Below are positions 1 to 64,000 of a stretch of 64,000 nucleotides of DNA, piece by piece. This DNA comes from a virus: the IMG/VR virus record IMGVR_UViG_3300008113_000003, positions 1-64,000 of that record; one strand, written 5' to 3'. The notes under the pieces are model-generated. The model had not been told where the DNA came from and did no database searches. It saw only the letters and a list, made by a program, of their open reading frames with translations. Each line of letters opens with the position of its first letter. Within the stretch, counting starts at the first letter, position 1. The position numbers and the translations under genes are program-made.

Positions 1-275
1 TCTAGCCCATTGTCTAAACAATATTTAGTTATTTCGGGGTACCTATCTTCTTTGCATGCGGTAAAGATTACCACATATGCACCAGTTTGTTTTGCGGTAT
101 TTAAAATTTCAAACACACGTTTAAAGTCTTGGTTTTGCATCTTCCATGGGGAGATGGTATCATCATAATCACAAGCTATGATTATTTTACCATGTAATTT
201 CCATTCTTCTTCCAATCTTTCAAGATATGGAATTGACTCAGGATTCTTGTCAAAATATTCTTTCATTGTGCTCAT
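1..275 (-). CDS. HAD-family phosphatase, 3' end cut by window edge
   Basis: The frame opens with ATG at 275 and runs off the left edge, so only the first 91 residues are visible. Residues 30-42 read IIIACDYDDTISP, the DxDxT nucleophile motif of HAD phosphohydrolases, followed by a strand ending VVIFTAC that matches HAD motif II (hydrophobic strand then T/S). The substrate cannot be told. It is the last visible member of a minus-strand string and lies 2 bp from the next small gene. Family assignment is firm; function is unknown. Confidence 0.75.
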   Translation of the reverse strand, partial: MSTMKEYFDKNPESIPYLERLEEEWKLHGKIIIACDYDDTISPWKMQNQDFKRVFEILNTAKQTGAYVVIFTACKEDRYPEITKYCLDNGL

Positions 276-277
276 GC

Positions 278-385
278 TTAACGCTTATCAAAATAGGTGG
301 TGAATAATGCTAAAAGCGCAATACATACGCAAATGCCGATTACGATGATCCCCACAACTTGGGCTACTGGGTGTAAATTTTCCAT
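278..385 (-). CDS. 35-residue single-pass membrane protein
   Basis: A small frame MENLHPVAQVV... with one hydrophobic segment (about residues 8-29, rich in V, I, L, A) and a short charged C-terminus ending FDKR. It fits exactly between its neighbours with 1-2 bp gaps, which supports it being real. No family recognised. Confidence 0.5.
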   Translation of the reverse strand: MENLHPVAQVVGIIVIGICVCIALLALFTTYFDKR

Positions 386-386
386 A

Positions 387-1358
387 TTAAAATACGTTTT
401 GTTGTTTTACTAATGAATGAATTGTTTTGTGTCTTGAGAACGTATCCACAATGGTCCCGTCTCGAACATCTTTAACACTATTTGTACAATAGATACCGTC
501 AAAGTGTTGTACTAAGAAATCAAAACCAAAACTGAAGATACCGTGAGTTACAATCAGGTAATTCTTACCGTAATGTTCACGTTTAACGGAACTTGATAGT
601 TTTCTAACCTCATCAACCGCCTTAGCTATCTCAATGAATGTTCTACCCCCATCGCAAATGTCATCAATGATGAACACATCTTTATCAGCGTCATTTACTG
701 ACATAGGTACATTGGTGTAATCGATCTTACCTGTTTCAAGGTCACGATGTTTAGATGCGATGATAACCTCGTTTCTGTATTTAACCGCTTCAGCAACATG
801 AAACACTTTTTTCAACGCACCAGCATCTGGAGAGATGAATCGAACATTTTCAAAATTCTCTGCACTCCAAGTTTCAAAACCTTTTGATAAGAAGTAATCT
901 ACCAAAGCAAATGAAACAAGATCGATGTTATCTTCTTTTTCGAAGTTATTAATACACGCTTCAAGTACATCCGAATGCGGATCAAGAATTGTTACTTTAC
1001 TGTAACCTTGCGAGTTAATGATTGGTGCGATCACTGTCTTAACATAATTGATCCCACCTTCCATAAACTTACGGTCACTTCTGGCACCAATACAATATGG
1101 GATGTAAAGTTCGATGTTTTTAACACCAACTTCTTTCAATGCTTGTGTTGCACAGATGATAAGTTCAAGGTCACTAAAAGTGTTCAGCCTTGATTTAATC
1201 ATGATACCATGTTGCTTATCAGACTCTCTAAGTGATCCGAATGTGTTGTACCCATTTTCAATCAATCTTATCGATTGTTGACCATCAGGGAAACGACTAA
1301 GTTCATATTTGAATGTAAATATGTCGTTGGGGTTTACCAAGTTTAATGTTTCTGCCAT
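387..1358 (-). CDS. prs: Ribose-phosphate pyrophosphokinase (PRPP synthetase)
   Basis: 323 residues, the usual length for class I PRPP synthetases, which make PRPP from ribose 5-phosphate and ATP. Visible signatures: FPDGQQSIRL near residue 25 (the substrate-loop FxDGE region), IPYCIGARSDRKF near 86 (ATP-binding flexible loop) and DVFIIDDICDGGRTF near 226, the PRPP-binding loop. Phages often pair prs with nadV (nicotinamide phosphoribosyltransferase) for NAD salvage. No nadV is in this window, so that partner would have to lie to the left. Start chosen at the first ATG, which leaves a 2-bp gap to the upstream small gene. Confidence 0.9.
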   Translation of the reverse strand: MAETLNLVNPNDIFTFKYELSRFPDGQQSIRLIENGYNTFGSLRESDKQHGIMIKSRLNTFSDLELIICATQALKEVGVKNIELYIPYCIGARSDRKFMEGGINYVKTVIAPIINSQGYSKVTILDPHSDVLEACINNFEKEDNIDLVSFALVDYFLSKGFETWSAENFENVRFISPDAGALKKVFHVAEAVKYRNEVIIASKHRDLETGKIDYTNVPMSVNDADKDVFIIDDICDGGRTFIEIAKAVDEVRKLSSSVKREHYGKNYLIVTHGIFSFGFDFLVQHFDGIYCTNSVKDVRDGTIVDTFSRHKTIHSLVKQQNVF

Positions 1359-1360
1359 GA

Positions 1361-1483
1361 TTATTCTTCGTCTTTATTTATTTCGTCTTGTTGTTTTCTG
1401 ATTTCACGGTCATGTCTATATGCCATGATGCCAACCGCTGTTACTATTACAAGTAAGGTTGAGACTGCTACGATTACGTCCAT
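1361..1483 (-). CDS. 40-residue membrane protein
   Basis: Small frame with a hydrophobic N-terminal segment (residues 2-21, VIVAVSTLLVIVTAVGIMA) followed by a charged, coiled-coil-like tail (RHDREIRKQQDEINKDEE). It fills the gap between two genes with 2 bp to spare downstream. Likely a small inner-membrane protein; no function can be assigned. Confidence 0.5.
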   Translation of the reverse strand: MDVIVAVSTLLVIVTAVGIMAYRHDREIRKQQDEINKDEE

Positions 1484-1499
1484 ATTTTATAATTAATTT

Positions 1500-1887
1500 T
1501 TATTCTTCTTCATCAGTAAATTCATACCCATCCTCATCATAGTCATATTCCGCACAAGGATAAGGCCTACCTCTTTCATCCAAGTATTGCCAATATCCAT
1601 CATCTTCCTTGGTAATTTTGTCAACATGTTCATCCCCAGGATGTTCCAACATGTTCATCCCCAGGATGTTCAACCCAAGCCCAATCAACACCTTCAACAC
1701 CTTCGGGTAAATCTATAGGTAATCCCTCTTGTTCTTTACCGTAACGCCAATTGCATGAACACCCGATTTTATTATCGGGTTCCATCACGCAATCATCACA
1801 ATGAAATGGGTTTGCATTACCAGCGTAACCTGGCATATACATCCAAACGGCTTTTTTACCGCAATCACATTTGTGGTACTTCCCCAT
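1500..1887 (-). pseudogene. Small zinc-binding protein split by a 25-bp tandem duplication
   Basis: Two overlapping frames look like one broken gene. The upstream part (1630-1887, 85 residues) starts MGKYHKCDCGKKAVW and has CxC, HCDDC and CSC motifs typical of a zinc ribbon, ending ...VEHPGDEHVGTSWG. The downstream frame (1500-1700) continues ...EHPGDEHVDKITKEDDG and ends in an acidic tail. The sequence at 1622-1646 is repeated exactly at 1647-1671. Removing one 25-bp copy joins the two frames into a 120-codon gene reading EHPGDEHVDKIT across the join. The gene overlaps the exonuclease stop at 1887 by one base. Confidence 0.7.
1622..1671. repeat. Perfect 25-bp tandem duplication
   Basis: Two adjacent identical 25-bp copies (1622-1646 and 1647-1671; core CAACATGTTCATCCCCAGGA). 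Because 25 is not a multiple of 3 it shifts the reading frame of the zinc-ribbon gene that contains it. Confidence 0.95.
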
Positions 1888-2552
1888 TATTTTAAGTCTT
1901 TTAGTTTCATCAATACCTCAACCAATGTTACAGTATCTTTTTCACAGTAGTCTGTAATACCATCAATATCTTTTTTGGTCCAGAATGCTTCATGAACTTT
2001 ATTACCTGTAACTTCCATGTTCTTTGGTGATTCAATACCAAGGCTGATACACATCAACTCCAACGTACCCAATGAACCGAAAGCACCGCACGCCCAAATC
2101 TCTTTGGTGTCAATAACTTTCATGTCCCATGGTTTTGTGTCGTAAGTTGGTAAAATCTTTGGTAAAGACATACCGTTGATGATCATGCGTTTCTCAAGCA
2201 TCGGGATATCAAACCCTTTGATGTTGTGACCACATAAGGTATAACCCTTTGCATGCACACGATCCATAATATCTTTCGCACCTTCAAGAATTGTTTTTTC
2301 ATCTTCTCCTGAGAATGATTGAACTCTCACCTCACCAGCAACCATGAACGCAAAACTAATACAAACAATTTTAGCGAACTCAGGTGTCAACGCTGCTTTG
2401 TTAACAAACAATTGATCAACTGTACTTTCAGCTTCCTCTGAATATTTCTTCTGGAAATAATCCAAGTAATTGTTAAATTGGAAAGCCAAAGCTTTATTTG
2501 ACTTCTGTAATTTTTTGTAGGTAGCATCGCAACCCACGGTTTCGATATCCAT
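1887..2552 (-). CDS. DnaQ-like 3'-5' exonuclease (PolB-exonuclease type)
   Basis: 221 residues from the first ATG. MDIETVG is exonuclease motif I (DxE), CGHNIKGFDIPMLEKRM is motif II (N/GFD), and YCEKDTVTLVEV near the C-terminus is the YxxxD motif III of DEDDy exonucleases. It resembles predicted exonucleases related to the PolB proofreading domain. Oddity: motif I sits at residue 2, but the same frame continues upstream as ITPLDKILF, the expected first beta strand, with no ATG, GTG or TTG until it runs into the preceding gene. The true start may be non-canonical (ATT or ATA near 2579) or the start may be lost. Confidence 0.8.
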   Translation of the reverse strand: MDIETVGCDATYKKLQKSNKALAFQFNNYLDYFQKKYSEEAESTVDQLFVNKAALTPEFAKIVCISFAFMVAGEVRVQSFSGEDEKTILEGAKDIMDRVHAKGYTLCGHNIKGFDIPMLEKRMIINGMSLPKILPTYDTKPWDMKVIDTKEIWACGAFGSLGTLELMCISLGIESPKNMEVTGNKVHEAFWTKKDIDGITDYCEKDTVTLVEVLMKLKDLK

Positions 2553-2578
2553 GAAAAGGATTTTGTCTAATGGTGTAA

Positions 2579-3091
2579 TTATCTTTTTAATGTGATTATT
2601 GCGAAATAATAATCTTCATCATATTCGACATCTATGTCAGAGTTTTCTCTAATATCGTAATGACACATATCACAATCCCACAAAGCCGTTCTAACACCCC
2701 TCTTAAACTCTTCCATGTCAACAACGTTAAAAGGATCGATATGACACGTCAAAACTTTCGGGAGATACTTATCCTCAAGTTCTTTGTGATAATCCCGTAG
2801 AGCCAGCCAATTAGGGTCCTCAACGCCATGTAGTTTCTCATTATGGTTATCGTACCAAACATCACTTAATCTTTTAGCTTCAGCAAACTCTTCTGGGGTA
2901 ACGGTGATCACCCTACTAGTGTGAATCATATCAACATCAAGACAGGGTAAATCCTTCCTAACGATCTGCTCACCAACATAATACCCGATTTGGTATTCCA
3001 TTGTCATCTCTTTGATCCACTTAATCCTTGCGTTGCGGATTTCTTCACGCTCTTCAGGCGTTATATCAAATATTTTATTGCGCTTTATCAT
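2579..3091 (-). CDS. Conserved-looking phage protein, unknown function
   Basis: 170 residues, soluble, mixed charge, with Cys/His pairs near the end (WDCDMCHYD) and an acidic C-terminus before FAIITLKR. The ATG at 3091 (MIKRNKIFD) is preferred to the one at 3109 because it starts 1 bp after the upstream stop at 3093. Not recognised. Confidence 0.6.
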   Translation of the reverse strand: MIKRNKIFDITPEEREEIRNARIKWIKEMTMEYQIGYYVGEQIVRKDLPCLDVDMIHTSRVITVTPEEFAEAKRLSDVWYDNHNEKLHGVEDPNWLALRDYHKELEDKYLPKVLTCHIDPFNVVDMEEFKRGVRTALWDCDMCHYDIRENSDIDVEYDEDYYFAIITLKR

Positions 3092-3092
3092 A

Positions 3093-3497
3093 CTATTTTT
3101 GTTTATCAATTCTAATTACCGAACCCTGACCATACATTACTTGAATGTAATAAGACCCTAATTTATACATTTCACCAGTAAATTGGTTAGCGTAAATCTC
3201 ATATTCATCACCAACCTCAGAACCGTACTTCTCAGCTACCCCAAGTAAAATCCAAAATAATTTTTCACGTGGTTCATAACCTCTCCTATATTCACGATCT
3301 CTATATTTATCGGAACCATACCAGTTATCAAGATGTTCTATTGATCCGTCAATATCATCCTTAATACGATTCCACATACGATCAACCCATCGATCTTTAT
3401 ACTCGTCTTCTCGTCTAAGTTTCTCCGCAAATTTTTCCAAAGATTCTTTTCCTTCAGGGGAATCAAAGAATGCGTTTATTTCCTCAATGGTCATCAT
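3093..3497 (-). CDS. Unknown 134-residue protein
   Basis: A charged protein rich in D, E, R and Y (RWVDRMWNRIKDD, DKYRDREYRRGYEPREK). The stop lies 1 bp before the next start, and the start overlaps the upstream stop as ATGA, so it is translationally linked to the CCA-adding enzyme gene. No family recognised. Confidence 0.6.
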   Translation of the reverse strand: MMTIEEINAFFDSPEGKESLEKFAEKLRREDEYKDRWVDRMWNRIKDDIDGSIEHLDNWYGSDKYRDREYRRGYEPREKLFWILLGVAEKYGSEVGDEYEIYANQFTGEMYKLGSYYIQVMYGQGSVIRIDKQK

Positions 3498-4237
3498 TGT
3501 TCTGTTGTTGGTTTAAGCCACATACCCGTACCAAACATGATCTCAAGTATCCTCGGGTTAATTATTCTAATCTTCTCAAACAACTCAAGGGTTTTTAACG
3601 TGTCATGTTTCATCATCTTGAATACCTCATCTCTGATTCTTTCTTGTGAAACAACCAGTTCAAGTTTATCAACCACACTGTCCATCAAACAAGTTTCCAT
3701 TATTGATGTTGAGATGGTAAATCCTTTGGTAATTGAGAATCTAAACGCTCTTAATAACCTCAACGGATCATCCAACATAGTATCTTTAGCATCCAATGGG
3801 GTGATCAACACTTTGTTCTCCAAAGCTGACATACCATCAAAAAAGTCAATGATATTACCATTCTCATCTTTTGCAAGTGCGTTCAAAGTAAAATCCCTAC
3901 GCTGTAAGTCATCATGTAAAGTCCCAGGAAGAACAATTGGTTGTCTTGTATCTTTGAAATAACCAACTTCTTTACGGGCCATAACAAAGTCAGCCACACC
4001 CTCATATTTGTGGTTCTTAGGGAATTTCGCCCTGATTGTAAAGCAATCATTTGTTACCAAGAAGATTTCAAAACCCTCTTCCTTAAGGTAATTCTCAAGC
4101 ACATCAAACATATCGGGTGCAGAGTAATGGGTCAATAGTAACTTCTCGTCAGGAACGGCAACATAGTCAACGTCCTTAGATTGAAGCCCTAAGATCTCAT
4201 CTCTTACTTTTCCACCTACTTCATAAAACTTAAACAT
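3494..4237 (-). CDS. cca: tRNA nucleotidyltransferase (CCA-adding family)
   Basis: 247 residues. N-terminal FYEVGGKVRDEILG...DVDYV is the GG/DxD catalytic signature of class II tRNA nucleotidyltransferases and poly(A) polymerases. RRDFTLNALA near 130 and LDDPLRLLRAFRF near 175 are motifs B and C/D. It has only the catalytic head and neck; bacterial CCA enzymes are about 400 residues. Such enzymes add or repair the 3' CCA of tRNAs. Most tRNAs and the tmRNA in this window lack an encoded CCA, which gives it obvious phage substrates. Poly(A) polymerase activity cannot be excluded from sequence. Confidence 0.85.
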   Translation of the reverse strand: MFKFYEVGGKVRDEILGLQSKDVDYVAVPDEKLLLTHYSAPDMFDVLENYLKEEGFEIFLVTNDCFTIRAKFPKNHKYEGVADFVMARKEVGYFKDTRQPIVLPGTLHDDLQRRDFTLNALAKDENGNIIDFFDGMSALENKVLITPLDAKDTMLDDPLRLLRAFRFSITKGFTISTSIMETCLMDSVVDKLELVVSQERIRDEVFKMMKHDTLKTLELFEKIRIINPRILEIMFGTGMWLKPTTEQ

Positions 4238-4240
4238 AAC

Positions 4241-4795
4241 TTAATCCTCAAATAAATTAATTAGATACTTGTACATCTGATAATATTCGTGACCAGGATA
4301 TTCAACACCATCACCTCTAAGACCAAGTGCTTTGGTAAACTCCGTATTTTCTTTTTTATACATCTCAAACATACGACTACCTGTCATTTTTGAGTATTGT
4401 ACGTTAGCAATGCGATCACATAACTTAACAAATACAGCACCTGGTGTATTACGAATACCCTCATAGTATTTGTCGTTGGCACGTTCCTTTCTATTCTTAC
4501 CCTTCTCATTAGTTACAGCGTAAATAATATCCGCAGCTTCTTGACCTAAGGCATCTTTAACGTCATTGTAAGACACACGAGTATCTTCAATCAAATCGTG
4601 ACCCCAAGCACCAAGCATAATGTCGTTAACATCTTGGTTACCAGGGTGTAAATAATTCTTAGGTATCATCAGATACATAAATTTGTTAGCCATGTTAGCA
4701 ACCATGCGCAAATGAAACTCATAAGGCAAATACTTATCGTACATATGATTTGTATTCTCGTGTTGGGTTAATACCCATTTAATTTCTTTTTCCAT
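4241..4795 (-). CDS. RelA/SpoT-type HD phosphohydrolase (Mesh1-like)
   Basis: 184 residues made almost entirely of an HD domain. Metal-binding motifs: an N-terminal H (YEFHLRMVANMAN), WGHDLIEDTRV (HD plus ED) and VKLCDRIANVQYS (late D). HDLIEDT and KLxDRxxN are typical of SpoT/Mesh1 (p)ppGpp hydrolases. There is no synthetase or TGS domain. The phage could use it to remove alarmone (or NADPH, as shown for metazoan MESH1) in the infected cell. Family strong, substrate inferred. Spacing to the next gene is 3 bp. Confidence 0.75.
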   Translation of the reverse strand: MEKEIKWVLTQHENTNHMYDKYLPYEFHLRMVANMANKFMYLMIPKNYLHPGNQDVNDIMLGAWGHDLIEDTRVSYNDVKDALGQEAADIIYAVTNEKGKNRKERANDKYYEGIRNTPGAVFVKLCDRIANVQYSKMTGSRMFEMYKKENTEFTKALGLRGDGVEYPGHEYYQMYKYLINLFED

Positions 4796-4801
4796 ATTTT
4801 T

Positions 4802-5020
4802 TTAATTAATTTCATCCCAAAATCTTGGTGCGTTAGCCAGTGCGATTACAAAATAGATAGCGTAGAAAACTCTACCAATAATGGTTGTAAATAACCACCA
4901 ATTCATCGGGTTCATATCCCATGCAATGAAACAACCAATGACGTATATGAATAGGTTTGCTATTAACAAAGGTAATAACACCATCCAAATAACATTGAGT
5001 ATCGCTTTAATCCTGTACAT
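4802..5020 (-). CDS. Two-span small membrane protein
   Basis: 72 residues with two hydrophobic segments (about 5-32 and 38-62, with WWLFTTIIGRVFYAIYFVIALA). A TATCTTTG promoter element lies at 5033-5040, about 12 nt before the start. No family recognised. Confidence 0.55.
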   Translation of the reverse strand: MYRIKAILNVIWMVLLPLLIANLFIYVIGCFIAWDMNPMNWWLFTTIIGRVFYAIYFVIALANAPRFWDEIN

Positions 5021-5029
5021 AACTTTTTT

Positions 5030-5401
5030 TTACAAAGATAAGGTAAATAAATTTAACCGCCAAATAAAATCGCAAAATATAGCAGCCTTTGTCTTGGTTG
5101 ATATTATGCAATAAAAATACTTTCTGGTCTTCCATTTTTCTTTTCGGCCAAGGAAGGATACGGTTTCAAATGGGAATGATTCCTCATCCGTAAAATCATA
5201 TTTATCTTTCATCTCAACCTCGAACAAATAGCGCTGGCCATTGTGTTCTGTTACGATGTCAATACCATAATCCTCATCAAATGTTTCTTCTTTGATCACG
5301 TGACCCTTACTAACCAGATAAGCGATTAATAGTTGTTTACCAACCAAATCGTTTTCAGCGTAGGACTCGGCAACGAATTTCCTTGCTTCGTATAAGCTCA
5401 T
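5030..5401 (-). CDS. PD-(D/E)XK nuclease-like protein
   Basis: 123 residues. The pattern DEDYGIDIVTEHNGQRYLFEVEMK resembles the D...ExK core of PD-(D/E)XK nucleases (Asp in a strand, then E-V-E-x-K). N-terminal helices precede it. It could act in host DNA breakdown or as an effector. Fold assignment is by motif only. Its start overlaps the stop of the upstream membrane protein. Confidence 0.5.
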   Translation of the reverse strand: MSLYEARKFVAESYAENDLVGKQLLIAYLVSKGHVIKEETFDEDYGIDIVTEHNGQRYLFEVEMKDKYDFTDEESFPFETVSFLGRKEKWKTRKYFYCIISTKTKAAIFCDFIWRLNLFTLSL

Positions 5402-5622
5402 TAATTAAAATAGTTTTTGATTTTATCAGCCAATATGATGATGATAAAATAAATTAAAAAACATAAACCAATAAAAATACCAACTGGTGGTATTAGTAAT
5501 AAACTTTTTTTAAACTTGTTTAAGTTTTCTTCATAAATCTCATTGTAACCATCTTTAATTAAGACAGCAAAATAAAAATTACCCAATATGAGTAATACGA
5601 TTAGTAAAATAGATCCTAGCAT
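5401..5622 (-). CDS. Small membrane protein
   Basis: 73 residues with two hydrophobic stretches (LGSILLIVLLILGNFYFAVLI and SLLLIPPVGIFIGLCFLIYFIIIILA) separated by a polar loop; plausibly a two-pass inner-membrane protein. A TATTTAT late-type motif lies just upstream (5634-5643). Confidence 0.5.
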   Translation of the reverse strand: MLGSILLIVLLILGNFYFAVLIKDGYNEIYEENLNKFKKSLLLIPPVGIFIGLCFLIYFIIIILADKIKNYFN

Positions 5623-5663
5623 GTTATAATAATAATAAATATCGTTTATTAAGTAAAATGGAT

Positions 5664-6104
5664 TTATTTATATAATTCAATAAAATCACTGCAAACACCA
5701 AAAAAACCTTCGATGTTATCACCCTCAACTGGTTGATAAACTATACCACCAGGCACAACCTCACCAGATTCACACCACATGTAACCTCTATTTGTTAAAG
5801 ATATTTTATTACCGTCATGCCAAAAGAAATGTATATTACCACCTCTGGAATCCAGCTCAACAAATTTAGAAATAACCTCGATACTCTGGCAATGAATCCA
5901 TATTCTACTTCGGTTCCTTTCCAACCAATCAATATCTAATAAATCTTTTGGTCCATCGGTACCAAGATGTAACTTCCCATCCTTAACCCAGAGATCCAAC
6001 TTAACATCATAACCTTTGTTAATTGCTTCTTGGATGTATCTTTGTGTGTTTTCTAATTCTGAGTTAACACCATTAATATTACCTCTGTTGGATATTAGTT
6101 TCAT
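5664..6104 (-). CDS. GDPD-like TIM-barrel protein
   Basis: 146 residues opening LISNRGNINGVNSELENTQRYI...GYDVKLDLWV. This resembles the HRGxxxxxxENT...E.D signature of glycerophosphodiester phosphodiesterases, but the catalytic His is replaced by Asn (SNRG) and the protein is about 100 residues shorter than usual. It may be a degenerate or non-catalytic member. Stop and next start overlap by 4 bp (ATGA). Confidence 0.45.
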   Translation of the reverse strand: MKLISNRGNINGVNSELENTQRYIQEAINKGYDVKLDLWVKDGKLHLGTDGPKDLLDIDWLERNRSRIWIHCQSIEVISKFVELDSRGGNIHFFWHDGNKISLTNRGYMWCESGEVVPGGIVYQPVEGDNIEGFFGVCSDFIELYK

Positions 6105-6316
6105 GAGTTATTTCTTATGTGATCTTCGGTTTCTTGTGAATCATTTAATATCACCACTTCATTATTTTCTTCATCAACAGTTAATGTTGTGACTGGTTTA
6201 TCAACACGATACATGTATTGACCGTCAAGCATTCCGACTTCACCGTTAACCACGTTAAAATCTAAAAAGTCTTCTGGTAAGTTATCCAACCACGTCTTTA
6301 GTTCTCTTAATGTCAT
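6101..6316 (-). CDS. Small phage protein, unknown
   Basis: 71 residues, acidic, starting MTLRELKTWLDNLPEDFLD, a pattern common to small uncharacterised phage proteins. ATGA overlaps on both sides indicate translational coupling. Confidence 0.5.
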   Translation of the reverse strand: MTLRELKTWLDNLPEDFLDFNVVNGEVGMLDGQYMYRVDKPVTTLTVDEENNEVVILNDSQETEDHIRNNS

Positions 6317-6519
6317 AGTCTTTTGTTTATTTCATGGAGAACTTCTGTACTTTCAGAACGTTTATTGTAGACAGCATCCCATAGTGTTTTATTTTTAAAT
6401 TTTGGGTGTGGCTGCGTCTTAGCCCATCTTTCACCCCATTGAAAATCGTTGACTGTCCAAGTCAATTTTCTGTTTGGTTTCTTAACAAAGAAACTTCTAA
6501 TTAATCTAATCAAGTACAT
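6313..6519 (-). CDS. Small basic protein, unknown
   Basis: 68 residues, basic, Trp-rich (LTWTVNDFQWGERWAKTQPHP). It overlaps the upstream membrane-protein gene by 14 bp and the downstream gene by 4 bp. Not recognised. Confidence 0.45.
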   Translation of the reverse strand: MYLIRLIRSFFVKKPNRKLTWTVNDFQWGERWAKTQPHPKFKNKTLWDAVYNKRSESTEVLHEINKRL

Positions 6520-6730
6520 CTCCAGTGAATAAAAATATAAGTGGTACTATAACATATTTGATCCATATCAGAGCCATAAAAACTATAACGGTATATGTTA
6601 CAATCGCCACCCAATTGTATTGTTTTATTTTATTAAAAAACCCGATGTTTTCGAGCATTATGTATCCGCTTATAAATGGGTAGAATATCATACCCATAAC
6701 AAACGTTAATATTCTTTTTAATGTTTCCAT
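6506..6730 (-). CDS. Two-span small membrane protein
   Basis: 74 residues with hydrophobic segments at about 8-26 and 40-68 (VAIVTYTVIVFMALIWIKYV and VPLIFLFTGDVLD). Probably an inner-membrane protein; function unknown. Confidence 0.5.
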   Translation of the reverse strand: METLKRILTFVMGMIFYPFISGYIMLENIGFFNKIKQYNWVAIVTYTVIVFMALIWIKYVIVPLIFLFTGDVLD

Positions 6731-6732
6731 AA

Positions 6733-6942
6733 TTAATATTCTAGATCTTCAAAAATACGGATGCCAAAATCCCACACCAAGAAGTTAACGCTTATCACCC
6801 AAAGGTTTGTTGAAACACCAGTTTCAATAAAATTACCTTCTGGGTTGTGCGTAAAGTACGGACATGGTAGTAAAGCTATTTGCTTGAACCCACCTTTAGT
6901 CCAAGTCCTGTAACAATAACCTTCAATTCTAATTTTTTTCAT
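6733..6942 (-). CDS. Small phage protein, unknown
   Basis: 69 residues starting MKKIRIEGYCYRTWTKGG. This ATG is preferred to one 21 nt upstream because it forms an exact ATGA overlap with the stop of the preceding 45-codon gene. Aromatic-rich C-terminal half; no family assigned. Confidence 0.5.
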   Translation of the reverse strand: MKKIRIEGYCYRTWTKGGFKQIALLPCPYFTHNPEGNFIETGVSTNLWVISVNFLVWDFGIRIFEDLEY

Positions 6943-7076
6943 ATTCCTATTACCAATTCCCATTTAAGCCAACCGATTATTAATTCGTAGTTACCATTTA
7001 ACCATCTACTATGTGTTACTTTAACGTATGGTAACACATATATTTGGGACATGACTGTATCTATACCTATTCTCAT
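6939..7076 (-). CDS. 45-residue protein, unknown
   Basis: Frame MRIGIDTVMSQIYVLP... ending WELVIGI, between the thymidylate synthase stop and the next gene. It starts 3 bp after the upstream stop and ends with an ATGA overlap. Such tight packing supports it being translated. Confidence 0.4.
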   Translation of the reverse strand: MRIGIDTVMSQIYVLPYVKVTHSRWLNGNYELIIGWLKWELVIGI

Positions 7077-7078
7077 AA

Positions 7079-8225
7079 TTAGTTACTTAAGGGTGCTTTA
7101 ATTGTTGGATGTGATTGGTAGTTTTCAACCATAAAATCTGCTGGGTTTAGATGGTGGAATAGTGATTGATCCTCACTTAAAGATTTGTAGAACTCATCCG
7201 TTTTCATGTGTTTTAAAACAGGTAGTGGGTATGGTTCTCTTGTTCTTTTTGGTGTTGGTGTATAATACCCATCATCAAAGTCTGGTAAATTATTTGGGTC
7301 AAAATATCTTTCCATACCAGTTTCGTAATTATTTGTGAACCAAATATTATATCTTTCCTCGTCAGTTAACTCTCTACCGATTTGTTCTTTAGCTTGTTCA
7401 ATATGGTTCAAGTAAAGGTGTGTGTCACCTAAGTTTCCAATCAATTCATCTGGAACCATGTTAACAGCTTTGGCGATGATCTCAAGTAACAAACCATAAG
7501 ATGCGATATTGAATGGTAAACCTAAGAATGTATCTACTGAACGTTGATTCCACATTAAAGAGATTGCTCTGGTTGGGATATTTTCTTCATTCATCCATTT
7601 CGTGGTCATTTCTTTCGGATGCTGGTCATAGTCACCATTATCTAATCTTGAATACTTCAATGGGTCTTCATTTGTTCTACTTTTCAATATTACATATCTC
7701 TCTTCAAAACTCAACCCTCTTGTATAAACTTGAAATCCATAATGACAAGGTGGAAGAACCATTTGGTCTAATCCACCTACATTCCAAGCATTAACCATTA
7801 ATCGTCTTGAGTCTGGGTTTGTTTTAAGGTCGTTGATTAGGTTTGCAATTTGGTCTATACCCGTTGTTGTGACATGATAAACTTTATCACCTTTTTCATT
7901 TGGTACTCGTTTGAACCCCTCACCCCAACTTCTCCATTGCTTACCATACACGGGGCCTAATTCACCCCATTGTTTAGCAAACTCATCATCGGTCTTAATC
8001 ATGTTAATGAATTGTTCCTGATTCCAGATTAAATCGGGGTCACCTTCACTCGTATTCATAAAGTTTTTGAAAGCGTCTCCGTCCCAGATATGGCAATTAT
8101 TATCAACAAGGAACTTAATGTTTGTATCACCACGTAGGAACCATAGTAGTCCTGTCTTTCTTTTCAACTCCGTAATCTAAAATTGATTGAAGTAAATCTT
8201 GATATTGTTTGTCCAGATTATTCAT
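7079..8225 (-). pseudogene. thyA: Thymidylate synthase with out-of-frame internal deletion
   Basis: The C-terminal frame (up to about 8167) is clearly thymidylate synthase: LLWFLRGDTNIKFL, the catalytic PPCHYGFQVY, and LGDTHLYLNHIEQA. The true N-terminus is present in another frame from an ATG at 8225, reading DLLQSILDYGVEKKDRT, as in known thyA. Between DRT and LLWFL about 36 codons are missing compared with E. coli ThyA, including the GTGT-phosphate loop region, and the join at about 8147-8152 is out of frame. The ATG inside the lesion (8165-8167) gives an open frame only by chance. The enzyme would probably be inactive as it stands. Confidence 0.75.
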
Positions 8226-8252
8226 GTTATAATAATAGTAAAATGATTTTAA

Positions 8253-8675
8253 TTAAGCAAGTGCTTTTGCGATTTCTCTACCAATCTCACGCTCTTTAAT
8301 TGTTGCTCTTTTATCGTGCAGTTTCTTACCACGAGCCAATGCTATTTCCATCTTAAAAACACCACGTTCATTCTTGAATATCTTGTAAGGAACGATAGTA
8401 AGGCCTTTGATTAAATCCTTTTGTAACTTAACCAGTTCTTTCTTCTTGAGTAGTAACTTTCGATCCCTGATCGGTTCGTGGCTGTAAGCGGTTCCGTTAC
8501 CAGTTATGTTAATATTTTTAACATAAAGCTCATCATCAACAAAAACGCAGAAAGCTTCAGTCATTGATATCTTACCATCCTTAATCGACTTCACCTCTGA
8601 CCCGTGGAGTTGCATACCAGCGACCTCAGTCCTGATAAACTCATATTCAAACCTAGCTTTCTTATTTACAAACAT
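8253..8675 (-). CDS. smpB: SsrA-binding protein SmpB
   Basis: 140 residues from the ATG at 8675 (MFVNKKARFEYEF). Typical SmpB blocks in order: AGMQLHGSEVKSIKDGKIS, NINIT, YSHEPIRDRKLLLKK, TIVPYKIF, KMEIALARGKKLHDKR. SmpB binds tmRNA and delivers it to stalled ribosomes. The C-terminal tail with its basic KKLHDKRATIKERE stretch is intact. A phage tmRNA gene lies at 33.6-34.0 kb. The upstream ATG at 8720 is rejected because it overlaps the preceding gene by 41 bp and adds sequence not found in SmpB. Confidence 0.95.
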   Translation of the reverse strand: MFVNKKARFEYEFIRTEVAGMQLHGSEVKSIKDGKISMTEAFCVFVDDELYVKNINITGNGTAYSHEPIRDRKLLLKKKELVKLQKDLIKGLTIVPYKIFKNERGVFKMEIALARGKKLHDKRATIKEREIGREIAKALA

Positions 8676-8679
8676 AATT

Positions 8680-9273
8680 TTATTTTTTAGCAATGAATGT
8701 TCCCATACATTTTTCTTCAAAGTTTTTTAACACATCACCCTTTTTCATCTCAACATTGAAACCCAAATTTAAGAACCTATGTATAATTTGTTCAGCTTTA
8801 TCTTCGTAGTTGTAATGAAACTCAACAATCCATGTGTTAATCGATTTGATAAAGTCATTGGTTAGTGTATCAAACATTTCATATTCCGATCCCTCAATGT
8901 CAACCTTCATCAAGGTTGGTTGTTCTAATCCGTTCTCTTGAATAAACTGCTCAATATTAATACACTGAACATCAACAGAATTTGGGTTACCTAAATCAGT
9001 GTATAAACTATTACCCACACTGTGCCTACCCATATTAAACTGTTTAATCTCATGTTTACCAGTGATTGCTTTATCATAAATCATAACACGAGGGTGGTAT
9101 GTGTGAAATGTTTCGTAAAGATAAGGTATTAAATAATTTGTTGGTTCAAACGAGTATATTTGTTTGGCTATTAAAGACCACATAGTAAATACACCCACAT
9201 TGGCACCAAGATCGTAAACAACATCATCTTCTGTGATAACAATCTTACCGCCATATTCATCGTTATAGAACAA
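8680..9273 (-). CDS. FkbM-family methyltransferase
   Basis: 197 residues. DDVVYDLGANVGVFTMW is the SAM-binding motif I and LMKVDIEGSEYEMFDTL the post-motif typical of FkbM O-methyltransferases, which usually act on sugars. The only usable start is TTG at 9273, because a stop in the same frame lies 24 nt upstream. It overlaps the preceding gene by about 100 bp, which is unlike the rest of this genome, so the N-terminus may be damaged. Possible role: modifying virion or host glycans. Confidence 0.75.
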   Translation of the reverse strand: MFYNDEYGGKIVITEDDVVYDLGANVGVFTMWSLIAKQIYSFEPTNYLIPYLYETFHTYHPRVMIYDKAITGKHEIKQFNMGRHSVGNSLYTDLGNPNSVDVQCINIEQFIQENGLEQPTLMKVDIEGSEYEMFDTLTNDFIKSINTWIVEFHYNYEDKAEQIIHRFLNLGFNVEMKKGDVLKNFEEKCMGTFIAKK

Positions 9274-9806
9274 ATCAGTTCTATTATTTGTTCAAGTTTT
9301 ATTATGTGTTTGTCCTTTGGGTTTACTTCAATGTATTTCTCAACATTACCTCTTATCTTTGGTGTTATAATCGGATACGGGTTTGCCTTAACATCCATGA
9401 AAAATTGTTTGTTAAGGTTGATACCACGAATGATCTTCTTCCCATTTTGTTTATCATCTTGCACATGAACAATCAAATGTAACTTACCTTCACCAGTAAC
9501 AACTTTTTTGTATGTGTTATTCAGTTTGTCTGGCCTAAACCATAGATCATCAAATATCATCATGGGTACATTGGGTCCAGTAACCTCAATATGTATATCT
9601 TTGCTTTCGATATACAAGTCAGCGTCACCTTTTTCATGGTTGTTATCCTGGGCGCTACCAGATATGTAATCAGTTGTACCAGCACCAAGACCCACAATAT
9701 CAACCCTTAAACCTGTTTCAGCTTCAATTATTTCTTTGATGAGATTCTCTTTGGTAGCTGATTGTTCCCAACTATCTTTATATGCGTCCTTCCAAAAATT
9801 ACTCAT
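9171..9806 (-). CDS. Putative restriction-endonuclease-like protein
   Basis: 211 residues. The block KGDADLYIESKDIHIEVTGPN resembles the D...ExT/K core of PD-(D/E)XK nucleases, after an N-terminal helical part (ENLIKEIIEAETG). The last 40 residues (after KLEQIIELI) turn low-complexity and overlap the start of the methyltransferase in another frame, so the natural C-terminus may be near 9290. Function not established. Confidence 0.45.
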   Translation of the reverse strand: MSNFWKDAYKDSWEQSATKENLIKEIIEAETGLRVDIVGLGAGTTDYISGSAQDNNHEKGDADLYIESKDIHIEVTGPNVPMMIFDDLWFRPDKLNNTYKKVVTGEGKLHLIVHVQDDKQNGKKIIRGINLNKQFFMDVKANPYPIITPKIRGNVEKYIEVNPKDKHIIKLEQIIELICSITMNMAVRLLSQKMMLFTILVPMWVYLLCGL

Positions 9807-10299
9807 TGTTGTTTAACATATTGTTTATATAATTCATCCCGATAGTACTACCTGATATATAACCCATAAAATTACTCATGAAATTTGGGTCAAATGTCAA
9901 TGTATCCATAAAAGTTTCATTGTCATCTATTTGATACCAAGTTTTAAATTCGGATTCAGCTTCTTTAGATATTTTAACCTCAATTTTTTCTTCAGAAATT
10001 GTCCCACCGCATAACGTACAAACTTGTTTAACCAAAGTTATATCACCAATAATATTAGGTATTATTATCTTATGTTCTTTATCAGTAGCAACGGAACCAT
10101 TTTCATCCGTATGGTCACATATTTTGGGGAAATTTTTTATCTTAAGTTCGGTATCCAATAGCATATTCTGGTGGGCATAGTTAAGCGCCTCAACCTTTTT
10201 CTCGAGCTCATCTTTTATTTTTTTGATATCGGAAGCTATCCTATCTTTTTTAAGATGGAGTTCTGTTAACTCATTCTTTCTTTCTAAAAACGGATTCAT
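9799..10299 (-). CDS. Coiled-coil protein with Cys/His pairs
   Basis: 166 residues: an N-terminal coiled coil (residues 5-50, repeated K/E/L), then CDH...VCTLCGG that could bind zinc, then an acidic C-terminal half. A strong host-type promoter (TACTTTTG) ends 4 nt before the ATG. Not recognised. Confidence 0.55.
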   Translation of the reverse strand: MNPFLERKNELTELHLKKDRIASDIKKIKDELEKKVEALNYAHQNMLLDTELKIKNFPKICDHTDENGSVATDKEHKIIIPNIIGDITLVKQVCTLCGGTISEEKIEVKISKEAESEFKTWYQIDDNETFMDTLTFDPNFMSNFMGYISGSTIGMNYINNMLNNNE

Positions 10300-10303
10300 G
10301 TGA

Positions 10304-10335
10304 CAAAAGTAAGAAAAAGAATTAATAAAACCAAA
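10304..10335 (-). promoter_or_regulatory. Host-type promoter abutting start codon
   Basis: On the minus strand TTTGG, about 19 nt spacer, TACTTTTG, then TCAC and the ATG at 10299. This matches the Bacteroidetes TTTG / TAnnTTTG pattern; a transcript starting about 6 nt past the element would have essentially no leader. Confidence 0.65.
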
Positions 10336-10336
10336 T

Positions 10337-10363
10337 AAAAAACCCCGCTTTTTTAGGGCGGGG
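10337..10363 (-). terminator. Rho-independent terminator
   Basis: Minus strand: CCCCGC stem, A/T-rich loop, GCGGGG, then TTTTTT. It follows the ferritin-like gene and precedes the next promoter. Confidence 0.85.
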
Positions 10364-10388
10364 TATAATATTGATGATACGCAATGTT

Positions 10389-11082
10389 TTATAGATAAGT
10401 TTGTTCGAAATAAAGTACTTCGAACTTGTTGTTTTTGTCAACCAATTCAAGTGCGTTTAACAAATCGTTGTACTCAACAACAGATTCTATAAACTTGTAA
10501 AAAGTCAAACGTTGTTAAATCTGTACCAAACAATTTAGCAGACGACATATTGTATTTGTCCATCAAATCTAATTCAATGGCATAAGCTTTTTCGATAATC
10601 TCAACAAGACCTGTAAATCTTTGGTTTGTATCGGTTACAGGGATTGTAGGTATGATATTAAAATCAGTCATATAATCCATCAAACCTTTAGCGTGCTCTA
10701 ACTCAGTTAAAGCTTCAGCTTCAAAGAAAGCGGTTGCTTTCTTATAGTTAGCGTCTCTACACCAATTAGCAGCGTTTGCATAGAAGTAGTGAGCTGTATA
10801 TTCATCTTTTAATCTAGCTGTTAACTCACCGATTGTTTCTGGGTTTAATTTTCTAAGGTTTGAACCACCCATACTTGGTTCCATTTCAATTGTTGGCATC
10901 CCAGCGCCCCCAGCTGTTTGATCTACTGGCATATCCATCGGTTCGTCAATGACAGCATCTACTGGCGGAGCATCAATACCTTCTGGGTTATTGATATCTA
11001 GGTCTTCAATAGCTTCATTCAATGATTTTTTATTTAGGTTTAAATCCATAAATTCTGATTTTTTAAATTTAAAATTACTCAT
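10389..11082 (-). CDS. Ferritin-like protein with one-base frame slip
   Basis: An N-terminal extension (about 75 residues) precedes a ferritin-like four-helix domain: TARLKDEYTAHYFYANAANW and FFEAEALTELEHAKGLMDYM carry the E...ExxH metal ligands. The first frame stops at 10474 as ...VYRICC, but the +1 frame continues FIESVVEYNDLLNALELVD...YFEQTYL to a stop at 10389. The slip maps to a run of five T (A on plus, 10499-10503); with four, the join reads DFYKFIESV and the gene is 231 codons. It may store iron or protect DNA. The N-terminus ...KKSLNE^A fits a T4-type prohead cleavage site, and a late motif lies at 11097-11105. Confidence 0.7.
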
Positions 11083-11096
11083 ATCCTTTGTTTTAC

Positions 11097-11105
11097 TATA
11101 AATAC
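11097..11105 (-). promoter_or_regulatory. Putative late promoter motif GTATTTATA
   Basis: Minus-strand GTATTTATA lies 14 nt before the start of the ferritin-like gene. The same motif recurs upstream of the fibre and other probable virion genes. Confidence 0.5.
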
Positions 11106-11128
11106 TTCTTTTTGTTTAAAAGTACCCC

Positions 11129-11818
11129 TTATTTATTGTTTAAAAAATTATTTAGTTTAGACAGGTTCATCGTAACATTTTTAGGTACATGTGGTGGTGA
11201 CAATATTAACTTAACATCTTTTCTTGATTGAGAAGCCAAATGATAAATTGTTTTGGTTTCTGTCCCAACATTATAAACACCAACTGCTTGGTTATTAACC
11301 AGTTGTATAACCAAATCGGAAATAACTGGTGTGTAATCAGCGTTTGTCTTAACATCATACCAAGCGCTATCATAAGGGAATGGGTATGGTTTGTGTGATA
11401 GCCTACAGATAAGATAGTTTTTTGCGAACGTTTTAATATGCGAGTCCGCTAATAATTTGGTTAGGCTATACCAATTTATATCTGGAACTGGTACATCCAT
11501 TTCGGAAGCATTCTCAATTGAGTTTGAGTAAACATAATCTGTTGAGATGTGGACTAATTTTTTACCAGTTTCTTCACAGAAATTAACTAGGTACGTTGGA
11601 AACAAGTAATTAATTTGCATCATTGATGCTTCATCCTGGGAATATGTGTTAGTGTTGGCAATACAGTTTACAATTACATCATAAGGTAACATATTGTGTA
11701 ACCAACTGTCAAAATTACTAACATCAAAACCATCTTTTTTTCTTGATAAGTAATCCCAACCAGTTTGTTTTATAATCTCACTGGCTAACTTACCATCACC
11801 TAATACTAAGATCTTCAT
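11129..11818 (-). CDS. RmlD-like NAD(P)-dependent sugar reductase
   Basis: 229 residues, extended SDR fold. ILVLGDGKLASEI replaces the usual GxxGxxG, VNCIANTNT follows, then STDYVY and YSLTKLLAD (YxxxK catalytic pair). The best match in kind is dTDP-4-dehydrorhamnose reductase (RmlD), shorter than the usual 290. It probably acts in a phage sugar pathway, together with the aminotransferase and acetyltransferase near 39 kb. The altered glycine motif leaves cofactor binding uncertain. ATGA overlap with the upstream gene. Confidence 0.7.
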   Translation of the reverse strand: MKILVLGDGKLASEIIKQTGWDYLSRKKDGFDVSNFDSWLHNMLPYDVIVNCIANTNTYSQDEASMMQINYLFPTYLVNFCEETGKKLVHISTDYVYSNSIENASEMDVPVPDINWYSLTKLLADSHIKTFAKNYLICRLSHKPYPFPYDSAWYDVKTNADYTPVISDLVIQLVNNQAVGVYNVGTETKTIYHLASQSRKDVKLILSPPHVPKNVTMNLSKLNNFLNNK

Positions 11819-12300
11819 ACTAATTCTAATTGATTTTTATACCACTTAGGTACGTCTCTACCCTTCCAAGAGGCAAAACCAGATTTAGCACCACAGTAAT
11901 AGTTGCGATACGACTCAACCGCATCATCAACTTTATATTCGTCAGGCATTGCTTTAGCTGGCTCAGTGAACCCTTTGTCCTCAATGTTTGGTTTATTCAC
12001 AATACACCACTCAATTACATCTTGCGACTTATGTCTTTTACCATATCGATAGGTGTATTCGTAACACAACTCAAGACCTAACTCACACAAATACAAGTAG
12101 TTAGACAAAGACTCACGGGTCCAGATTGAACACGGATGGTTCTTATGTGATAACTTGTAAGGTGCTGCGGATTGACTATCTGTTATCCAATGAACACCAC
12201 ATAACAATTGCGCTGTTTCAAGTATCATCTTTACAACGTGCTTGTCAACATGACTTTGCGCACATTTTTTAACATCGTAATCTAATAAGAATATATTCAT
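11815..12300 (-). CDS. Conserved phage protein of unknown function
   Basis: 161 residues with strongly patterned motifs: CAQSHVDKHVVKMILETAQLL, HKNHPCSIWTRES, YRYGKRHKS, FTEPAKAMPDEYK and YRNYYCGAK. These look like an enzyme family widespread in phages and bacteria that has no firm function. Invariant-looking His, Lys, Asp and Trp suggest nucleic-acid or nucleotide chemistry. A late-type motif lies at 12309-12317. Confidence 0.6.
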   Translation of the reverse strand: MNIFLLDYDVKKCAQSHVDKHVVKMILETAQLLCGVHWITDSQSAAPYKLSHKNHPCSIWTRESLSNYLYLCELGLELCYEYTYRYGKRHKSQDVIEWCIVNKPNIEDKGFTEPAKAMPDEYKVDDAVESYRNYYCGAKSGFASWKGRDVPKWYKNQLELV

Positions 12301-12336
12301 GGGGTAAAGATAAATACTTTTTAATTAACAACCAAA

Positions 12337-12657
12337 TTATCTAGCGAATTTTGAGTAATCTGGTTTTATACCATGTTCATCTAAAGTATGACCAAGAAAA
12401 CTAATCTCATCCTCACGTAACTTAGTTGACTCCTCAAAATAATCTAATATTGTTTCCATTTCAACCCTTAATGAATCACTGACAGCTTCTAATGAATCAA
12501 CCCTGCATTCTTGTACTTTAATGTTATTTTGTAACTCATAGTTCTTTTGTTTTAAACTAAGGTTATCAGATACCATGTATGCTGCAATTACTGACACACA
12601 CACCACCGTTATTATTAACCATGCTATTGTATCTAATTTGTGTTCTTTTTTAATCAT
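12337..12657 (-). CDS. Membrane-anchored coiled-coil protein
   Basis: 106 residues: a short cytoplasmic start, one membrane span (residues 10-31, IAWLIITVVCVSVIAAYMV) and a coiled coil (35-90). This plan fits an inner-membrane spanin or a tail/membrane protein, but no lysis partner is adjacent. Confidence 0.5.
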   Translation of the reverse strand: MIKKEHKLDTIAWLIITVVCVSVIAAYMVSDNLSLKQKNYELQNNIKVQECRVDSLEAVSDSLRVEMETILDYFEESTKLREDEISFLGHTLDEHGIKPDYSKFAR

Positions 12658-12668
12658 AACTTTATTTT

Positions 12669-13232
12669 TTAAGGTATATATAAGATTGTTGGATTATCTT
12701 TATGTATGTCGATCATCCATTTAAATTTATTTAGATTAAACGGGCTTGAAATTATGTGACACCCACTTTTAGTTGGTATCTCCGCATAGATCTTACCGCC
12801 AGCTTTGATGATATCTTGAACCCTGTCATCCTTCTCAGCCATCCATTCGTCATCAAAGTCAACAATCCACTTCTTGTTCTTATCAGAATGGTGTTTACCA
12901 CAGATTGTATCATAGGTATTCTTTACAGACTTGTGATTACCATCAGCAATAAGGTTAGCGGTTCTCCTCAAACATTCTAATGCAATCTTCTTATCATCCC
13001 GAACATTCAACCTAAGATAAGCCCTAGCATTGTTTAACTGACACTCACGGACAGCATACAGGTAGTACTTATGGTAATCTTCCAAAGAGTATATCTGGTA
13101 ATTAGATATAACTTTGTTGTTACCAGTAAGTTCTGGGTTATCTTTCCTGCGTTTTATTACTTGCAGAAAATAGAACTTCGAGTTATCCTCAAAGGTCATA
13201 AAAGGTTTAAGTAGTTCGAAATTATCGACCAT
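12669..13232 (-). CDS. Unknown 187-residue protein, weak primase-like motifs
   Basis: Contains KKWIVDFDDEW and later KSGCHIISSPFNL, which resemble in order the hDhD and sxH motifs of archaeo-eukaryotic primase folds. A third acidic motif is not clear. It might instead belong to an uncharacterised phage family. Stop is 11 bp before the next gene; start overlaps the upstream stop by one base. Confidence 0.4.
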   Translation of the reverse strand: MVDNFELLKPFMTFEDNSKFYFLQVIKRRKDNPELTGNNKVISNYQIYSLEDYHKYYLYAVRECQLNNARAYLRLNVRDDKKIALECLRRTANLIADGNHKSVKNTYDTICGKHHSDKNKKWIVDFDDEWMAEKDDRVQDIIKAGGKIYAEIPTKSGCHIISSPFNLNKFKWMIDIHKDNPTILYIP

Positions 13233-13717
13233 TACATTCCGTATTGATTAGGTTCAACAGTATGTTCAATTTGAACTCTAACACAATCTTGTGGTTGCGC
13301 TTCGTTCTTTAAAAAATTGTTTATATAACCCATAATGTTAGCGGCCCCAATTGGGTTAGCTGAGTGAACATAAACATGTGGAAAAGGGAAATAAGGTGTT
13401 GTTCTTTTCTTAGAACCTCTATCCATATCCAAGTATTCTGGGTGGACATTATAGAACTCATCGATCAACCATTTGGCGCAATCCAAACCAGTTTTCTCTT
13501 TGATGTTATTGTAATCCAACTTATAGTTTTTAATACCGTTGTAATACTCTGCCATGGCTGTCTCACCAAGATCATGGTCCAATGAAATGTGTTCGATATT
13601 ATCGAAACCAAGTTCATTTATTTTAGCCACGAACTCATCGTAACTACGAACGACAACCCATTCATTTGCTGTGGGTGTGCGTACATCATCTAAATAGATA
13701 TTATATTTCTGTGTCAT
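13232..13717 (-). CDS. cREC (cyclic-phosphate-processing receiver-like) protein
   Basis: 161 residues. YLDDVRTP at the N-terminus, then ISLDHDLGETA, GLDCAKWLID, and PFPHVYVHSANPIGAANIMGYI match the receiver-like cREC domain predicted from comparative genomics to handle cyclic phosphate ends in RNA repair. Activity is not proven for the family. It opens the RNA-repair island that runs to 19.9 kb. A host-type promoter ends 4 nt before the ATG. Confidence 0.7.
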   Translation of the reverse strand: MTQKYNIYLDDVRTPTANEWVVVRSYDEFVAKINELGFDNIEHISLDHDLGETAMAEYYNGIKNYKLDYNNIKEKTGLDCAKWLIDEFYNVHPEYLDMDRGSKKRTTPYFPFPHVYVHSANPIGAANIMGYINNFLKNEAQPQDCVRVQIEHTVEPNQYGM

Positions 13718-13721
13718 GACA

Positions 13722-13753
13722 CAAAAGTAATAAGATTTATTTAAATAACCAAA
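13722..13753 (-). promoter_or_regulatory. Host-type promoter abutting start codon
   Basis: Minus strand TTTGGTTATT, spacer, TACTTTTG, TGTC, ATG at 13717. One of the clearest copies of the leaderless-type promoter. Confidence 0.65.
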
Positions 13754-13975
13754 CTATTTTTTAGATTTTTTATTGAACAAGAAATACAGCCCAAAGAAAA
13801 GTGCCGCAATACAATAGAAAATAACGTCCGTAATCCAGTAAGAATTTGTCCAGTTCATCGTCATCTTGAACAGTGCATCGAACCCAAAAGGGTTGAAAAA
13901 CATAGCAAGCATTAAACAGATTGTGGAAAGCTTTTTTAAGAAAGCTGCTCTCCAAGTTTTTGTTTCTACTGTCAT
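13754..13975 (-). CDS. Two-span small membrane protein
   Basis: 73 residues, TVETKTWRAAFLKKLSTICLM start, with spans at about 15-40 and 47-68 and a basic tail (NKKSKK). An overlapping frame (13770-13982) encodes a less convincing protein and is not annotated. Confidence 0.5.
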   Translation of the reverse strand: MTVETKTWRAAFLKKLSTICLMLAMFFNPFGFDALFKMTMNWTNSYWITDVIFYCIAALFFGLYFLFNKKSKK

Positions 13976-14053
13976 CGTCCATACTCAGATATTAGGATGT
14001 TTATAATCAACACAGAATGTGTATCATAAACATAAATATAAAGTATTTACGGT

Positions 14054-14620
14054 TTATTCTAAAAATGCGATAATTTTTTCTTTAATACCTGATTGTTTGA
14101 TACCCTCAATACCACTTGGTGTGAGTACAAAGTTATCTAACCCCCAGTCTTTCCAGGATTCACCGTTCTTGCCCATGTCCAAATCATCAACAGCAACCCA
14201 ATGAGTAATTTCGGGGTTATCGTGTAAATATTGTTTAATTTCGATAACACGAGTCATTTCCAAGTCCCATTGTGGTGACCATATCCAATTATTATACCAT
14301 GTACATTGACCCAAATCTGGTGTCAACGCAATTGGTTTTTTAATAATCCCTTTGGATTCGTAGTACTCACCCATTTCTTCAAGGTTTGCCCATCGTTTCC
14401 AATCGGATGATACAACAATCTCGGCACCAGTCTTTTGAATGATCCCATTGAGAACCTTGACAGCCTTTTGATTGAAGTTATCAAATCGATATTCAACTGG
14501 CATTTCTCTAGTGGTCATGGATAATTTACGTCCACCCCATTTATCTTGTTTCTTAAAACGATTACCCCACTCTGAGGATAGACAGATTACTCCGTCATGG
14601 TCTAAAAATATAACTTTCAT
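14054..14620 (-). CDS. HAD phosphatase, RNA-repair (SAK-HAD) type
   Basis: 188 residues. VIFLDHDGVICLSSEW is HAD motif I (DxDG), EIVVSSDWKRWA is motif II (S) and THWVAVDDLDMG is motif IV (DD). This subfamily was named from HAD domains in multi-domain RNA-repair proteins and is related to the phosphatase half of T4 Pnkp. Predicted substrate: 3'- or 2',3'-cyclic phosphate RNA ends. It is adjacent to a diverged paralogue and two RNA ligases. Confidence 0.7.
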   Translation of the reverse strand: MKVIFLDHDGVICLSSEWGNRFKKQDKWGGRKLSMTTREMPVEYRFDNFNQKAVKVLNGIIQKTGAEIVVSSDWKRWANLEEMGEYYESKGIIKKPIALTPDLGQCTWYNNWIWSPQWDLEMTRVIEIKQYLHDNPEITHWVAVDDLDMGKNGESWKDWGLDNFVLTPSGIEGIKQSGIKEKIIAFLE

Positions 14621-14621
14621 A

Positions 14622-15257
14622 TTATTTTCTTCTTAATATTAAATTCTCGTAATTCTCTTCTTTTTTGAATTGTCTATCAATTCTATACAAGTGATTCGGG
14701 GTTAAACCAAACCATGGGTCAGAATGGTGGAATCTCACAAATTGTTCTGGCAACATATCAGAATCATCGTCTAATATTGCGTAGTCTACGACCTCTGGAT
14801 GCTTATCCAACCATTCTTGAATTTCCTGGCCCCTTAACTCTCTTCGATCACCTGTAATTCCAACAAAGGTGCCTTCTTTGAAACCGAGTTCAGTCAACGC
14901 ATCTGCCCATCTTTCGGGTGTAGATACATAACCTTCAATACCAAAGTGATGTTTCCACACCGAAGAAACGCAAATCTTGGTATCTGTTTCGTTACACCAT
15001 TCACTAAGCCATTGCCATTTTTGTGGGCAAGTCTCTTCTTGTAATCGCTCAAATTGGTAATTGAACGTGAAAGACTTTTTGGGTGGTTTATAGTCGGCCA
15101 GTGAAACACCTTTAGATTGAATACCGAATAGTTTTCTAAAACGGTATTTTAACTCATACCACCATGTTATGGGTTTTCTCCACCGTCTCTTATGTCTCTC
15201 CTTATAAAAAACGGTGGAGTTCATAACCCCATCAATATCCAAAAAGATTACTTTCAT
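14622..15257 (-). CDS. HAD phosphatase, RNA-repair (SAK-HAD) type, paralogue
   Basis: 211 residues, starting VIFLDIDGVMNSTVF (motif I), TKICVSSVWKHHFG (motif II) and VDYAILDDDSDM (motif IV). A basic insert (KERHKRRWRKPITWW) follows motif I. Same subfamily as the gene at 14054 and separated by 1 bp, so probably a tandem duplication that has diverged. Confidence 0.7.
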   Translation of the reverse strand: MKVIFLDIDGVMNSTVFYKERHKRRWRKPITWWYELKYRFRKLFGIQSKGVSLADYKPPKKSFTFNYQFERLQEETCPQKWQWLSEWCNETDTKICVSSVWKHHFGIEGYVSTPERWADALTELGFKEGTFVGITGDRRELRGQEIQEWLDKHPEVVDYAILDDDSDMLPEQFVRFHHSDPWFGLTPNHLYRIDRQFKKEENYENLILRRK

Positions 15258-15946
15258 GCGTATTGTGTTCTTAATAATTTAACGATGTCCATAGCATCAT
15301 CAATTGCGTTATGGGTAACGTGTGGATCCATCTTTGCACGCTCTTTACAAAGTGACAGCCCTGGGATAGCCTCATCATTCTTCCAATCAACAAATAGAAT
15401 TGACGGATCGATTGTTCTACCTCTAGCTTTCAACACTTGCTTCCATCTTGGTAATCTCTCCAAGAACTTATTATCGAAGTTAGCGAAGTTCTTACCAGCA
15501 CCGTTAAAGTAATACGGTTTCATCTTGGATGTCAATGCTGGGTAAGTCTTACCGTTAATCACCTCAACCACTCTATTCTGATAAAGAGGGTTAAAAGTAT
15601 CGGGACCGCCATCCAAAGCTTTGTGATCATATAAGAAATGGAAGATTCGTCTGGTGACATCTTCTTCATAAAGATATTCACGACCAGTTTTTTCCACTAT
15701 CTCAGCCTTAGCCTCTGGAGTCTTAGCTATTTTATAACTAAGGATATCAGAGATGAGTTCTTTGTTCATATTAAGAGCAAAGATTTCACCCTCAATACGT
15801 TCACGTATGATTGCGATTTCGAGTTTAGGTAACTCGTCAAACGGTTTCAAATTATTGGTGTCCTCAACAACCAATCCGATTGATAATGTTTGAGTATTCT
15901 CGTTATCCAAACCTGTTGTTTCTATGTCAATGCTTACGTATATCAT
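15254..15946 (-). CDS. DnaQ-like 3'-5' exonuclease
   Basis: 230 residues. VSIDIETTGLD is exonuclease motif I; GKNFANFDNKFLERL is motif II; and VTHNAIDDAMDIVKLL is motif III of DEDDh type (HNAxDD). Resembles RNase T/oligoribonuclease-like and proofreading exonucleases. In this neighbourhood trimming of RNA 3' ends is the attractive role; DNA degradation is equally possible. ATGA overlap with the HAD gene and a one-base overlap with the ligase gene. Confidence 0.8.
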   Translation of the reverse strand: MIYVSIDIETTGLDNENTQTLSIGLVVEDTNNLKPFDELPKLEIAIIRERIEGEIFALNMNKELISDILSYKIAKTPEAKAEIVEKTGREYLYEEDVTRRIFHFLYDHKALDGGPDTFNPLYQNRVVEVINGKTYPALTSKMKPYYFNGAGKNFANFDNKFLERLPRWKQVLKARGRTIDPSILFVDWKNDEAIPGLSLCKERAKMDPHVTHNAIDDAMDIVKLLRTQYA

Positions 15947-16968
15947 TACTTTTCGTTTTTTAATAAGAATTTATTTGAAATAGCTTTGAAGCTTACAGTT
16001 CTGTCCATGGTTCTGAACACAACACCTTCTCGATCAAATCTGTCGTTAAGTACTGACTTACCATCAGCAAACGCCAAACACTCATCGATTGTTTGTGGTA
16101 ACTTCATTGTCAAGTTAGTTAACATCGGAACAATCTCCAATTTAAACTGATGTTCAAATAAAGCTAAGAACATTGGTAAACCATAGTAAGTTTGAGAATC
16201 GATATCAAAGGCGTTGAAGAATCTAACGGTATGGCCCTTAATCTTATATGGGTTACCCTGAATACCTTCTCCGATTAACTCACCTTGTATGGCCAAGTTC
16301 CGTCCATTCTCACGTAACTTTTCTTCAAGTTTTAACTCACGAGCCACCTTCCAGAAAGTATTACCTTCAGTCTCCTCAAGGTCTAAGTTTCTAGAACAAA
16401 CACCAAAGACATCACCATTCAAATAGAATGTTGCGGAGCTACCATCAAGTTTTTCGGTTACATAGAAATCCAAACCTTCCTCAACCCATTTTGCGTAGTC
16501 TTTGGTCAAGTTCTGTACACGCTCCTCATCTGTCTTGCGTAAGAAACCTGGGAAGTTACCACGAACCTTACCAGCAAGTTCAGCTGGAATAGGTGGTTCA
16601 TATTTAACGATACCCAATCTCTCAGTAACATCAAGACCCTCATAAGCTGTCCAACCAAAGTCCCCAAAGATACTTATAGGTAAGATCAAACCTTGTGAAA
16701 CTTGCCCACGAAGTCTGATTGTTTTAAGACGGAAACCTTCTTGGTCACCCATTCTCTTAAATGAACTCTTACGTAAGAACTCAAACTCTTCCCTAACGGG
16801 TAAAAACGAGTCGATCTCACAGTAAACTACATAGTCACCAACTTTGTGACCAACATTCTTTGCAACAACAACATCCCAGTTGTTGATACGTGCAACTTCA
16901 ATAGCATCAGCGCCTTCAATAGGTCTGATATCGGCTATTACTTGTATGCTTGCTAACTTTCTTTCCAT
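15946..16968 (-). CDS. RNA ligase, DRB0094 type
   Basis: 340 residues. An N-terminal OB-like domain (residues 1-100, ending GLILPISIF) precedes the nucleotidyltransferase domain. YVTEKLDGSSATFYL is motif I (KxDG, Lys about residue 176), IQGELIGEGIQG is motif IIIa-like (GE), REGVVFRT is motif IV and VSFKAIS is motif V. The domain order matches the Deinococcus DRB0094 RNA ligase family, which seals 3'-OH/5'-phosphate ends. One of two RNA ligases in the island. Confidence 0.85.
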   Translation of the reverse strand: MERKLASIQVIADIRPIEGADAIEVARINNWDVVVAKNVGHKVGDYVVYCEIDSFLPVREEFEFLRKSSFKRMGDQEGFRLKTIRLRGQVSQGLILPISIFGDFGWTAYEGLDVTERLGIVKYEPPIPAELAGKVRGNFPGFLRKTDEERVQNLTKDYAKWVEEGLDFYVTEKLDGSSATFYLNGDVFGVCSRNLDLEETEGNTFWKVARELKLEEKLRENGRNLAIQGELIGEGIQGNPYKIKGHTVRFFNAFDIDSQTYYGLPMFLALFEHQFKLEIVPMLTNLTMKLPQTIDECLAFADGKSVLNDRFDREGVVFRTMDRTVSFKAISNKFLLKNEK

Positions 16969-17252
16969 TCTTTTTTATATTTTAATTCCCAATGTTTTCT
17001 GTATTCTCTAACATTAATCATTCTGATTGGGTATTCCCAATAACGGTCTTCATGCCAAATAGTAATAAACAAAACAAGTGTTGATGGTGGGACGTGACTT
17101 TCTTTTGCCCACTTAAACAATTGTTTTATATTACCCTTTTGTCTTATCTTCTTAGCAAAGGTAGGAAAATCACAATCCCAAACCATCGGGAATGTGTTTA
17201 ATATACCTGAGCCAACACCCTTATAACCTATGTTATGAATAACTTGTTTCAT
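16953..17252 (-). CDS. Unknown 99-residue basic protein
   Basis: Trp- and Lys-rich protein (FKWAKESHVPP, IWHEDRYWEYPI, WELKYKKEWKES). It overlaps the RNA ligase start by 16 bp and lies 1 bp from the kinase gene, so it is embedded in the RNA-repair operon. No family recognised. Confidence 0.5.
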   Translation of the reverse strand: MKQVIHNIGYKGVGSGILNTFPMVWDCDFPTFAKKIRQKGNIKQLFKWAKESHVPPSTLVLFITIWHEDRYWEYPIRMINVREYRKHWELKYKKEWKES

Positions 17253-17253
17253 C

Positions 17254-17670
17254 TTATAATTTAACCTCGAAACGATCCTTCATCGCTTGTAGTTTATCCT
17301 CTGGTACACCATGTTCATTAACACCACCATGTCTGTTCTCAACAATGATACTGAATACTTTATAGTTCCATTGTTTTGCTAAAGCATAGTACGGTTCCAT
17401 CTCCCACTCCTGTGTGAATGTGTTTGATACTATGATTGTGCTGTTATGGCCAGCAGTGTAGTTCACTAACATTGCTCGCTCAACACTATTTTGACACCAC
17501 TTATGTGCATCCTTTATTTTAGCTGGGTCAAATTTATAAACCCCGTCTTCCATGAAGTACATGTCGGCTTCAAAATGTGCGTAGCCAGACCCACCTGCCC
17601 CCAATAGTTTGGCAGTTGTGCTCTTACCAGATCCTGGTATTCCTCTTACTAATATTAATTCTTTACTCAT
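17254..17670 (-). CDS. P-loop (poly)nucleotide kinase
   Basis: 138 residues. ILVRGIPGSGKSTTAKLL is the Walker A motif; FEADMYF supplies the catalytic Asp; and HNSTIIVSNTF matches the usual strand before the lid. It is the size of the kinase domain of T4 Pnkp or AAA_33 kinases, without a phosphatase domain. Together with neighbouring HAD phosphatases and ligases it completes an end-healing set (5'-kinase plus 3'-phosphatase). RNA specificity is inferred from context. Confidence 0.75.
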   Translation of the reverse strand: MSKELILVRGIPGSGKSTTAKLLGAGGSGYAHFEADMYFMEDGVYKFDPAKIKDAHKWCQNSVERAMLVNYTAGHNSTIIVSNTFTQEWEMEPYYALAKQWNYKVFSIIVENRHGGVNEHGVPEDKLQAMKDRFEVKL

Positions 17671-18298
17671 GATGGTCGTATGCGATCATTGATCTTTTTT
17701 CTCTTTTTTCCATTAACTTCAGGATGTCTTTTAATTCGTATGGCTCCATCCCGTTTGAACCATCCATTCCAACGTCCATCATCTTACCTGGGCCGAATTT
17801 CAAATGGGCTGGCAAGTGAACGTGTCCGTGCAAGTGGATAACACCTTGGTTAAGGTCATGCCAAGACGCAATAGGAAAATGGCACAATACCATTCTATGA
17901 ACGTCATGGGAGCCACCCTTATCGACTTTAAGCGTCAGGTAATGGTATTTACTCACAGAAGCGAATAAGCCCTGTATATCCTCTTTATTTCGATCGATGT
18001 GGTGATCATGATTACCAAGCACCAAGTGGATGTTTTGACACATAATTCTGTGTCGAAGTTCAGCGATTCTTTCAAACCCACCAAACGACCAGTCACCTAA
18101 GTGAAATAGGATATCGTCTGGGCCAACATTGTTGTTGATCGCATTCACAATTGCAGCGTTCATCTTATCCAAAGATTCAAAATCTCTGGTCTTACCCTCA
18201 TCTGGCCAATTAGATGTTGCACGGCAAATATTGCTGTGTCCGTAATGTGTATCCGATGTGAACCATACCTTTTGGTTCCTTCCTACTTGTAGTTTCAT
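17663..18298 (-). CDS. Calcineurin-like metallophosphoesterase
   Basis: 211 residues from the ATG at 18298. Motifs: VWFTSDTHYGHSNI (DxH), LFHLGDWSFGG (GD), HLVLGNHDHH (GNHD), VLCHFPI and HLHGHVH (GHVH). A single-domain phosphoesterase of a type common in phages. Within an RNA-repair operon it could open 2',3'-cyclic phosphates. The upstream ATG at 18364 is rejected because a TATATTTG promoter ends 4 nt before 18298. Confidence 0.8.
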   Translation of the reverse strand: MKLQVGRNQKVWFTSDTHYGHSNICRATSNWPDEGKTRDFESLDKMNAAIVNAINNNVGPDDILFHLGDWSFGGFERIAELRHRIMCQNIHLVLGNHDHHIDRNKEDIQGLFASVSKYHYLTLKVDKGGSHDVHRMVLCHFPIASWHDLNQGVIHLHGHVHLPAHLKFGPGKMMDVGMDGSNGMEPYELKDILKLMEKREKRSMIAYDHHE

Positions 18299-18311
18299 TT
18301 TGCAAATATAA

Positions 18312-18563
18312 TTAAAAATAATCATTACACCAAATTGGTGTCTTTTCTCCCACATACCCGCCATGGATATTGTAGTAGTAATGCTCTAAAGCATCTTCTT
18401 CAGTCATCTCATCATTAATGATAAGTATATCGATAATTTTACTCATGGAGTAGATAAGTCTACCAGTTTGGTCATCATAACCTATGATAGCCTCATCTAA
18501 TCCATCAGCTTTTAAGAACTCATCCTCTGGATTCTGTTCAATTATTAAATCTAGCATGCTCAT
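18312..18563 (-). CDS. Unknown 83-residue acidic protein
   Basis: Starts MSMLDLIIEQNPEDEFLKADG. The start at 18563 makes an exact ATGA overlap with the stop of the RNA ligase gene. GYDDQTGRLIYS and EEDALEHYYYNIHGGYVGEKTPIW look like a conserved small phage family, function unknown. Confidence 0.55.
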   Translation of the reverse strand: MSMLDLIIEQNPEDEFLKADGLDEAIIGYDDQTGRLIYSMSKIIDILIINDEMTEEDALEHYYYNIHGGYVGEKTPIWCNDYF

Positions 18564-19630
18564 ATTTTTCTGTATTCTGGATAAATTAAGTCCCAAATTA
18601 TTTTACTGCAATCTCTTTTGTCTAACATTGTAAACAAAATAGACGGGTGCTTGTATTGCAAAGCATATTGAGCAAAGGTTGCTCTATACTTTTCTTTTGG
18701 TACATTGTGGGTTCCCAAACCTTTCACTATTGTATTAAAAATCCAAGTGTACTCCTTTTCAAGGGTTTTAAACTGAGAAGTTAACTCATCTACATAGATT
18801 TTAATCTTTGCATGAAATTCATCTGGTACGTCAACCAATGAAGCCATTAAATCTTCACCGTTGGATAATGTTTCCCAGATGTTTCTTGTCGAAAAGTTTG
18901 TCATGATTTTGTGTAATCTAACATACTCCTCAAACTTGATCTTAACACGATAACCAGATGGGTAGAATCTAATAACAAACCCCTCTTTACCAGATTCATT
19001 TAAATTTTGGTATCTTTTAAATAAATCTTCAGTTAATGGATCTATCGAAGTCCAAACAACATCCTCATAGTCTATACCAGAAGCTCTAAACATAGATTTT
19101 GCTGTCGCCCAATTCAACTCACCCTCAGGTGTTGTTGCACCAAGAAATGTTATCATATCTTCACCATAGTCAACAACAATCCTGTTCTCAGGATAGATGA
19201 TCTCACATAGGTAAGTAACATTAGGGATAAAACGTTTTAAATCGTATTTTGATTTAAGAATTTCCAAACCTTTAACAGATTGGTCAGATGTAAATGAACC
19301 CCTTGTTGCTAATAACCATTCACCATTATAGTTAAATAAAATACCCAAAGAGCCGTCCATTTTTTCTTGGACATAAACATACTCGCTATCCCATGGAATG
19401 ATATCCTTATCAATAACTTCTTCATAGTTAAAGAATTTTGGGAATGGTTTAGCAATCACAGCACCAGAATCATCAGTGACAAGTCCACGGCATGCAATAG
19501 TAACCTCATCCCATAACATTTCGTACTGCACCTTTTCGGTGTAGTTCCAAATTGTCAATGGAAGAGTTGGGTGTGTTTGTTTATACAACAACCCATCCTC
19601 GTGATACTTGTTTAATGTTTCTAAGTTCAT
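18560..19630 (-). CDS. rnlA: T4 Rnl1-like RNA ligase
   Basis: 356 residues. IACRGLVTD precedes YVQEKMDGSLGILF, the KxDGS adenylation motif of T4 RNA ligase 1 (Lys about 112); YLCEIIYPENRIVVDYG (motif IIIa), EGFVIRFYPSGYRVKIKFEEYVRLH (motifs IV and V) follow, and a helical C-terminal domain ends the protein. T4 Rnl1 repairs tRNA cut in the anticodon loop, working with Pnkp. Here it could repair host-cut tRNAs or join the permuted or interrupted phage tRNAs. Confidence 0.9.
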   Translation of the reverse strand: MNLETLNKYHEDGLLYKQTHPTLPLTIWNYTEKVQYEMLWDEVTIACRGLVTDDSGAVIAKPFPKFFNYEEVIDKDIIPWDSEYVYVQEKMDGSLGILFNYNGEWLLATRGSFTSDQSVKGLEILKSKYDLKRFIPNVTYLCEIIYPENRIVVDYGEDMITFLGATTPEGELNWATAKSMFRASGIDYEDVVWTSIDPLTEDLFKRYQNLNESGKEGFVIRFYPSGYRVKIKFEEYVRLHKIMTNFSTRNIWETLSNGEDLMASLVDVPDEFHAKIKIYVDELTSQFKTLEKEYTWIFNTIVKGLGTHNVPKEKYRATFAQYALQYKHPSILFTMLDKRDCSKIIWDLIYPEYRKI

Positions 19631-19890
19631 AACCTATTTGCTATTTTTCTGATAATTTCTTCTTCTTCGTTTGTTAACCTTAATCTACCTCTACCAGCTA
19701 ATTTACCTATAACCTCATCCCATTCTTCATCTAAAAGATTTTTATCCTCTGTTGGGACACTGTTAATTGGGTTGACGATGTAACCATCTTCAGCTAATGC
19801 ATCGATTAATTCTCCAATCTCTCTTTTTGAGCATGCACTGACAAATTCACTTGGGTCAATGTCGATGTCTTCTACGTAAAATTCTGGCAT
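19627..19890 (-). CDS. Small acidic protein, unknown
   Basis: 87 residues (MPEFYVEDIDIDPSEF...), helical C-terminus RLTNEEEEIIRKIANRL. ATGA overlap with the Rnl1-like gene. A TACTTTTG element at 19910-19917 lies 19 nt upstream and probably drives the ligase operon. Confidence 0.5.
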   Translation of the reverse strand: MPEFYVEDIDIDPSEFVSACSKREIGELIDALAEDGYIVNPINSVPTEDKNLLDEEWDEVIGKLAGRGRLRLTNEEEEIIRKIANRL

Positions 19891-19965
19891 AGTATTTTTA
19901 TTTGTTCAACAAAAGTAAACAAAAAAGACTTAACAAGCAAATTTTTTTAGAAAAATTGTTTAAAA

Positions 19966-19992
19966 ATAAAAAAGCCCCATCTCTGGGGCTTT
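19966..19992 (-). terminator. Rho-independent terminator
   Basis: Minus strand AAGCCCC-AGAGAT-GGGGCTTTTTT, immediately after the stop of the 1135-residue gene. Confidence 0.9.
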
Positions 19993-19995
19993 CTC

Positions 19996-22900
19996 TTATG
20001 CTGGTTGTTGGCCAGTCATTGGTATTTGTTTATCTGGTCTCAGATATTTTTTGTTTAATGTATCAATTAAAATTTTCATAACCGATAACATGTTCTTTTC
20101 ATCCAACTTAGTATCTGTTTGTCTACTGATAACTTCAGCCGCTTTTTTAGATAAACCAATTCTGAATGAATCTTTTTGGCCACTTAAATCATAACCCTCA
20201 ACATTGTCTGGTTTGAATGTGTCAACAGGGAAGTTCCCACCTGCTATTTCTTCACCTGGCTCAAGTGCTGTTATATTAGCAAGAGCTTTTGAGTACATAG
20301 CGATATCACCACCGCTTTCTCTAATATATTGAACCATCTTATTTTTAGGCATCATTGCGGCACCCATTAATACTGCTTGTAAAAACCCAACTAATTTTGG
20401 TGCACTAAGTCTATCCATAGGATTTTGTTGGTTGTACCTCATGGTAATTTTACTTTGGAAAGCTGGAATTACGCTAGATAAAGACATCATTAATTTATAG
20501 TTAGCACTTTGTTTAATAGCGTCTGAATTAGCAGCATTCGCTTCATCAATTCTATTTAAAGTTGCAATATATGCAGCCATGTCCCCACCACCTTGTTTGA
20601 TATAGGTTTTCATTCTACTTTCTGGTATAAACGCTATCGCATTTAAAGTAACAGTTAAATAGTTTCCTAACTTAATCGAACTAATCTTTTGGTCATCTGG
20701 ATACATATCATTATAAGCTTTAGCGATTGTTCTTGCATATGTAGGTGCAACCACGGCTAATGATTTCATTATCTTAAAGTGTCTTCCGTTTTGATTAATC
20801 TGTTCTTGCCCAGCGTTTTCTTCACCACCTTCTTCTGGTGCAGCAACCCTAGCTTCTTCAATCATTATAGCGATCATTTCAGCTTTGGTAAGAACTGAAC
20901 CTTCTTCCAAGTTTTGACCAGCCGCTCTAAAACCACCAAATGTGCCACCACTATTTCCAGTGTTCAAGCCTTTGTTCATTTCAGCTTTACCTGTTGAGGT
21001 TAAACCTGGGCTTTCTTTACCACCCTTTTGTCCAGTTAAGTAATCAGCTTGTGCGGCTTTATTACCTTCTGGGTTTTTACTCATTTGATCAATTAAGTAA
21101 GAGAAGATTGAGTACAACGTTGTGATGTAACTTGGTAAATTAGCTAAGAATGTACGTCTATCATTATAAACCTTATTCATAGCACCTTTGGATTGAACTC
21201 TTTCAGCTCTTTCTTTAAGTTTATTAATTTGTATTTTACCTAATTGGTCTACAATGCTATTACCGTTTTTGAATTTAACGGAATATAAAGCTTTATTAAA
21301 ATCACTAACAAATATTTTTAAACTCTTAGCGTCTGATTGTAATAAATTATCAATTGTTAAATCTTTAGTACTAACCACTGGATTTTGGTTAGCGCTTTGG
21401 ATCATAGCATTTAACTTAGGGTCTTGGCTATTGAAACCTTTAACCATCTCCATAAGTTGTTTTAATTTTTCAATATTTGTTTTAAGTAATTTCAATTGAT
21501 TTGAACTTAAACCGATATCATCCAATGTTTCTTCAGATACTGATTGAAGGCTTTCCATCAATTTCAATAGATCATCAGCGTCTTTAGGTGTTACTTGTAA
21601 GTTACTTGGAACTTCACCAGCACCGCTATAAACTTTATCAGCATTACTGGTACCACCTTTTCCGTAAGTATCTTTGTTAACTTGTGATCTGAAATTATAA
21701 AGATCCTTAAAATAGTTTTTAAGTTTGTTATATAACACAAGGTCACTACCTTGTTTTTGTTTCTTTGGATCTGGGTTTGGATTTGGATCTGGATTCGGGT
21801 TTGGATTTGGATCTGGATCTGGATCGATTGGGTTCTCATTACTCATGGCAACTGGTCTTAAACGTTGCATTAAGTCGTTTAATATTTGTGCCCTTGACGA
21901 TCTCCTACCTTTGTATCTAAGTAAAGCTAGGGCAACAGCGCCAATAATCCCCGCTTTACCCATAAACATTAAAGCTTTTTTATTAGCGCCAGCAACAGTT
22001 GCTGTTGTTGCAACAGTTTTTAATTTCCATGCCGTAACTGCATTAACAATAATACTAACTATTTGACCATTCCTTTTAATTGTCATTAAATCACCTGGTA
22101 ACCTACCAGTACCTGCCCAATTAGTTTTAGAACCAAATGTTTGTTCAAGTGGTTTATTATAAAACTCTGAATTTGGGTTCGTAACTTGGGTGATAATTCC
22201 TTTTGATTCTGCATGATTACAGAGATCTGTAGGACCCGTACCTGTTGTAGCATCAATACCTGTTTGAAGATTACCCCCACCAATAGCTTTAAGCGCTTCA
22301 GCTACATCTTTACCTGTTGATTTTGGTGTTAACACAACTTTACTTTGAGCTGCGTTTACAGTTTGTGTCCAACCATCACCTGGTTTTACACTAGTAATTG
22401 CTGTACCTATTTTATTCTCAACAGTTTTTTCAAGTACTTCTTTTGTACCATGAATAACTTCATTGGGTGTTAAAATACCTTTGATAAGCCAACCAAGACC
22501 GCTAAAACCCATTAAAACAGGTAAATTCCAGGACTTAAGCGTATTCATTCTTGTTGAATCGTAAGCTTGTAATTTACCTTGTGCGATATCCTTTTTAGTT
22601 TGGGCACCTTTTGCGGCTAACATTGTTTTTTCATAATCAATATCAGCTTGTCTATTTTTACCCGCTTGTCTATTAGCTTGAAATTTACCAACAGCACGAC
22701 CTAATGAGCTAGCAATACCTTCATCTATTGATTCTAAAGCATCATTATCATTTAAATCGGTTGTATCTTCTTTAATAACATCACTATCAGCACCTTCTTC
22801 CTCTTCATTGAACACCGAAAATTTAGCGCTTAAATCATAATCTAAAAATCTGTTAACATATATTTTTAAATCATTAATTAAGTCATTTGCCTGAACATCA

Positions 22901-23403
22901 GTCATGAAATCTTTATCGTTTGGATCTAATTTAGCTCTTGCAACTATGGTATCGTAGACAGAACCTATCTGTGATACAATTTGAACGAAAAGTAATTGAT
23001 CCGTTGTATTGGGGAAATCTGGTGCTATTTCTTTTATTTGTTTATCCAAATCCCTGATAATACCATTGTTTTCTTTTTTTAAAATGGTTTGAATTTTTTG
23101 TGCATTAGCCTTGTCAAGACCCCATCTTGTTTCTAATTCCCAGTTATTTGGGTTAAAGGCTTTAGCAATAGTTTTAAGCACACCCTTTTCAGGGTTTTTC
23201 ATCTTAAGTTTAGCCAAAGCAACACCACCCTTTTTATAAACTGTATTAGGTAACATACCCTTGATTTTTTCCCATAAACCCTCATCTAGATTTTCAGGGT
23301 CAAGTTTTGAGATTTGAAGTTCTAATAATTCTACTTCATTTAATGGTTGTAATCCCATTTTCTCTCTAATGGTATTAACCTCATTTAACATATTTTTTTC
23401 CAT
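19996..23403 (-). CDS. Large probable virion or head-packaged protein
   Basis: 1135 residues, no family recognised. Visible features: N-terminus MEKNMLNEVNTIREKMGLQPLNE with two possible [ILV]xE prohead-cleavage sites; small/hydrophobic segments near residue 290 and 455-475 (ALMFMGKAGIIGAVALALL); an Asp/Pro/Asn repeat tract (PDPDPNPNPN) near 505-525; Ala/Gln/Asn-rich helical C-terminal half. A paired repeat near residues 860-1060 is seen: SLAVVAPTYARTIAKAYNDM and SLSSVIPAFQSKITMRYNQQ are followed by similar text, suggesting an internal duplication. A late-type promoter motif lies at 23429-23438. Confidence 0.6.
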   Translation of the reverse strand: MEKNMLNEVNTIREKMGLQPLNEVELLELQISKLDPENLDEGLWEKIKGMLPNTVYKKGGVALAKLKMKNPEKGVLKTIAKAFNPNNWELETRWGLDKANAQKIQTILKKENNGIIRDLDKQIKEIAPDFPNTTDQLLFVQIVSQIGSVYDTIVARAKLDPNDKDFMTDVQANDLINDLKIYVNRFLDYDLSAKFSVFNEEEEGADSDVIKEDTTDLNDNDALESIDEGIASSLGRAVGKFQANRQAGKNRQADIDYEKTMLAAKGAQTKKDIAQGKLQAYDSTRMNTLKSWNLPVLMGFSGLGWLIKGILTPNEVIHGTKEVLEKTVENKIGTAITSVKPGDGWTQTVNAAQSKVVLTPKSTGKDVAEALKAIGGGNLQTGIDATTGTGPTDLCNHAESKGIITQVTNPNSEFYNKPLEQTFGSKTNWAGTGRLPGDLMTIKRNGQIVSIIVNAVTAWKLKTVATTATVAGANKKALMFMGKAGIIGAVALALLRYKGRRSSRAQILNDLMQRLRPVAMSNENPIDPDPDPNPNPNPDPNPNPDPKKQKQGSDLVLYNKLKNYFKDLYNFRSQVNKDTYGKGGTSNADKVYSGAGEVPSNLQVTPKDADDLLKLMESLQSVSEETLDDIGLSSNQLKLLKTNIEKLKQLMEMVKGFNSQDPKLNAMIQSANQNPVVSTKDLTIDNLLQSDAKSLKIFVSDFNKALYSVKFKNGNSIVDQLGKIQINKLKERAERVQSKGAMNKVYNDRRTFLANLPSYITTLYSIFSYLIDQMSKNPEGNKAAQADYLTGQKGGKESPGLTSTGKAEMNKGLNTGNSGGTFGGFRAAGQNLEEGSVLTKAEMIAIMIEEARVAAPEEGGEENAGQEQINQNGRHFKIMKSLAVVAPTYARTIAKAYNDMYPDDQKISSIKLGNYLTVTLNAIAFIPESRMKTYIKQGGGDMAAYIATLNRIDEANAANSDAIKQSANYKLMMSLSSVIPAFQSKITMRYNQQNPMDRLSAPKLVGFLQAVLMGAAMMPKNKMVQYIRESGGDIAMYSKALANITALEPGEEIAGGNFPVDTFKPDNVEGYDLSGQKDSFRIGLSKKAAEVISRQTDTKLDEKNMLSVMKILIDTLNKKYLRPDKQIPMTGQQPA

Positions 23404-23428
23404 AATTTAAAAAGCGTATTTAGATACT

Positions 23429-23438
23429 TATAAATATC
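23429..23438 (-). promoter_or_regulatory. Putative late promoter motif GATATTTATA
   Basis: Minus-strand GATATTTATA 25 nt before the start of the 1135-residue gene. Confidence 0.5.
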
Positions 23439-23474
23439 TGGTTTTTACTAAAAAACCTTTATTTTGGGTAATTT

Positions 23475-24158
23475 TTATACCCTGTACCAAACAGTATCGC
23501 ACTGCTCCTTTAACATTTCAACCTTATAAGCTTCTTTAAAACCATATCTGGTTAATAAATCACATAGGTCTTGGTAAAGTTTCTGCCCTTTCCAGATTTC
23601 AACGTATTCACCCTCAGTGTGTATAAATTTAACCTTTCTAAGATTTAATGAAAAACTTTCAAGAACCTCATATGTTAAACCTTCTACATCCAATTTAAGT
23701 AAATCAATTTCTGGTTCATCAATTAAATTAACAAGGTCTTCACCTGTAATCGCAATCACATTAACCCATGTTTCACCGAAAACTGGGCCAGCTGTCTTTG
23801 GTAATAAAGAACTCATACCAAGACCACCAAGATCTAAATTCTGGATTGCATTGAATTTCAATATACCTCTTTCTGGTGCAACCGCTGCCTCGATAACCCT
23901 GTAATTTGGGTGATCTATTCTAATAAGGTTGGCACAATAAGGGTGTGCATCAACAATAAAAACTTTATTATCAGGTATGTTAAAGTATTTTTTAAGATAG
24001 TCAGCGTGGTACCCATCTCTTGATCCAATTTCTAAGACGTTCTTAGGTGGTTCATTAAAGTACTTACCGTACTCCTCAGCGAATCTTTTCATTTCGCCAA
24101 AATAGTCACTGGTATTTTCAACCAGATCTTTTAATATATCATCGTGATTTTTTGTCAT
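23475..24158 (-). CDS. FkbM-family methyltransferase
   Basis: 227 residues. NVLEIGSRDGYHADYL is the SAM-binding loop, KVFIVDAHPYCANLI the following acidic loop, and DLLKLDVEGLTYEVLESF the FkbM signature. It is intact, unlike the FkbM homologue at 8680. Likely a sugar O-methyltransferase acting on a glycan of host or virion. Confidence 0.8.
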   Translation of the reverse strand: MTKNHDDILKDLVENTSDYFGEMKRFAEEYGKYFNEPPKNVLEIGSRDGYHADYLKKYFNIPDNKVFIVDAHPYCANLIRIDHPNYRVIEAAVAPERGILKFNAIQNLDLGGLGMSSLLPKTAGPVFGETWVNVIAITGEDLVNLIDEPEIDLLKLDVEGLTYEVLESFSLNLRKVKFIHTEGEYVEIWKGQKLYQDLCDLLTRYGFKEAYKVEMLKEQCDTVWYRV

Positions 24159-24330
24159 GTAAAAAGCAATATTTGTTATCTTTTTCTGTTAACCCAACAC
24201 GATGCGTTGTCCCATTGTAATTAACTTTTATTGTGTTATCCTGTACCACTGGGTCAATAACAACCCCCTCATATAAAGCACCCAAAAAGTTAAAGGTGAT
24301 TTCCTCACCTTTTTTAAAACTTAATCCCAC
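24139..24330 (-). CDS. Small beta-rich protein, unknown
   Basis: 63 residues; alternating pattern ITFNFLGALYEGVVID...TIKVNYNGTTHRV suggests a small SH3-like barrel. It overlaps both neighbours by 10-20 bp in a coupled string. Confidence 0.45.
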   Translation of the reverse strand: MGLSFKKGEEITFNFLGALYEGVVIDPVVQDNTIKVNYNGTTHRVGLTEKDNKYCFLHDKKSR

Positions 24331-24989
24331 CAGCCTTCAATATTTTCTTCCATTATTCTAAATAAAAGCTTTCTAGCTCTTTCATGGTTATATCTACCAA
24401 TGTTCATCGCAATTCTTTGCTTAGCATCAACCTCGGTTTCACCTTCCCTAGCTTCAACACCGAAAATTTGTAACTCTTTATTGGCTAACACTTTCTTGTA
24501 AACCAATGGATATTTTTTGAAGTAATCATCAAAATGCTCGGATGTGGTTTGCATATCCAACTCCTTGTACCCTGGTTTATCTGGGATATCTAAGAAGTCC
24601 CATTTTGTTTCATGATAATCCATGTACTCACTAGAATAGAACTCATCCTGGACCTTATCCATCAGATTGGCGCATAATCTCATACGTTTGGCATCCATGG
24701 CCGCTCTGGTATGAAAATCACGATCACCGATGTATTTAGCTTGCCATCTTAGTTTATTCTTCATAAGCTCCCAGATGTAATGGTCATCCCAGTCACGATC
24801 TTTCCAGATAATTGGGAACCATCTGATAAGTTTATTAACGGATGACCTGAACTCTTTTATTCTCCAGCCAATTGTTTTCCAATAAACCTTATCGTAAATG
24901 TCGTTTAATAAATTTTTAAACCAATTAGATTTAGCCTCAATCTCATCATCAAAATCAAAATTAATTTGCTTTGAGTTTTCTATTCCCAT
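24321..24989 (-). CDS. Conserved phage protein, unknown function
   Basis: 222 residues, Trp- and charge-rich. The block RWFPIIWKDRDWDDHYIWEL is recognisable from uncharacterised proteins of many large phages. No catalytic motif is evident. Confidence 0.6.
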   Translation of the reverse strand: MGIENSKQINFDFDDEIEAKSNWFKNLLNDIYDKVYWKTIGWRIKEFRSSVNKLIRWFPIIWKDRDWDDHYIWELMKNKLRWQAKYIGDRDFHTRAAMDAKRMRLCANLMDKVQDEFYSSEYMDYHETKWDFLDIPDKPGYKELDMQTTSEHFDDYFKKYPLVYKKVLANKELQIFGVEAREGETEVDAKQRIAMNIGRYNHERARKLLFRIMEENIEGWWD

Positions 24990-25381
24990 ATCACTCTTTT
25001 TGTTTTTCTAATAAATTTAGTTACACTGATGTTAACTCTTCTCCTAAAACATTTAAATTTAATGTTAAATTGTTTTAAGTGATCCATTGTGTAATCAGCC
25101 TTAATGAAGGCGTTTAATTCTTTAACTAATTTTTTATCACGCTTCATCGCTTTAACGTAATACTCGTTAAATAAATTGTCATTATAAACGGTGTATTTTC
25201 CGTTTACAAAATCGGCTAACTCACAAGTGGTTCTTGTTAACCCATCAAAGCACAATATTTTAAATGTGTTTTCTTCACGTGGGTTCTTCTCGACAATCAA
25301 CTGGTTGTAATCGTCTACGGATAGCAACACCTTTGTAACAGGTGCACGCCTTAAATCTAAATCTGATTCAGTATATAACAT
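24980..25381 (-). CDS. Unknown 133-residue protein
   Basis: N-terminal beta-like half (VTKVLLSVDDYNQLIVE) and a strongly basic C-terminus (FKCFRRRVNISVTKFIRKTKR). The 10-bp overlap with the downstream gene suggests coupling. Not recognised. Confidence 0.5.
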   Translation of the reverse strand: MLYTESDLDLRRAPVTKVLLSVDDYNQLIVEKNPREENTFKILCFDGLTRTTCELADFVNGKYTVYNDNLFNEYYVKAMKRDKKLVKELNAFIKADYTMDHLKQFNIKFKCFRRRVNISVTKFIRKTKRVIWE

Positions 25382-25386
25382 AACGT

Positions 25387-25602
25387 TTATTTCTCTTTTT
25401 CTATCTTATTACTACTAACATGTATCAAAAGACTGAATAATATCTTCAATCCAAATGCTTGTAAAAATGTAATCGCCTTAATACCAGGGATTGCTGGTAT
25501 TAAACAATAATTCCATAGTAACATAATCGGTAATGCTGTGATTACAGCATACAATGCTAATATAAACAAAAAACCTAAAATTGTCCCTAATAATTTAGCC
25601 AT
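25387..25602 (-). CDS. Two-span small membrane protein
   Basis: 71 residues; hydrophobic segments at about 5-31 and 38-60, C-terminus KIEKEK. Lies 5 bp upstream of the basic protein gene. Confidence 0.5.
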   Translation of the reverse strand: MAKLLGTILGFLFILALYAVITALPIMLLWNYCLIPAIPGIKAITFLQAFGLKILFSLLIHVSSNKIEKEK

Positions 25603-25623
25603 AATATATTTTATAATTTAATT

Positions 25624-25797
25624 TTATCCGTTGTACCAATTGTCATATTCATCATATTGCCAAGTAATAGGTTTTTTGTACTTTTTTTTAATTTCCTCTA
25701 ACTTATTAATGTAATGGTTGATGTCAAACTCTTCTGGTTTGGTTTCTGTTAATGTTGATTTTACTTCTTCAAAAATGAGACTATTTAAGTTTTGCAT
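25624..25797 (-). CDS. 57-residue charged protein
   Basis: Frame MQNLNSLIFEEVKSTL... ending QYDEYDNWYNG, helical then acidic/aromatic. It fills the gap between two genes and overlaps the next small gene by 17 bp. No family. Confidence 0.45.
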   Translation of the reverse strand: MQNLNSLIFEEVKSTLTETKPEEFDINHYINKLEEIKKKYKKPITWQYDEYDNWYNG

Positions 25798-25957
25798 TTT
25801 CAGTTTTGTGTGGGTGTTTTATTTGATTTTTATTATTAAAATATTTTATACCAATTACGGTTAATGATATTGTAATATGCAATGCAATTAATACCGACAG
25901 TATCCTACTGTATAAATCACATTTACTGTTCTGTGAGTCCTGTTTCGAGTATGACAT
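25781..25957 (-). CDS. 58-residue single-span membrane protein
   Basis: Frame MSYSKQDSQN... with one span (residues 18-40, RILSVLIALHITISLTVIG). It starts inside the 3' end of the preceding gene (35-bp overlap). Plausible but unproven. Confidence 0.4.
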   Translation of the reverse strand: MSYSKQDSQNSKCDLYSRILSVLIALHITISLTVIGIKYFNNKNQIKHPHKTENAKLK

Positions 25958-26465
25958 AATTTTTTTGTTGAAAGTCTACATTAAATTTCCTCATTAAAGT
26001 CTTTAAAGAGTCAATTGGGTTTAATAACGGGTATAACTCAGCAGCATCCTTTGGCATGTTATAATTTGGATAGCTATGCCCTGACTCTTTAATCCATTTA
26101 TGATTCTGATTCATAAACTGAAAGGGTCTACCTGAGTCATCAATAAAATCAAATCTTTCCCAACCCGTTTTATCCCTGGGTTCGGTCCAACTTTCTTCAT
26201 ACTTAACAAATCTGTCAATATGGCCAGTAATTTTATCAGGATTATCATATATGTCATGTAAATCACCGATTAATTTATGTTTACTACACTCAATACCAGT
26301 AAACTCCAATAGAATCTCTATATCTTCTCCACGTTTTTTTATTAACTTACAGGTTGTCTCATCGATATATATCTCATCGTGAGCACCTTCCAACAAAACA
26401 AATAAAAGTCTTGTTGTGTAAGTATTGGCGTAGACACCACCCCAAATTCTATTTTCGTTGTCCAT
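25923..26465 (-). CDS. Unknown 180-residue protein
   Basis: Soluble, acidic, with IYIDETTCKLIKKRGEDIEI and GWERFDFIDDSGRPF blocks. A TATATTTG promoter element (26473-26480) lies 7 nt before the ATG. It is divergent from the secreted nuclease gene. No family recognised. Confidence 0.5.
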   Translation of the reverse strand: MDNENRIWGGVYANTYTTRLLFVLLEGAHDEIYIDETTCKLIKKRGEDIEILLEFTGIECSKHKLIGDLHDIYDNPDKITGHIDRFVKYEESWTEPRDKTGWERFDFIDDSGRPFQFMNQNHKWIKESGHSYPNYNMPKDAAELYPLLNPIDSLKTLMRKFNVDFQQKNYVILETGLTEQ

Positions 26466-26472
26466 ATTGTTA

Positions 26473-26480
26473 CAAATATA
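26473..26480 (-). promoter_or_regulatory. Host-type -7 element TATATTTG
   Basis: Minus-strand TATATTTG followed by TAACAAT and the ATG at 26465. Confidence 0.55.
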
Positions 26481-26547
26481 ATAAAAGTTTGGGAATAAAC
26501 AAATTTTTTTACCGAGAAACTTCTATTTATCTTAAATAGAACGAAAT

Positions 26548-27147
26548 ATGAAAAAAATTTTATTGTTAATATTCTTCGGATTATTACTAATCACGCAACA
26601 AGTTTTTGCGCAAAGGACTCAAGTGGCTTTTAAAAATGAACTTTTTACTGGTGTATATTCAGAAGTTTATCAACAACCACTATGGATAACATATAAAGTT
26701 TTATGTCCAACAGGCACCGCATCCAGAGAAGGTATGGATTTTTATACCAATGATAGTATAAAAACCTCAGATGATCTTGACTACGCCAACAATGAGTATG
26801 ATAAAGGTCATTTAGCCCCAGCAGCTGACTTTAACTGTGATAAAGCTATGCTATTTAAGACTTTTAGTTACTTAAATTGCGCTTTACAACAAGAAAATCT
26901 AAACCGTGGTGTTTGGAGATTCCTTGAATTACATGAAAGAGAGCTTGCAAAGGGTGGTAACGCTGTTACAGTTAAAATAGAATTAAGTTTTACAAGTGGT
27001 TCGAAAAAATTACCAACAGGTGCAACAATTCCAGATGGTTTTGTTAAAACAATTATAGTTAATAATAAAACTGTTGAGAAGTATTATTTTCCCAACACAG
27101 CCCCAACCAAAGGTAAAAAATACCAAGATTACATGATTAAGTTTTAA
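26548..27147 (+). CDS. Secreted DNA/RNA non-specific endonuclease (NUC1 type)
   Basis: 199 residues. A clear signal peptide (KKILLLIFFGLLLITQQVFAQ) would send it out of the cytoplasm. The mature part has YDKGHLAPAADF, the DRGH catalytic motif of the NUC1/Serratia nuclease family (here DKGH), and CALQQENLNRGVWRFLE, whose Asn binds the metal. It starts the first plus-strand block, with a late-type motif at 26523-26532. Periplasmic nuclease could clear DNA during lysis or block rival phage DNA. Confidence 0.85.
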   Translation: MKKILLLIFFGLLLITQQVFAQRTQVAFKNELFTGVYSEVYQQPLWITYKVLCPTGTASREGMDFYTNDSIKTSDDLDYANNEYDKGHLAPAADFNCDKAMLFKTFSYLNCALQQENLNRGVWRFLELHERELAKGGNAVTVKIELSFTSGSKKLPTGATIPDGFVKTIIVNNKTVEKYYFPNTAPTKGKKYQDYMIKF

Positions 27148-27164
27148 GACTTAATCTTTTTTTT
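27135..27164 (+). terminator. Rho-independent terminator after nuclease gene
   Basis: GATTAAG, 8-nt loop, CTTAATC then eight T. The stem includes the last codons of the nuclease gene. Confidence 0.7.
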
Positions 27165-27269
27165 GTTTACTTTAACAGCTTTATTAGTAGTTTTGATATA
27201 ATTTTCAACCATTTTATTTTGGTTGGTCATTGCAATTTTAATCTCCGTAAGTTTTTTATATGTTTTCAT
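27144..27269 (-). CDS. 41-residue basic protein
   Basis: Frame MKTYKKLTEIKIAM... ending NKAVKVNKKKIKS, highly basic. Support comes from a strong promoter: TATCTTTG at 27274-27281 followed by CAAC and the ATG, the layout used by other genes here. It converges on the nuclease gene. Confidence 0.5.
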   Translation of the reverse strand: MKTYKKLTEIKIAMTNQNKMVENYIKTTNKAVKVNKKKIKS

Positions 27270-27321
27270 GTTGCAAAGATAGTATAAAGTTTGTTAACAA
27301 CAAAATATTTTATATTATTAA

Positions 27322-27331
27322 GATATTTATA
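27322..27331 (+). promoter_or_regulatory. Putative late promoter motif GATATTTATA
   Basis: Lies 18 nt before the start of the first probable virion gene of the plus-strand block. Confidence 0.5.
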
Positions 27332-27349
27332 GTAAAATAACTCGATAAA

Positions 27350-27913
27350 ATGGGATCAACAAGAACACCTACTGCGGGAACGATTAAAATGAGCGATTTG
27401 GATAAGTCGATTATCCAAGGATGGACTTCAAATTCTCCAAACCAATCATTACAACATTACGCTGTGGATGATTTTAATCCTGGTACCCAACCAAATGGGT
27501 TTGCATATTGTTATGGTACTCCTGGTACCGCTTCACCACACAGATTAAGTTATTTTTACAACATATTAGGTTGGGTTGATTATACAATTGTAGCGGTAAA
27601 CGTTAATAATGTTGGGTTTATAACGGTTGATTTTAATCCGATGAACGGTTCAAACGGCACCCCACCTAGCTCAATGACACTAGATACTACATTAAGTACT
27701 CTACCAAACGGATCAGCTCAAGCTGAAGGTGCTCACTGGGAGACTTTACAGTTTGTTGTGAATGTTGGTGGTATGACAGGCGGTTCATTTGACGTTTATT
27801 TTGAGGGTACTTACATAGATACGATAACTGGTAACGGTATATATGTTTATGATAATGGGGGGTTAGGGTATACAAATGGATCTGGTAGTGCACCCGAGGT
27901 TAGATTCCAATAA
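27350..27913 (+). CDS. Probable virion (tail-associated) protein
   Basis: 187 residues. The start STRTPTAGTIKMSDLDKS resembles the SGxIxxSDL opening common in phage tail proteins. The rest is Gly, Asn, Thr and Tyr rich with beta-strand periodicity (WETLQFVVNVGGMTGGSFDV), typical of a surface beta-sandwich. It precedes another such protein by 11 bp. Confidence 0.5.
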   Translation: MGSTRTPTAGTIKMSDLDKSIIQGWTSNSPNQSLQHYAVDDFNPGTQPNGFAYCYGTPGTASPHRLSYFYNILGWVDYTIVAVNVNNVGFITVDFNPMNGSNGTPPSSMTLDTTLSTLPNGSAQAEGAHWETLQFVVNVGGMTGGSFDVYFEGTYIDTITGNGIYVYDNGGLGYTNGSGSAPEVRFQ

Positions 27914-27924
27914 AAAATTAAATA

Positions 27925-29286
27925 ATGGCAAATTTAGGAAGAAAAATAACTAGTATTGGTACTTTAAACAGTTTTACAGCAAAAGTTGTATATGACGCTA
28001 GTACTAGATACGGTACAGCGCAAGCTAACCAAACTTTTCAAGTGGGTTATGAATATACTGGATCAAATTTCTTTAAGAGTCTTAATAGGCCACCAAAATT
28101 AAGAATTTTATCAATATTTCAACCACTTCTTAGTGGTAACCCAAACGCATCAAATGACACATATGTCGCATTCCAGGTTTATGATTATACCTTAAGCGCT
28201 TGGCGTGGGCCTTGGTGTAAAAGAGCTAACCAAAACGCTTCTTGGACATACGTTGATTATTTTGTTACAACAATTGATTCATTTGGTAGGAAATATGGTA
28301 ACTACTACACTGGGGCTAATTCTATTGCCACAACCTTTACCCCGCCAACAGCACTTTTTAGCCAAAGCGCTTCTCTATCTTTAACCACATTAGCTGGCAG
28401 AACAGTAACAGCCATAGCTGGTCACAACCCTAGCGCTTTTGTTCTTGGTGGTAGCACCAACAAACTGTACCATTTTCATGGTTTTTTAACTTTAGCTGGT
28501 TATAGCGGTACATGGTGTTTTTATTCTATATCCGCTAATGGTGCTGGTATCGGTTTTAACCATCTATTGGACGTGGCACCGTATAATACTGGTACCTATC
28601 CAAACGTTTTACCCGCAACTAATAAATTAGCAAGTGAGTGGCGATTAGCAACTTTTTGTAATATAGATAATTTGGGTTATAGTCCGAGGATTAGAATTAA
28701 TAGTACTGGTCTTGGTCCTGTAAAAGCTTATTTTGGTCAAGATCCAGGTAGTATGTTTCCTAACGGAGTTGATAATATTAACGTTTTTGAGGCTGAGGTT
28801 TGGTGTACCTATGACCCTGGGGATCCAGCTACTTTCTTTTTAACACCTCTTTGGTCACCAGGTGGTAGCACTGAGGAATCGGAACAGGGGGTTGAGGGTA
28901 CGCAAGCTGCTAACTATGCACCAGCTGGTTGGTATGGTACATCTGCTGAAAATTCATATGCGTATTGGGATGGTTTGGGTGCCTGGACACCTAACTCTTA
29001 CGCCACATACCAAGTGGCACCAACTAGTACAGAATTTACTTACTATGGTTTTTACCAATCACAGGATCCTATGGAAGTTTGTTCAACAGGACCTCAAGGT
29101 TTGGCAATGATTGGTTACTACGATACCTCAACAGGTTTTGATATGATGACGCAATTATTTTCTGACAGTTTACTACAAAACCCTATTTCGACTTTTGTAC
29201 CAAATAGATTCTATTACAATCAAACAGATGGTGTGGCATTTTCAGCTGATCCAAGTGCTAGAGTGCAAGTAACATTTAAATGTTAA
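27925..29286 (+). CDS. Probable virion surface or receptor-binding protein
   Basis: 453 residues, rich in Tyr, Trp, Asn, Thr and Gly, without charged clusters, consistent with a beta-rich virion protein. N-terminus MANLGRKITSIGTLNSF. Repeated WYGTSAENSYAYWDG-like aromatic blocks in the C-terminal third suggest sugar contact. Same operon as the 27350 gene. Converges with and overlaps the ClpP-like gene by 4 bp. Confidence 0.45.
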   Translation: MANLGRKITSIGTLNSFTAKVVYDASTRYGTAQANQTFQVGYEYTGSNFFKSLNRPPKLRILSIFQPLLSGNPNASNDTYVAFQVYDYTLSAWRGPWCKRANQNASWTYVDYFVTTIDSFGRKYGNYYTGANSIATTFTPPTALFSQSASLSLTTLAGRTVTAIAGHNPSAFVLGGSTNKLYHFHGFLTLAGYSGTWCFYSISANGAGIGFNHLLDVAPYNTGTYPNVLPATNKLASEWRLATFCNIDNLGYSPRIRINSTGLGPVKAYFGQDPGSMFPNGVDNINVFEAEVWCTYDPGDPATFFLTPLWSPGGSTEESEQGVEGTQAANYAPAGWYGTSAENSYAYWDGLGAWTPNSYATYQVAPTSTEFTYYGFYQSQDPMEVCSTGPQGLAMIGYYDTSTGFDMMTQLFSDSLLQNPISTFVPNRFYYNQTDGVAFSADPSARVQVTFKC

Positions 29287-29867
29287 ATAATCTTATGAAT
29301 GATTTTGTATTTTGCGGCTTCTTGGGCTGACATATACCAATCTTCTTTTCGATCTTTGTAATCTTCCATTTTATTAACAGGTATTTTAGTTCTACTTAAA
29401 ACGTAGTCGTCATATACCTTTTGAAGTCTTTCACATTCTTTAAGATTTTGTTTTGCCCCAGTAATATTACCCCAAAATACATCTGATATCTCATGATACA
29501 TCAATGTTGCTGTTTTATGGGCAAATCTAACGTGAGTTGAGATGTAAATAATAAAACCCATGGACATTGCGGAACCGTAGCAATACCCATGGATTGGTGT
29601 TTTTGAGTGTTCAATCGCAGCAATCAAAGCGAAACCATCATAAACCGAACCACCAAAACTATTAACAACTAACTTAATCGGTTCCCTTTCATAATCCTGT
29701 AAATCTTCCTCAAACTCATCATCAAGAGTGTTGATGTCAAGAATTGATTCAATTATATCTGCAACGCTTGATGCGGTAATGTCTGAACTTAATACGATGT
29801 TCCTGGAATTATTATCCTTTACATCAATATTTGATTTAAATTTTTTCTTATACGATTTTTTTAACAT
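29283..29867 (-). CDS. ClpP-like serine protease (diverged)
   Basis: 194 residues. IKLVVNSFGGSVYDGFALI is the ClpP substrate-strand block, YGSAMSMGFIIYIS holds the catalytic Ser, ATLMYHEISDVFWG the catalytic His, and KEDWYMSAQEA the region of the Asp. It is more distant from bacterial ClpP than the copy at 59335. It may be the prohead-type or an auxiliary ClpP protease; T4-like phages use an S49/ClpP-fold or gp21-type enzyme for head maturation. Role unproven. Confidence 0.8.
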   Translation of the reverse strand: MLKKSYKKKFKSNIDVKDNNSRNIVLSSDITASSVADIIESILDINTLDDEFEEDLQDYEREPIKLVVNSFGGSVYDGFALIAAIEHSKTPIHGYCYGSAMSMGFIIYISTHVRFAHKTATLMYHEISDVFWGNITGAKQNLKECERLQKVYDDYVLSRTKIPVNKMEDYKDRKEDWYMSAQEAAKYKIIHKII

Positions 29868-29869
29868 AA

Positions 29870-30181
29870 CTACATGATTTCATCAAGGGATTCCGTAATT
29901 ATCTTAACGGGTTGTACACCTAATGTTGTTTTAACAATCTCGTTATTTTTAACATATTTTAATGTTGGTATTGATCTAACTCCGTAGGCTCTTGAGAGTT
30001 CCTCGTTTTGATCAACATTAATTTTGCAAAAAACAACGTCTTTTTGCTCTTGACTAACCTGCTCTAGGATAGGCATTAATTGTTTGCATGGCCCACACCA
30101 ATCGGCATAAAAATCCATAACTACCGCACTATTCTCACTAAGAATCTGCTCTAAATGTTCTTTGTTTTCTATCTGTATCAT
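29870..30181 (-). CDS. trxA: Thioredoxin
   Basis: 103 residues, standard length. VVMDFYADWCGPCKQLMPIL contains the WCGPC redox site and VRSIPTLKYVKN the cis-Pro motif. Disulfide reductase, probably supporting ribonucleotide reduction or acting as a polymerase partner as host Trx does in T7. Next to the ClpP-like gene (2-bp gap). Confidence 0.95.
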   Translation of the reverse strand: MIQIENKEHLEQILSENSAVVMDFYADWCGPCKQLMPILEQVSQEQKDVVFCKINVDQNEELSRAYGVRSIPTLKYVKNNEIVKTTLGVQPVKIITESLDEIM

Positions 30182-30227
30182 ATTTATAATTATACTGTAA
30201 TATTGTAAAGAGTAAAGAATTTTAACC

Positions 30228-30626
30228 TTATGACTTATAGGTTTCCTTTAATTTTTTTGTTTTCTCAATAACAGGTAGCTCTTCACTGTCTGTTCCAACC
30301 ACAACTGTATGATAATCAGCCATATCTATTTTAGCGATTTCAGCCAATAATCTAAAACTGTCCCCATTATTTGTAATAAAAGAAGGTTCTGAGTGATTTT
30401 GTAGCCACCCCGTGATTGCATCGGTTATATAACTTTCTGAGTCTTTTAGAATAATCACTGTACGATCTTCATTACCCTCAAAATGAAACATGTAATCATT
30501 GTAAAGTAAGTCTTTACCTATAACCCCATCATTAATAGGTTCAGCGTAAAAACTACCGATACTACTTAACAAATATAAAGCTTTTAGCTTATCACCACTA
30601 CTTAGTGTGTTAAAATATATATTCAT
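30228..30626 (-). CDS. Unknown 132-residue protein
   Basis: Soluble, mixed alpha/beta, MNIYFNTLSSGDKLKALYLL start and basic tail. A model leaderless-type promoter precedes it: TTTGGTTATT at about 30653-30662 and TAATTTTG at 30631-30638, then TAAC and the ATG. No family. Confidence 0.55.
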   Translation of the reverse strand: MNIYFNTLSSGDKLKALYLLSSIGSFYAEPINDGVIGKDLLYNDYMFHFEGNEDRTVIILKDSESYITDAITGWLQNHSEPSFITNNGDSFRLLAEIAKIDMADYHTVVVGTDSEELPVIEKTKKLKETYKS

Positions 30627-30630
30627 GTTA

Positions 30631-30662
30631 CAAAATTAATAAATTAGTTTTTAATAACCAAA
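30631..30662 (-). promoter_or_regulatory. Host-type promoter abutting start codon
   Basis: Minus strand TTTGGTTATT, 14-nt spacer, TAATTTTG, TAAC, ATG at 30626. Confidence 0.65.
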
Positions 30663-31196
30663 TGTAAGAACCAAATCTTTATATTTTATCTTATCTGGTT
30701 TTTTTGAAACCATGTCCATGTGGTCAATATCAATGATTTTTTCATCATCAATACGTTTTTCATAATTGGTGGTTTGTCTGGTGAACTTTGAGTATCTTTT
30801 TAAGTTTGTTGCGATAAACTCATCAATCTCGCCACGTTCTTCTGGTGATGTTTCAGTTATTACAATCCTAACAAGATAAAGTTTTTCTTCATTTAAGTAA
30901 TATCTCGGTATCAAAACAAACGACAACCGATTTCTAAATTTTGATAAGAAATTTAATAAATCTTTATCAAAACGATCTTTGGCAAAAATACTTTTGTTCA
31001 AAGCGGACAACACACCCAATTGAGATACCGTAAAAATACGTTTTTCGGCTTGTGGTTGATCCCCATTTAAATCTTGTGCCGTTAAATAATATAGTGATTT
31101 TTTAAATAAAAAATTGTTATTAAATGACAAGTATTCATTTACCATTTTACTAAAAAAGGTTGGTGAAATTATATTAACCTTGATATTTTTTGCCAT
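30651..31196 (-). CDS. Unknown 181-residue protein
   Basis: Basic, with FLFKKSLYYLTAQDLNG and FVLIPRYYLNEEKLYLVRIV blocks. The pattern resembles the next protein upstream (FKKKLFFVF...MYVVYS), so the two may be diverged paralogues. TATTTTTG at 31202-31209 lies 5 nt before the ATG. Confidence 0.5.
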   Translation of the reverse strand: MAKNIKVNIISPTFFSKMVNEYLSFNNNFLFKKSLYYLTAQDLNGDQPQAEKRIFTVSQLGVLSALNKSIFAKDRFDKDLLNFLSKFRNRLSFVLIPRYYLNEEKLYLVRIVITETSPEERGEIDEFIATNLKRYSKFTRQTTNYEKRIDDEKIIDIDHMDMVSKKPDKIKYKDLVLTFGY

Positions 31197-31220
31197 TGTT
31201 ACAAAAATAAGAAAAAGATT

Positions 31221-31622
31221 TTAATAATCAAAAATAAATTTTGTGGTATTGTCTTTTTCGCTCTTACCCTTTTTAATAACTTCTTTGATATTAACACCAG
31301 CCTGATTGAATAATTTCATTATCTTTTTCTTAGTGACAATACCCGTTTTATTGCTATCGCAACTATACACAACATACATAGGGGTAAGTTCTTCAGTATT
31401 ATATTGGAAGACGAAGAATAACTTCTTTTTAAACAAAGATAACTCATTAAAAAATGAGTTATCAAGTGATGACATTAAATGATTTTGTTTTTTTGTTAAG
31501 GTTATAAGTATGTGAAAGTTATAAAAATTCATGAGCATTGTTGCATGCTCATACTTTTTAATATCCAAATACCTTATTACATTGTCATCCACCTTTATAA
31601 AGGTGGCGTATATTTGTCCCAT
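31221..31622 (-). CDS. Unknown 133-residue protein
   Basis: Begins MGQIYATFIKVDDNVIRYL; central FFNELSLFKKKLFFVFQYN and C-terminal KKKIMKLFNQAGVNIKEVIKK. Shares a weak pattern with the 30651 gene. Start overlaps the upstream stop by one base. Confidence 0.5.
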   Translation of the reverse strand: MGQIYATFIKVDDNVIRYLDIKKYEHATMLMNFYNFHILITLTKKQNHLMSSLDNSFFNELSLFKKKLFFVFQYNTEELTPMYVVYSCDSNKTGIVTKKKIMKLFNQAGVNIKEVIKKGKSEKDNTTKFIFDY

Positions 31623-31945
31623 TAGAATGAGAATTTGTAGGTCTCCTCAAGATCACTCTTTGTTATGTTACTTAATAACCAAATATGTTCTTCCTTGATT
31701 AAGATTAAAGTTCCAAAACCCTGGGCAAAATTTTTATAATTATTAACGTTAGCCTCGTTGTAATCACCGCTTTTTAATATATCAACAAACACTCTCCCAT
31801 TGATGATATATTCTGGTCTAATCAGAAACCTTTCGTTAACGAAAAATATTTCAGCATTTTCTTTTACGCTTAAATTATTCTTAAGACACCAATTTAAAAA
31901 AGATCTGTTAAGCTCAATATTTATTTTTCTATTCTGATTACTCAT
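31622..31945 (-). CDS. Unknown 107-residue protein
   Basis: Begins MSNQNRKINIELNRSFLNWC, with IFFVNERFLIRPEYIINGRV. First gene of the 30.6-31.9 kb group of small unknown proteins. Not recognised. Confidence 0.5.
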   Translation of the reverse strand: MSNQNRKINIELNRSFLNWCLKNNLSVKENAEIFFVNERFLIRPEYIINGRVFVDILKSGDYNEANVNNYKNFAQGFGTLILIKEEHIWLLSNITKSDLEETYKFSF

Positions 31946-32008
31946 ACATATAAGTATCTGCTTTTAATACATTAATATAGAAAAAGGGGGTTCTTTGACT
32001 TTATTTTA

Positions 32009-32398
32009 TTAGTCCGTTAACAAGTCTTTTGACTCATTAGTATTGTTGTTTATTTTAGTTAGCATTTTGTCGAATCTTGAATCAACGTATCGATTCAGTT
32101 CGTCAACATGTCGGTGAGCTTCTTGGTCAACCCTTTCGAGCTCTCTTGATAGGTCGGTAGATCTTTCATGAATTGTTCGATGTACCTCATCAAATTGTTT
32201 GTGAATTTCTCTTCGGATTTCATCTAAATCACGAACAAGGTCATTTCTACCTTCTTGATTATATCTTTCGATATGGTTTATTGTATCTTCTTGGTTTGAT
32301 TGTTTTTTCGTTAATCTAGCAACCATCACAACCCCGATCACAAGTAAAATTGCAACCAAAGCAGTAACAATTCCTAAACTGAAATAAATTGTTTCCAT
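32009..32398 (-). CDS. Membrane-anchored long coiled-coil protein
   Basis: 129 residues: N-terminal span (residues 5-28, LGIVTALVAILLVIGVVMVA), then an almost continuous coiled coil with heptad-like IHKQFDEVHRTIHERSTDL repeats. Possible inner-membrane spanin, tail-tape or superinfection factor; sequence alone cannot decide. Confidence 0.5.
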   Translation of the reverse strand: METIYFSLGIVTALVAILLVIGVVMVARLTKKQSNQEDTINHIERYNQEGRNDLVRDLDEIRREIHKQFDEVHRTIHERSTDLSRELERVDQEAHRHVDELNRYVDSRFDKMLTKINNNTNESKDLLTD

Positions 32399-32447
32399 GT
32401 TTAAAAATTTTTTTTAATGTATTATCTCAAAGAACCCCTTTTTCTTG

Positions 32448-32536
32448 CGGAAGGTACTGGATTCGAACCAGTGGATCCCTTTTCGGAGATCAACAGTTTA
32501 GCAAACTGCCGCATTCGGCCTCTCTGCCAACCTTCC
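32448..32536 (-). tRNA. tRNA-Ser(GCT)
   Basis: Acceptor GGAAGGT/ACCTTCC, D arm GGCAGAG..., anticodon loop TTGCTAA, long variable arm, T loop TTCGAAT, discriminator G. CCA is not encoded, so it depends on a CCA-adding enzyme. Confidence 0.95.
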
Positions 32537-32540
32537 GATG

Positions 32541-32614
32541 TGGTCCCACTTGGGATCGAACCAAGCACCTACTGATTATGAGTCAGTTGCTCTAACCGAA
32601 TGAGCTATAGGACC
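32541..32614 (-). tRNA. tRNA-Met(CAT), elongator type
   Basis: Acceptor GGTCCTA/TGGGACC, anticodon arm ACTGA-CTCATAA-TCAGT, T arm CTTGGTTCGATCCCAAG, discriminator A. No encoded CCA. A CAT anticodon modified to lysidine (Ile) cannot be excluded. Confidence 0.9.
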
Positions 32615-32705
32615 AAATTCGGTGGGGAGTAGTCACGGCCAGCTCTGATCCTTCCTCACCTATCTTATAACCGTGGCAAAATCTGGCTCGACCCTAGTTA
32701 TAATG
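32615..32705 (-). other. Structured spacer between tRNAs
   Basis: 91 nt with two clear helices: TATAAC/GTTATA and GGTGAGG/CCCCACC. No reading frame or tRNA fold. Could be a processing element. Confidence 0.4.
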
Positions 32706-32793
32706 TGGCGGAGAGTGAGGGATTCGAACCCCCGTTAGCTTTCACTAAAACAGTTTTCAAGACTGCCGCATTCGACCGCTCTGCCAACTCTCC
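32706..32793 (-). tRNA. tRNA-Ser(TGA)
   Basis: Acceptor GGAGAGT/ACTCTCC, anticodon loop CTTGAAA, long variable arm (TTTTAGTGAAAGCTAA), T loop TTCGAAT, discriminator G followed by an encoded CCA. Confidence 0.95.
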
Positions 32794-32827
32794 GTATTCT
32801 TTTATAAATATAAGTAAAAAATTTTAA

Positions 32828-33292
32828 TTAAGCAAGTTTTTCCTTATCTTTTTCAATGGTTTTCTTTGATACAAGCCCTCTACCGTATTTAGTTATACGT
32901 TCTTTGTATCTTTCTTTAACATGTGGGCTAATAGGGATTGGTGTACCATCTTCATCAATCCTAACGAATTTAATGTTTGTGTGTGTAACAATTTCCTGGT
33001 CACCTGTACGAACATTGTGTTTCCTAACTTCGATATATAAAGACACCGATGTATTACCAAACTCAATAACTTTACCATAGATCTTAAGTAATGCGTTAAC
33101 TTTAACGGCTTTCTTAAAGATTAATTCATCAATCTTGATGGTAACAACCATTGGTGTATCACAAATCTGCGCAGCGTATGCGGCTGAAGCGTCATCAATT
33201 AAACTCACTAGTGTACCACCGAACATATTGTCGTGTACACCTATATCACCCTTCTTACAAATGTAGGTAGTTATTAATTCCATCTGTTCCAT
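32828..33292 (-). CDS. Hotdog-fold acyl-CoA thioesterase-like protein
   Basis: 154 residues. DNMFGGTLVSLIDDASAAYAA is the central hotdog helix with the catalytic Asp of YciA-type thioesterases, and KFVRIDEDGTPIPI is a familiar closing strand. It would release acyl groups from CoA or ACP; with FabH and an acyltransferase at 38-39 kb it hints at phage-directed acyl chemistry. An ATG at 33283 would reduce overlap with the upstream gene. Confidence 0.8.
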   Translation of the reverse strand: MEQMELITTYICKKGDIGVHDNMFGGTLVSLIDDASAAYAAQICDTPMVVTIKIDELIFKKAVKVNALLKIYGKVIEFGNTSVSLYIEVRKHNVRTGDQEIVTHTNIKFVRIDEDGTPIPISPHVKERYKERITKYGRGLVSKKTIEKDKEKLA

Positions 33293-33545
33293 TAAACAAT
33301 TTTAAGTACTTATTCCTAATTTCTAAAGATTTTCTTTTAAGACTGAAGGACTCACTGTCAATTGCCTGAACAATAATTTGTTCTTCTTCTTCAGTTACGT
33401 GTTCTAACATAAAATCAAATTCGTTGTCAGTAAGATTGTAAAATGATAAAAACATATCATCCATTAAATCAAACACACCATGTTGTCCTGGTTGGTTTGA
33501 TTTTAAACACGCTTGCACCTCTGGCCTTAAAACTTTCATATTCAA
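33255..33545 (-). CDS. Unknown 96-residue acidic helical protein
   Basis: Begins MNMKVLRPEVQACLKSN (alternative ATG 6 nt in); FEFMLEHVTEEEEQIIVQAIDSES-like acidic helices. Located between the thioesterase and the tmRNA. Not recognised. Confidence 0.5.
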   Translation of the reverse strand: MNMKVLRPEVQACLKSNQPGQHGVFDLMDDMFLSFYNLTDNEFDFMLEHVTEEEEQIIVQAIDSESFSLKRKSLEIRNKYLKLFNGTDGINNYLHL

Positions 33546-33581
33546 AAAATTAGGGCGATATAAAATAATACCGCCCGTTAG

Positions 33582-33964
33582 TGGAGATGAGGGGATTCGA
33601 ACCCCTGTCTTGTCTAGCCATTAATTAACCCTCGTTCACATGCTTATTCAGTTTTGCTAAACTGACAAACTTCACAATTCCCTTATTTTTACGGTTCGGT
33701 TTACTGAGAACTAATCTTCCGCTCGCTGTTACGGTAGCGAATACCGTTTTGCAGTTTTGGGTGACTGTTGTCAGCCAAGCTTTCGCTTAGACTAATTCTA
33801 GATCTGCAAACTCAACAGACTGACCGTTAAACGTGATGTTTCCGTCAGCATCGATAAAGCTCTCGCCATTTAAAACTGTATATAGGTTATTAAAGTGTTT
33901 CCAATACTAACACTGCATGCATCAAATTAAAGAACGTATCTATCAATCAATTCCAGTCATCCCC
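33582..33964 (-). ncRNA. ssrA: Transfer-messenger RNA (tmRNA)
   Basis: 5' end GGGGATGACTGGAATTGA and 3' end CATCTCC+A pair as a 7-bp acceptor stem, with a tRNA-like T arm (AGGGG-TTCGAAT-CCCCT). The conserved GCATGCAGTG lies in the first third. The tag frame starts with the resume codon GGC at 33865-33867 and ends TAA at 33787-33789: GESFIDADGNITFNGQSVEF followed by ADLELV (26 residues). It begins GE as in Bacteroidetes tags but lacks the usual ALAA end. CCA is not encoded. With phage SmpB it would rescue stalled ribosomes. Confidence 0.93.
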
Positions 33965-33970
33965 ATGTTC

Positions 33971-34057
33971 TGGTACCGAGAGCGGGACTCGAACCCGCAC
34001 GGACGTAATGTCCAAGGGATTTTAAGTCCCTCGTGTCTACCATTTCACCACCTCGGC
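33971..34057 (-). tRNA. tRNA-Leu(TAA)
   Basis: Acceptor GCCGAGG/TCTCGGT, D arm with GGTAGACACG, anticodon loop CTTAAAA, long variable arm, T arm GCGGG-TTCGAGT-CCCGC, discriminator A and encoded CCA. It lies 6 nt from the tmRNA 5' end, so both are probably cut from one transcript. Confidence 0.95.
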
Positions 34058-34143
34058 ATTGAAATCTGTTACAAAAGTAAGTGCTAAAAGTTGAATAAAC
34101 AAGCGTTTTAGAAAAAAAACCTAATTTTTTTATTAAAATAGGT

Positions 34144-34153
34144 TATATTTATG
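34144..34153 (+). promoter_or_regulatory. Putative late promoter motif TATATTTATG
   Basis: Copy of the TATTTAT motif 16 nt before the start of the zinc-ribbon head-protein candidate. Confidence 0.4.
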
Positions 34154-34169
34154 GATAAATACTTCATAA

Positions 34170-34949
34170 ATGAATTTAATCCAGGAAATAAAAAGAATGA
34201 GACAGATTATGTCTGTTATTAATGAAGAAAAAACCAACATTTCAATATCATGCCCAAAATGTGATCATGGTTGGACGATTGATAGTGAGGACAAAGATCC
34301 TTACCTATGCCATACATGTGGTTACGACAAACTTGAGGGTAAGTATGAACTTGAAAAACTCGCTAAATGGAAAAAAGAAAATAATGTCAATGAGAATGAA
34401 GATGAGGATAATGAAGATGGTCAATATAATGATTACACCTTTGACATTAGAACTGACTTAGCTGAACTTAAACAAGAATTGATTAGTGTTGGTGTAAATG
34501 ATAACACCAGATTACATTTAACACATGATAGTGAATTAAAAAAAATAAACACACCACAAAGAGCTTATGGGCCAAAACCAGATGGTCTTTGGTATTGCGT
34601 TGGGTTTGGTTGGTTGGATTTTACAACTCGTGATTTCCAATCATTTTATACAGTTGGTAACCGTGTATATCCGTTTGAGATAAGTTTAGATGGTTTAAAT
34701 GTTCTTAAGATAACTAACTACGAAGAATTAGTTGCATTTGAAAAGGCTTATTCAGCACCACCTCAATTTAAGTTTAGAGACAATTTTGATATTAACTGGT
34801 CTAGAGTCGCTGAAAGTTATGATGGTATTGAAATAGCACCTTACCTATATGAGGCTAGGTATGAACATAGATGGTACCAGGGCTGGGACGTGGCATCTGG
34901 ATGTATCTGGAACACAGCTAATTTAAAATCAAAAAAACTCCTACAATAA
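34170..34949 (+). CDS. Zinc-ribbon protein with prohead-type N-terminal peptide
   Basis: 259 residues. N-terminus NLIQEIKRMRQIMSVINE^EK looks like a T4-type capsid-targeting peptide ending in IxE. Residues 28-52 form a zinc ribbon (CPKCDHGW...CHTCGYD). An acidic linker (NENEDEDNEDG) follows, then a mixed domain ending RWYQGWDVASGCIWN. Likely packaged in the head and possibly injected. Family not recognised. Confidence 0.5.
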   Translation: MNLIQEIKRMRQIMSVINEEKTNISISCPKCDHGWTIDSEDKDPYLCHTCGYDKLEGKYELEKLAKWKKENNVNENEDEDNEDGQYNDYTFDIRTDLAELKQELISVGVNDNTRLHLTHDSELKKINTPQRAYGPKPDGLWYCVGFGWLDFTTRDFQSFYTVGNRVYPFEISLDGLNVLKITNYEELVAFEKAYSAPPQFKFRDNFDINWSRVAESYDGIEIAPYLYEARYEHRWYQGWDVASGCIWNTANLKSKKLLQ

Positions 34950-34970
34950 AGGTATTTATTAAAAATACAA

Positions 34971-34980
34971 AGTATTTATA
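34971..34980 (+). promoter_or_regulatory. Putative late promoter motif AGTATTTATA
   Basis: Lies 21 nt before the next plus-strand gene; a second copy (GGTATTTATT) is at 34951-34960. Confidence 0.45.
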
Positions 34981-35001
34981 ATATAGTAAAATTGTTTAAA
35001 C

Positions 35002-35769
35002 ATGAAAATTAAATTAACCTTAGATCAAATAAAGAATTTAGTTAATGAAGGTAAATTACCTTATAGATTCTTGGAAGACAATAACCCAGAAGACAATGAG
35101 CCAACAGGTGATGAAATGCCTGATGATGGTGAGGGTGAGGGTAATGATGATGAAACACCAAAAGAGCCTGATATGTCACCTGATGATCAAATCAGAAACA
35201 TTAAAGGTGGTAGCATCTTAGATTTCTTGGAAAATATGCCAAAAAGAGGTTCTTTCGGTTATATTTTTTACACAGCACCAGTATCTGTTAATAAATTTTA
35301 TATTAACGACAACGGTGAGAAAGAATTAAACCCAATGGCTGGTAAATTATTTAAAAACACTGTTTTCAAATTCCAATTCGACAAATCTTACAATAGAGCG
35401 GTTGAAATTAAAAACGAGAAGACTGGTGATGATTACGAAGTTGGTGCAAGAAATTCTGGTTACAAAGATGTTGAGGGTTACAACATGCTTTTATCTGGTA
35501 AAAGTGGTTTATATTTCCCAATTGTTTTAGATGATTTTAGAACTGATCAAAATAGTAATTACGCTTTAATGAACGATGCTGGTAATTACGAAGTGGTTTC
35601 AAAAGAAGAGATTCAAAAATATTTAAAACCAGTTTCAGGTACGTCAACATTCGTTGACTACAGATCATTGATTGTTCAAAGAGTTTTCCAAATTAGAGCT
35701 GGGGGTAGAACATTTATAAACTCAGAATTCCCTTACGAATATTTAGGACCGAAGAATTTACAGAAATAA
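35002..35769 (+). CDS. Probable head-packaged protein
   Basis: 255 residues. N-terminus KIKLTLDQIKNLVNE^GK ends in a V-x-E site, as in T4 capsid-targeting peptides. Residues 25-60 are very acidic (NPEDNEPTGDEMPDDGEGEG), then a basic/aromatic globular part (FYINDNGEKELNPMAGKLF, FVDYRSLIVQRVFQIRAGG). Same gene pair as the zinc-ribbon protein. Function unknown. Confidence 0.5.
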   Translation: MKIKLTLDQIKNLVNEGKLPYRFLEDNNPEDNEPTGDEMPDDGEGEGNDDETPKEPDMSPDDQIRNIKGGSILDFLENMPKRGSFGYIFYTAPVSVNKFYINDNGEKELNPMAGKLFKNTVFKFQFDKSYNRAVEIKNEKTGDDYEVGARNSGYKDVEGYNMLLSGKSGLYFPIVLDDFRTDQNSNYALMNDAGNYEVVSKEEIQKYLKPVSGTSTFVDYRSLIVQRVFQIRAGGRTFINSEFPYEYLGPKNLQK

Positions 35770-35797
35770 AAAAAGCCCCGATTAAGGGGCTTTTTCT
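35767..35797. terminator. Bidirectional rho-independent terminator
   Basis: AAAAAAAGCCCC-GATTAA-GGGGCTTTTT between convergent genes; A and T tracts on both sides. Confidence 0.9.
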
Positions 35798-36829
35798 TTA
35801 CTTATTAAATCGTTTAAACGATGCTTCAGTTATTAGATTATACTTGGCACGTCCGATAAACTCACTCAGGTCTTTCGCATCAGTGTAACTCATAGCTGAT
35901 GTTAGATAATGTTTAAAGTTATCAACCCAACCATCTATAGTATATTCAACAGCATGCACCCTTACAACACCTTCGGATGTTTTAACATCTTTCTTACCCC
36001 AACTCGCTTGTACTTCTTTTGTTGACATACCTCTAAATTTCTTGTGGAGTTTACCACCAGCTTTAAAAAATTCCTTCGCTTTTAAATTATATTGGTTAAT
36101 CTTTTCACCATCCTCATCAACTGTCTCACCAGCACTTTCCAGGGCTTTATTAAAGATCGAACCAAGCATTACATAGTCAGCACCTAAAGCCAACGCTTTA
36201 ATCACATCGGAATACTTCTTGAAACCACCGTCTGCTACGATATAAGCCGCTTTTTGTAGCGTACAGGAAACTTTATATGTTTCAACTATCAAAGATGCCA
36301 TTGGGTACCCAACCCCTGTGTGTACGGTTGTTAAACAACCACCACCGTTCCCAATCCCAATTCTAACATAATCGGCACCAGCGTCAGATAACAAAGCGTA
36401 TGTTTCTGGATTAGCAACATTACCAACCATTAAAACCAACGAATCACCGTATTTTTCTTTAGATTTTTTAGTTAATTCGTGTACAGCTGGCATGTGTCCA
36501 TTTGCAACATCCAAAAGAATATAATGTTTTAAATCTTTTGGTTGATTGTTTTTAATAAACACCTCTTCAAATTGATTAAGTCCGTATGAAACCCACTCAC
36601 TAAAACTCGTCTTAGGGTGTAGGTTAGTAACAGCTGTTCTTGGTAAAATTACGTTAATACACTCTTCTTTAAAAAAGTGAGCATTATGTGTGTTAACAAC
36701 AGTATCCATAGGTGCTGTAAATAACGGCAACCCACCTTTGTTATCAAATGGGTATATTTCCGATCTGGAGTTAATTCTTGTTACCGCATTGGGCATCAAT
36801 AGCACATCATCGAAGTCAAATAAAGTCAT
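35798..36829 (-). CDS. IMP dehydrogenase / GMP reductase family enzyme
   Basis: 343 residues. FDDVLLMPN start, PLFTAPMDTV, LMVGNVANPETY, GADYVRIGIGNGGGCLTT (catalytic Cys loop), YIVADGGFKKYSDVIKALALGADYVMLG, and RGMSTKEVQ. No CBS domains, so it is the length of GMP reductase. It could shift the purine pool between IMP and guanine nucleotides. The exact reaction cannot be fixed by eye. Confidence 0.85.
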   Translation of the reverse strand: MTLFDFDDVLLMPNAVTRINSRSEIYPFDNKGGLPLFTAPMDTVVNTHNAHFFKEECINVILPRTAVTNLHPKTSFSEWVSYGLNQFEEVFIKNNQPKDLKHYILLDVANGHMPAVHELTKKSKEKYGDSLVLMVGNVANPETYALLSDAGADYVRIGIGNGGGCLTTVHTGVGYPMASLIVETYKVSCTLQKAAYIVADGGFKKYSDVIKALALGADYVMLGSIFNKALESAGETVDEDGEKINQYNLKAKEFFKAGGKLHKKFRGMSTKEVQASWGKKDVKTSEGVVRVHAVEYTIDGWVDNFKHYLTSAMSYTDAKDLSEFIGRAKYNLITEASFKRFNK

Positions 36830-36877
36830 ATTTTAATATTTTGGATAAAAGTAGTAAATAAAAACTACAAAACCAAA

Positions 36878-37864
36878 TTATATCTCAACTATTCTAGCCG
36901 AATCTATGTAAAACCTATCATTTGGTTTTCTTAAATCCAATTCCCTAAAAATTGAACCGTTTACAAATATCTTAATATACAAAGCATTTTCATAATTAAC
37001 TTCCAAATTAACCCATAGACATTTGTAGTATGGTGCTATAAATGATTTTGTCTTGTTACCACCGTCTTTACAGTAAATTAGTACATCGATAAGGTTTGGT
37101 TGTGGGTTACTTAAATTATCATGTGTAATGTGTAAAACGCCATCAACCGTATGTATACAATATTTATCAGTTAACCCTAAAGTATAGTTTTGGTTAATTT
37201 TCATTGTTGATTTTACCTCATCACTATTTTCAACCTTTACGTTAACCTTTGACCATAAAATATCATAAACCAACCCTTCTGTTATGGGAAATAATTTAGT
37301 GTGATATCTTCTTTTATATTCGGATAATAAAAAATTTTCATCATATGTAAATTGATTGAATGAGAATTTTTTTACATTAAAACTAATAGGTAATAATAAA
37401 TGTTTATGTTCGTGATCCCTTTCTGGTTTAAAACCAACTAAATCATATTCACCTGCCATAATTGTTTTAGACACATTGTTAAAATAGGTGAAATCGTTTA
37501 TCTCACAATCATACTCTAATAAATGTACAATATCATAGTTAAGCGTCTTTAAATAAGACATCGCCCCAACCAATAATTTATATACTGGTAGTATCGTGAT
37601 AGCCGATTTTAAGTTTATAAATTCAAACTTCTTATTATTTATTCTACTATAAGACCAAAATTGTGCATCGGTATCGTACACCAATTTATTATCTTTATCA
37701 AATATCGTGTAATAACACATATCCTCAATATCTTTAGGTATTTGTGTATGCGAAACAACCATTATTTGTTTACCATGCTTATTAATACTATATACCAATT
37801 GTCTAAGCATTTGTTGTTTCTCAAATGAAGGTGTGTGTGACAATATTAGATAAATCTCTTTCAT
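36878..37864 (-). CDS. Glycosyltransferase-like protein
   Basis: 328 residues. EIYLILSHTPSFEKQQML start and IVHLLEYDCEINDF resemble the N-terminal strand and the acidic metal-binding region of GT-A-type sugar transferases. No other motif is diagnostic. It sits with FabH, a hexapeptide acyltransferase and a sugar aminotransferase in a coupled operon (1-bp gap), which supports glycan synthesis. Confidence 0.5.
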   Translation of the reverse strand: MKEIYLILSHTPSFEKQQMLRQLVYSINKHGKQIMVVSHTQIPKDIEDMCYYTIFDKDNKLVYDTDAQFWSYSRINNKKFEFINLKSAITILPVYKLLVGAMSYLKTLNYDIVHLLEYDCEINDFTYFNNVSKTIMAGEYDLVGFKPERDHEHKHLLLPISFNVKKFSFNQFTYDENFLLSEYKRRYHTKLFPITEGLVYDILWSKVNVKVENSDEVKSTMKINQNYTLGLTDKYCIHTVDGVLHITHDNLSNPQPNLIDVLIYCKDGGNKTKSFIAPYYKCLWVNLEVNYENALYIKIFVNGSIFRELDLRKPNDRFYIDSARIVEI

Positions 37865-37865
37865 A

Positions 37866-38807
37866 TTACTTAACCCATTTCATTATAGTCGAACCCCAGG
37901 CCCAACCTGAACCAATCGCTGTAAATACGATGATATCACCTTTATTAATCTGTTTATTCATAATAGCGTCATCCAATGCTATTGGTACTGATGCCCCAGC
38001 TATATTCGCATATTTGTTCATAACAGTTTTAACCTTGTCCATGGGCAAACCAACTTCGTTAGCAACTATTTTTAATATATTAATACTTGGTTGATGTGGT
38101 ATGAGCATATCTACTTCCTCAGCTTTAATATTTGATTTCTCAAGTACGCTTTTTATTGAGGTTGGTAGCACCTTAATCGCTTGTTCCCAAACCTCTTTAC
38201 CCCTCATCACAAATGGTGAATCAAGTGGCATATTAAAACCAGTCATACCTGTATCTTTACCATTAGCACTACTTTCAAATGACATCCACCCTTCTTCATC
38301 ATAACCTAAAACAATCGCACCAGCTCCGTCACCAAAAAATACGGAGTGTTGATTAGTCCAATCTGTATGTTTTGAGTAAGCTTCTGTTGCGATAATTAAA
38401 ACGTTTTTATGTACTTTATGACTTATAAGTGGTATCATAAGGTTAATTGCGTAAACAAAGCCAGAGCAAACAGCGTTTATATCAAAAGCTGGTATATCTC
38501 TATCGATGTTAAATTTATTATGTATAATACATGCTGTTGATGGTGATATTTTCTCTGGGCTAGATGTTGCAACAATAATTAAGTCAATATCATCAATTCC
38601 CATATTAGCTGATTCAAGCGCCTTTAACGCTGCTTTATAACCCATTTCAGATGGGGATTCTTCAGCAACTCTCCTCTCATCAATACCAAGTTTATCTTTA
38701 ATCCAGCTATGCGTTGTGTCAACACTTTTCTCAAGATCATAATTAGTTACAACCTTACTTGGTAAGTGGGAACCAACACCTTTTATACCAACATTATTAT
38801 AAACCAT
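37866..38807 (-). CDS. 3-oxoacyl-ACP synthase III (FabH-like)
   Basis: 313 residues, full length. DINAVCSGFVYAI has the catalytic Cys; MLIPHQPSINI the His; KYANIAGASVPIAL the Asn; VFTAIGSGWAWGS the C-terminal glycine motif. FabH condenses acyl-CoA with malonyl-ACP; relatives make acyl amides or unusual acyl chains. In a phage, next to a sugar aminotransferase and acyltransferase, it may supply an acyl group for an N-acylated sugar. Confidence 0.9.
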   Translation of the reverse strand: MVYNNVGIKGVGSHLPSKVVTNYDLEKSVDTTHSWIKDKLGIDERRVAEESPSEMGYKAALKALESANMGIDDIDLIIVATSSPEKISPSTACIIHNKFNIDRDIPAFDINAVCSGFVYAINLMIPLISHKVHKNVLIIATEAYSKHTDWTNQHSVFFGDGAGAIVLGYDEEGWMSFESSANGKDTGMTGFNMPLDSPFVMRGKEVWEQAIKVLPTSIKSVLEKSNIKAEEVDMLIPHQPSINILKIVANEVGLPMDKVKTVMNKYANIAGASVPIALDDAIMNKQINKGDIIVFTAIGSGWAWGSTIMKWVK

Positions 38808-39339
38808 AATCTAACATTTTATTCTCCCTATTTTTAATTAATTTAAGTGGATTACCACCATATATACCATAAGCAGGTAGGTTTTTACTAACCAAACTTA
38901 AGGCACCAATTGCGGTACCCTCTTCGATCGTTACCCCAGGTAAAACAACGACATTACAACCCAAAACAACATATTTTTTTAAATGTACCGTCTGGTGCCT
39001 TACATTCGTATATTCTTTTGGGACTGTTGGCCCAACCAAGTAATTACCCGAAAAATCATCAGATGACGAATAAATTGAGACTTTACCTGATATCTGTGTG
39101 TGATCTTCACAAACTATTGCCCCAGAACCAATTAAATGCGCATAACATGCGATATGTATATAGTTACCTAATTTAATACCACCTTCACCAGCACTTAAAA
39201 TACAAAAATCATCTATTCTAACATTCGAACCAATCTCAATGTTTTTAGCATTATAAATTGACGCTTTATCTGATATTAAAACGTTTTCACCTAACGATTT
39301 AAAACCCATTTTTTCTAACTCACCTCTACTGTAAAACAT
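38797..39339 (-). CDS. Left-handed beta-helix (hexapeptide) acyltransferase
   Basis: 180 residues from MFYSRGELEKMGF. Repeats such as LISDKASIYNAKNIEIGSNV and VVLPGVTIEEGTAIGALSLV are hexapeptide turns of the maltose/galactoside O-acetyltransferase class, with the usual closing YGIYGGNPLKLIK. The catalytic His region is HLIGSGAIVCEDH. Likely acetylates a sugar. The ATG at 39339 lies 1 bp after the upstream stop; an ATG at 39369 is rejected. Confidence 0.85.
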   Translation of the reverse strand: MFYSRGELEKMGFKSLGENVLISDKASIYNAKNIEIGSNVRIDDFCILSAGEGGIKLGNYIHIACYAHLIGSGAIVCEDHTQISGKVSIYSSSDDFSGNYLVGPTVPKEYTNVRHQTVHLKKYVVLGCNVVVLPGVTIEEGTAIGALSLVSKNLPAYGIYGGNPLKLIKNRENKMLDYGL

Positions 39340-39340
39340 A

Positions 39341-39994
39341 TTATCTATTCGCTTTTGTATAAACCTCAAATTTTGATAAATCTGGGTAAGGTAATTCTAA
39401 ATCTTCATTATGTTTTGGTTTACCTTGTATATCATAAAATTGCCCCATAAGTAGTAAACCTCTAGTTGCTAACTCTGGCATCATATAGTAATTCCACCCC
39501 AACATATCCAAATTATCATCATGATAAGAACATTCACGTCTACCAGAATATCTGGCACGTTTAAACCAAAGATAAGCTTCGTGACTATCTGTCAAAATAG
39601 CACCACCCTTTGATAATTTGAAGTGTTTGTAAGGCCCTGTAAATGAGATACACATGTGTGTCCCAGTTTTATACATATTGTTTGTAAAACTTAATGCGGA
39701 ATCCCAAACATTACTACCTTTAAGTTCGTAGGCACCTTTGATGGTTTTACCTTCAACAGGTTCAAAATCTACTTTTAAACCATTATGTATGATTTCACAA
39801 GGAACCGATGGATACGTCCTACTAGGTATAGTAATTGTATCAACTTTTATAGATTTTTTTACATTTTTTTCGTAATATAACGCCAAGAATAAAGCGTTAC
39901 TTTGGTTATCAACTGTAACCACATAAGGAGCACCAGTATAATCGGATAGTGCTTTTTCGAAATCTTCAGTTATTTTATAAACACCGTTTGCCAT
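39341..39994 (-). CDS. Short DegT/DnrJ/EryC1-type sugar aminotransferase
   Basis: 217 residues from MANGVYKITEDFEKAL; an ATG at 40102 would run into the tRNA-Thr gene and is rejected. YTGAPYVVTVDNQSNALFLAL is the PLP-phosphate region, DSALSF the Asp region, and SFTGPYKHFKLSKGGAI holds the PLP lysine. It is about 150 residues shorter than usual and lacks the C-terminal domain, so it may be a minimal or truncated enzyme. Likely transaminates a nucleotide sugar. Confidence 0.7.
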   Translation of the reverse strand: MANGVYKITEDFEKALSDYTGAPYVVTVDNQSNALFLALYYEKNVKKSIKVDTITIPSRTYPSVPCEIIHNGLKVDFEPVEGKTIKGAYELKGSNVWDSALSFTNNMYKTGTHMCISFTGPYKHFKLSKGGAILTDSHEAYLWFKRARYSGRRECSYHDDNLDMLGWNYYMMPELATRGLLLMGQFYDIQGKPKHNEDLELPYPDLSKFEVYTKANR

Positions 39995-40063
39995 ATATTT
40001 TTTTATATAATTATATGAAAATAAACGGAAAAAACAAGTGTTTAGAATAACATATTGGAAAAA

Positions 40064-40140
40064 TGGAGCCTGAAGAGGGATTCGAACCCCCGACATCCTC
40101 ATTACAAGTGAGGCGCTCTGGCCAGCTGAGCTATTCAGGC
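40064..40140 (-). tRNA. tRNA-Thr(TGT)
   Basis: Acceptor GCCTGAA/TTCAGGC, D arm GCTCAGCTGGCCAGAGC, anticodon arm CCTCA-CTTGTAA-TGAGG, T loop TTCGAAT, discriminator T, CCA encoded. Confidence 0.95.
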
Positions 40141-40334
40141 AATTTGGTCTGGATCAGAGGCCTTCTGCCAGACGAGACCTCGTAGTTGACTTTCGTCAGA
40201 GCTTACCGAGACACCATTTTTAAAAAACCCCGACCACCATTTCAGTCCGAAGACATGCTTTCAGTGAACTTGGATCCTAATCCCGTTTCTTCGGGTCGTT
40301 CACTGGTGGCACCAGCCTCTGTGAGGGTTTTTTG
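40141..40334 (-). other. Long structured spacer in the tRNA array
   Basis: 194 nt without a gene. Helices visible: GTCTGG/CCAGAC closing an inner CAGA/TCTG hairpin; CTCG/CGAG around a TGAC-GAAA-GTCA tetraloop hairpin; and CCCG-AAGAAA-CGGG. Looks like a folded RNA. Confidence 0.45.
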
Positions 40335-40425
40335 TGGCTGACACAGGACTCGAACCTGCACTGGGCAACCTTACAACCTTTCGGTCTTGGGGGCTTGGGC
40401 ACCATCCCGCATTACGCAGTCAGCC
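40335..40425 (-). tRNA. tRNA-like gene with aberrant core
   Basis: Acceptor GGCTGAC/GTCAGCC and T arm GCAGG-TTCGAGT-CCTGT are perfect, discriminator A, no CCA. The 59-nt core between them gives no standard D and anticodon arms; an ACC-GAAA-GGT hairpin is present. The amino acid cannot be assigned. Confidence 0.55.
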
Positions 40426-40693
40426 ATTTTTCCCCACCTTGAGATTACAGATGAGTAGTCATATCGGTTTGTTTACTTTGAAACAACCTGCTGGGCATCC
40501 CCGTTAAAAAAAGTCAAACTACTGGGAGCTTCTGTTACCTAGCTTTATTCCCACGAGACTGGCGTTTTATAGAGCCACATCCAGTTTCTACCCATGGGAT
40601 AGTCTTTTACGTGGATATTAGGATGTCCAGTCCGATACCCTATCAAGTTTAAATGAGACATTGACAAGTCTGCTGAGTATCTCTCACCCATTG
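40426..40693 (-). other. Long structured spacer in the tRNA array
   Basis: 268 nt, no credible frame. A 12-bp helix is interrupted by one bulge (GACTGG-ACATCC with GGATGT...CCAGTC) and encloses CTATCCCATGGGTAG; GGG-AATAA-AGCT pairs with AGCT-CCC. Probably a folded RNA of unknown type. Confidence 0.45.
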
Positions 40694-40767
40694 TAGTGAT
40701 AACGAGACTCGAACTCGTAACCTAATGCGTATAAGGCATGTGCTCTCACCAATTGAGCTATATCACT
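40694..40767 (-). tRNA. tRNA-Ile(TAT)
   Basis: Acceptor AGTGATA/TATCACT, D arm GCTCAATTGGTGAGAGC, anticodon loop CTTATAC, T arm ACGAG-TTCGAGT-CTCGT, discriminator A, no CCA. Reads AUA, a rare codon in many hosts. Its first 32 nt are duplicated just upstream. Confidence 0.9.
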
Positions 40768-40801
40768 AGCATGTGCTCTCACCAATTGAGCTATATCACT
40801 A
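40736..40801 (-). repeat. 33-bp tandem duplication of tRNA-Ile 5' half
   Basis: 40736-40768 and 40769-40801 are identical. The first copy is part of tRNA-Ile; the second is an orphan 5' half (acceptor strand, D arm and start of anticodon stem) transcribed before the intact gene. Confidence 0.95.
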
Positions 40802-40885
40802 GTTATTACCATGGTCTGCCTTGTAGTACAGACTGTACCCCTTTAAGTGACTCACTAACCCTAGGTGTGGGTAGCATGGCAATTG
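40802..40885 (-). other. Cloverleaf-like spacer without T loop
   Basis: TGCCATG pairs with CATGGTA over 7 bp and encloses three hairpins (CTACCC/GGGTTAG, GTGAGTCAC, GTACAG/CTGTAC). It looks like a tRNA outline but lacks D- and T-loop consensus. Possibly a decayed tRNA or a processing element. Confidence 0.35.
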
Positions 40886-41007
40886 TAGTCAGGACAGGAC
40901 TTGAACCTGTATTCTCTATTATTATCACCAAGTTTCGGTTACATTGTTTCTGTTTGCTTGGTATAGAGTTTAGGATACTTTCAGCGTCTACATTCCGCCA
41001 CCTGACT
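40886..41007 (-). tRNA. tRNA-like gene with expanded core (Leu-like ends)
   Basis: Acceptor AGTCAGG/CCTGACT, D arm GCG-GAATGTAGA-CGC as in tRNA-Leu, T arm ACAGG-TTCAAGT-CCTGT, discriminator A, no CCA. In place of anticodon and variable arms is a 70-nt irregular hairpin (GTAT/ATAC, CTCTAT/ATAGAG, ACCAAG/CTTGGT). About 40 nt longer than a normal tRNA-Leu. Confidence 0.55.
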
Positions 41008-41169
41008 ATTTCACTTTACGGTCCAAAGTGTAAGCAGGTTTAGTTGCGGACTTTCCTTCCTGATGGGGGCTCTTTTCGTGACACGTACACCATTCTTACG
41101 AACAGTCCCATTGGTCATCACTGGCACGTTATCCATCTTTTTAACACGTAGCCACCGTGTTGCTCATCG

Positions 41170-41260
41170 TAGTCAGGACAGGATTCGAACCTGAACTCCC
41201 CATTATAGGGAGCGTGATACAGCCCCCGAAGCAGCTGTGACACCCATTTGCCACCTGACT
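41170..41260 (-). tRNA. tRNA-like gene with aberrant core
   Basis: Shares the acceptor AGTCAGG/CCTGACT with the element at 40886, T arm CAGG-TTCGAAT-CCTG, discriminator A. The core holds an extended hairpin (GTG-TC-ACAGC...GCTGT-AT-CAC) and CTCCC-TATAAT-GGGAG. No standard D arm. Specificity not assignable. Confidence 0.55.
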
Positions 41261-41469
41261 ATTTGAGGGAGAGAGCCCTCAGTGTTGTGTGGTGTACCGC
41301 CATCAGCCAATAGTTTAAGTTTGTTGTTTAACCACCCTTAACTTAAAATAACTGTTATGACCGCACTCTCTTTTCTCAAGAGAACAACACAATGGTGCTA
41401 GAGGTTGGTTTACATTCAGTGACCATGGCTTGTACTTCGCCTCAAGGGTCAAGCCCTATACCTCTATCG
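41261..41469 (-). other. Long structured spacer in the tRNA array
   Basis: 209 nt with AGAGGT/ACCTCT enclosing GGCTTG/CAAGCC, a long-range GTGTTGT/ACAACAC helix, TCTCTT/AAGAGA and TGAGGG/CCCTCA hairpins. No gene seen. Confidence 0.4.
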
Positions 41470-41541
41470 TAGTCGGTACGGGATTCGAACCCGTGTGGCA
41501 AGGATGAAAACCTTGAATCCTAACCCCTAGATGAACCGACC
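41470..41541 (-). tRNA. tRNA-Glu(TTC)
   Basis: Acceptor GGTCGGT/ACCGACT, D arm ATCTAGGGGTTAGGAT, anticodon arm CAAGG-TTTTCAT-CCTTG, T arm ACGGG-TTCGAAT-CCCGT, discriminator A. No encoded CCA. Confidence 0.92.
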
Positions 41542-41687
41542 AAATAAAAACAATGATGGAGTACCCGTCTCGCTCCATTCTTAACAGCTTCATCAGAGTT
41601 TTCTCTGGGCCCAGGCTGAGGGTGCTGAATTCCGATTCCACTCTGGATTGTCGACATCCGTTGAGTGGGGAAAACCATTGTTTTTTG

Positions 41688-41759
41688 CTGTGATGGGGAA
41701 TTCCGAGATCCCGACCTGAGAGTTAACAGCTCCCTGCTCTGCCTCTGAGCTACATCACA
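41688..41759 (-). tRNA. tRNA-Asn(GTT), unusual T loop
   Basis: Acceptor TGTGATG/CATCACA, D arm GCTCAGAGGCAGAGC, anticodon arm GGGAG-CTGTTAA-CTCTC. The T loop is CTCGGAA instead of TTCRANN and one T-stem pair is mismatched, so function is uncertain. Discriminator G, no CCA. A second, permuted tRNA-Asn is at 42980. Confidence 0.8.
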
Positions 41760-41764
41760 ATTTG

Positions 41765-41879
41765 CGGGGATGAGAGGAATCGAACCTCTGGTTCAGGCTT
41801 GAGATGCAAAATTATATGCTGTATGGAATCTCATCAGATTCACTTTTTTTACAGCGTGTTACCACTACACCACACCCCC
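41765..41879 (-). tRNA. tRNA-like gene with inserted hairpins (Gln/Gly-like ends)
   Basis: Acceptor GGGGGTG/CATCCCC, D arm GTG-TAGTGGTAA-CAC, T arm AGAGG-TTCGATT-CCTCT, discriminator G. After the D arm CTGTA/TACAG closes a 26-nt loop that contains GAATC-TGATGA-GATTC, and a further 24 nt lies before the T arm. 115 nt in all, about 40 more than a normal tRNA. Anticodon not assignable. Confidence 0.55.
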
Positions 41880-42085
41880 AATTACTAATGAGTCGACCAA
41901 ATTTTTTACCAGTGCGGAATAAAGAAGGCTATTGGTGTGTGCCTTTCATACTCAGTTGGGATTGCGGCCCCATGAGTTCCCGATGCGCCATTGTCTTTCA
42001 TTAACTTTTCTCCGTCCTATCTGTTGTGGGATTCTGGCAGTGTTCCCTCAGGATACTCGTTTAATTACTCTTTCATCATTAGTTG
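41880..42085 (-). other. Spacer in the tRNA array
   Basis: 206 nt with no gene or tRNA arms recognised; short complementary segments only. Confidence 0.3.
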
Positions 42086-42157
42086 AGCGGATAGTGAGAA
42101 TCGAACTCACATCTCCAGCTTGGAAGGCTGGAGTAATAGCCATTATACGACATCCGC
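42086..42157 (-). tRNA. tRNA-Gly(TCC)
   Basis: Acceptor GCGGATG/TATCCGC, anticodon arm CCAGC-CTTCCAA-GCTGG, T arm GTGAG-TTCGATT-CTCAC, discriminator T. No CCA encoded. 1 bp from tRNA-Gly(GCC). Confidence 0.95.
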
Positions 42158-42158
42158 A

Positions 42159-42234
42159 TGGAGCGGGAGACCAGGTTCGAACTGGCGACCCCAACCTTGG
42201 CAAGGTTGTGCTCTACCGACTGAGCTACTCCCGC
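42159..42234 (-). tRNA. tRNA-Gly(GCC)
   Basis: Acceptor GCGGGAG/TCTCCCGC region, D arm GCTCAGTCGGTAGAGC, anticodon arm CAACC-TTGCCAA-GGTTG, T loop TTCGAAC, discriminator T, CCA encoded. Confidence 0.95.
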
Positions 42235-42450
42235 ATTTGTGACTACTCCCTGGGAAGTTTCGTCACGATTAACGTGAATGGGGTGATCAAACCCACTAAC
42301 ATCACGGGCATAGGTTTTCACAATAAACCATTACCAAAAACGCCAGTTTTTAACACCCAAAACTGAATAAACGGTCCGACTCTTTGTAACCCCGATTTTA
42401 AGTGTATGTTACTACCGTCTCGAACAGACCCCTACTGCGAACACTCCCAG
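42235..42450 (-). other. Structured spacer in the tRNA array
   Basis: 216 nt. Helices GTGAC/GTCAC around CTTCCC/GGGAG next to tRNA-Gly, and CTACTG/CAGTAG next to the following tRNA-like gene. No gene. Confidence 0.4.
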
Positions 42451-42570
42451 TAGCCCCAGTAGGAATCGAACCCACCTTGTAAATTACATGCAATAATCCT
42501 TAGACTTTCGCTCCGATCCTAGTATTAAGGAGTGTCTAACCATTTTACCATCATTTACCCACTCGCAGCT
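42451..42570 (-). tRNA. tRNA-like gene with expanded core; 5' end uncertain
   Basis: T arm GTGGG-TTCGATT-CCTAC and 3' strand TGGGGCT with discriminator A are clear. AGCTGCG (42564-42570, one mismatch) or AGCTCTA (42589-42595) could be the 5' strand. ATGGTTAGACAC resembles a Leu-type D loop. TCCTTA/TAAGGA closes a long loop with a CTCC/GGAG hairpin, and TGTAA/TTTACA forms a variable-arm-like hairpin. Anticodon not assignable. Confidence 0.45.
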
Positions 42571-42602
42571 ACGTTAACGTGCTTGCTATAGAGCTATTTT
42601 AG

Positions 42603-42675
42603 TAGCGGGAGAGGGATTCGAACCCCCGACCTCTAGGTTATGAGCCTAGCGAGCTACCTCTGCTACTACCCCGCA
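42603..42675 (-). tRNA. Initiator-type tRNA-fMet(CAT)
   Basis: Acceptor pairs from position 2 (GCGGGG with TCCCGC) while T1 and T72 are mismatched, the hallmark of bacterial initiators. D arm AGCAG..GTAGCTCG and anticodon arm CTAGG-CTCATAA-CCTAG, with two of the three G:C pairs expected in initiators. Discriminator A, no CCA. Confidence 0.85.
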
Positions 42676-42843
42676 ATATCTTATGGTTTTGCCTCACCAA
42701 AAAGCTTCCATTGTATGAAGTCCAATAGATAAAGTCCTCGGTTTCTTAGTAAAACTAACTTTCAGGAACTTCACCTGCCTTCTAGTATACATGTACCTCT
42801 CAGTTAAGAGTCAGTACGAGCTTTCTTACTTTAGTTAGTTTTG

Positions 42844-42917
42844 TGATCCCGACAGGATTCGAACCTGTGACCTACTGCTTAGAAGGCAGTTGCTCTATCC
42901 AGCTGAGCTACGAGACC
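42844..42917 (-). tRNA. tRNA-Arg(TCT)
   Basis: Acceptor GGTCTCG/CGGGATC, D arm GCTCAGCTGGATAGAGC, anticodon arm ACTGC-CTTCTAA-GCAGT, T arm ACAGG-TTCGAAT-CCTGT, discriminator A. No CCA. Reads AGA, abundant in AT-rich genomes. Confidence 0.95.
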
Positions 42918-42979
42918 AAATTTCGGAATGCGTTTTTTGTCAAAGTAAAAGTTTAAGATAAAATACAGGATGAATTGTA

Positions 42980-43071
42980 CGTGCTCTAACCAACTGAGCT
43001 ACTCTGAACGTGCCACTTAAGGCTGTGTTCAAAGGTTGGATTCGAACCAACGACCACGAGGTTAACAGCCT
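42980..43071 (-). tRNA. Circularly permuted tRNA-Asn(GTT)
   Basis: Read on the minus strand, the 3' half comes first (43071-43026: AGG-CTGTTAA-CCTCG, variable loop, T arm GTTGG-TTCGAAT-CCAAC, acceptor CTTTGAAC, A). A 16-nt spacer with a GCC/GGC hairpin follows (43025-43010), then the 5' half (43009-42980: GTTCAGAG, D arm GCTCAGTTGGTTAGAGC, A, CG). Joining the outer ends gives a 76-nt tRNA with a perfect anticodon stem CGAGG/CCTCG and an 8-bp acceptor stem. Outer flanks 43099-43109 and 42955-42965 (11 bp) plus 43090-43095 and 42967-42972 (6 bp) are complementary and would hold the ends together. CCA is not encoded. Confidence 0.8.
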
Positions 43072-43111
43072 AAAGAAATATGCAGAAACCATCCTCATTA
43101 TTTTATCTTTG

Positions 43112-43185
43112 CGGTCCATACGGGACTCGAACCCGTGATCTCTGCCGTGACAGGGCAGCGTCCACTCCAGCTGGACTGATGGACC
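43112..43185 (-). tRNA. tRNA-Asp(GTC)
   Basis: Acceptor GGTCCAT/ATGGACC, D stem GTCC/GGAC, anticodon arm CTGCC-CTGTCAC-GGCAG, T arm ACGGG-TTCGAGT-CCCGT, discriminator G as usual for Asp. No CCA. Confidence 0.93.
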
Positions 43186-43255
43186 GTTTTGATTTTCCAA
43201 TATGTCAAAGAACATGATAGGGAACCACGGTTTTATGGCAAAGCCAACCTATCTT

Positions 43256-43331
43256 TGGTGGTGCGGGCAGGAATCGAACCTGCGACACAGGGATTTTCAG
43301 TCCCTTGCTCTACCAACTGAGCTACCGCACC
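43256..43331 (-). tRNA. tRNA-Phe(GAA)
   Basis: Acceptor GGTGCGG/CCGCACC, D arm GCTCAGTTGGTAGAGC, anticodon arm GGGA-CTGAAAA-TCCC, T loop TTCGATT, discriminator A, CCA encoded. First tRNA of the array in transcription order. Confidence 0.96.
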
Positions 43332-43764
43332 AAATATCGGGATGGATTTTGTTTGTATTTATCCGTTACATGTTAATGTGCTGTAACCATCCCCTTTATC
43401 TTTCGATGCTACAAAATTAAGAAGGATTTTTTAAACTTCCAAATGTTTGCAACATTTTTTTTTATTTTTTTCTCAAAGAACGTTTTCTTTTCAGAATTGT
43501 GGTACAAAACTAATAACTAATTTCTTTACCACCAAATATATTTTAAAGTTTTTTCATTTTTTTTCTTTTAAACGAAAAAACCCAGAGATCTCTCCCTGGG
43601 TTCCTTATTGTATCTAGTATATTTTTACTTGAGATTTTTACAATAGGAACCCTGGGCGATTCTCATCACCAAATGTTCTTCCTATATTTGTAAAGTTTCT
43701 CATCGAAATTCTTATTATTTTTCTATATATACTTCAATATTACGAAAAGTTTCAAAAAAAACAA
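43332..43764. other. Gene-free region upstream of the tRNA array
   Basis: 433 nt with no credible frame. It contains a minus-strand terminator (43574-43602) and a nearly perfect inverted repeat (43594-43612 with 43639-43656, CCCTGGGTTCCTTATTGTA). It probably separates the 44-kb genes from the array and may hold the array promoter; no clear TAnnTTTG copy was found. Confidence 0.5.
43574..43602 (-). terminator. Rho-independent terminator before the tRNA array
   Basis: Minus strand ACCCAG, loop GGAGAGATCT with inner pairs, CTGGGT, then TTTTTTCG. Its stem shares sequence with the inverted repeat, so alternative folds are possible. Confidence 0.75.
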
Positions 43765-44118
43765 TTATTTTTCTAAAAAATTTTTCAAACTATGAATTGT
43801 TTGTCTGAAAATGTAGTCTTTAGATTTTTGCTCAGTTGGTAATTCTTCGTATGGAACATAGCATGGGTGTTCCTTTTTATCCGCATCTTTAACAGGTCCA
43901 TACTTCCAACCTTCTTCAGTTTTTTGTTTCATCCATGAGTCATGTGATGCTGAAGGTGATGCTTCAGGGTTATTGATGTGAAACTGCACACCGTTAACTG
44001 CTGATGATTTTTGCCAATCTGGTGCATTATCCCAATCTGGTTGTGAATGATCACCTATGCTTTCGCAATAAGCTCTATTCAATTCATGTGCTACTCTAGC
44101 GATTTCTTGTATAGTCAT
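43765..44118 (-). CDS. RyR-domain protein
   Basis: 117 residues from MTIQEIARVAHELNRAY. The chain HELNRAYCESIGDHSQPDW...APDWQKSSAVNGVQFH...SHDSWMKQKTEEGWKYGP...HPCYVPYEELP is the RyR domain, known from ryanodine receptors and common in bacteria and phages, thought to bind a small ligand. An ATG at 44271 would overlap the RNase H-like gene and is rejected. Confidence 0.8.
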   Translation of the reverse strand: MTIQEIARVAHELNRAYCESIGDHSQPDWDNAPDWQKSSAVNGVQFHINNPEASPSASHDSWMKQKTEEGWKYGPVKDADKKEHPCYVPYEELPTEQKSKDYIFRQTIHSLKNFLEK

Positions 44119-44128
44119 AACTTTATTT

Positions 44129-44596
44129 TTATCTACAATAATTATCCGCTGCTGAGCTTGCGGCCCATGCATCTGGCTTACCAACGGCATCATATCCCAT
44201 TGATTTAGCGTAACCAATACCCGCTTCGTACAATTGATTTGACTTCTCACTTTGTTTTGAATTGTAATCAACGTGCACAGTTATTTTAACATTAATGTCC
44301 TTCAAAGATTCAGCAACATTAACTGATCTAACAACTTCAGACCATAACTTTGGGTGCATGTTTGCTACAGGATCACCTTTCTTTGGTCTTGGTTCAATTT
44401 CTTTAAGGTGTATAACATGGGCACCTCTACCAAACTCATATAAACAAATTGTTGTAACATAATTAACTTTGTCACCAACTTCTTGTGAGTCGCAGCCAAT
44501 ATAAACCTCAGAATCTGGGTGTTGTCCTAACCACTCTGATACATACTCGGACACATTCTCAATAATAACTCCATCTCTTGTCCTAAAATTTTTCAT
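44129..44596 (-). CDS. RNase H-like protein (YkuK type)
   Basis: 155 residues. VYIGCDSQEVGDKVNYVTTICLYEFGRGAHVI is the conserved block of the YkuK RNase H-like family; ITVHVDYNS follows as a second acidic strand. Nuclease activity is predicted from the fold only. Lies 10 bp from the RyR gene. Confidence 0.75.
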   Translation of the reverse strand: MKNFRTRDGVIIENVSEYVSEWLGQHPDSEVYIGCDSQEVGDKVNYVTTICLYEFGRGAHVIHLKEIEPRPKKGDPVANMHPKLWSEVVRSVNVAESLKDINVKITVHVDYNSKQSEKSNQLYEAGIGYAKSMGYDAVGKPDAWAASSAADNYCR

Positions 44597-44599
44597 CTC

Positions 44600-46189
44600 T
44601 TATATTTTAAATGTGGTGAAACCTGTTTCACCGTTGTTGTCTTTAATAAAATTAATATGTTGTGCTCTCCCATCTTTATGGATAATCACATGCGATTGTA
44701 ACCATGAGCTTGGGCCAATATTATAACCAACTCTTAGTTTTGTTGAGGTACCAACCGCTAAAGCACCGTCTTTTCTCCCTGGTGAATGGTAATGACCAAC
44801 AATGATCTTCGTGTTTAGTGTTCTAAACTGATTTAGAGACCCTCTGCTGCCATTTGAACCCACATCGCCATGTTGTCCTAGTTCCCAATCTTTAACAATG
44901 TAAGAAGCGTTCCTATTCAATGTGATGAACTTAGGAAACTTCTGGTTAATTATCTCTGGTATAACACCTTTAACATCACCTTTAGCGTATTGTCTCAGAA
45001 GCATTGCGGAGTATTCCATATACATCAAAGAGTTTTTACTTGTTGGTTGTCTTTTCCAATCCTCATTCTTTAACCATCGATCTAAAAAGTCATCATGGTT
45101 ACTTCTAACAATAACAACATTTTTATAATCTCTAAAAGACTCCAACCCCTCGAGCATATTATTTATCTCGTTTTCAACTGAGTTGGTGCCGTTCATTTCT
45201 TTCGCAAACTGAATAAACGGATCTTTCATTTCATGGTGGCTAATTGAGTTACCGTCAAACACGTCATGTAGGATAACATGTTCTGGTTTCATTTTACCCA
45301 ATAATTCATGTGTCTTATCAATCACATCTTGATCATGATGTCCATAGTGAATGTCACCAAACACAATTGCTGACAATGAATCAACTTTACTCACCTGACC
45401 ACCCTCAACTTTATGACAAAGATCGGTAAAATTACCAGTTCTATCATGTGCTGTTACTTGTCTAACATAGAATGTATCCTCATCTTTAATCTCAACGATC
45501 GCAAAACCATATGTGTGGTGAAACTCACCTTTCTTACCAGCTTTTGAATCCGTGTAGTTTAATTTGGTTACAGCGCCTGTGGTTAACATCATTTTTGGTT
45601 TATTACCCTCAAGAACTGAAATCATTTCAAGCTGTACTTTCGGTGCGCCAAAGATGCACGAATTAATACCACTCACACCTTGCAAACCGCTCATTGGGTT
45701 GGTTGCTGTTGGTTGGATCTTAAAGTCGGACATGATTGACACATATTTGTGCACATCATGTCTATTCGCATCCAAATAAGGTACAACAGCGCTGTCCCAC
45801 TCTTCATGGTCTTTATCTGTAAACACTGATGTTGGGTTTTTGTAACGTCCAGCAATAACGTGTATATCAGCACCTAAAAAGTCAGCATATGCTTTTATAT
45901 TTTCAAAGAATGGTTTATGTACTGGTGTGTCATTCTGAGCCCAAGTAATAAGGAACATTTTTTGTTCTTTATTTGTTTGTCTCTGCTTAGCCATCAGATA
46001 TTGTTCTGACTCAACCTCAACCTTTTCTTTAAAGTTTAATTTTTCAGAACACCATTTTCTAACTGTTCTTTCGGATTTACCAAATAAATCCATAAGCAAT
46101 TTCATTCTATCATCCCAAGATAAATCCTTGTCGGTGTAAATCTCTCTTGCTTTGTTAATTTGTTGTTCTGTTAAATCTTTAAATTTCAT
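44600..46189 (-). CDS. T5 A1-like metallophosphoesterase
   Basis: 529 residues. An N-terminal helix-turn-helix-like part (DLFGKSERTVRKWCSEKL) leads to a unique domain (FLITWAQNDTPVHKPFFENIKAYADFL), then a calcineurin-like domain: IVFGDIHYGHHD, ILHDVFDGNS, VIVRSNHDDFLDRW, IIVGHYHSPG. The layout recalls the T5 A1 protein needed for host DNA breakdown and completion of DNA transfer. The A1 link is from memory of the family; the phosphoesterase part is certain. Confidence 0.65.
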   Translation of the reverse strand: MKFKDLTEQQINKAREIYTDKDLSWDDRMKLLMDLFGKSERTVRKWCSEKLNFKEKVEVESEQYLMAKQRQTNKEQKMFLITWAQNDTPVHKPFFENIKAYADFLGADIHVIAGRYKNPTSVFTDKDHEEWDSAVVPYLDANRHDVHKYVSIMSDFKIQPTATNPMSGLQGVSGINSCIFGAPKVQLEMISVLEGNKPKMMLTTGAVTKLNYTDSKAGKKGEFHHTYGFAIVEIKDEDTFYVRQVTAHDRTGNFTDLCHKVEGGQVSKVDSLSAIVFGDIHYGHHDQDVIDKTHELLGKMKPEHVILHDVFDGNSISHHEMKDPFIQFAKEMNGTNSVENEINNMLEGLESFRDYKNVVIVRSNHDDFLDRWLKNEDWKRQPTSKNSLMYMEYSAMLLRQYAKGDVKGVIPEIINQKFPKFITLNRNASYIVKDWELGQHGDVGSNGSRGSLNQFRTLNTKIIVGHYHSPGRKDGALAVGTSTKLRVGYNIGPSSWLQSHVIIHKDGRAQHINFIKDNNGETGFTTFKI

Positions 46190-46194
46190 ATCTA

Positions 46195-46587
46195 CTATAA
46201 TTTACTTTCAAGTTTTTGTAATTGTTCATGTTTCTTAGCGAAATCGGCTATTAGATCCTCATGTTCATCAACAGCTTTGTTAATCATGGTCATTTTATCA
46301 TACCAAATCTTTGTCATTGTTGTTTTGATCAAATTATCTTCTGTTTCAGCTAATAAAGTCATAACGGTTGGTTCGATAACTTCAATAAGCTGGTTTTGTA
46401 ACTCAATTATTTCAACACGTTTAAGCGCAAATTTATCCTGCAAACCTATTAACTCCTCATTCAAGGAATTAGCTGCGGTTCTGATTCTTTTTGTTAAATC
46501 ATCGGTTTCAACTAGGTTGGTTAAGTCCACGCCTTGTTTAATTAATTTGTTTACGCTCCACTTAGCGATACTGTACAATAATCCCAT
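46195..46587 (-). CDS. Unknown coiled-coil protein
   Basis: 130 residues, almost wholly helical with heptads (LQDKFALKRVEIIELQNQLIEV). Precedes the A1-like gene by 5 bp. No family recognised. Confidence 0.5.
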   Translation of the reverse strand: MGLLYSIAKWSVNKLIKQGVDLTNLVETDDLTKRIRTAANSLNEELIGLQDKFALKRVEIIELQNQLIEVIEPTVMTLLAETEDNLIKTTMTKIWYDKMTMINKAVDEHEDLIADFAKKHEQLQKLESKL

Positions 46588-46627
46588 ATTTTATAATAAT
46601 AAAAAATTTTTTATTAAAAAACAAATT

Positions 46628-47023
46628 CTAGCCAACATTTTTTTGGGAATCACCTCTCCAAACTCTGTATGAGTCCGAATCAAAGTGTGTTGTTGACACT
46701 TCAAATACAACACCATCTGTTATTGCTTCCAATTGATGTGGTTGACCTGGTAACTGTCTAACGGAATCACCTGGGTAAAGGTATTGCTCATTCACCTCAG
46801 CTGTCTCAGTATCGATCCATCTATAAATGAACGACCCTTTATCCACAAACCAAGTTTCATCTTTAATCATGTGGTAGTGCATTGAGAACTTACACCCCTT
46901 TTTAAAAACTAATAACTTTCCACAATAAAGTTCGTTATTAGCGATTATAACTTCGTTACCCCATCCTTTGGGGATATTACATTCTGGGCATTCCAGTAAA
47001 TTAACTACCTTTGGTTTCTCCAT
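46628..47023 (-). CDS. Cupin-domain protein (mannose-6-phosphate isomerase-like)
   Basis: 131 residues. CKFSMHYHMIKDETWFVDKG and GDSVRQLPGQPHQLEAI are the two cupin metal motifs, as in type II phosphomannose isomerase/GDP-mannose pyrophosphorylase C-terminal domains. Likely a sugar-phosphate isomerase or a sugar-binding cupin. Confidence 0.8.
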   Translation of the reverse strand: MEKPKVVNLLECPECNIPKGWGNEVIIANNELYCGKLLVFKKGCKFSMHYHMIKDETWFVDKGSFIYRWIDTETAEVNEQYLYPGDSVRQLPGQPHQLEAITDGVVFEVSTTHFDSDSYRVWRGDSQKNVG

Positions 47024-47243
47024 TTTCTAAACTAAAAATTCTAAGTGCATTTATTATTACTTCTGATTCTTCAAGCGAGAAAGCGCCTTTTGATTGTGCA
47101 TATCTTAACGCAGCGTTTACGGTTAAGATAATCTCCGCTTCCGAGCCTTCTTTTACTTTTCCAAGAAAAGTTTGGTATTCTTCATCTGACATGTAAGCTA
47201 ATACACCGAATAGCACGCCTTTTGGTTTTTGTTCGTTACTCAT
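47001..47243 (-). CDS. Unknown 80-residue helical protein
   Basis: Start at MSNEQKPKGVLF (47243), 1 bp after the upstream stop, preferred to an ATG at 47279. EAEIILTVNAALRYAQSKGAF is a clear helix. Not recognised. Confidence 0.5.
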   Translation of the reverse strand: MSNEQKPKGVLFGVLAYMSDEEYQTFLGKVKEGSEAEIILTVNAALRYAQSKGAFSLEESEVIINALRIFSLENGETKGS

Positions 47244-47244
47244 A

Positions 47245-47934
47245 TTAATGGTTAAATTCGTAAAATTTATCGATACCAAGCAACATAAAGTTAGTATCTT
47301 CTATTAATTCTTCTTTTGTAAAATGAAAGTGTCCGTTGAACCAATATTCAACTCTATTACCGTTTAATTTCAACGTTCTGTACATTGTTTCAAAATCTTT
47401 TCTTTCTTGTAGTAATGCATCATGCAAAGAAGGGTCTTGTGCAACAAACCACCAAACTAATTCGTTAAAATGAACTGGTTCACAGAAACTTGGGGAGCTA
47501 TGCGCAATCACAACATCAATGTTTTCTTCAATCGCATTTAACTTATCAACATCTAAAACAAATCTTTCTTCTGGCCAATAATCAACACCAGCTCTTCTTT
47601 GGCATCTATCAATACTAATGGCACCACCAACAAATAGATAACTCCTACCCTCAATGTTTCTAACAGTATAGTCAGGTAAGAACTCTATATTACTAAAGTT
47701 GTAGTTACCGTCAAAATATGCTGGGTCATCGTGATTACCACGAATAATTAATAAATTGTTATTGTTTTTTGCTAGTTTTTTATTGATGTCGATCATCTCC
47801 TCGTCCATTCTAGCACGACTACGGAAACCAACGCCAAAATCACCAACCTGTATAATAGTGGTGTCTTTTACGGCCATGGCCTTCATGTAAAGTTTTTGGA
47901 AATTACCGTGAATATCCCCTAATATCTGTACCAT
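47245..47934 (-). CDS. Calcineurin-like metallophosphoesterase
   Basis: 229 residues. VQILGDIHGNF, TIIQVGDFGVGF, LLIIRGNHDDP, VVIAHSSPSF and WFNGHFHFTKEE are the five metal motifs of the PP2A-like/YkuE-type superfamily. Substrate unknown (protein, nucleotide or nucleic acid). A strong host-type promoter lies directly before the ATG. Confidence 0.88.
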   Translation of the reverse strand: MVQILGDIHGNFQKLYMKAMAVKDTTIIQVGDFGVGFRSRARMDEEMIDINKKLAKNNNNLLIIRGNHDDPAYFDGNYNFSNIEFLPDYTVRNIEGRSYLFVGGAISIDRCQRRAGVDYWPEERFVLDVDKLNAIEENIDVVIAHSSPSFCEPVHFNELVWWFVAQDPSLHDALLQERKDFETMYRTLKLNGNRVEYWFNGHFHFTKEELIEDTNFMLLGIDKFYEFNH

Positions 47935-47939
47935 AGGTA

Positions 47940-47970
47940 CAAAAATAGTAAAATTTAGTGAATAACCAAA
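47940..47970 (-). promoter_or_regulatory. Host-type promoter abutting start codon
   Basis: Minus strand TTTGGTTATTCAC, spacer, TATTTTTG, TACCT, ATG at 47934. Confidence 0.65.
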
Positions 47971-48188
47971 TCTTTATGGTCAATTTTTTTCAATTCGGTA
48001 TCTAATTCGTGTTTTTTTCTTTTCTTATGGTTGTATTTGTAAACATTAAAAAACAAATACGGTAGATATATAAAGTAGAATGACCATAAGAATAATGTTA
48101 CCCCACCACCAAATAATAATAGGAATGGTGAAAAAATGATCACGATATCCATGCTACAGGATATTATTTCAATTTGTCTATAACTCAT
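47955..48188 (-). CDS. Two-span small membrane protein
   Basis: 77 residues with spans at about 13-32 and 36-54 and a basic C-terminal tail (NHKKRKKHELD). ATGA overlap with the upstream virion-type gene. The promoter of the phosphoesterase lies inside its 3' end. Confidence 0.5.
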   Translation of the reverse strand: MSYRQIEIISCSMDIVIIFSPFLLLFGGGVTLFLWSFYFIYLPYLFFNVYKYNHKKRKKHELDTELKKIDHKDLVIH

Positions 48189-49399
48189 GTTGTTACTCTT
48201 CTAAGTTTCCCATTTAAGAAGGATTTATAATTAGGACCTTTCAAAATAATAATTTCATTACCTTCCCTTTTAAATCTGAAGATACCAGCTGCTTCAGCTG
48301 CATCAAGCAATGTCTGTAAATAACCTTGCTTATGTTTTAAATTATTTTGTTCAAAAAAGTCGTCCAGAATTGGTTTTCTAGCTGTGCTAATGAAACCTAT
48401 TAAGTCTAAAATAATTTTGTTCTTATTTGGTGAACTAAAAGAGTACGAGAAACTTGGATTGTCTGTTTTCCAGAAAATAAACTCAGTATTAAACGGTTCT
48501 AATGTAATAACTCTAGTATCGATGAATTTTTTAAGTAGATTAAAATATGTTTTACGGAAAAATCTTTCTGCTACAAAAGCGTCCGTTGGGATTCTATAAA
48601 TTTCAAAGAAATGGTTAATAAAAATTTTACCTTGTCTGTTTTTAACTTTGATTTTAACTTTGTTTGAATCACCTGGGAATAAAACTGTTTCAACAAGAAT
48701 TGTTGGTGCTTTAACTGATTCCCATGTAATCATTAATTTACCATCCTCTTTTAACGTTTTAATTGGTTTCCAATCCCCAAGATCTGTAGATAATTTATAA
48801 TCATTAAACTTACTTTCAAATACGGATTTTAAAACCAAATCCACTCTCCTTGGGTTTTGTGTTTTTTTAGCTTTTGCTTGTATTGGAATATGGGGTGTTT
48901 GACCCGCTGTTGGTTCCTTTGTAATTGGAACGTTTTTTACTGTATTTTTTACCTGTTTATTGATAACAGGCGAAGGTTTTGGTGCTGGGGCTGGTGGTAC
49001 TGGTACTGGGGCTGGTTTTGGCTCCAACTCAGCATCAATCTCATTAAATAAATCCTCTAATAATTCATCACCTTCTTTTAAGATAGGTATTTTCATTTGG
49101 TACCCATCGTAAAAATCAGATGAATTAATGTCAACAGCATCCATATCAATGGAATAACCAGACTCTTCTAAAAGACCTGAGATTCTGTTATGTAGAAAAT
49201 CTTCTAGAAAAAAATCTAAAGAGGTTTCCTCATCAAAATTTTTTGTCGCTTTTTTAATCTCATCGATTGTGATGATTTCACGATATAAACCCGTGTTTTC
49301 CAGGCGATTATATGACAACTGAACACGGTTGTTTTCCGATTTTCCTTCACTAAGGATTTGTTCAATTATCAATTTTCTATATTGGTCAGATTTTCTCAT
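48185..49399 (-). CDS. Probable head-packaged protein with Pro/Ala linker
   Basis: 404 residues. N-terminus RKSDQYRKLIIEQILSE^GK fits a capsid-targeting peptide with an LxE cleavage site. A helical acidic part follows, then a Pro/Ala linker (residues 127-145, PAPVPVPPAPAPKPSP) and a basic C-terminal domain (FRFKREGNEIIILKGPNYK). A late-type motif lies at 49404-49413. Function unknown. Confidence 0.5.
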   Translation of the reverse strand: MRKSDQYRKLIIEQILSEGKSENNRVQLSYNRLENTGLYREIITIDEIKKATKNFDEETSLDFFLEDFLHNRISGLLEESGYSIDMDAVDINSSDFYDGYQMKIPILKEGDELLEDLFNEIDAELEPKPAPVPVPPAPAPKPSPVINKQVKNTVKNVPITKEPTAGQTPHIPIQAKAKKTQNPRRVDLVLKSVFESKFNDYKLSTDLGDWKPIKTLKEDGKLMITWESVKAPTILVETVLFPGDSNKVKIKVKNRQGKIFINHFFEIYRIPTDAFVAERFFRKTYFNLLKKFIDTRVITLEPFNTEFIFWKTDNPSFSYSFSSPNKNKIILDLIGFISTARKPILDDFFEQNNLKHKQGYLQTLLDAAEAAGIFRFKREGNEIIILKGPNYKSFLNGKLRRVTT

Positions 49400-49622
49400 T
49401 ATATATAAATATCTTGTTTTTTCGCTTTATTCTTAAAAATAAAACTAATATTATTGTATTAATGATTTTAGAGGTAAGAATATGTAGAAAAATGGCTGAA
49501 GTGCATGTCATCGACAGCGCCAACAGCCACCCAATTTCAATAATAAAAAGTAATTTAGAATCCTTAAATTCGCTTATTTTTGATCTTATGGGTAAATACA
49601 CCATAACAACGATTAAACGCAA
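49386..49622 (-). CDS. Small membrane protein
   Basis: 78 residues with two hydrophobic segments (LLFIIEIGWLLALSMTC and IFLHILTSKIINTIILVLFL) and a basic tail. It overlaps the next gene by 14 bp. A plus-strand frame of similar length overlaps it; this strand agrees with the neighbours. Confidence 0.4.
   Translation of the reverse strand: MRLIVVMVYLPIRSKISEFKDSKLLFIIEIGWLLALSMTCTSAIFLHILTSKIINTIILVLFLRIKRKNKIFIYNEKI
49404..49413 (-). promoter_or_regulatory. Putative late promoter motif GATATTTATA
   Basis: Minus-strand GATATTTATA 4 nt before the start of the 404-residue gene. Confidence 0.5.
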
Positions 49623-49643
49623 TAGGAAGCCGTTATTAACAAA

Positions 49644-51326
49644 TTAATTATCGTATTTGATAATCGCAACTTCTGGACCTCTTTTATTTTTACTTAAAGA
49701 GGTTATCTTTTCTCCGCTTATTGAGGTATCATCAATACAAATAGCAATAATCTCGGGTAATGAACTTAATTTATCGGGGATATTTGATAATTTTTCGTTA
49801 CCGTGAAAATCCACCAAATATAATTTATTACAATCCAATATGTCATCTGTAATTGTTTTTATATTACAGTTAGATGCTGTTAATCTAGCTAAACTACTCA
49901 ACGTGTTTATACCAGTTGGTAACTCTTTTAATTTACTGTTGTAATCCAAAACAATGTCAGTTAAATTAACCAAACCAGTTAAATCAAATTTATTTTCAAT
50001 TTTGCAGCCAGATAAATCAATAAAATTTAAACCTGTTAACTGATTAACCCAAGACGGAACCTCAGTCAACAAATTATTTCTAACCTTTAAATATTTTAAG
50101 TTCTTAAGGTTTTTGATTGACTCGGGTAATGACTCTAAACCGCAATCAGAAAAGTCTAATTTTTCCAAACTTTCGATGTCACCAATTTCATTTAAAATAT
50201 CAGAATCCATTTTATTACCACTGAAATCCAAAACTTTGGGTTTAGACTCCTTCAACATTTTAATGATTTGATCACCGTAACCTAATTTCAATAAAAACTG
50301 AATGTCATCATTAACTTTGTTCTTTAACTGTCTTTTTGGTAAAACAGTTTTAGTAATGTACTTTTTAAAATAGTCTTTAATATCTTTATTTGTATAAAAG
50401 AAGTCGTTTATGTCAATCGGTCTGTCTGGAACGTTCATATATTGCTGATCCTCAAAATGGAATTGCATGCGGACATTTGGGTCGTTTTTAGCGGCTTTCT
50501 TGGAACCATAACCTTTCTTAATTAACACGAATAACTCACCACGTCCATGATATGAGTCAAACATATTACCATATCTTGTACCAGCAGTACACCAAGTTGT
50601 GTATTTACCAAATTCAACGTTTGCTTCTCTATCATGAGTTATAACAATAACCCAATCTTTGTTTTCAAAAACTAATTCAGCACGCCCAATCATTGGGTCG
50701 TATTCCTTATTTTTTTCAATAAAGTTTTGGTGGTTTTGTATACATCTTAATTCCTTCGGATCTAGAGTGTGTACATTATCAGAAGAACCGTCATCATCCA
50801 TCATAGTGTATGGTAACACAACCTCATTAAGCGTTTGGTAATCTGGGTATTTGTTAATATCTCTCTTACTTTCCGCTAAAACGTTTGTTTTTTTAAGGAA
50901 AGCAAAAGTTTCCAATGACGATTTAACAGTTGTATATAAATCCTCATAAAAATTATGGTTAATAACGGCATCAGGGTTATTTGGGGTGTAAGAGATTAAT
51001 TGGTTTCTATATAAACCGAGTAACCATTGCAAGTTTTCTTTATTTGGGGTTGGATCGCACTCAACTAGAAAGCTAAAAGCAACCTCTCTTGGTGTTTTTT
51101 CTTCACCCAAATAATCGGTTGGGGGTATCCCCATATTTGATAGGAAGGAGAATAACCTGTAATCATAGAAAAGATCTTCTGGGTCATTATACACCATATG
51201 GTGCAAACTAGTAAAACCCTCGTGTCTATTGTCAAACTTAGTTAACTGTTGTCTTTTAACAGCCTTTCTATATGTCGCCTTAAATGAGTTATCATAGAGA
51301 TACTCAACTCTAGATTTTTTTTCCAT
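49644..51326 (-). CDS. Leucine-rich-repeat protein
   Basis: 560 residues. Residues 1-370 form a unique domain with YTTWCTAGTRYGNMFDSYHG and GRGELFVLIKKGYG. Residues about 375-545 carry 6-7 LRRs of 22-23 residues (LEKLDFSDCGLESLPESIKN, LKYLKVRNNLLTEVPSWVNQ and similar). LRRs bind proteins, so a host or virion partner is likely. A TAATATTG promoter element (51331-51338) lies 4 nt before the ATG. Confidence 0.8.
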   Translation of the reverse strand: MEKKSRVEYLYDNSFKATYRKAVKRQQLTKFDNRHEGFTSLHHMVYNDPEDLFYDYRLFSFLSNMGIPPTDYLGEEKTPREVAFSFLVECDPTPNKENLQWLLGLYRNQLISYTPNNPDAVINHNFYEDLYTTVKSSLETFAFLKKTNVLAESKRDINKYPDYQTLNEVVLPYTMMDDDGSSDNVHTLDPKELRCIQNHQNFIEKNKEYDPMIGRAELVFENKDWVIVITHDREANVEFGKYTTWCTAGTRYGNMFDSYHGRGELFVLIKKGYGSKKAAKNDPNVRMQFHFEDQQYMNVPDRPIDINDFFYTNKDIKDYFKKYITKTVLPKRQLKNKVNDDIQFLLKLGYGDQIIKMLKESKPKVLDFSGNKMDSDILNEIGDIESLEKLDFSDCGLESLPESIKNLKNLKYLKVRNNLLTEVPSWVNQLTGLNFIDLSGCKIENKFDLTGLVNLTDIVLDYNSKLKELPTGINTLSSLARLTASNCNIKTITDDILDCNKLYLVDFHGNEKLSNIPDKLSSLPEIIAICIDDTSISGEKITSLSKNKRGPEVAIIKYDN

Positions 51327-51380
51327 GGCACAATATTAGTAAATAATCTTTTAACAACAAAATATTTTCAAAGTTTTTTT

Positions 51381-51390
51381 CATATTTATA
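51381..51390 (+). promoter_or_regulatory. Putative late promoter motif CATATTTATA
   Basis: Only 3 nt before the bS21 start, so an authentic transcript may start at or after the ATG; assignment is weak. Confidence 0.3.
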
Positions 51391-51393
51391 TGT

Positions 51394-51582
51394 ATGCTAT
51401 ACATCGAAGTAAAGGGTAATATAGAAAAAGCCCTAAAGACCTACAAAAATAAGGTTTTTAAAACAAAGATTCACGATGAATTACGTGAAAGAAAAGAATT
51501 TAAAAAGAAATGCGTTGAAAGACGTGAAGAAATCTTAAAAGCTAAACACAAACAGTATTTACAGACTAAAGAAGAAGCTTAG
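51394..51582 (+). CDS. rpsU: Ribosomal protein bS21
   Basis: 62 residues. IEKALKTYKNKVFKTKIHDELRERKEF...VERREEILKAKHKQY matches bS21 throughout, including the basic C-terminal helix and a Tyr at position 55. bS21 sits next to the anti-Shine-Dalgarno end of 16S rRNA; in Flavobacteriia structural work shows bS21 covering that sequence. A phage copy could replace the host protein and alter which mRNAs are initiated. It is the only plus-strand gene between 36 and 64 kb. Confidence 0.92.
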   Translation: MLYIEVKGNIEKALKTYKNKVFKTKIHDELRERKEFKKKCVERREEILKAKHKQYLQTKEEA

Positions 51583-52036
51583 TTGAATTTATGTAATCAA
51601 CTGATTCAAATAAATTCTTACCTCTTTCCTGCGTTTTGATGAATTTCTTAACAAGCTGACCCGCAACTGCGTTTGCCTCGTCTTCTATTTCACCACCAAT
51701 GTCTTGTACTGGTTTTACAATACGATCATCTTCATATTGTTTCTTATGAACCATTTCATGGGCCACACTTCTCATGACATCACCTAACATTCTGTTTTTT
51801 GCGTAAACACAAACAAGTTTATCTTTATCACGATAAAATGCTGTTGTTACAACACCATTTTTATCACGATCATGGCATAACAAACATTTGAAGTCGCCAG
51901 ACAAGTCTAATTCTTTACAACAAAACTCAATAAAAGCTTTTGCTGTCTCAAACTTATCCTCAGGGAACTCAAGACCATCTTCGATTTCTAAATCGCAAGA
52001 CGGACCTTTACCTTTTATAACTTCTAATAGTCTCAT
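51566..52036 (-). CDS. Zincin-type metalloprotease-like protein
   Basis: 156 residues. VAHEMVHKKQYEDD carries the HExxH zinc motif; GGEIEDEANAVAGQLVKKF downstream offers the third ligand (E). SprT-like or phage-specific zincin. It overlaps the end of bS21 on the other strand by 17 bp, and its start overlaps the fibre-gene stop by one base. Confidence 0.7.
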   Translation of the reverse strand: MRLLEVIKGKGPSCDLEIEDGLEFPEDKFETAKAFIEFCCKELDLSGDFKCLLCHDRDKNGVVTTAFYRDKDKLVCVYAKNRMLGDVMRSVAHEMVHKKQYEDDRIVKPVQDIGGEIEDEANAVAGQLVKKFIKTQERGKNLFESVDYINSTKLLL

Positions 52037-55000
52037 TATAATAAATTGTTTATGTCTCTATTTTTAAACGAACCTGCGGTTCCGTTTGTCCCAAACAGTA
52101 AATAATTAACAGGTGTTGCTTGAACGTATTGTTGTTTTTGTGTATTAACAACCAACCAATCATAACCATCGTATAATAACTCAACACTTTCTAAAGTTTC
52201 TAACGGGAAGAAATATCCACCATTTGTAACTCTAGTGTTTATGTTAGATGCGATAATTCTATCTTGTGTACCCCCTGAAACCCATTTACTCGCAACAATT
52301 AAATCATTTAAATTATTTAAGTTGTTTCTTTTTGTGACAAACTTAATAACTCTACTCTCATCGTTTGCGCTTACAAATGGTGGTAATACAACAATATAGT
52401 TTTCTGTTGATCCCGTGTTAACCACATCTAAAACAACATATGTTAATTTAGCTGTAAAACCTGTTACCTGTAATTCTTTAACCTGTATTGTATCCGTATT
52501 AGAACTTGTTGTAAATATAAGATTAAATGTATCACCAGTAAAGCTATTTTCATCTAAGAAAATAAATCCATGTGTTGTTACACCTTCTTTTGATTGCACA
52601 TCGTCAGTTGGATCGAAATCAACTTGGACTGTTGTGCTATCACTGTTTTGTATTTCAAGTATTGTATTAGTTAATGTTACGCCTGTTACAGCTGTGCCAC
52701 CACTTGTTGATGTAAATCCGCTTGTACCTGATGAACCAGATACAGCCATCACATCCCAATCAGGGTTTGAGTCTGGTGGGTTTGAACCTATACCAGAAGC
52801 CGTTGTGTTTGTAAATATATAAGTTATTCCGTTGTAATAAACAACATCATTTAAGCCATAAGATATTGTTGACCCAGTTATTGGATCACCGTCCCAAACA
52901 CCTAACCAATTAAAGCTATATCCTGAAGAACCACTTGTTCCTGATTCACCTGAAGATCCTGATGTACCATCAACGCCTGAGGTTCCAGAAGAACCCGAAC
53001 TCCCTGATGAACCCGCAATAGCGCCAACCGAAGTCACTACAAAAGAATAATATGAATTACCTTCAGTATAATAACCTACTGAATGTGTTGTTGAATCATT
53101 ATTGCTAATGTATAATCTAACAATCATTCTATTTGTTGGGTCAATAGTTGTTGTTGGTAATACAATATCCATATTAACTTCAACAGGAATTATCGAACTA
53201 ACCCAACCAATTAGTACAACATTTGATGTTATTGTCGGTCCAATCGGTGTTCCAGTGTTATCAGCTAATTGTATTTCAACATAAGCATCAATATCATCAT
53301 TACTTGCAGGTTTCAAATAATGTAAATGAAATCTTTGCACACCACCAGGTATTACCGAAAACCCTAATTCAGGTGTTATATAATCAGAAACCAATACGTT
53401 TTGTTGTCCGCTAGTTAAATTTGTTGTTACTGTTTGTGTTGTTCCTGTTGATGGTTGTGTCGATAAAACTTTGTAACCTGAAACATCGCTGTTTTGGCTC
53501 TCATTAAAATAATATGTTTGACCAACCGAAATACCACTCACACCTGATGTTCCGCTTTCTCCTGAAGTTCCTGATTCCCCAGATGTTCCTGAAGATCCAC
53601 TTTCTCCGCTCGTTCCAGACTCACCTGATGTACCACTCTCTCCTGAGGTTCCGTTTTCACCAGATGTTCCACTTTCTCCTGAAGTTCCTGATTCCCCTGA
53701 TGTTCCTGATTCCCCTGATGTTCCTGATTCACCGCTTGTTCCTGATTCCCCTGATGTTCCTGATTCCCCTGATGTTCCTGATTCACCGCTTGTTCCAGAC
53801 TCGCCTGATGTACCATCAACACCGTTTATACCAGAAATACCTGATGTTCCTGATTCACCTGATGTACCACTCTCTCCAGAACTACCTGAAGAACCAGACT
53901 CACCTGATGTTCCTGATTCACCTGAAGTACCACTCTCTCCAGAACTACCTGAAGAACCAGATTCTCCACTTGTACCAGATTCTCCGTTTGTACCAGATTC
54001 ACCTGAAGATCCAGCAGAACCACTCTCACCGCTTGTACCAGATTCTCCTGAACTACCTGAAGAACCACTCTCACCGCTTGTACCAGATTCTCCTGAAGAA
54101 CCACTCTCACCGCTTGTACCAGATTCTCCTGAAGTACCACTCTCTCCTGAGGTTCCTGAAGATCCAGATTCGCCACTTGTACCAGATTCTCCAGAACTAC
54201 CTGAAGAACCAGATTCTCCACTTGTACCATTCTCACCTGAAGTACCGCTCTCACCAGAAATACCTGACGTACCATCAACACCGTTTACGCCAGAAATACC
54301 AGAGGTTCCTGATTCACCAGATGTTCCTGAAGATCCAGACTCACCTGATGTACCACTCTCTCCTGAGGTTCCGTTTTCACCTGATGTTCCTGAAGATCCA
54401 GATTCACCAGATGTTCCAGATGTTCCCGATTCACCACTTGTTCCTGAAGATCCAGATTCACCAGATGTTCCTGATTCACCAGATGTTCCTGATTCACCAG
54501 ATGTTCCTGAAGATCCAGATTCACCAGATGTTCCTGAAGATCCAGATTCACCAGATGTTCCTGATTCACCGCTTGACCCAGAGGAGCCACTTTCACCAGA
54601 TGTTCCGCTTTCGCCAGAAATACCTGACGTACCATCAACACCGTTTACACCCGAAATACCACTTGTTCCTGATTCTCCTGAGGTTCCTGATTCTCCTGAG
54701 GTTCCTGAGGTTCCTGATTCTCCTGAGGTTCCTGAAGATCCTGATTCACCGCTTGTTCCTGAAGATCCTGATTCTCCTGAGGTTCCTGATTCACCGCTTG
54801 TTCCTGAAGATCCTGATTCTCCTGAGGTTCCTGATTCACCACTTGTTCCTGATTCACCACTTGTTCCTGAAGATCCTGATTCTCCTGAGGTTCCAGCAAC
54901 ACCGCCAGTTCCACCACCGCCACCAGATATATCAATAGTTACAATTTTATAGCCACCAACTCCTGTTGTTGAGCTAATTCCGTTAATACCAGTACCAGTA

Positions 55001-55713
55001 AACTCTATATAACTTGCACCAGCGATACCACTTGTACCGTATTTAATAACAGGGAACTCATCAGTGTAATTTAATGCGTCTAAATTATATTGAGCTTCAG
55101 CTGATCCAGCTTGTAATGTCGCATAAACACTTGCTGGTATAGCCCATTGTAAAGATTTATTATCAGTTATTTCAGATATAGCATTATAAGCTGCGTCTAA
55201 GGGTACTCTTTGTAAACTTGAATATGATCCATCTTCAGCAAATTTAGCAAAAAATGAAATAGTAGATGATGAGGGTCTTTCTGTTACCTTTATTATCTCA
55301 AATAGGTTAAATATACCGATTAATTGGATAAAGGCATTTGCATCAACAGCATTGTTAATAATTTTAAAACCCTCAACAACATCATTCGTTGTTGTTAAAC
55401 CATTAACTTCTAAATACGTTGTATCTTCGCAATAAAAAACACCATCTGGTGTTGCGGTTGTTATCGTAATACCTGTATTTGTACCTGTCGCTAGATTATC
55501 AATTTCAAATGAATTGGCACCAATATTTATACTAGTAATTACAGATCCAGTTGGTATATCTGTACCTGAAACCACCAATCCCTCAACCAAATTGTTTATA
55601 TCAACGACATTTGTAATGGTGTTACTACTATTTGTTGTATCACCAGTTATATTGGGGCCGTAGGTTACCCAACTTGGTATTAGTATTGTACCTGTAATTA
55701 AACTATGACTCAT
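52036..55713 (-). CDS. Giant collagen-like fibre protein
   Basis: 1225 residues. N-terminal beta domain (1-265), then over 130 Gly-X-Y triplets, mostly GTS, GES and GSS with rare GVNGVDGTSGIS breaks at regular spacing (about residues 355, 470 and 590), then globular domains. A late module WLGVWDGDPITGSTISYGLN...WDVMAVSG resembles a CBM5/12-like sugar-binding fold and is again followed by GSSGTSG. No Pro in the collagen part. Likely a tail or surface fibre. Confidence 0.85.
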   Translation of the reverse strand: MSHSLITGTILIPSWVTYGPNITGDTTNSSNTITNVVDINNLVEGLVVSGTDIPTGSVITSINIGANSFEIDNLATGTNTGITITTATPDGVFYCEDTTYLEVNGLTTTNDVVEGFKIINNAVDANAFIQLIGIFNLFEIIKVTERPSSSTISFFAKFAEDGSYSSLQRVPLDAAYNAISEITDNKSLQWAIPASVYATLQAGSAEAQYNLDALNYTDEFPVIKYGTSGIAGASYIEFTGTGINGISSTTGVGGYKIVTIDISGGGGGTGGVAGTSGESGSSGTSGESGTSGESGTSGESGSSGTSGESGTSGESGSSGTSGESGSSGTSGESGTSGTSGESGTSGESGTSGISGVNGVDGTSGISGESGTSGESGSSGSSGESGTSGESGSSGTSGESGSSGTSGESGTSGESGTSGESGSSGTSGESGTSGTSGESGSSGTSGENGTSGESGTSGESGSSGTSGESGTSGISGVNGVDGTSGISGESGTSGENGTSGESGSSGSSGESGTSGESGSSGTSGESGTSGESGTSGESGSSGESGTSGESGSSGSSGESGTSGESGSAGSSGESGTNGESGTSGESGSSGSSGESGTSGESGTSGESGSSGSSGESGTSGESGTSGISGINGVDGTSGESGTSGESGTSGESGTSGESGTSGESGTSGESGTSGESGTSGESGTSGENGTSGESGTSGESGTSGESGSSGTSGESGTSGESGTSGVSGISVGQTYYFNESQNSDVSGYKVLSTQPSTGTTQTVTTNLTSGQQNVLVSDYITPELGFSVIPGGVQRFHLHYLKPASNDDIDAYVEIQLADNTGTPIGPTITSNVVLIGWVSSIIPVEVNMDIVLPTTTIDPTNRMIVRLYISNNDSTTHSVGYYTEGNSYYSFVVTSVGAIAGSSGSSGSSGTSGVDGTSGSSGESGTSGSSGYSFNWLGVWDGDPITGSTISYGLNDVVYYNGITYIFTNTTASGIGSNPPDSNPDWDVMAVSGSSGTSGFTSTSGGTAVTGVTLTNTILEIQNSDSTTVQVDFDPTDDVQSKEGVTTHGFIFLDENSFTGDTFNLIFTTSSNTDTIQVKELQVTGFTAKLTYVVLDVVNTGSTENYIVVLPPFVSANDESRVIKFVTKRNNLNNLNDLIVASKWVSGGTQDRIIASNINTRVTNGGYFFPLETLESVELLYDGYDWLVVNTQKQQYVQATPVNYLLFGTNGTAGSFKNRDINNLL

Positions 55714-55727
55714 TTATATATTTTTTT

Positions 55728-57950
55728 TTAAAAAACCATTCTTATTCCATTGGAGTTTGATGCACCTAATGAACCTAAATTAAACACATGGTAATTACTA
55801 GCCGTAGCTAATGTCATTGAGGCACCCACAATAGTACCAGCAACAACATCTTGAACCCTTATTATTGGGAAATATGCGTTATTAGTTGCACTATTTGCAC
55901 CACCACCGTTTGTAGCTGATATTGGTGTTGTTAATGCATATGTTGTACCCGATCTTGAACCAGTTGCGTGGTAATAACTCATCAACTGAACATCACCACC
56001 AGATGGGGCAACAATCGTAGCGCCAGCGGCTGAAACAGATGAGACTGTAAAACCTAATGAATATGCCGCAGCTGACCCTGAAGATGTACCTGAACTTGAT
56101 GAAACGGTGATATCAAATGTGTTTGTTGAAACGTTACTAACAACGCAATATTCATTATCAATATTAACATTTCTAATGATGACAGCATCACCATTACTCC
56201 TACCATGATTATTATGTGTTACGGTTACAGTTGAACCACTTCTACTCCAAGATAAACCAGTATTAACTGTCGCACTTGAGACAATGTATATGTTTGCTGA
56301 ACCACTATTATATGCTAAATATCTGGATACATTGTTATAAACTGTTGATGTGCCACCGCCAGCTGATGATGTACCGCTTGTACCAGCTACACCAGATTCG
56401 CCAGAAGATCCAGCTGACCCTGAAGAACCAGGTGAACCAATACCAGATGTACCTGAAGAACCAGGTGAACCAATACCAGATGTACCTGAAGAACCAGGTG
56501 AACCAATACCAGATGTACCTGAAGAACCAGCTTCCCCTGAAGAACCAGCAGATCCTGATGAACCAGCTTCCCCTGAAGAACCAGCAGATCCTGATGAACC
56601 TGTTGCACCAATTGTTCCTTGTAAATTTGTTGTTGATGGGTTTTGTGGCCCAGATGATGAAAAAGCAAAACTGGTTACGTCAATCGATAATTGACCCGTA
56701 CCAGCGTTATAGGTTATTACAGTACCATTAGCATAATTTAAATTATCATATGCTATAATAACGGATTGACCCGTTGAGTATGATAAATTTGTTAATGTTG
56801 TTACAATTAATGGTACACCGACAGCCAATGTTGAATAATCAACTGGTGTTGAAGATAAACCTAAATATTTGTCACTATAACCAGACGTTCCTGATGTACC
56901 AGGTCCGCCACTCGTACCAGATGTTCCTGGCCCACCACTTGTTCCTGAAGAACCAGCGGATCCTGAAGAACCTGATGACCCAGTGTTACCACTTGTTCCT
57001 GAAGAACCAGCGGATCCTGAAGAACCAGCGGATCCAGATGTACCGTCACCACCAGAAGCACCATCCAAGTTAACAACCCAGCTACTATGTAAACCACTGC
57101 CAACAACTCTTGTTGGGGTACCAAATGTTAAAATACCTGTGGCACCATCATAGTTTATAACCTCACATTCTTGGTAATTACTTATATCATAAGCAATTAT
57201 AATTGATTGTGCAACTGTATAAGCTAAACCTGTTGCAACTGTTATCGCACCAGGACTACCTAATGTAAATGGTGTTGAGGATGTTGTTTTATATAAATCA
57301 CCATTGGCACCACTTGTCCCTGTTTCACCTGATGAACCTGAAGAACCACTTACACCGCTTGTACCAGTAAAACCTGAAGAACCAGCAGATCCTGAAGATC
57401 CAGGTGAACCAACACCTGATGTTCCTGAAGAACCAGCAGATCCTGAAGATCCAGTGATACCAGATGTACCAGATTCCCCTGAAGAACCTGATGACCCTGA
57501 AGAACCAGTGATACCACTTGTTCCTGAGTTACCAGATGTCCCCGAAGTTCCAGTACCACCACCAGCTATTGAGCTTAAATCAACGTCAACTGTGCTACCA
57601 TCAGCAGCTGTAAAGGTTATAATATTTGTACCGCTATCAAAAGTAGCATTAACGAATTCAGCGCCAGTTCCACCACCGCTTCCAGAGATTTTTCTCCAAA
57701 GAGTAATAGGTGTGCCATCAACAGTTATTGTTTCAGCAAAATTACCACCATTATTATCATAGACAAACGCAGTGTGCGTTTCAAGGCACAAATATAATGT
57801 TGTTGTCCCAGTTACAGTTACGTATGCAAACTGATCAGCCCTGAAGTCTTTTGCCGACCATTCGACAATCTCAAGGAACTGCATATTCGCATCCAACTCA
57901 TTATGTGTTAATGGTCTGGATAGATTTGCTCTTAATACTAAATTTGACAT
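55728..57950 (-). CDS. Collagen-like fibre protein
   Basis: 740 residues. N-terminus SNLVLRANLSRPLTHNELDA is a typical phage fibre-attachment opening. Three separate Gly-X-Y tracts (about 135-215, 305-350 and 455-525; GTS, GSS, GSP, GEA) alternate with small beta domains beginning YKTTSSTPFTLGSPGAI and YLGLSSTPVDYSTLAVG, which look like duplicated modules. The C-terminal head has YHATGSRSGTTYALTTP and ends HVFNLGSLGASNSNG. A late motif lies at 57988-57996. Confidence 0.85.
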   Translation of the reverse strand: MSNLVLRANLSRPLTHNELDANMQFLEIVEWSAKDFRADQFAYVTVTGTTTLYLCLETHTAFVYDNNGGNFAETITVDGTPITLWRKISGSGGGTGAEFVNATFDSGTNIITFTAADGSTVDVDLSSIAGGGTGTSGTSGNSGTSGITGSSGSSGSSGESGTSGITGSSGSAGSSGTSGVGSPGSSGSAGSSGFTGTSGVSGSSGSSGETGTSGANGDLYKTTSSTPFTLGSPGAITVATGLAYTVAQSIIIAYDISNYQECEVINYDGATGILTFGTPTRVVGSGLHSSWVVNLDGASGGDGTSGSAGSSGSAGSSGTSGNTGSSGSSGSAGSSGTSGGPGTSGTSGGPGTSGTSGYSDKYLGLSSTPVDYSTLAVGVPLIVTTLTNLSYSTGQSVIIAYDNLNYANGTVITYNAGTGQLSIDVTSFAFSSSGPQNPSTTNLQGTIGATGSSGSAGSSGEAGSSGSAGSSGEAGSSGTSGIGSPGSSGTSGIGSPGSSGTSGIGSPGSSGSAGSSGESGVAGTSGTSSAGGGTSTVYNNVSRYLAYNSGSANIYIVSSATVNTGLSWSRSGSTVTVTHNNHGRSNGDAVIIRNVNIDNEYCVVSNVSTNTFDITVSSSSGTSSGSAAAYSLGFTVSSVSAAGATIVAPSGGDVQLMSYYHATGSRSGTTYALTTPISATNGGGANSATNNAYFPIIRVQDVVAGTIVGASMTLATASNYHVFNLGSLGASNSNGIRMVF

Positions 57951-57987
57951 TTATTTATAAAATTTCTTTGATTTTATTATTCCTTAA

Positions 57988-57996
57988 TATAAATAG
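57988..57996 (-). promoter_or_regulatory. Putative late promoter motif CTATTTATA
   Basis: Minus-strand CTATTTATA 37 nt before the start of the 740-residue fibre gene. Confidence 0.45.
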
Positions 57997-58067
57997 TTAT
58001 TAATCGGAGAAAATGTCATGTAAACCGATTAAAACTTAATTTATTAAATTGTGTGTAATTAAACCTT

Positions 58068-59270
58068 TTATAATAACCTTTCAATCGATATAAAGTTATT
58101 AAGATAAGTACTACCTACTTGTAATGTAATACGATATGCTATATTGGTCGCATCATCGGTAATAATGTATATTGATGTATCGCCAGCCCCAGTAAAGTTC
58201 CAACCAAACACTGAACTACTAGGTGTTGTCGTTATTGATAACGCACCAGCGCTCCCACCCATACTATTGTTAGTTAGGAAATAATGGGCACCAACAAAAC
58301 AACCATATGAACCCGATAATGTTGCCACACTTAAACCACGATTACCTGAACCTGTTAATGTTGCTTTAATATTATCCAGTGTTACATATGTTCCAGCGTT
58401 TACAAAACCAGATGCGTATTTAACACCACCGTCACCAGATGTTCCAGAAGAACCAGCATCACCAGATGTTCCAGAAGAACCAGCTGAACCTGAAGAACCA
58501 GGGCCATTTAATTCCTGTACATTTATTGTTGGTGCCGTTGATTCACCAAAACTAATATTACCACCACTGATTTCAACAGCTTTTAAATAATATGTGTATG
58601 TACCAGCAGATGGGTTATCAATATAAGAAAGCGCAAATGGCGAATTTTCACTTCCACCACTACCTTCAGTGTGAACAATTGCGCCTAAAGCTGTTGAACC
58701 TCTATATAATTGTAATTTAGACCAATAACCAGCACCAGCATTTTCAGCATCACCATAGGCTGTCACTTTAACTGGACTACCTGTTGTTGTGATCGAAACA
58801 CTTACAATATTTTGTGCCGATCCACTTGCACCTAATGTGACTCTAGCACCGCCACCAGCTTGTGCATAATTTAAAACGTATGCTGGTGTGCTTCCAGATG
58901 AGCCAGATGAACCACTTGTTCCTGATGTACCTTTTACACCCGATGTACCTGATGTACCAGCAGAACCTGATGATCCTGTATTACCTGATGATCCAGAAGT
59001 ACCTGAACTGCCTGAAGAACCAAAAGTTCCACTTAACCCTGATGTACCAGATATCCCTGATGTACCAGATAAACCAGAAGTACCAGCATTTCCATCTCTA
59101 AGGATTACATCCCAATTAGATGTATCCATGTCTGGAGACGGTGAACCTACTGGTCTATAATTTAAACAGATATAATAAATTCCATTATATGTAACGTGAT
59201 TGTCTTGGTCGTAGGTAACTGTACTGGAACCTGCACCACCTAACCACTCTCCTAACCATTGATATGCCAT
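58068..59270 (-). CDS. Collagen-like fibre protein with sugar-binding N-module
   Basis: 400 residues. AYQWLGEWLGGAGSS...VTYNGIYYICLNYRPVG...SNWDVILRDG at the N-terminus is a CBM5/12-like module similar to one in the 1225-residue protein. Gly-X-Y tracts at about 70-125 and 255-275 flank a beta domain. The C-terminal head ends YLNNFISIERLL. Same family as the two preceding fibres. A late motif lies at 59285-59293. Confidence 0.85.
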   Translation of the reverse strand: MAYQWLGEWLGGAGSSTVTYDQDNHVTYNGIYYICLNYRPVGSPSPDMDTSNWDVILRDGNAGTSGLSGTSGISGTSGLSGTFGSSGSSGTSGSSGNTGSSGSAGTSGTSGVKGTSGTSGSSGSSGSTPAYVLNYAQAGGGARVTLGASGSAQNIVSVSITTTGSPVKVTAYGDAENAGAGYWSKLQLYRGSTALGAIVHTEGSGGSENSPFALSYIDNPSAGTYTYYLKAVEISGGNISFGESTAPTINVQELNGPGSSGSAGSSGTSGDAGSSGTSGDGGVKYASGFVNAGTYVTLDNIKATLTGSGNRGLSVATLSGSYGCFVGAHYFLTNNSMGGSAGALSITTTPSSSVFGWNFTGAGDTSIYIITDDATNIAYRITLQVGSTYLNNFISIERLL

Positions 59271-59284
59271 GTCGATTTTTTTAT

Positions 59285-59293
59285 TATAAATAC
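59285..59293 (-). promoter_or_regulatory. Putative late promoter motif GTATTTATA
   Basis: Minus-strand GTATTTATA 14 nt before the 400-residue fibre gene. Confidence 0.5.
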
Positions 59294-59303
59294 CAACAGG
59301 ACA

Positions 59304-59330
59304 TAAAAAAAGCCATCCGAAGATGGCTTG
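59304..59330 (-). terminator. Rho-independent terminator
   Basis: Minus strand AAGCCATC-TTCG-GATGGCTT then T run; follows the clpP stop by a few bases. Confidence 0.92.
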
Positions 59331-59334
59331 TTTA

Positions 59335-60003
59335 TTATTTCTTTGGTTTTCGATTCATTACCGAGTCGATCATCCCGTATTCCTTAGCTTCATCAGCTCT
59401 CATCCAGTAATCTCTCTCAGAATCAGCGTACACTTTATCATAGGTTTGACCAGTGTGGTGAGAAATGATATCGTACAATTCTTTCTTCAATTTACCAATC
59501 TCTCTTGCTGTGATCTCGATATCAGTTGCTTGGCCTTCGGCACCACCCAATGGTTGGTGAATCATAACCCTTGAATGTGGTAATGCGTAACGTTTACCTT
59601 CAGCGCCAGCGCAGAGTAATACAGCGGCCATTGATGCCGCCAATCCTGTGCAAATTGTCGATACTTCTGGTTTAATGTATTGCATTGTGTCGTAGATACC
59701 CAAACCAGAATAAACAGAACCCCCTGGAGAGTTGATGTAGATCTGAATACCAGCTTCTTTGTCAATTGATTCCAAGAAAAGTAATTGTGCTTGAATAATG
59801 TTAGATACTTGATCGTTAATACCAGTACCCAAGAAAATAACCCTCTCCATCATCAATCTTGAGAATACGTCCATTTGTGTAACGTTCATTTCTCTTTCTT
59901 CAATAATATAAGGGGTTATTGAACTGTTAAATCTGCTAAGTGTTTCAGACTTAATTCCCATGTGCTTTGTAGCGTACTGATTAAACTCTTTTCCTAAATT
60001 CAT
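59335..60003 (-). CDS. clpP: ATP-dependent Clp protease proteolytic subunit
   Basis: 222 residues, canonical. RVIFLGTGINDQVSN, IYINSPGGSVYSGLGIYDTM, CTGLAASMAAVLLCAGAEGKR (catalytic Ser in AASM), RVMIHQPLGGAEGQATD (His) and RDYWMRADEAKEYGMID (Asp region). It needs a ClpX or ClpA partner, presumably from the host. Phage clpP is uncommon. With phage tmRNA and SmpB it could act on tagged proteins, or it could serve head maturation. Confidence 0.95.
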   Translation of the reverse strand: MNLGKEFNQYATKHMGIKSETLSRFNSSITPYIIEEREMNVTQMDVFSRLMMERVIFLGTGINDQVSNIIQAQLLFLESIDKEAGIQIYINSPGGSVYSGLGIYDTMQYIKPEVSTICTGLAASMAAVLLCAGAEGKRYALPHSRVMIHQPLGGAEGQATDIEITAREIGKLKKELYDIISHHTGQTYDKVYADSERDYWMRADEAKEYGMIDSVMNRKPKK

Positions 60004-60035
60004 ATGTTGTTTTTATTTTTACAAATGTAATACTA

Positions 60036-61706
60036 TTATTTCAGATAAACAAGATTTTCGGTTATAGATTTTAAATCTTTTTGCGAAAACTTTTCCTTAA
60101 GCAAATCTTCAAAACGTTTTCTTGAATAGTGTGCTTTCAAACCAACGTATTTAAACTTATTTTTGTTCTTGTGATAGTTACGGTTAAAATTACCAAAAGC
60201 TTTCTCCAAAACATAATTTTTTGTTAGTCCGTTTAATGTTATTCTTTTATTATAAATACGATAATTTATATCATTCTCATAAACCATTAATTTCATCTTT
60301 TCGGTTTTATAAGTAATGTGTATTGTTGAATAAAAGGTTGGATTATCTCCTCTAAAAATATTGTGAGACAACTTTTCAGTTTCAATTTTTTTATTTATAT
60401 GTTTTGTTACCGAACATTTTGAATTTTTAGGTAACTGTTTTTTTAATCGATTTAAAAAACCTTTTGATACCGTATATAAACCAGTTTCTTCGGTAGATTG
60501 GTGTAAAGCTGATAATATTGACCCAACCGATGATAAATACATTAAATAACCAGATGCTTTAATACCATATACATCACGTAAATTACGTAGTGTTTTTAAC
60601 ATACGTATTAATGTATCAAGAGTTGTATCTTTAATTATTGATCTAAAAAATTCTTTGTTTTCAATTAAAATATCTAACGGTAGTTCTAGCGGGTTGTGGT
60701 AAAAACCTACCTGACTATTATCACGACTATAAACAATATTAAGTAATTGTTGACTTGATTTAATTTCGGATAAATTATAACCTAATTTATATAAGATTGT
60801 TACCGCCTCTTCATTTATGCGATAATAGTTTTCTTTTATGTTATCTTTTGACGTGGTATGAAACCAATCACCCTTATCTTCCTTATCTTGATTACTAACA
60901 TAAATGTTCATATTTAATTGATCTTTATAATCAAATAAACCAGCGATGAATAATTCATCGGTACCAAAATAATTAGCATAATAAGTGTATATGCTCTTAC
61001 CCGCATAGCTTTTTTTATTCGTTTTAAAAGTATTAGCGTATTCTAAAACATTGTGCATGTTCGATAATTTAACACCAAGCCTTTTAAAAAAATTGTGCGC
61101 TATAAAAACAAATACGTAATTATGGGTGCGAATCTTTTTTTTATTATCACGATAAACAATCCTTAGATAGTCTTGTGAAAACATGCTGGTGATTTCTTGG
61201 TCATAACCAAGGGTTTTTATACTTTTATTTAAACCATCGTTAATGGACTCTCTCTTTATTAAGCCATCATCAAAAATTGATTCTATTATTGACATTACTT
61301 GATGGGTAAAAATAGTTTTCCTAACAGTAGGTATGCGTTTTTTTCTCCGTCTACCACCAGTATCAATACTATATGTCGTAAAATCACCAGTGGTTATGTC
61401 AATTGTCAAACTTTTATAACTCTTATACGTTTTTAACCTCATTGTTTTTATTTTTTTAATCTCAACAGGGTTTTTTCTAACAAAGTACCTTTTAAAGATC
61501 ACTTTATTTTTTTCGGTATCATGTTCAACAACAAACGTCTCTCTATGCACATAACATGGTACGTTGTTTTTTAAGGATTCTTTAAAATGCTCTTCATCGG
61601 TTTCCACTAGTTTGGATGATGCCCCAAAAATTTCATCACTACCTACGGTATCGGGTACCTCAACTTGTAATTTCTCAACAACTGACCTATGAATAGTATT
61701 AACCAT
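60036..61706 (-). CDS. Unknown 556-residue basic protein
   Basis: Lys/Tyr/Asn-rich. Blocks such as GGRRRKKRIPTVRKTIFTHQ and FNRNYHKNKNKFKYVGLKAH are strongly basic, suggesting nucleic-acid contact. No family or catalytic motif recognised. Its promoter is TATCTTTG at 61726-61733 with a 19-nt leader. Could be a middle-expressed DNA or RNA-binding protein. Confidence 0.55.
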   Translation of the reverse strand: MVNTIHRSVVEKLQVEVPDTVGSDEIFGASSKLVETDEEHFKESLKNNVPCYVHRETFVVEHDTEKNKVIFKRYFVRKNPVEIKKIKTMRLKTYKSYKSLTIDITTGDFTTYSIDTGGRRRKKRIPTVRKTIFTHQVMSIIESIFDDGLIKRESINDGLNKSIKTLGYDQEITSMFSQDYLRIVYRDNKKKIRTHNYVFVFIAHNFFKRLGVKLSNMHNVLEYANTFKTNKKSYAGKSIYTYYANYFGTDELFIAGLFDYKDQLNMNIYVSNQDKEDKGDWFHTTSKDNIKENYYRINEEAVTILYKLGYNLSEIKSSQQLLNIVYSRDNSQVGFYHNPLELPLDILIENKEFFRSIIKDTTLDTLIRMLKTLRNLRDVYGIKASGYLMYLSSVGSILSALHQSTEETGLYTVSKGFLNRLKKQLPKNSKCSVTKHINKKIETEKLSHNIFRGDNPTFYSTIHITYKTEKMKLMVYENDINYRIYNKRITLNGLTKNYVLEKAFGNFNRNYHKNKNKFKYVGLKAHYSRKRFEDLLKEKFSQKDLKSITENLVYLK

Positions 61707-61753
61707 AATATTATTTTGATTTTAGCAAAGATAAACAAAAAAATTTAACAAAC

Positions 61754-61783
61754 AAAAAAAGGTGGAAAATTTTTCCACCTTTT
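61754..61783. terminator. Bidirectional rho-independent terminator
   Basis: AAAAAAAGGTGGAAAA-TTTTCCACCTTTT palindrome with A/T tracts; ends the transcript of the DUF2828 gene and its 3' RNA. Confidence 0.85.
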
Positions 61784-61968
61784 AAAGTCATGAACGGTAT
61801 CGGAATCAGGTCTCGGGTTTTTATGCCCCCGTAACATAGTGCTAGACATAGCCGAAGCGTCTCTCGACCCACGGTTTAGTACCCACTTTACACCTTATAG
61901 TGGGGTTTTTTCTGGCTTAGTTGTATATTTGTAAAACTTGCCGAAAGTATTCCCACCGTTCAATATTT
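61784..61968 (-). ncRNA. Putative structured RNA downstream of the Ro60-like gene
   Basis: 185 nt between the DUF2828 stop and a terminator. It folds into at least two clear hairpins (CCCACT...AGTGGG; AGAC-GCTTCGGC-TATGTCT with a TTCG loop) and has GC-rich conserved-looking segments in an AT-rich genome (GGGTCGAGAGACG, CCCGAGACCTGATTCCGA). Ro60-family genes in bacteria and phages are often next to Y RNAs, so a Y-RNA-like partner is suspected, not shown. Confidence 0.4.
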
Positions 61969-63366
61969 TTAAGCTGTTATGCAAGCATAACGTTCGCTAT
62001 TCACTGTTTTGTTCATGATAGCAACTGGCGTGAAGTCATCCCCCGCTAAAAGCGATTTTAAGATCGCTGGAGAGAATCCGCTCACCAATGCGGCACCATG
62101 TTTACCAAAGCTAACTGGTACGTTATCATGTCTGCTTTGAATGTTCCAGAACACAATTTTTGGGGTTGTGTATCCAGCTTCATTGTAATGACGCTCAATC
62201 ATTTTCATAGCCGTTTCGTTTGAACGAGTAGCTTGATTGAACTCCATATCTGACATAATCAAGATAGTTGTTGGCATTTCTTCTTTTGGAACTGAGTGTT
62301 TAACAGCTTGGTCCAAAAGCATTCTGAAAGTGGCCTCAAGATCTGTGCTCATACCCCATTCAGCACTCTCCAATTGTTGCATTCTAGAAACAATGTCACC
62401 ATTTAAGTATTGCAACTTTGGTGTTGAGGAGAATGTGATGAAAGCGTCCTTAAATGGACCGACATTTCTTTCAGAGATGTATAATCCCAAAGAAACACAC
62501 ACATCCATACAAGAAAGATTTGCGTTATTACCCGCTGGTGTGCACATTGAACCAGATACGTCACATACTGGTAAAATTCTTTCCTCAGTGTTTGTCAAGT
62601 AGTTTGGAAGTGACTCCCACTGCTTAACGCCCACAACTTTGTCACCACCAAATTTTAATGACTTTAACACGTCATATGGATACAAAGCACCAGCCTTGAT
62701 TGTTTTTGCTGTATTTTTGAACTCATCAAATCTAACACCATCGTTTTTAACAAACGCTTTGGTGTATCTTGACATAGCCAAAGATGGTACGTGGTTGTAA
62801 GTGATTTGTGACCACTTACCAGCGCACATCAACTGCTCAACAACTTTGGTTTTTTCTACCAAAGATTTACGGTATTCTTTTGGGGATAAACCAAGATGTC
62901 TTTCCAAAGCAATTGCTTGTTTACCTTTTCTTGGCATCCATTTAGCACAAAGACCATCGTTGTTGTTTAAAGCAACCTCAATTAACCCTTTAGCTTGCCC
63001 TTCCAAAGAAGTACCAAACAATGACAACATGTCATCCCAACGACCAAACTCAGGGATATACTGAATATTCTTTGCCAAAGATTCTGAATGATTCTCAGCA
63101 AGATATTTAAGGATATCTCTAAAGATTTTTCTTTCACCAGCACCAGAACGTGCATCTCTAGCCCAGAAAAGAATTCTCAAAGCGGTCACAGGGCTTTCGT
63201 TGAAAGCCTTGCTAAATTTAGCAGTCAATCTACCAACATCTTGGCCACGCATTGCACCTATCATAAAGAATAGGTCAACACATGCATTCAAAGATGATGA
63301 GTTAGTTACCATACCATTTTCAGTGGTAGTATTTTCTGTTCTCAAAGCGTCAACTAAACGTGTCAT
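61969..63366 (-). CDS. DUF2828 / TROVE-related vWA protein (Ro60-like)
   Basis: 465 residues. N-terminal helical-repeat half (ACVDLFFMIGAMRGQDV, ALRILFWARDARSGAGERKI, YIPEFGRWDDMLSLFG) matches the DUF2828/TROVE ring that binds RNA ends in Ro60. The C-terminal vWA domain has PVCDVSGSM (MIDAS DxSxS) and ILIMSDMEF. Ro proteins act with Y RNA and exoribonucleases in RNA quality control. A TATATTTG element (63392-63399) with TTTGG at 63419-63423 lies 25 nt upstream. Confidence 0.8.
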   Translation of the reverse strand: MTRLVDALRTENTTTENGMVTNSSSLNACVDLFFMIGAMRGQDVGRLTAKFSKAFNESPVTALRILFWARDARSGAGERKIFRDILKYLAENHSESLAKNIQYIPEFGRWDDMLSLFGTSLEGQAKGLIEVALNNNDGLCAKWMPRKGKQAIALERHLGLSPKEYRKSLVEKTKVVEQLMCAGKWSQITYNHVPSLAMSRYTKAFVKNDGVRFDEFKNTAKTIKAGALYPYDVLKSLKFGGDKVVGVKQWESLPNYLTNTEERILPVCDVSGSMCTPAGNNANLSCMDVCVSLGLYISERNVGPFKDAFITFSSTPKLQYLNGDIVSRMQQLESAEWGMSTDLEATFRMLLDQAVKHSVPKEEMPTTILIMSDMEFNQATRSNETAMKMIERHYNEAGYTTPKIVFWNIQSRHDNVPVSFGKHGAALVSGFSPAILKSLLAGDDFTPVAIMNKTVNSERYACITA

Positions 63367-63391
63367 ATTGTTTATTATTTTAAATTGGGTA

Positions 63392-63423
63392 CAAATATAG
63401 TAACAAAAATGTTAAAAACCAAA
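63392..63423 (-). promoter_or_regulatory. Host-type promoter with short leader
   Basis: Minus strand TTTGGTTTTTAAC, spacer, TATATTTG; about 25 nt to the ATG at 63366. Confidence 0.6.
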
Positions 63424-63440
63424 TTTTTTTTAAAAATTTT

Positions 63441-63746
63441 TTAAATTTCTTTTGGTCCGTACAGAAATTCACCGTTATCGTCCATACCTTTAACCTCAAT
63501 TAGATCGTCTTTTAATAGATCCTCAAAAGTCTCCGATATTATATACTTATTGGTTTTATCAATCAAGTATTCCAACTGTCCTTCCATTAAAAGGCAAGAA
63601 CCAGTTTCTTCGTAATTTCGTGTTATTGTCTCGGTGAGAAACTTTTTTAAGATTTTTCGGTCCATAAACAAACCAGCTTTTTCAAAAAAGTTTTCTGAAT
63701 CCAAAACATACATAACATGTTTTACGTATTCTGTTATTTCTTTCAT
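63441..63746 (-). CDS. Unknown 101-residue protein
   Basis: Helical, MKEITEYVKHVMYVLDSENF start. A clear promoter (TTTGGTTA...TAATATTG then TACC) abuts the ATG. No family recognised. Confidence 0.55.
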   Translation of the reverse strand: MKEITEYVKHVMYVLDSENFFEKAGLFMDRKILKKFLTETITRNYEETGSCLLMEGQLEYLIDKTNKYIISETFEDLLKDDLIEVKGMDDNGEFLYGPKEI

Positions 63747-63750
63747 GGTA

Positions 63751-63782
63751 CAATATTAAGAACTATTCCTTACATAACCAAA
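63751..63782 (-). promoter_or_regulatory. Host-type promoter abutting start codon
   Basis: Minus strand TTTGGTTATGTAAGG, spacer, TAATATTG, TACC, ATG at 63746. Confidence 0.65.
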
Positions 63783-64000
63783 TTTTTACCGTAAATTTTT
63801 TCAATATCATCTATGTACTCGTTTGACCACCCCTTTAATATGTTAAAGTAGTTTATAAAGTCTTTGTAGTTTTTTCTGTTAATAGTAAATGTTTCGGTGC
63901 GTGTGTCCTCAAACATGGTTTTTGTTTTCGAGTTAAAGTAAAGGCTTCCTATTGAGCATTCGTGTTGGTGATCGGTGTCCTGTATTTGATTTACGGACAA
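63770..64000 (-). CDS. Unknown protein, 5' end beyond window
   Basis: The frame is open to the right edge, so at least 76 C-terminal residues are visible (...NRKNYKDFINYFNILKGW...IYGKNLVM). The leading TTG at 64000 may not be the true start. No family recognised. Confidence 0.5.
   Translation of the reverse strand: MSVNQIQDTDHQHECSIGSLYFNSKTKTMFEDTRTETFTINRKNYKDFINYFNILKGWSNEYIDDIEKIYGKNLVM

Follow-up and report, generated by a model that had tools for sequence, protein, structure and literature searches.

Permuted tRNA genes, in which the 3′ half precedes the 5′ half, the outer ends are joined and the inner spacer is removed, are otherwise known, to our knowledge, only from some algae and archaea. 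In the red and green algae and the Thermofilum-type archaea that carry them, the junctions form bulge-helix-bulge (BHB) structures that are cut by the tRNA-splicing endonuclease. A comparable arrangement is used in permuted intron-exon (PIE) group I constructs for making circular RNA, where intron halves flank the permuted exon and splicing circularises it. The bacterial Y RNA YrlA (RF02553) likewise has a permuted tRNA-like core whose acceptor stem is closed, together with an outer helix, and in T4 the Pnkp/Rnl1 pathway repairs cut tRNAs by means of a phage kinase, phosphatase and Rnl1-type ligase. Introns in phage tRNAs themselves have been called enigmatic in Lak megaphages, with mechanism unknown and, by description, in normal gene order only (Devoto et al. 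2019, PMC6784885).

Here we describe a 64,000-nt stretch of viral DNA (the window) whose minus strand carries, at 43109-42955, a tRNA 3′ half ahead of its 5′ half. Unlike PIE constructs, this gene and its relatives are natural and use an intron of about 50 nt that is not of group I and sits in tRNA anticodon stems; unlike YrlA, they keep a complete split anticodon arm together with intron ends. Our search of the open-access literature, with subscription papers and preprints largely outside its scope, found no permuted tRNA genes in phages.

Layout of the permuted tRNA locus

The architecture is established by base-by-base reading, which confirmed the permuted order, the 28|29 junction and the perfect CGAGG/CCTCG stem given in the initial annotation. 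From its upstream end the minus strand reads helix strand, TTCTGCATATTTCTTT, AGG-CTGTTAA-CCTCG, TGGTC, T arm, CTTTGAA, spacer, TTCAGAG, TA, D arm, ACG, TACAATT and helix strand (Table 1). Joining G28 (42980) to A29 (43071) yields a complete tRNA-Asn(GUU)-like cloverleaf with the anticodon hairpin CGAGG-CTGTTAA-CCTCG, in which C27-G28 of the downstream half completes the stem across the junction, and the anticodon loop has GUU, U33 and A37 as in functional tRNA-Asn. The acceptor stem consists of 7 bp and a G-1:C73 pair, so the 8 bp first counted hold if this pair is included; the spacer, first given as 16 nt, measured 19 nt, or 17 nt with G-1:C73 assigned to the stem. Neither ARAGORN nor the Rfam tRNA model reported the permuted gene.

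Table 1 Coordinates of the permuted tRNA gene, the neighbouring intron-containing tRNA and the RNA-end enzymes in the window
Feature	Position	Strand	Basis or remark
RNA ligase, Rnl2-like	15946-16968	-	PF09414, phrog_968
P-loop kinase, candidate RNA 5′-end kinase	17254-17670	-	AAA_33; weaker match to polynucleotide kinase phrog_505
Calcineurin-like phosphoesterase, candidate 3′-end phosphatase	17663-18364	-	
RNA ligase, T4 Rnl1-like	18560-19630	-	PF09511, phrog_562
Normal-order tRNA, Glu-like, anticodon CTC, with the same intron type	41765-41879	-	missed by ARAGORN
Intron of the Glu-like tRNA, TAAAAAAAGTGAATCTGATGAGATTCCATACAGCATATAATTTT	about 41851-41808	-	one mismatch in restored stem
Intron 3′ part (upstream flank)	43072-43109	-	base reading, fold; motif also in relatives and normal-order introns
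Upstream flank helix strands	43109-43099 and 43095-43090	-	followed by TTCTGCATATTTCTTT
ACAGCAA-type motif region, TTCTGCATATTTCTTT	CTGCA at 43085-43081	-	runs to 3′ splice site 43072|43071
Exon 2 start: anticodon arm positions 29-43 (AGG CTGTTAA CCTCG, anticodon GTT) and variable loop TGGTC	43052-43071	-	base reading, covariation across junction
Anticodon arm	43071-43057	-	
Variable loop TGGTC	43056-43052	-	
T arm GTTGG-TTCGAAT-CCAAC	43035-43051	-	base reading, relatives
Acceptor stem 3′ strand CTTTGAA	43028-43034	-	
Spacer / acceptor cap CACAGCCTTAAGTGGCACG	43009-43027	-	extra pair C43027:G43009 and hairpin GCC-TTAAGT-GGC
Acceptor stem 5′ strand TTCAGAG	43002-43008	-	
Exon 1 end: T8 A9, D arm, A26 C27 G28	42980-43001	-	5′ splice site 42980|42979
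D arm	42999-42983	-	
A26 C27 G28	42982-42980	-	
Intron 5′ part (downstream flank): TACAATT, CATCCT, TATTTTATCTT	42955-42979	-	TATTTTATCTT is the second strand of the flank helix

The complementarity first noticed between the two flanks proved to be real, as the locus folds with a minimum free energy of -45.7 kcal/mol (z -2.96 vs shuffles). Relatives have not lost it; they keep the helix despite changed sequence, and the longest flank helix averages 9.4 vs 6.8 when flanks are swapped among members. These comparisons support a role in which the helix would hold the precursor ends together.

Several other members of the tRNA array in the window are unusual. A 122-nt tRNA-Leu-like Rfam match at 40886-41007 (minus strand), missed by ARAGORN, may hold an insert of another kind, and a normal-order tRNA-Asn(GTT) at 41759-41688 (minus strand), reported by Rfam and likewise missed by ARAGORN, has a strange T arm (GGGATCTCGGAATTCCC). 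At 40800-40725 (minus strand) the 5′ half of a tRNA-Ile is duplicated in tandem, with AGTGATATAGCTCAATTGGTGAGAGCACATGC occurring twice; tandem half-duplications of this kind could seed permuted genes.

Conservation and covariation among related phages

IMG/VR searches and pattern scans recovered 67 distinct permuted genes with 25 anticodons, near-identical copies in one group being counted when the core differs; syntenic loci were reached via the neighbouring 529-aa gene (44600-46189). The order is thus more general than the initial annotation, which knew of no phage case, had supposed, and the assembly rearrangement it had considered is ruled out because the same order recurs in many independent contigs. 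The same permuted RNA was found in L001, L002 (with near copies), L008, L068 and L090, with different acceptor stems, caps and anticodons, while in L088, L093 and L094 the split anticodon stems AGC/GCT, ACA/TGT and TCC/GGA are each completed by a downstream C27-G28. Stem types across members include AGG/CCT, AGC/GCT, ACA/TGT, TCC/GGA, GCA/TGC and ATC/GAT, and these join to CG, CT, CC, GG or GC.

Covariation across the junction was evaluated in 51 geometry matches in fetched loci, selected on the T arm, the acceptor, the D arm and a TANAA after them, with anticodon pairing not used. In 44 of these, the three 29-31/39-41 pairs and the two 27-28/42-43 pairs are all present. Every match with hairpin and U33 (43/43) also pairs 27-28 with 42-43, vs a mean of 17.3 and a maximum of 27 cross-junction pairings of 43 when exon-1 ends were swapped (2000 shuffles), where the hairpin and U33 decided the variable-loop length (4 or 5), and CG after the D arm was fixed in some scan patterns but left free in other scans. 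Position 37 is a purine in all 43 and position 38 is A in 41 of them, and reversed or locally shuffled sequence gave no geometry matches. These results confirmed that the permuted order in phages is not due to chance.

In named phages, pooled blastn queries against 50,697 phage records at strict E-values found no permuted genes, and all of Vibrio phage D479 and part of GAP32 contained only normal-order intron tRNAs. Two permuted-looking matches in D479 and GAP32 look like ordinary tandem tRNAs, and the geometry test without a TANAA or motif filter therefore yields false positives. Most of the matches listed in a pattern scan of bacterial genomes are chance by estimate, and they were not counted as evidence.

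The TTCAGAG body was also seen with different anticodon arms in L140, L245, L286 and the window, which suggests modular exchange of anticodon hairpins between phages.

A small intron shared with normal-order tRNA genes

Normal-order phage tRNAs interrupted at 28|29 share their intron ends with the flanks of the permuted genes. The phage tRNA intron begins with TANAA, continues with a hairpin and (T)ACAGCAA, and ends about 9 nt further on, with a total length of 38-57 nt for the main type; in a normal-order set of 31 picked by TANAA, its removal fully restores the stem in 23. Interrupted tRNAs of this type occur in cultured jumbo phages, including Cronobacter GAP32, Pectobacterium CBB, Xanthomonas XbC2, Vibrio D479, Serratia BF and Erwinia phages; the part of the published account of CBB that lists 33 tRNAs and rnlA does not describe tRNA introns (PMC5259590). 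One such gene, the Glu-like tRNA at 41879-41765, lies 1.1 kb from the permuted gene in the window, which itself has the TACAATT and TTCTGCATA ends and the flank helix at 28|29 that mark the intron family. The permuted genes carry the 5′ half of the intron downstream and the 3′ half upstream, and this swap around the exons suggests that the window locus and its relatives are natural permuted intron-exon tRNA genes. Since the flanks correspond to halves of an intron found at the same position in normal-order tRNAs, joining of the outer cuts, as the initial annotation proposed, is the most economical reading.

A second intron subtype, with a CTCCCGCAAGGG hairpin and the 3′ end GGGTTACTT, was found in L091, L092, L097, L101, L102 and L103. 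At L139 478-593, in Vibrio phage D479, the same intron motif apparently lies inside the anticodon loop; insertion is thus not confined to 28|29. A mini element at about 3600 of L034 (GGATGGTTACAGCAA...AAA-CTTTTAA-TTTGG...ACCATCC) places intron flanks around an anticodon hairpin and has no tRNA body.

Candidate enzymes for processing RNA ends are encoded in the window. The minus-strand segment 15254-19630 is a compact RNA repair cassette with an exonuclease-like protein, an Rnl2-like ligase, a PNK-like kinase, a phosphoesterase and an Rnl1-like ligase. Its genes at 15946-19630, which resemble those of T4 Pnkp/Rnl1 repair, plausibly form an end-healing and sealing set, although the role proposed here would be splicing and not repair. 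Of 23 carrier records, 16 had a PF09414 RNA ligase, and among the carriers tested for RtcB 9 had it; RtcB is encoded by the contigs of L091 and L103, carriers of the second subtype. Some carrier records, which may be fragments, had no ligase match to the models used (e.g. G017, G037). Because such ligase genes are frequent in large phages, they are not proof of a role in splicing, and the set is compatible with ligation of the RNA ends by protein.

The likeness to the algal and Thermofilum-type system does not extend beyond gene order and the joining of outer ends. PF01974, the tRNA-splicing endonuclease, was found in none of 27 carrier phage records, with a positive control recovering it in 4 archaea, and there is no general BHB: that geometry fits 9 of 67 members, vs a mean of 3.4 and a maximum of 8 in swapped controls, and does not fit the window member. 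The phage genes have a different conserved intron and acceptors that are often tetraloop-capped, and archaeal-type splicing was rejected on the absence of PF01974 from these records and of a general BHB. A group I intron was also rejected, given the absence of an Rfam match and the wrong terminal bases. The intron could instead be a small self-splicing or self-cleaving RNA of another kind, for which the strongly conserved TANAA, ACAGCAA and hairpin in only 38-57 nt, their occurrence in phages of very different hosts and the failure to find a common nuclease would speak; yet no known ribozyme in Rfam matched the intron, the group I rules of an exon-1-final U and an intron-final G are violated (exon 1 ends in G, T or C and the intron in T, A or C), and we know of no ribozyme of this size that splices, so that we regard a catalytic intron as quite unlikely.

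We favour, with a probability of roughly 0.6, a permuted intron-exon tRNA gene that is spliced to a circular tRNA-Asn(GUU)-like RNA. The small phage tRNA intron would sit at 28|29 of the anticodon stem with its hairpin loop opened, so that exon 2 is preceded by the 3′ half and exon 1 is followed by the 5′ half. Sequence and covariation show a transcript that folds as a tRNA core whose acceptor stem is capped, with the intron helix holding it closed; a nuclease or the intron RNA itself would cut at 43072|43071 and 42980|42979, and the outer ends would be joined, a task for which the RNA kinase, phosphatase and ligases encoded by the phage are plausible. A window transcript spliced as proposed for the normal-order genes would yield a circle of 92 nt, and carrier phages probably produce circular RNAs resembling tRNAs through splicing of an undescribed kind.

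Charged tRNA or closed mimic

In the predicted minimum-energy fold of the circular product, the full anticodon stem appears in 66 of 67 members, the window included. Whether such a circle would be opened bears on a competing reading, in which RNase P cuts at the acceptor 5′ side and 3′ processing and CCA addition produce an ordinary tRNA-Asn. The canonical anticodon loop CTGTTAA, the canonical D and T arms and the full cloverleaf agree with this, as do permuted genes that look like real tRNAs: a fitting discriminator and CCA open the spacer in L141 (Asn G73-CCA), L459 (Asp G73-CCA and Ile A73-CCA) and L192, and identity bases fit in L105 (Gly GCGGG, with U73) and L165 (Trp AGGGG, with G73). 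Part of the family is therefore probably opened and charged as tRNA. The discriminator of bacterial tRNA-Asn is normally G73, whereas position 73 of the window gene is C, ACAGCC comes next within a conserved hairpin, no CCA is encoded, and the structured cap includes G-1:C73; the cap hairpin GCC-TTAAGT-GGC corresponds to GTC-TTAAGT-GAC in L286, a compensatory change. The same TTCAGAG body carries the anticodon UAU (TAT) in L140, and another tRNA-Asn(GUU) match already exists at 41759-41688. Across the family, 12 of 16 four-nt acceptor caps are UNCG, GNRA or CUUG tetraloops (p 4e-13), and A34 starts 10 of 67 permuted anticodons vs 0 of 23 in normal-order genes, which together make the opening of the circle into charged tRNA-Asn less certain. 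An ordinary tRNA-Asn is accordingly a possible product of the window gene, though on the unlikely side, and the C73, the absence of CCA, the cap hairpin and the UAU on the same body make RNase P opening and 3′ trimming to a charged tRNA-Asn no more likely than a stable closed tRNA mimic. Of what the initial annotation put forward, the order, the junction and the end-holding helix stand, the joining of outer cuts is the preferred reading, and a functional tRNA-Asn product is less certain.

The RNA might also remain unspliced or closed as a mimic of the YrlA or Y RNA type, with the flank helix serving as a protein-binding stem. The shared order of T arm, capped acceptor and D arm and the sub-threshold Rfam YrlA matches to the window and other members point that way, but the RF02553 match, at 32.7 bits, lies below the gathering score of 69 and covers only model positions 24-84 of 114, a Ro60/TROVE gene was absent from 17/17 records searched, and an RNA of this type gives no reason to expect five anticodon-stem pairs spanning the junction, together with U33 and A37/A38, or an intron shared with tRNAs of normal order; we consider it improbable, and assignment to YrlA/Y RNA itself was rejected on the Rfam score and the lack of Ro60. 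That the locus is a functionless remnant, left when recombination stripped tandem tRNA copies of their outer halves, is highly improbable: the gene may plausibly have arisen by tandem duplication, and partly duplicated and odd tRNAs occur in the array, but the acceptor, anticodon and flank stems covary, and many contigs share the order, a fixed junction position and the intron ends. Pseudogene and assembly artefact were rejected on the same covariation and independent contigs.

Returning to splicing to a circular tRNA-like RNA, a closed mimic could possibly serve as a decoy for anticodon nucleases. The fullest form of this idea, an undescribed phage splicing system with an intron of about 50 nt, possibly a catalytic RNA, whose circular tRNA mimics, resistant to exonucleases and changing in anticodon, act as decoys for the anticodon nucleases of the host, is speculative and, taken as a whole, unlikely.

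That a large family of phage genes shares a small intron of a different kind implies a tRNA splicing route, other than the known one, in viruses that infect bacteria. The family gives the enigmatic phage tRNA introns of 2019 a concrete frame, with conserved motifs and the cultured phages GAP32, CBB and D479, and it indicates that a class of phage tRNA-like genes escapes tRNA finders. Closed tRNA circles, if they are made, would add an unusual candidate to the weapons used in the conflict over anticodon nucleases.
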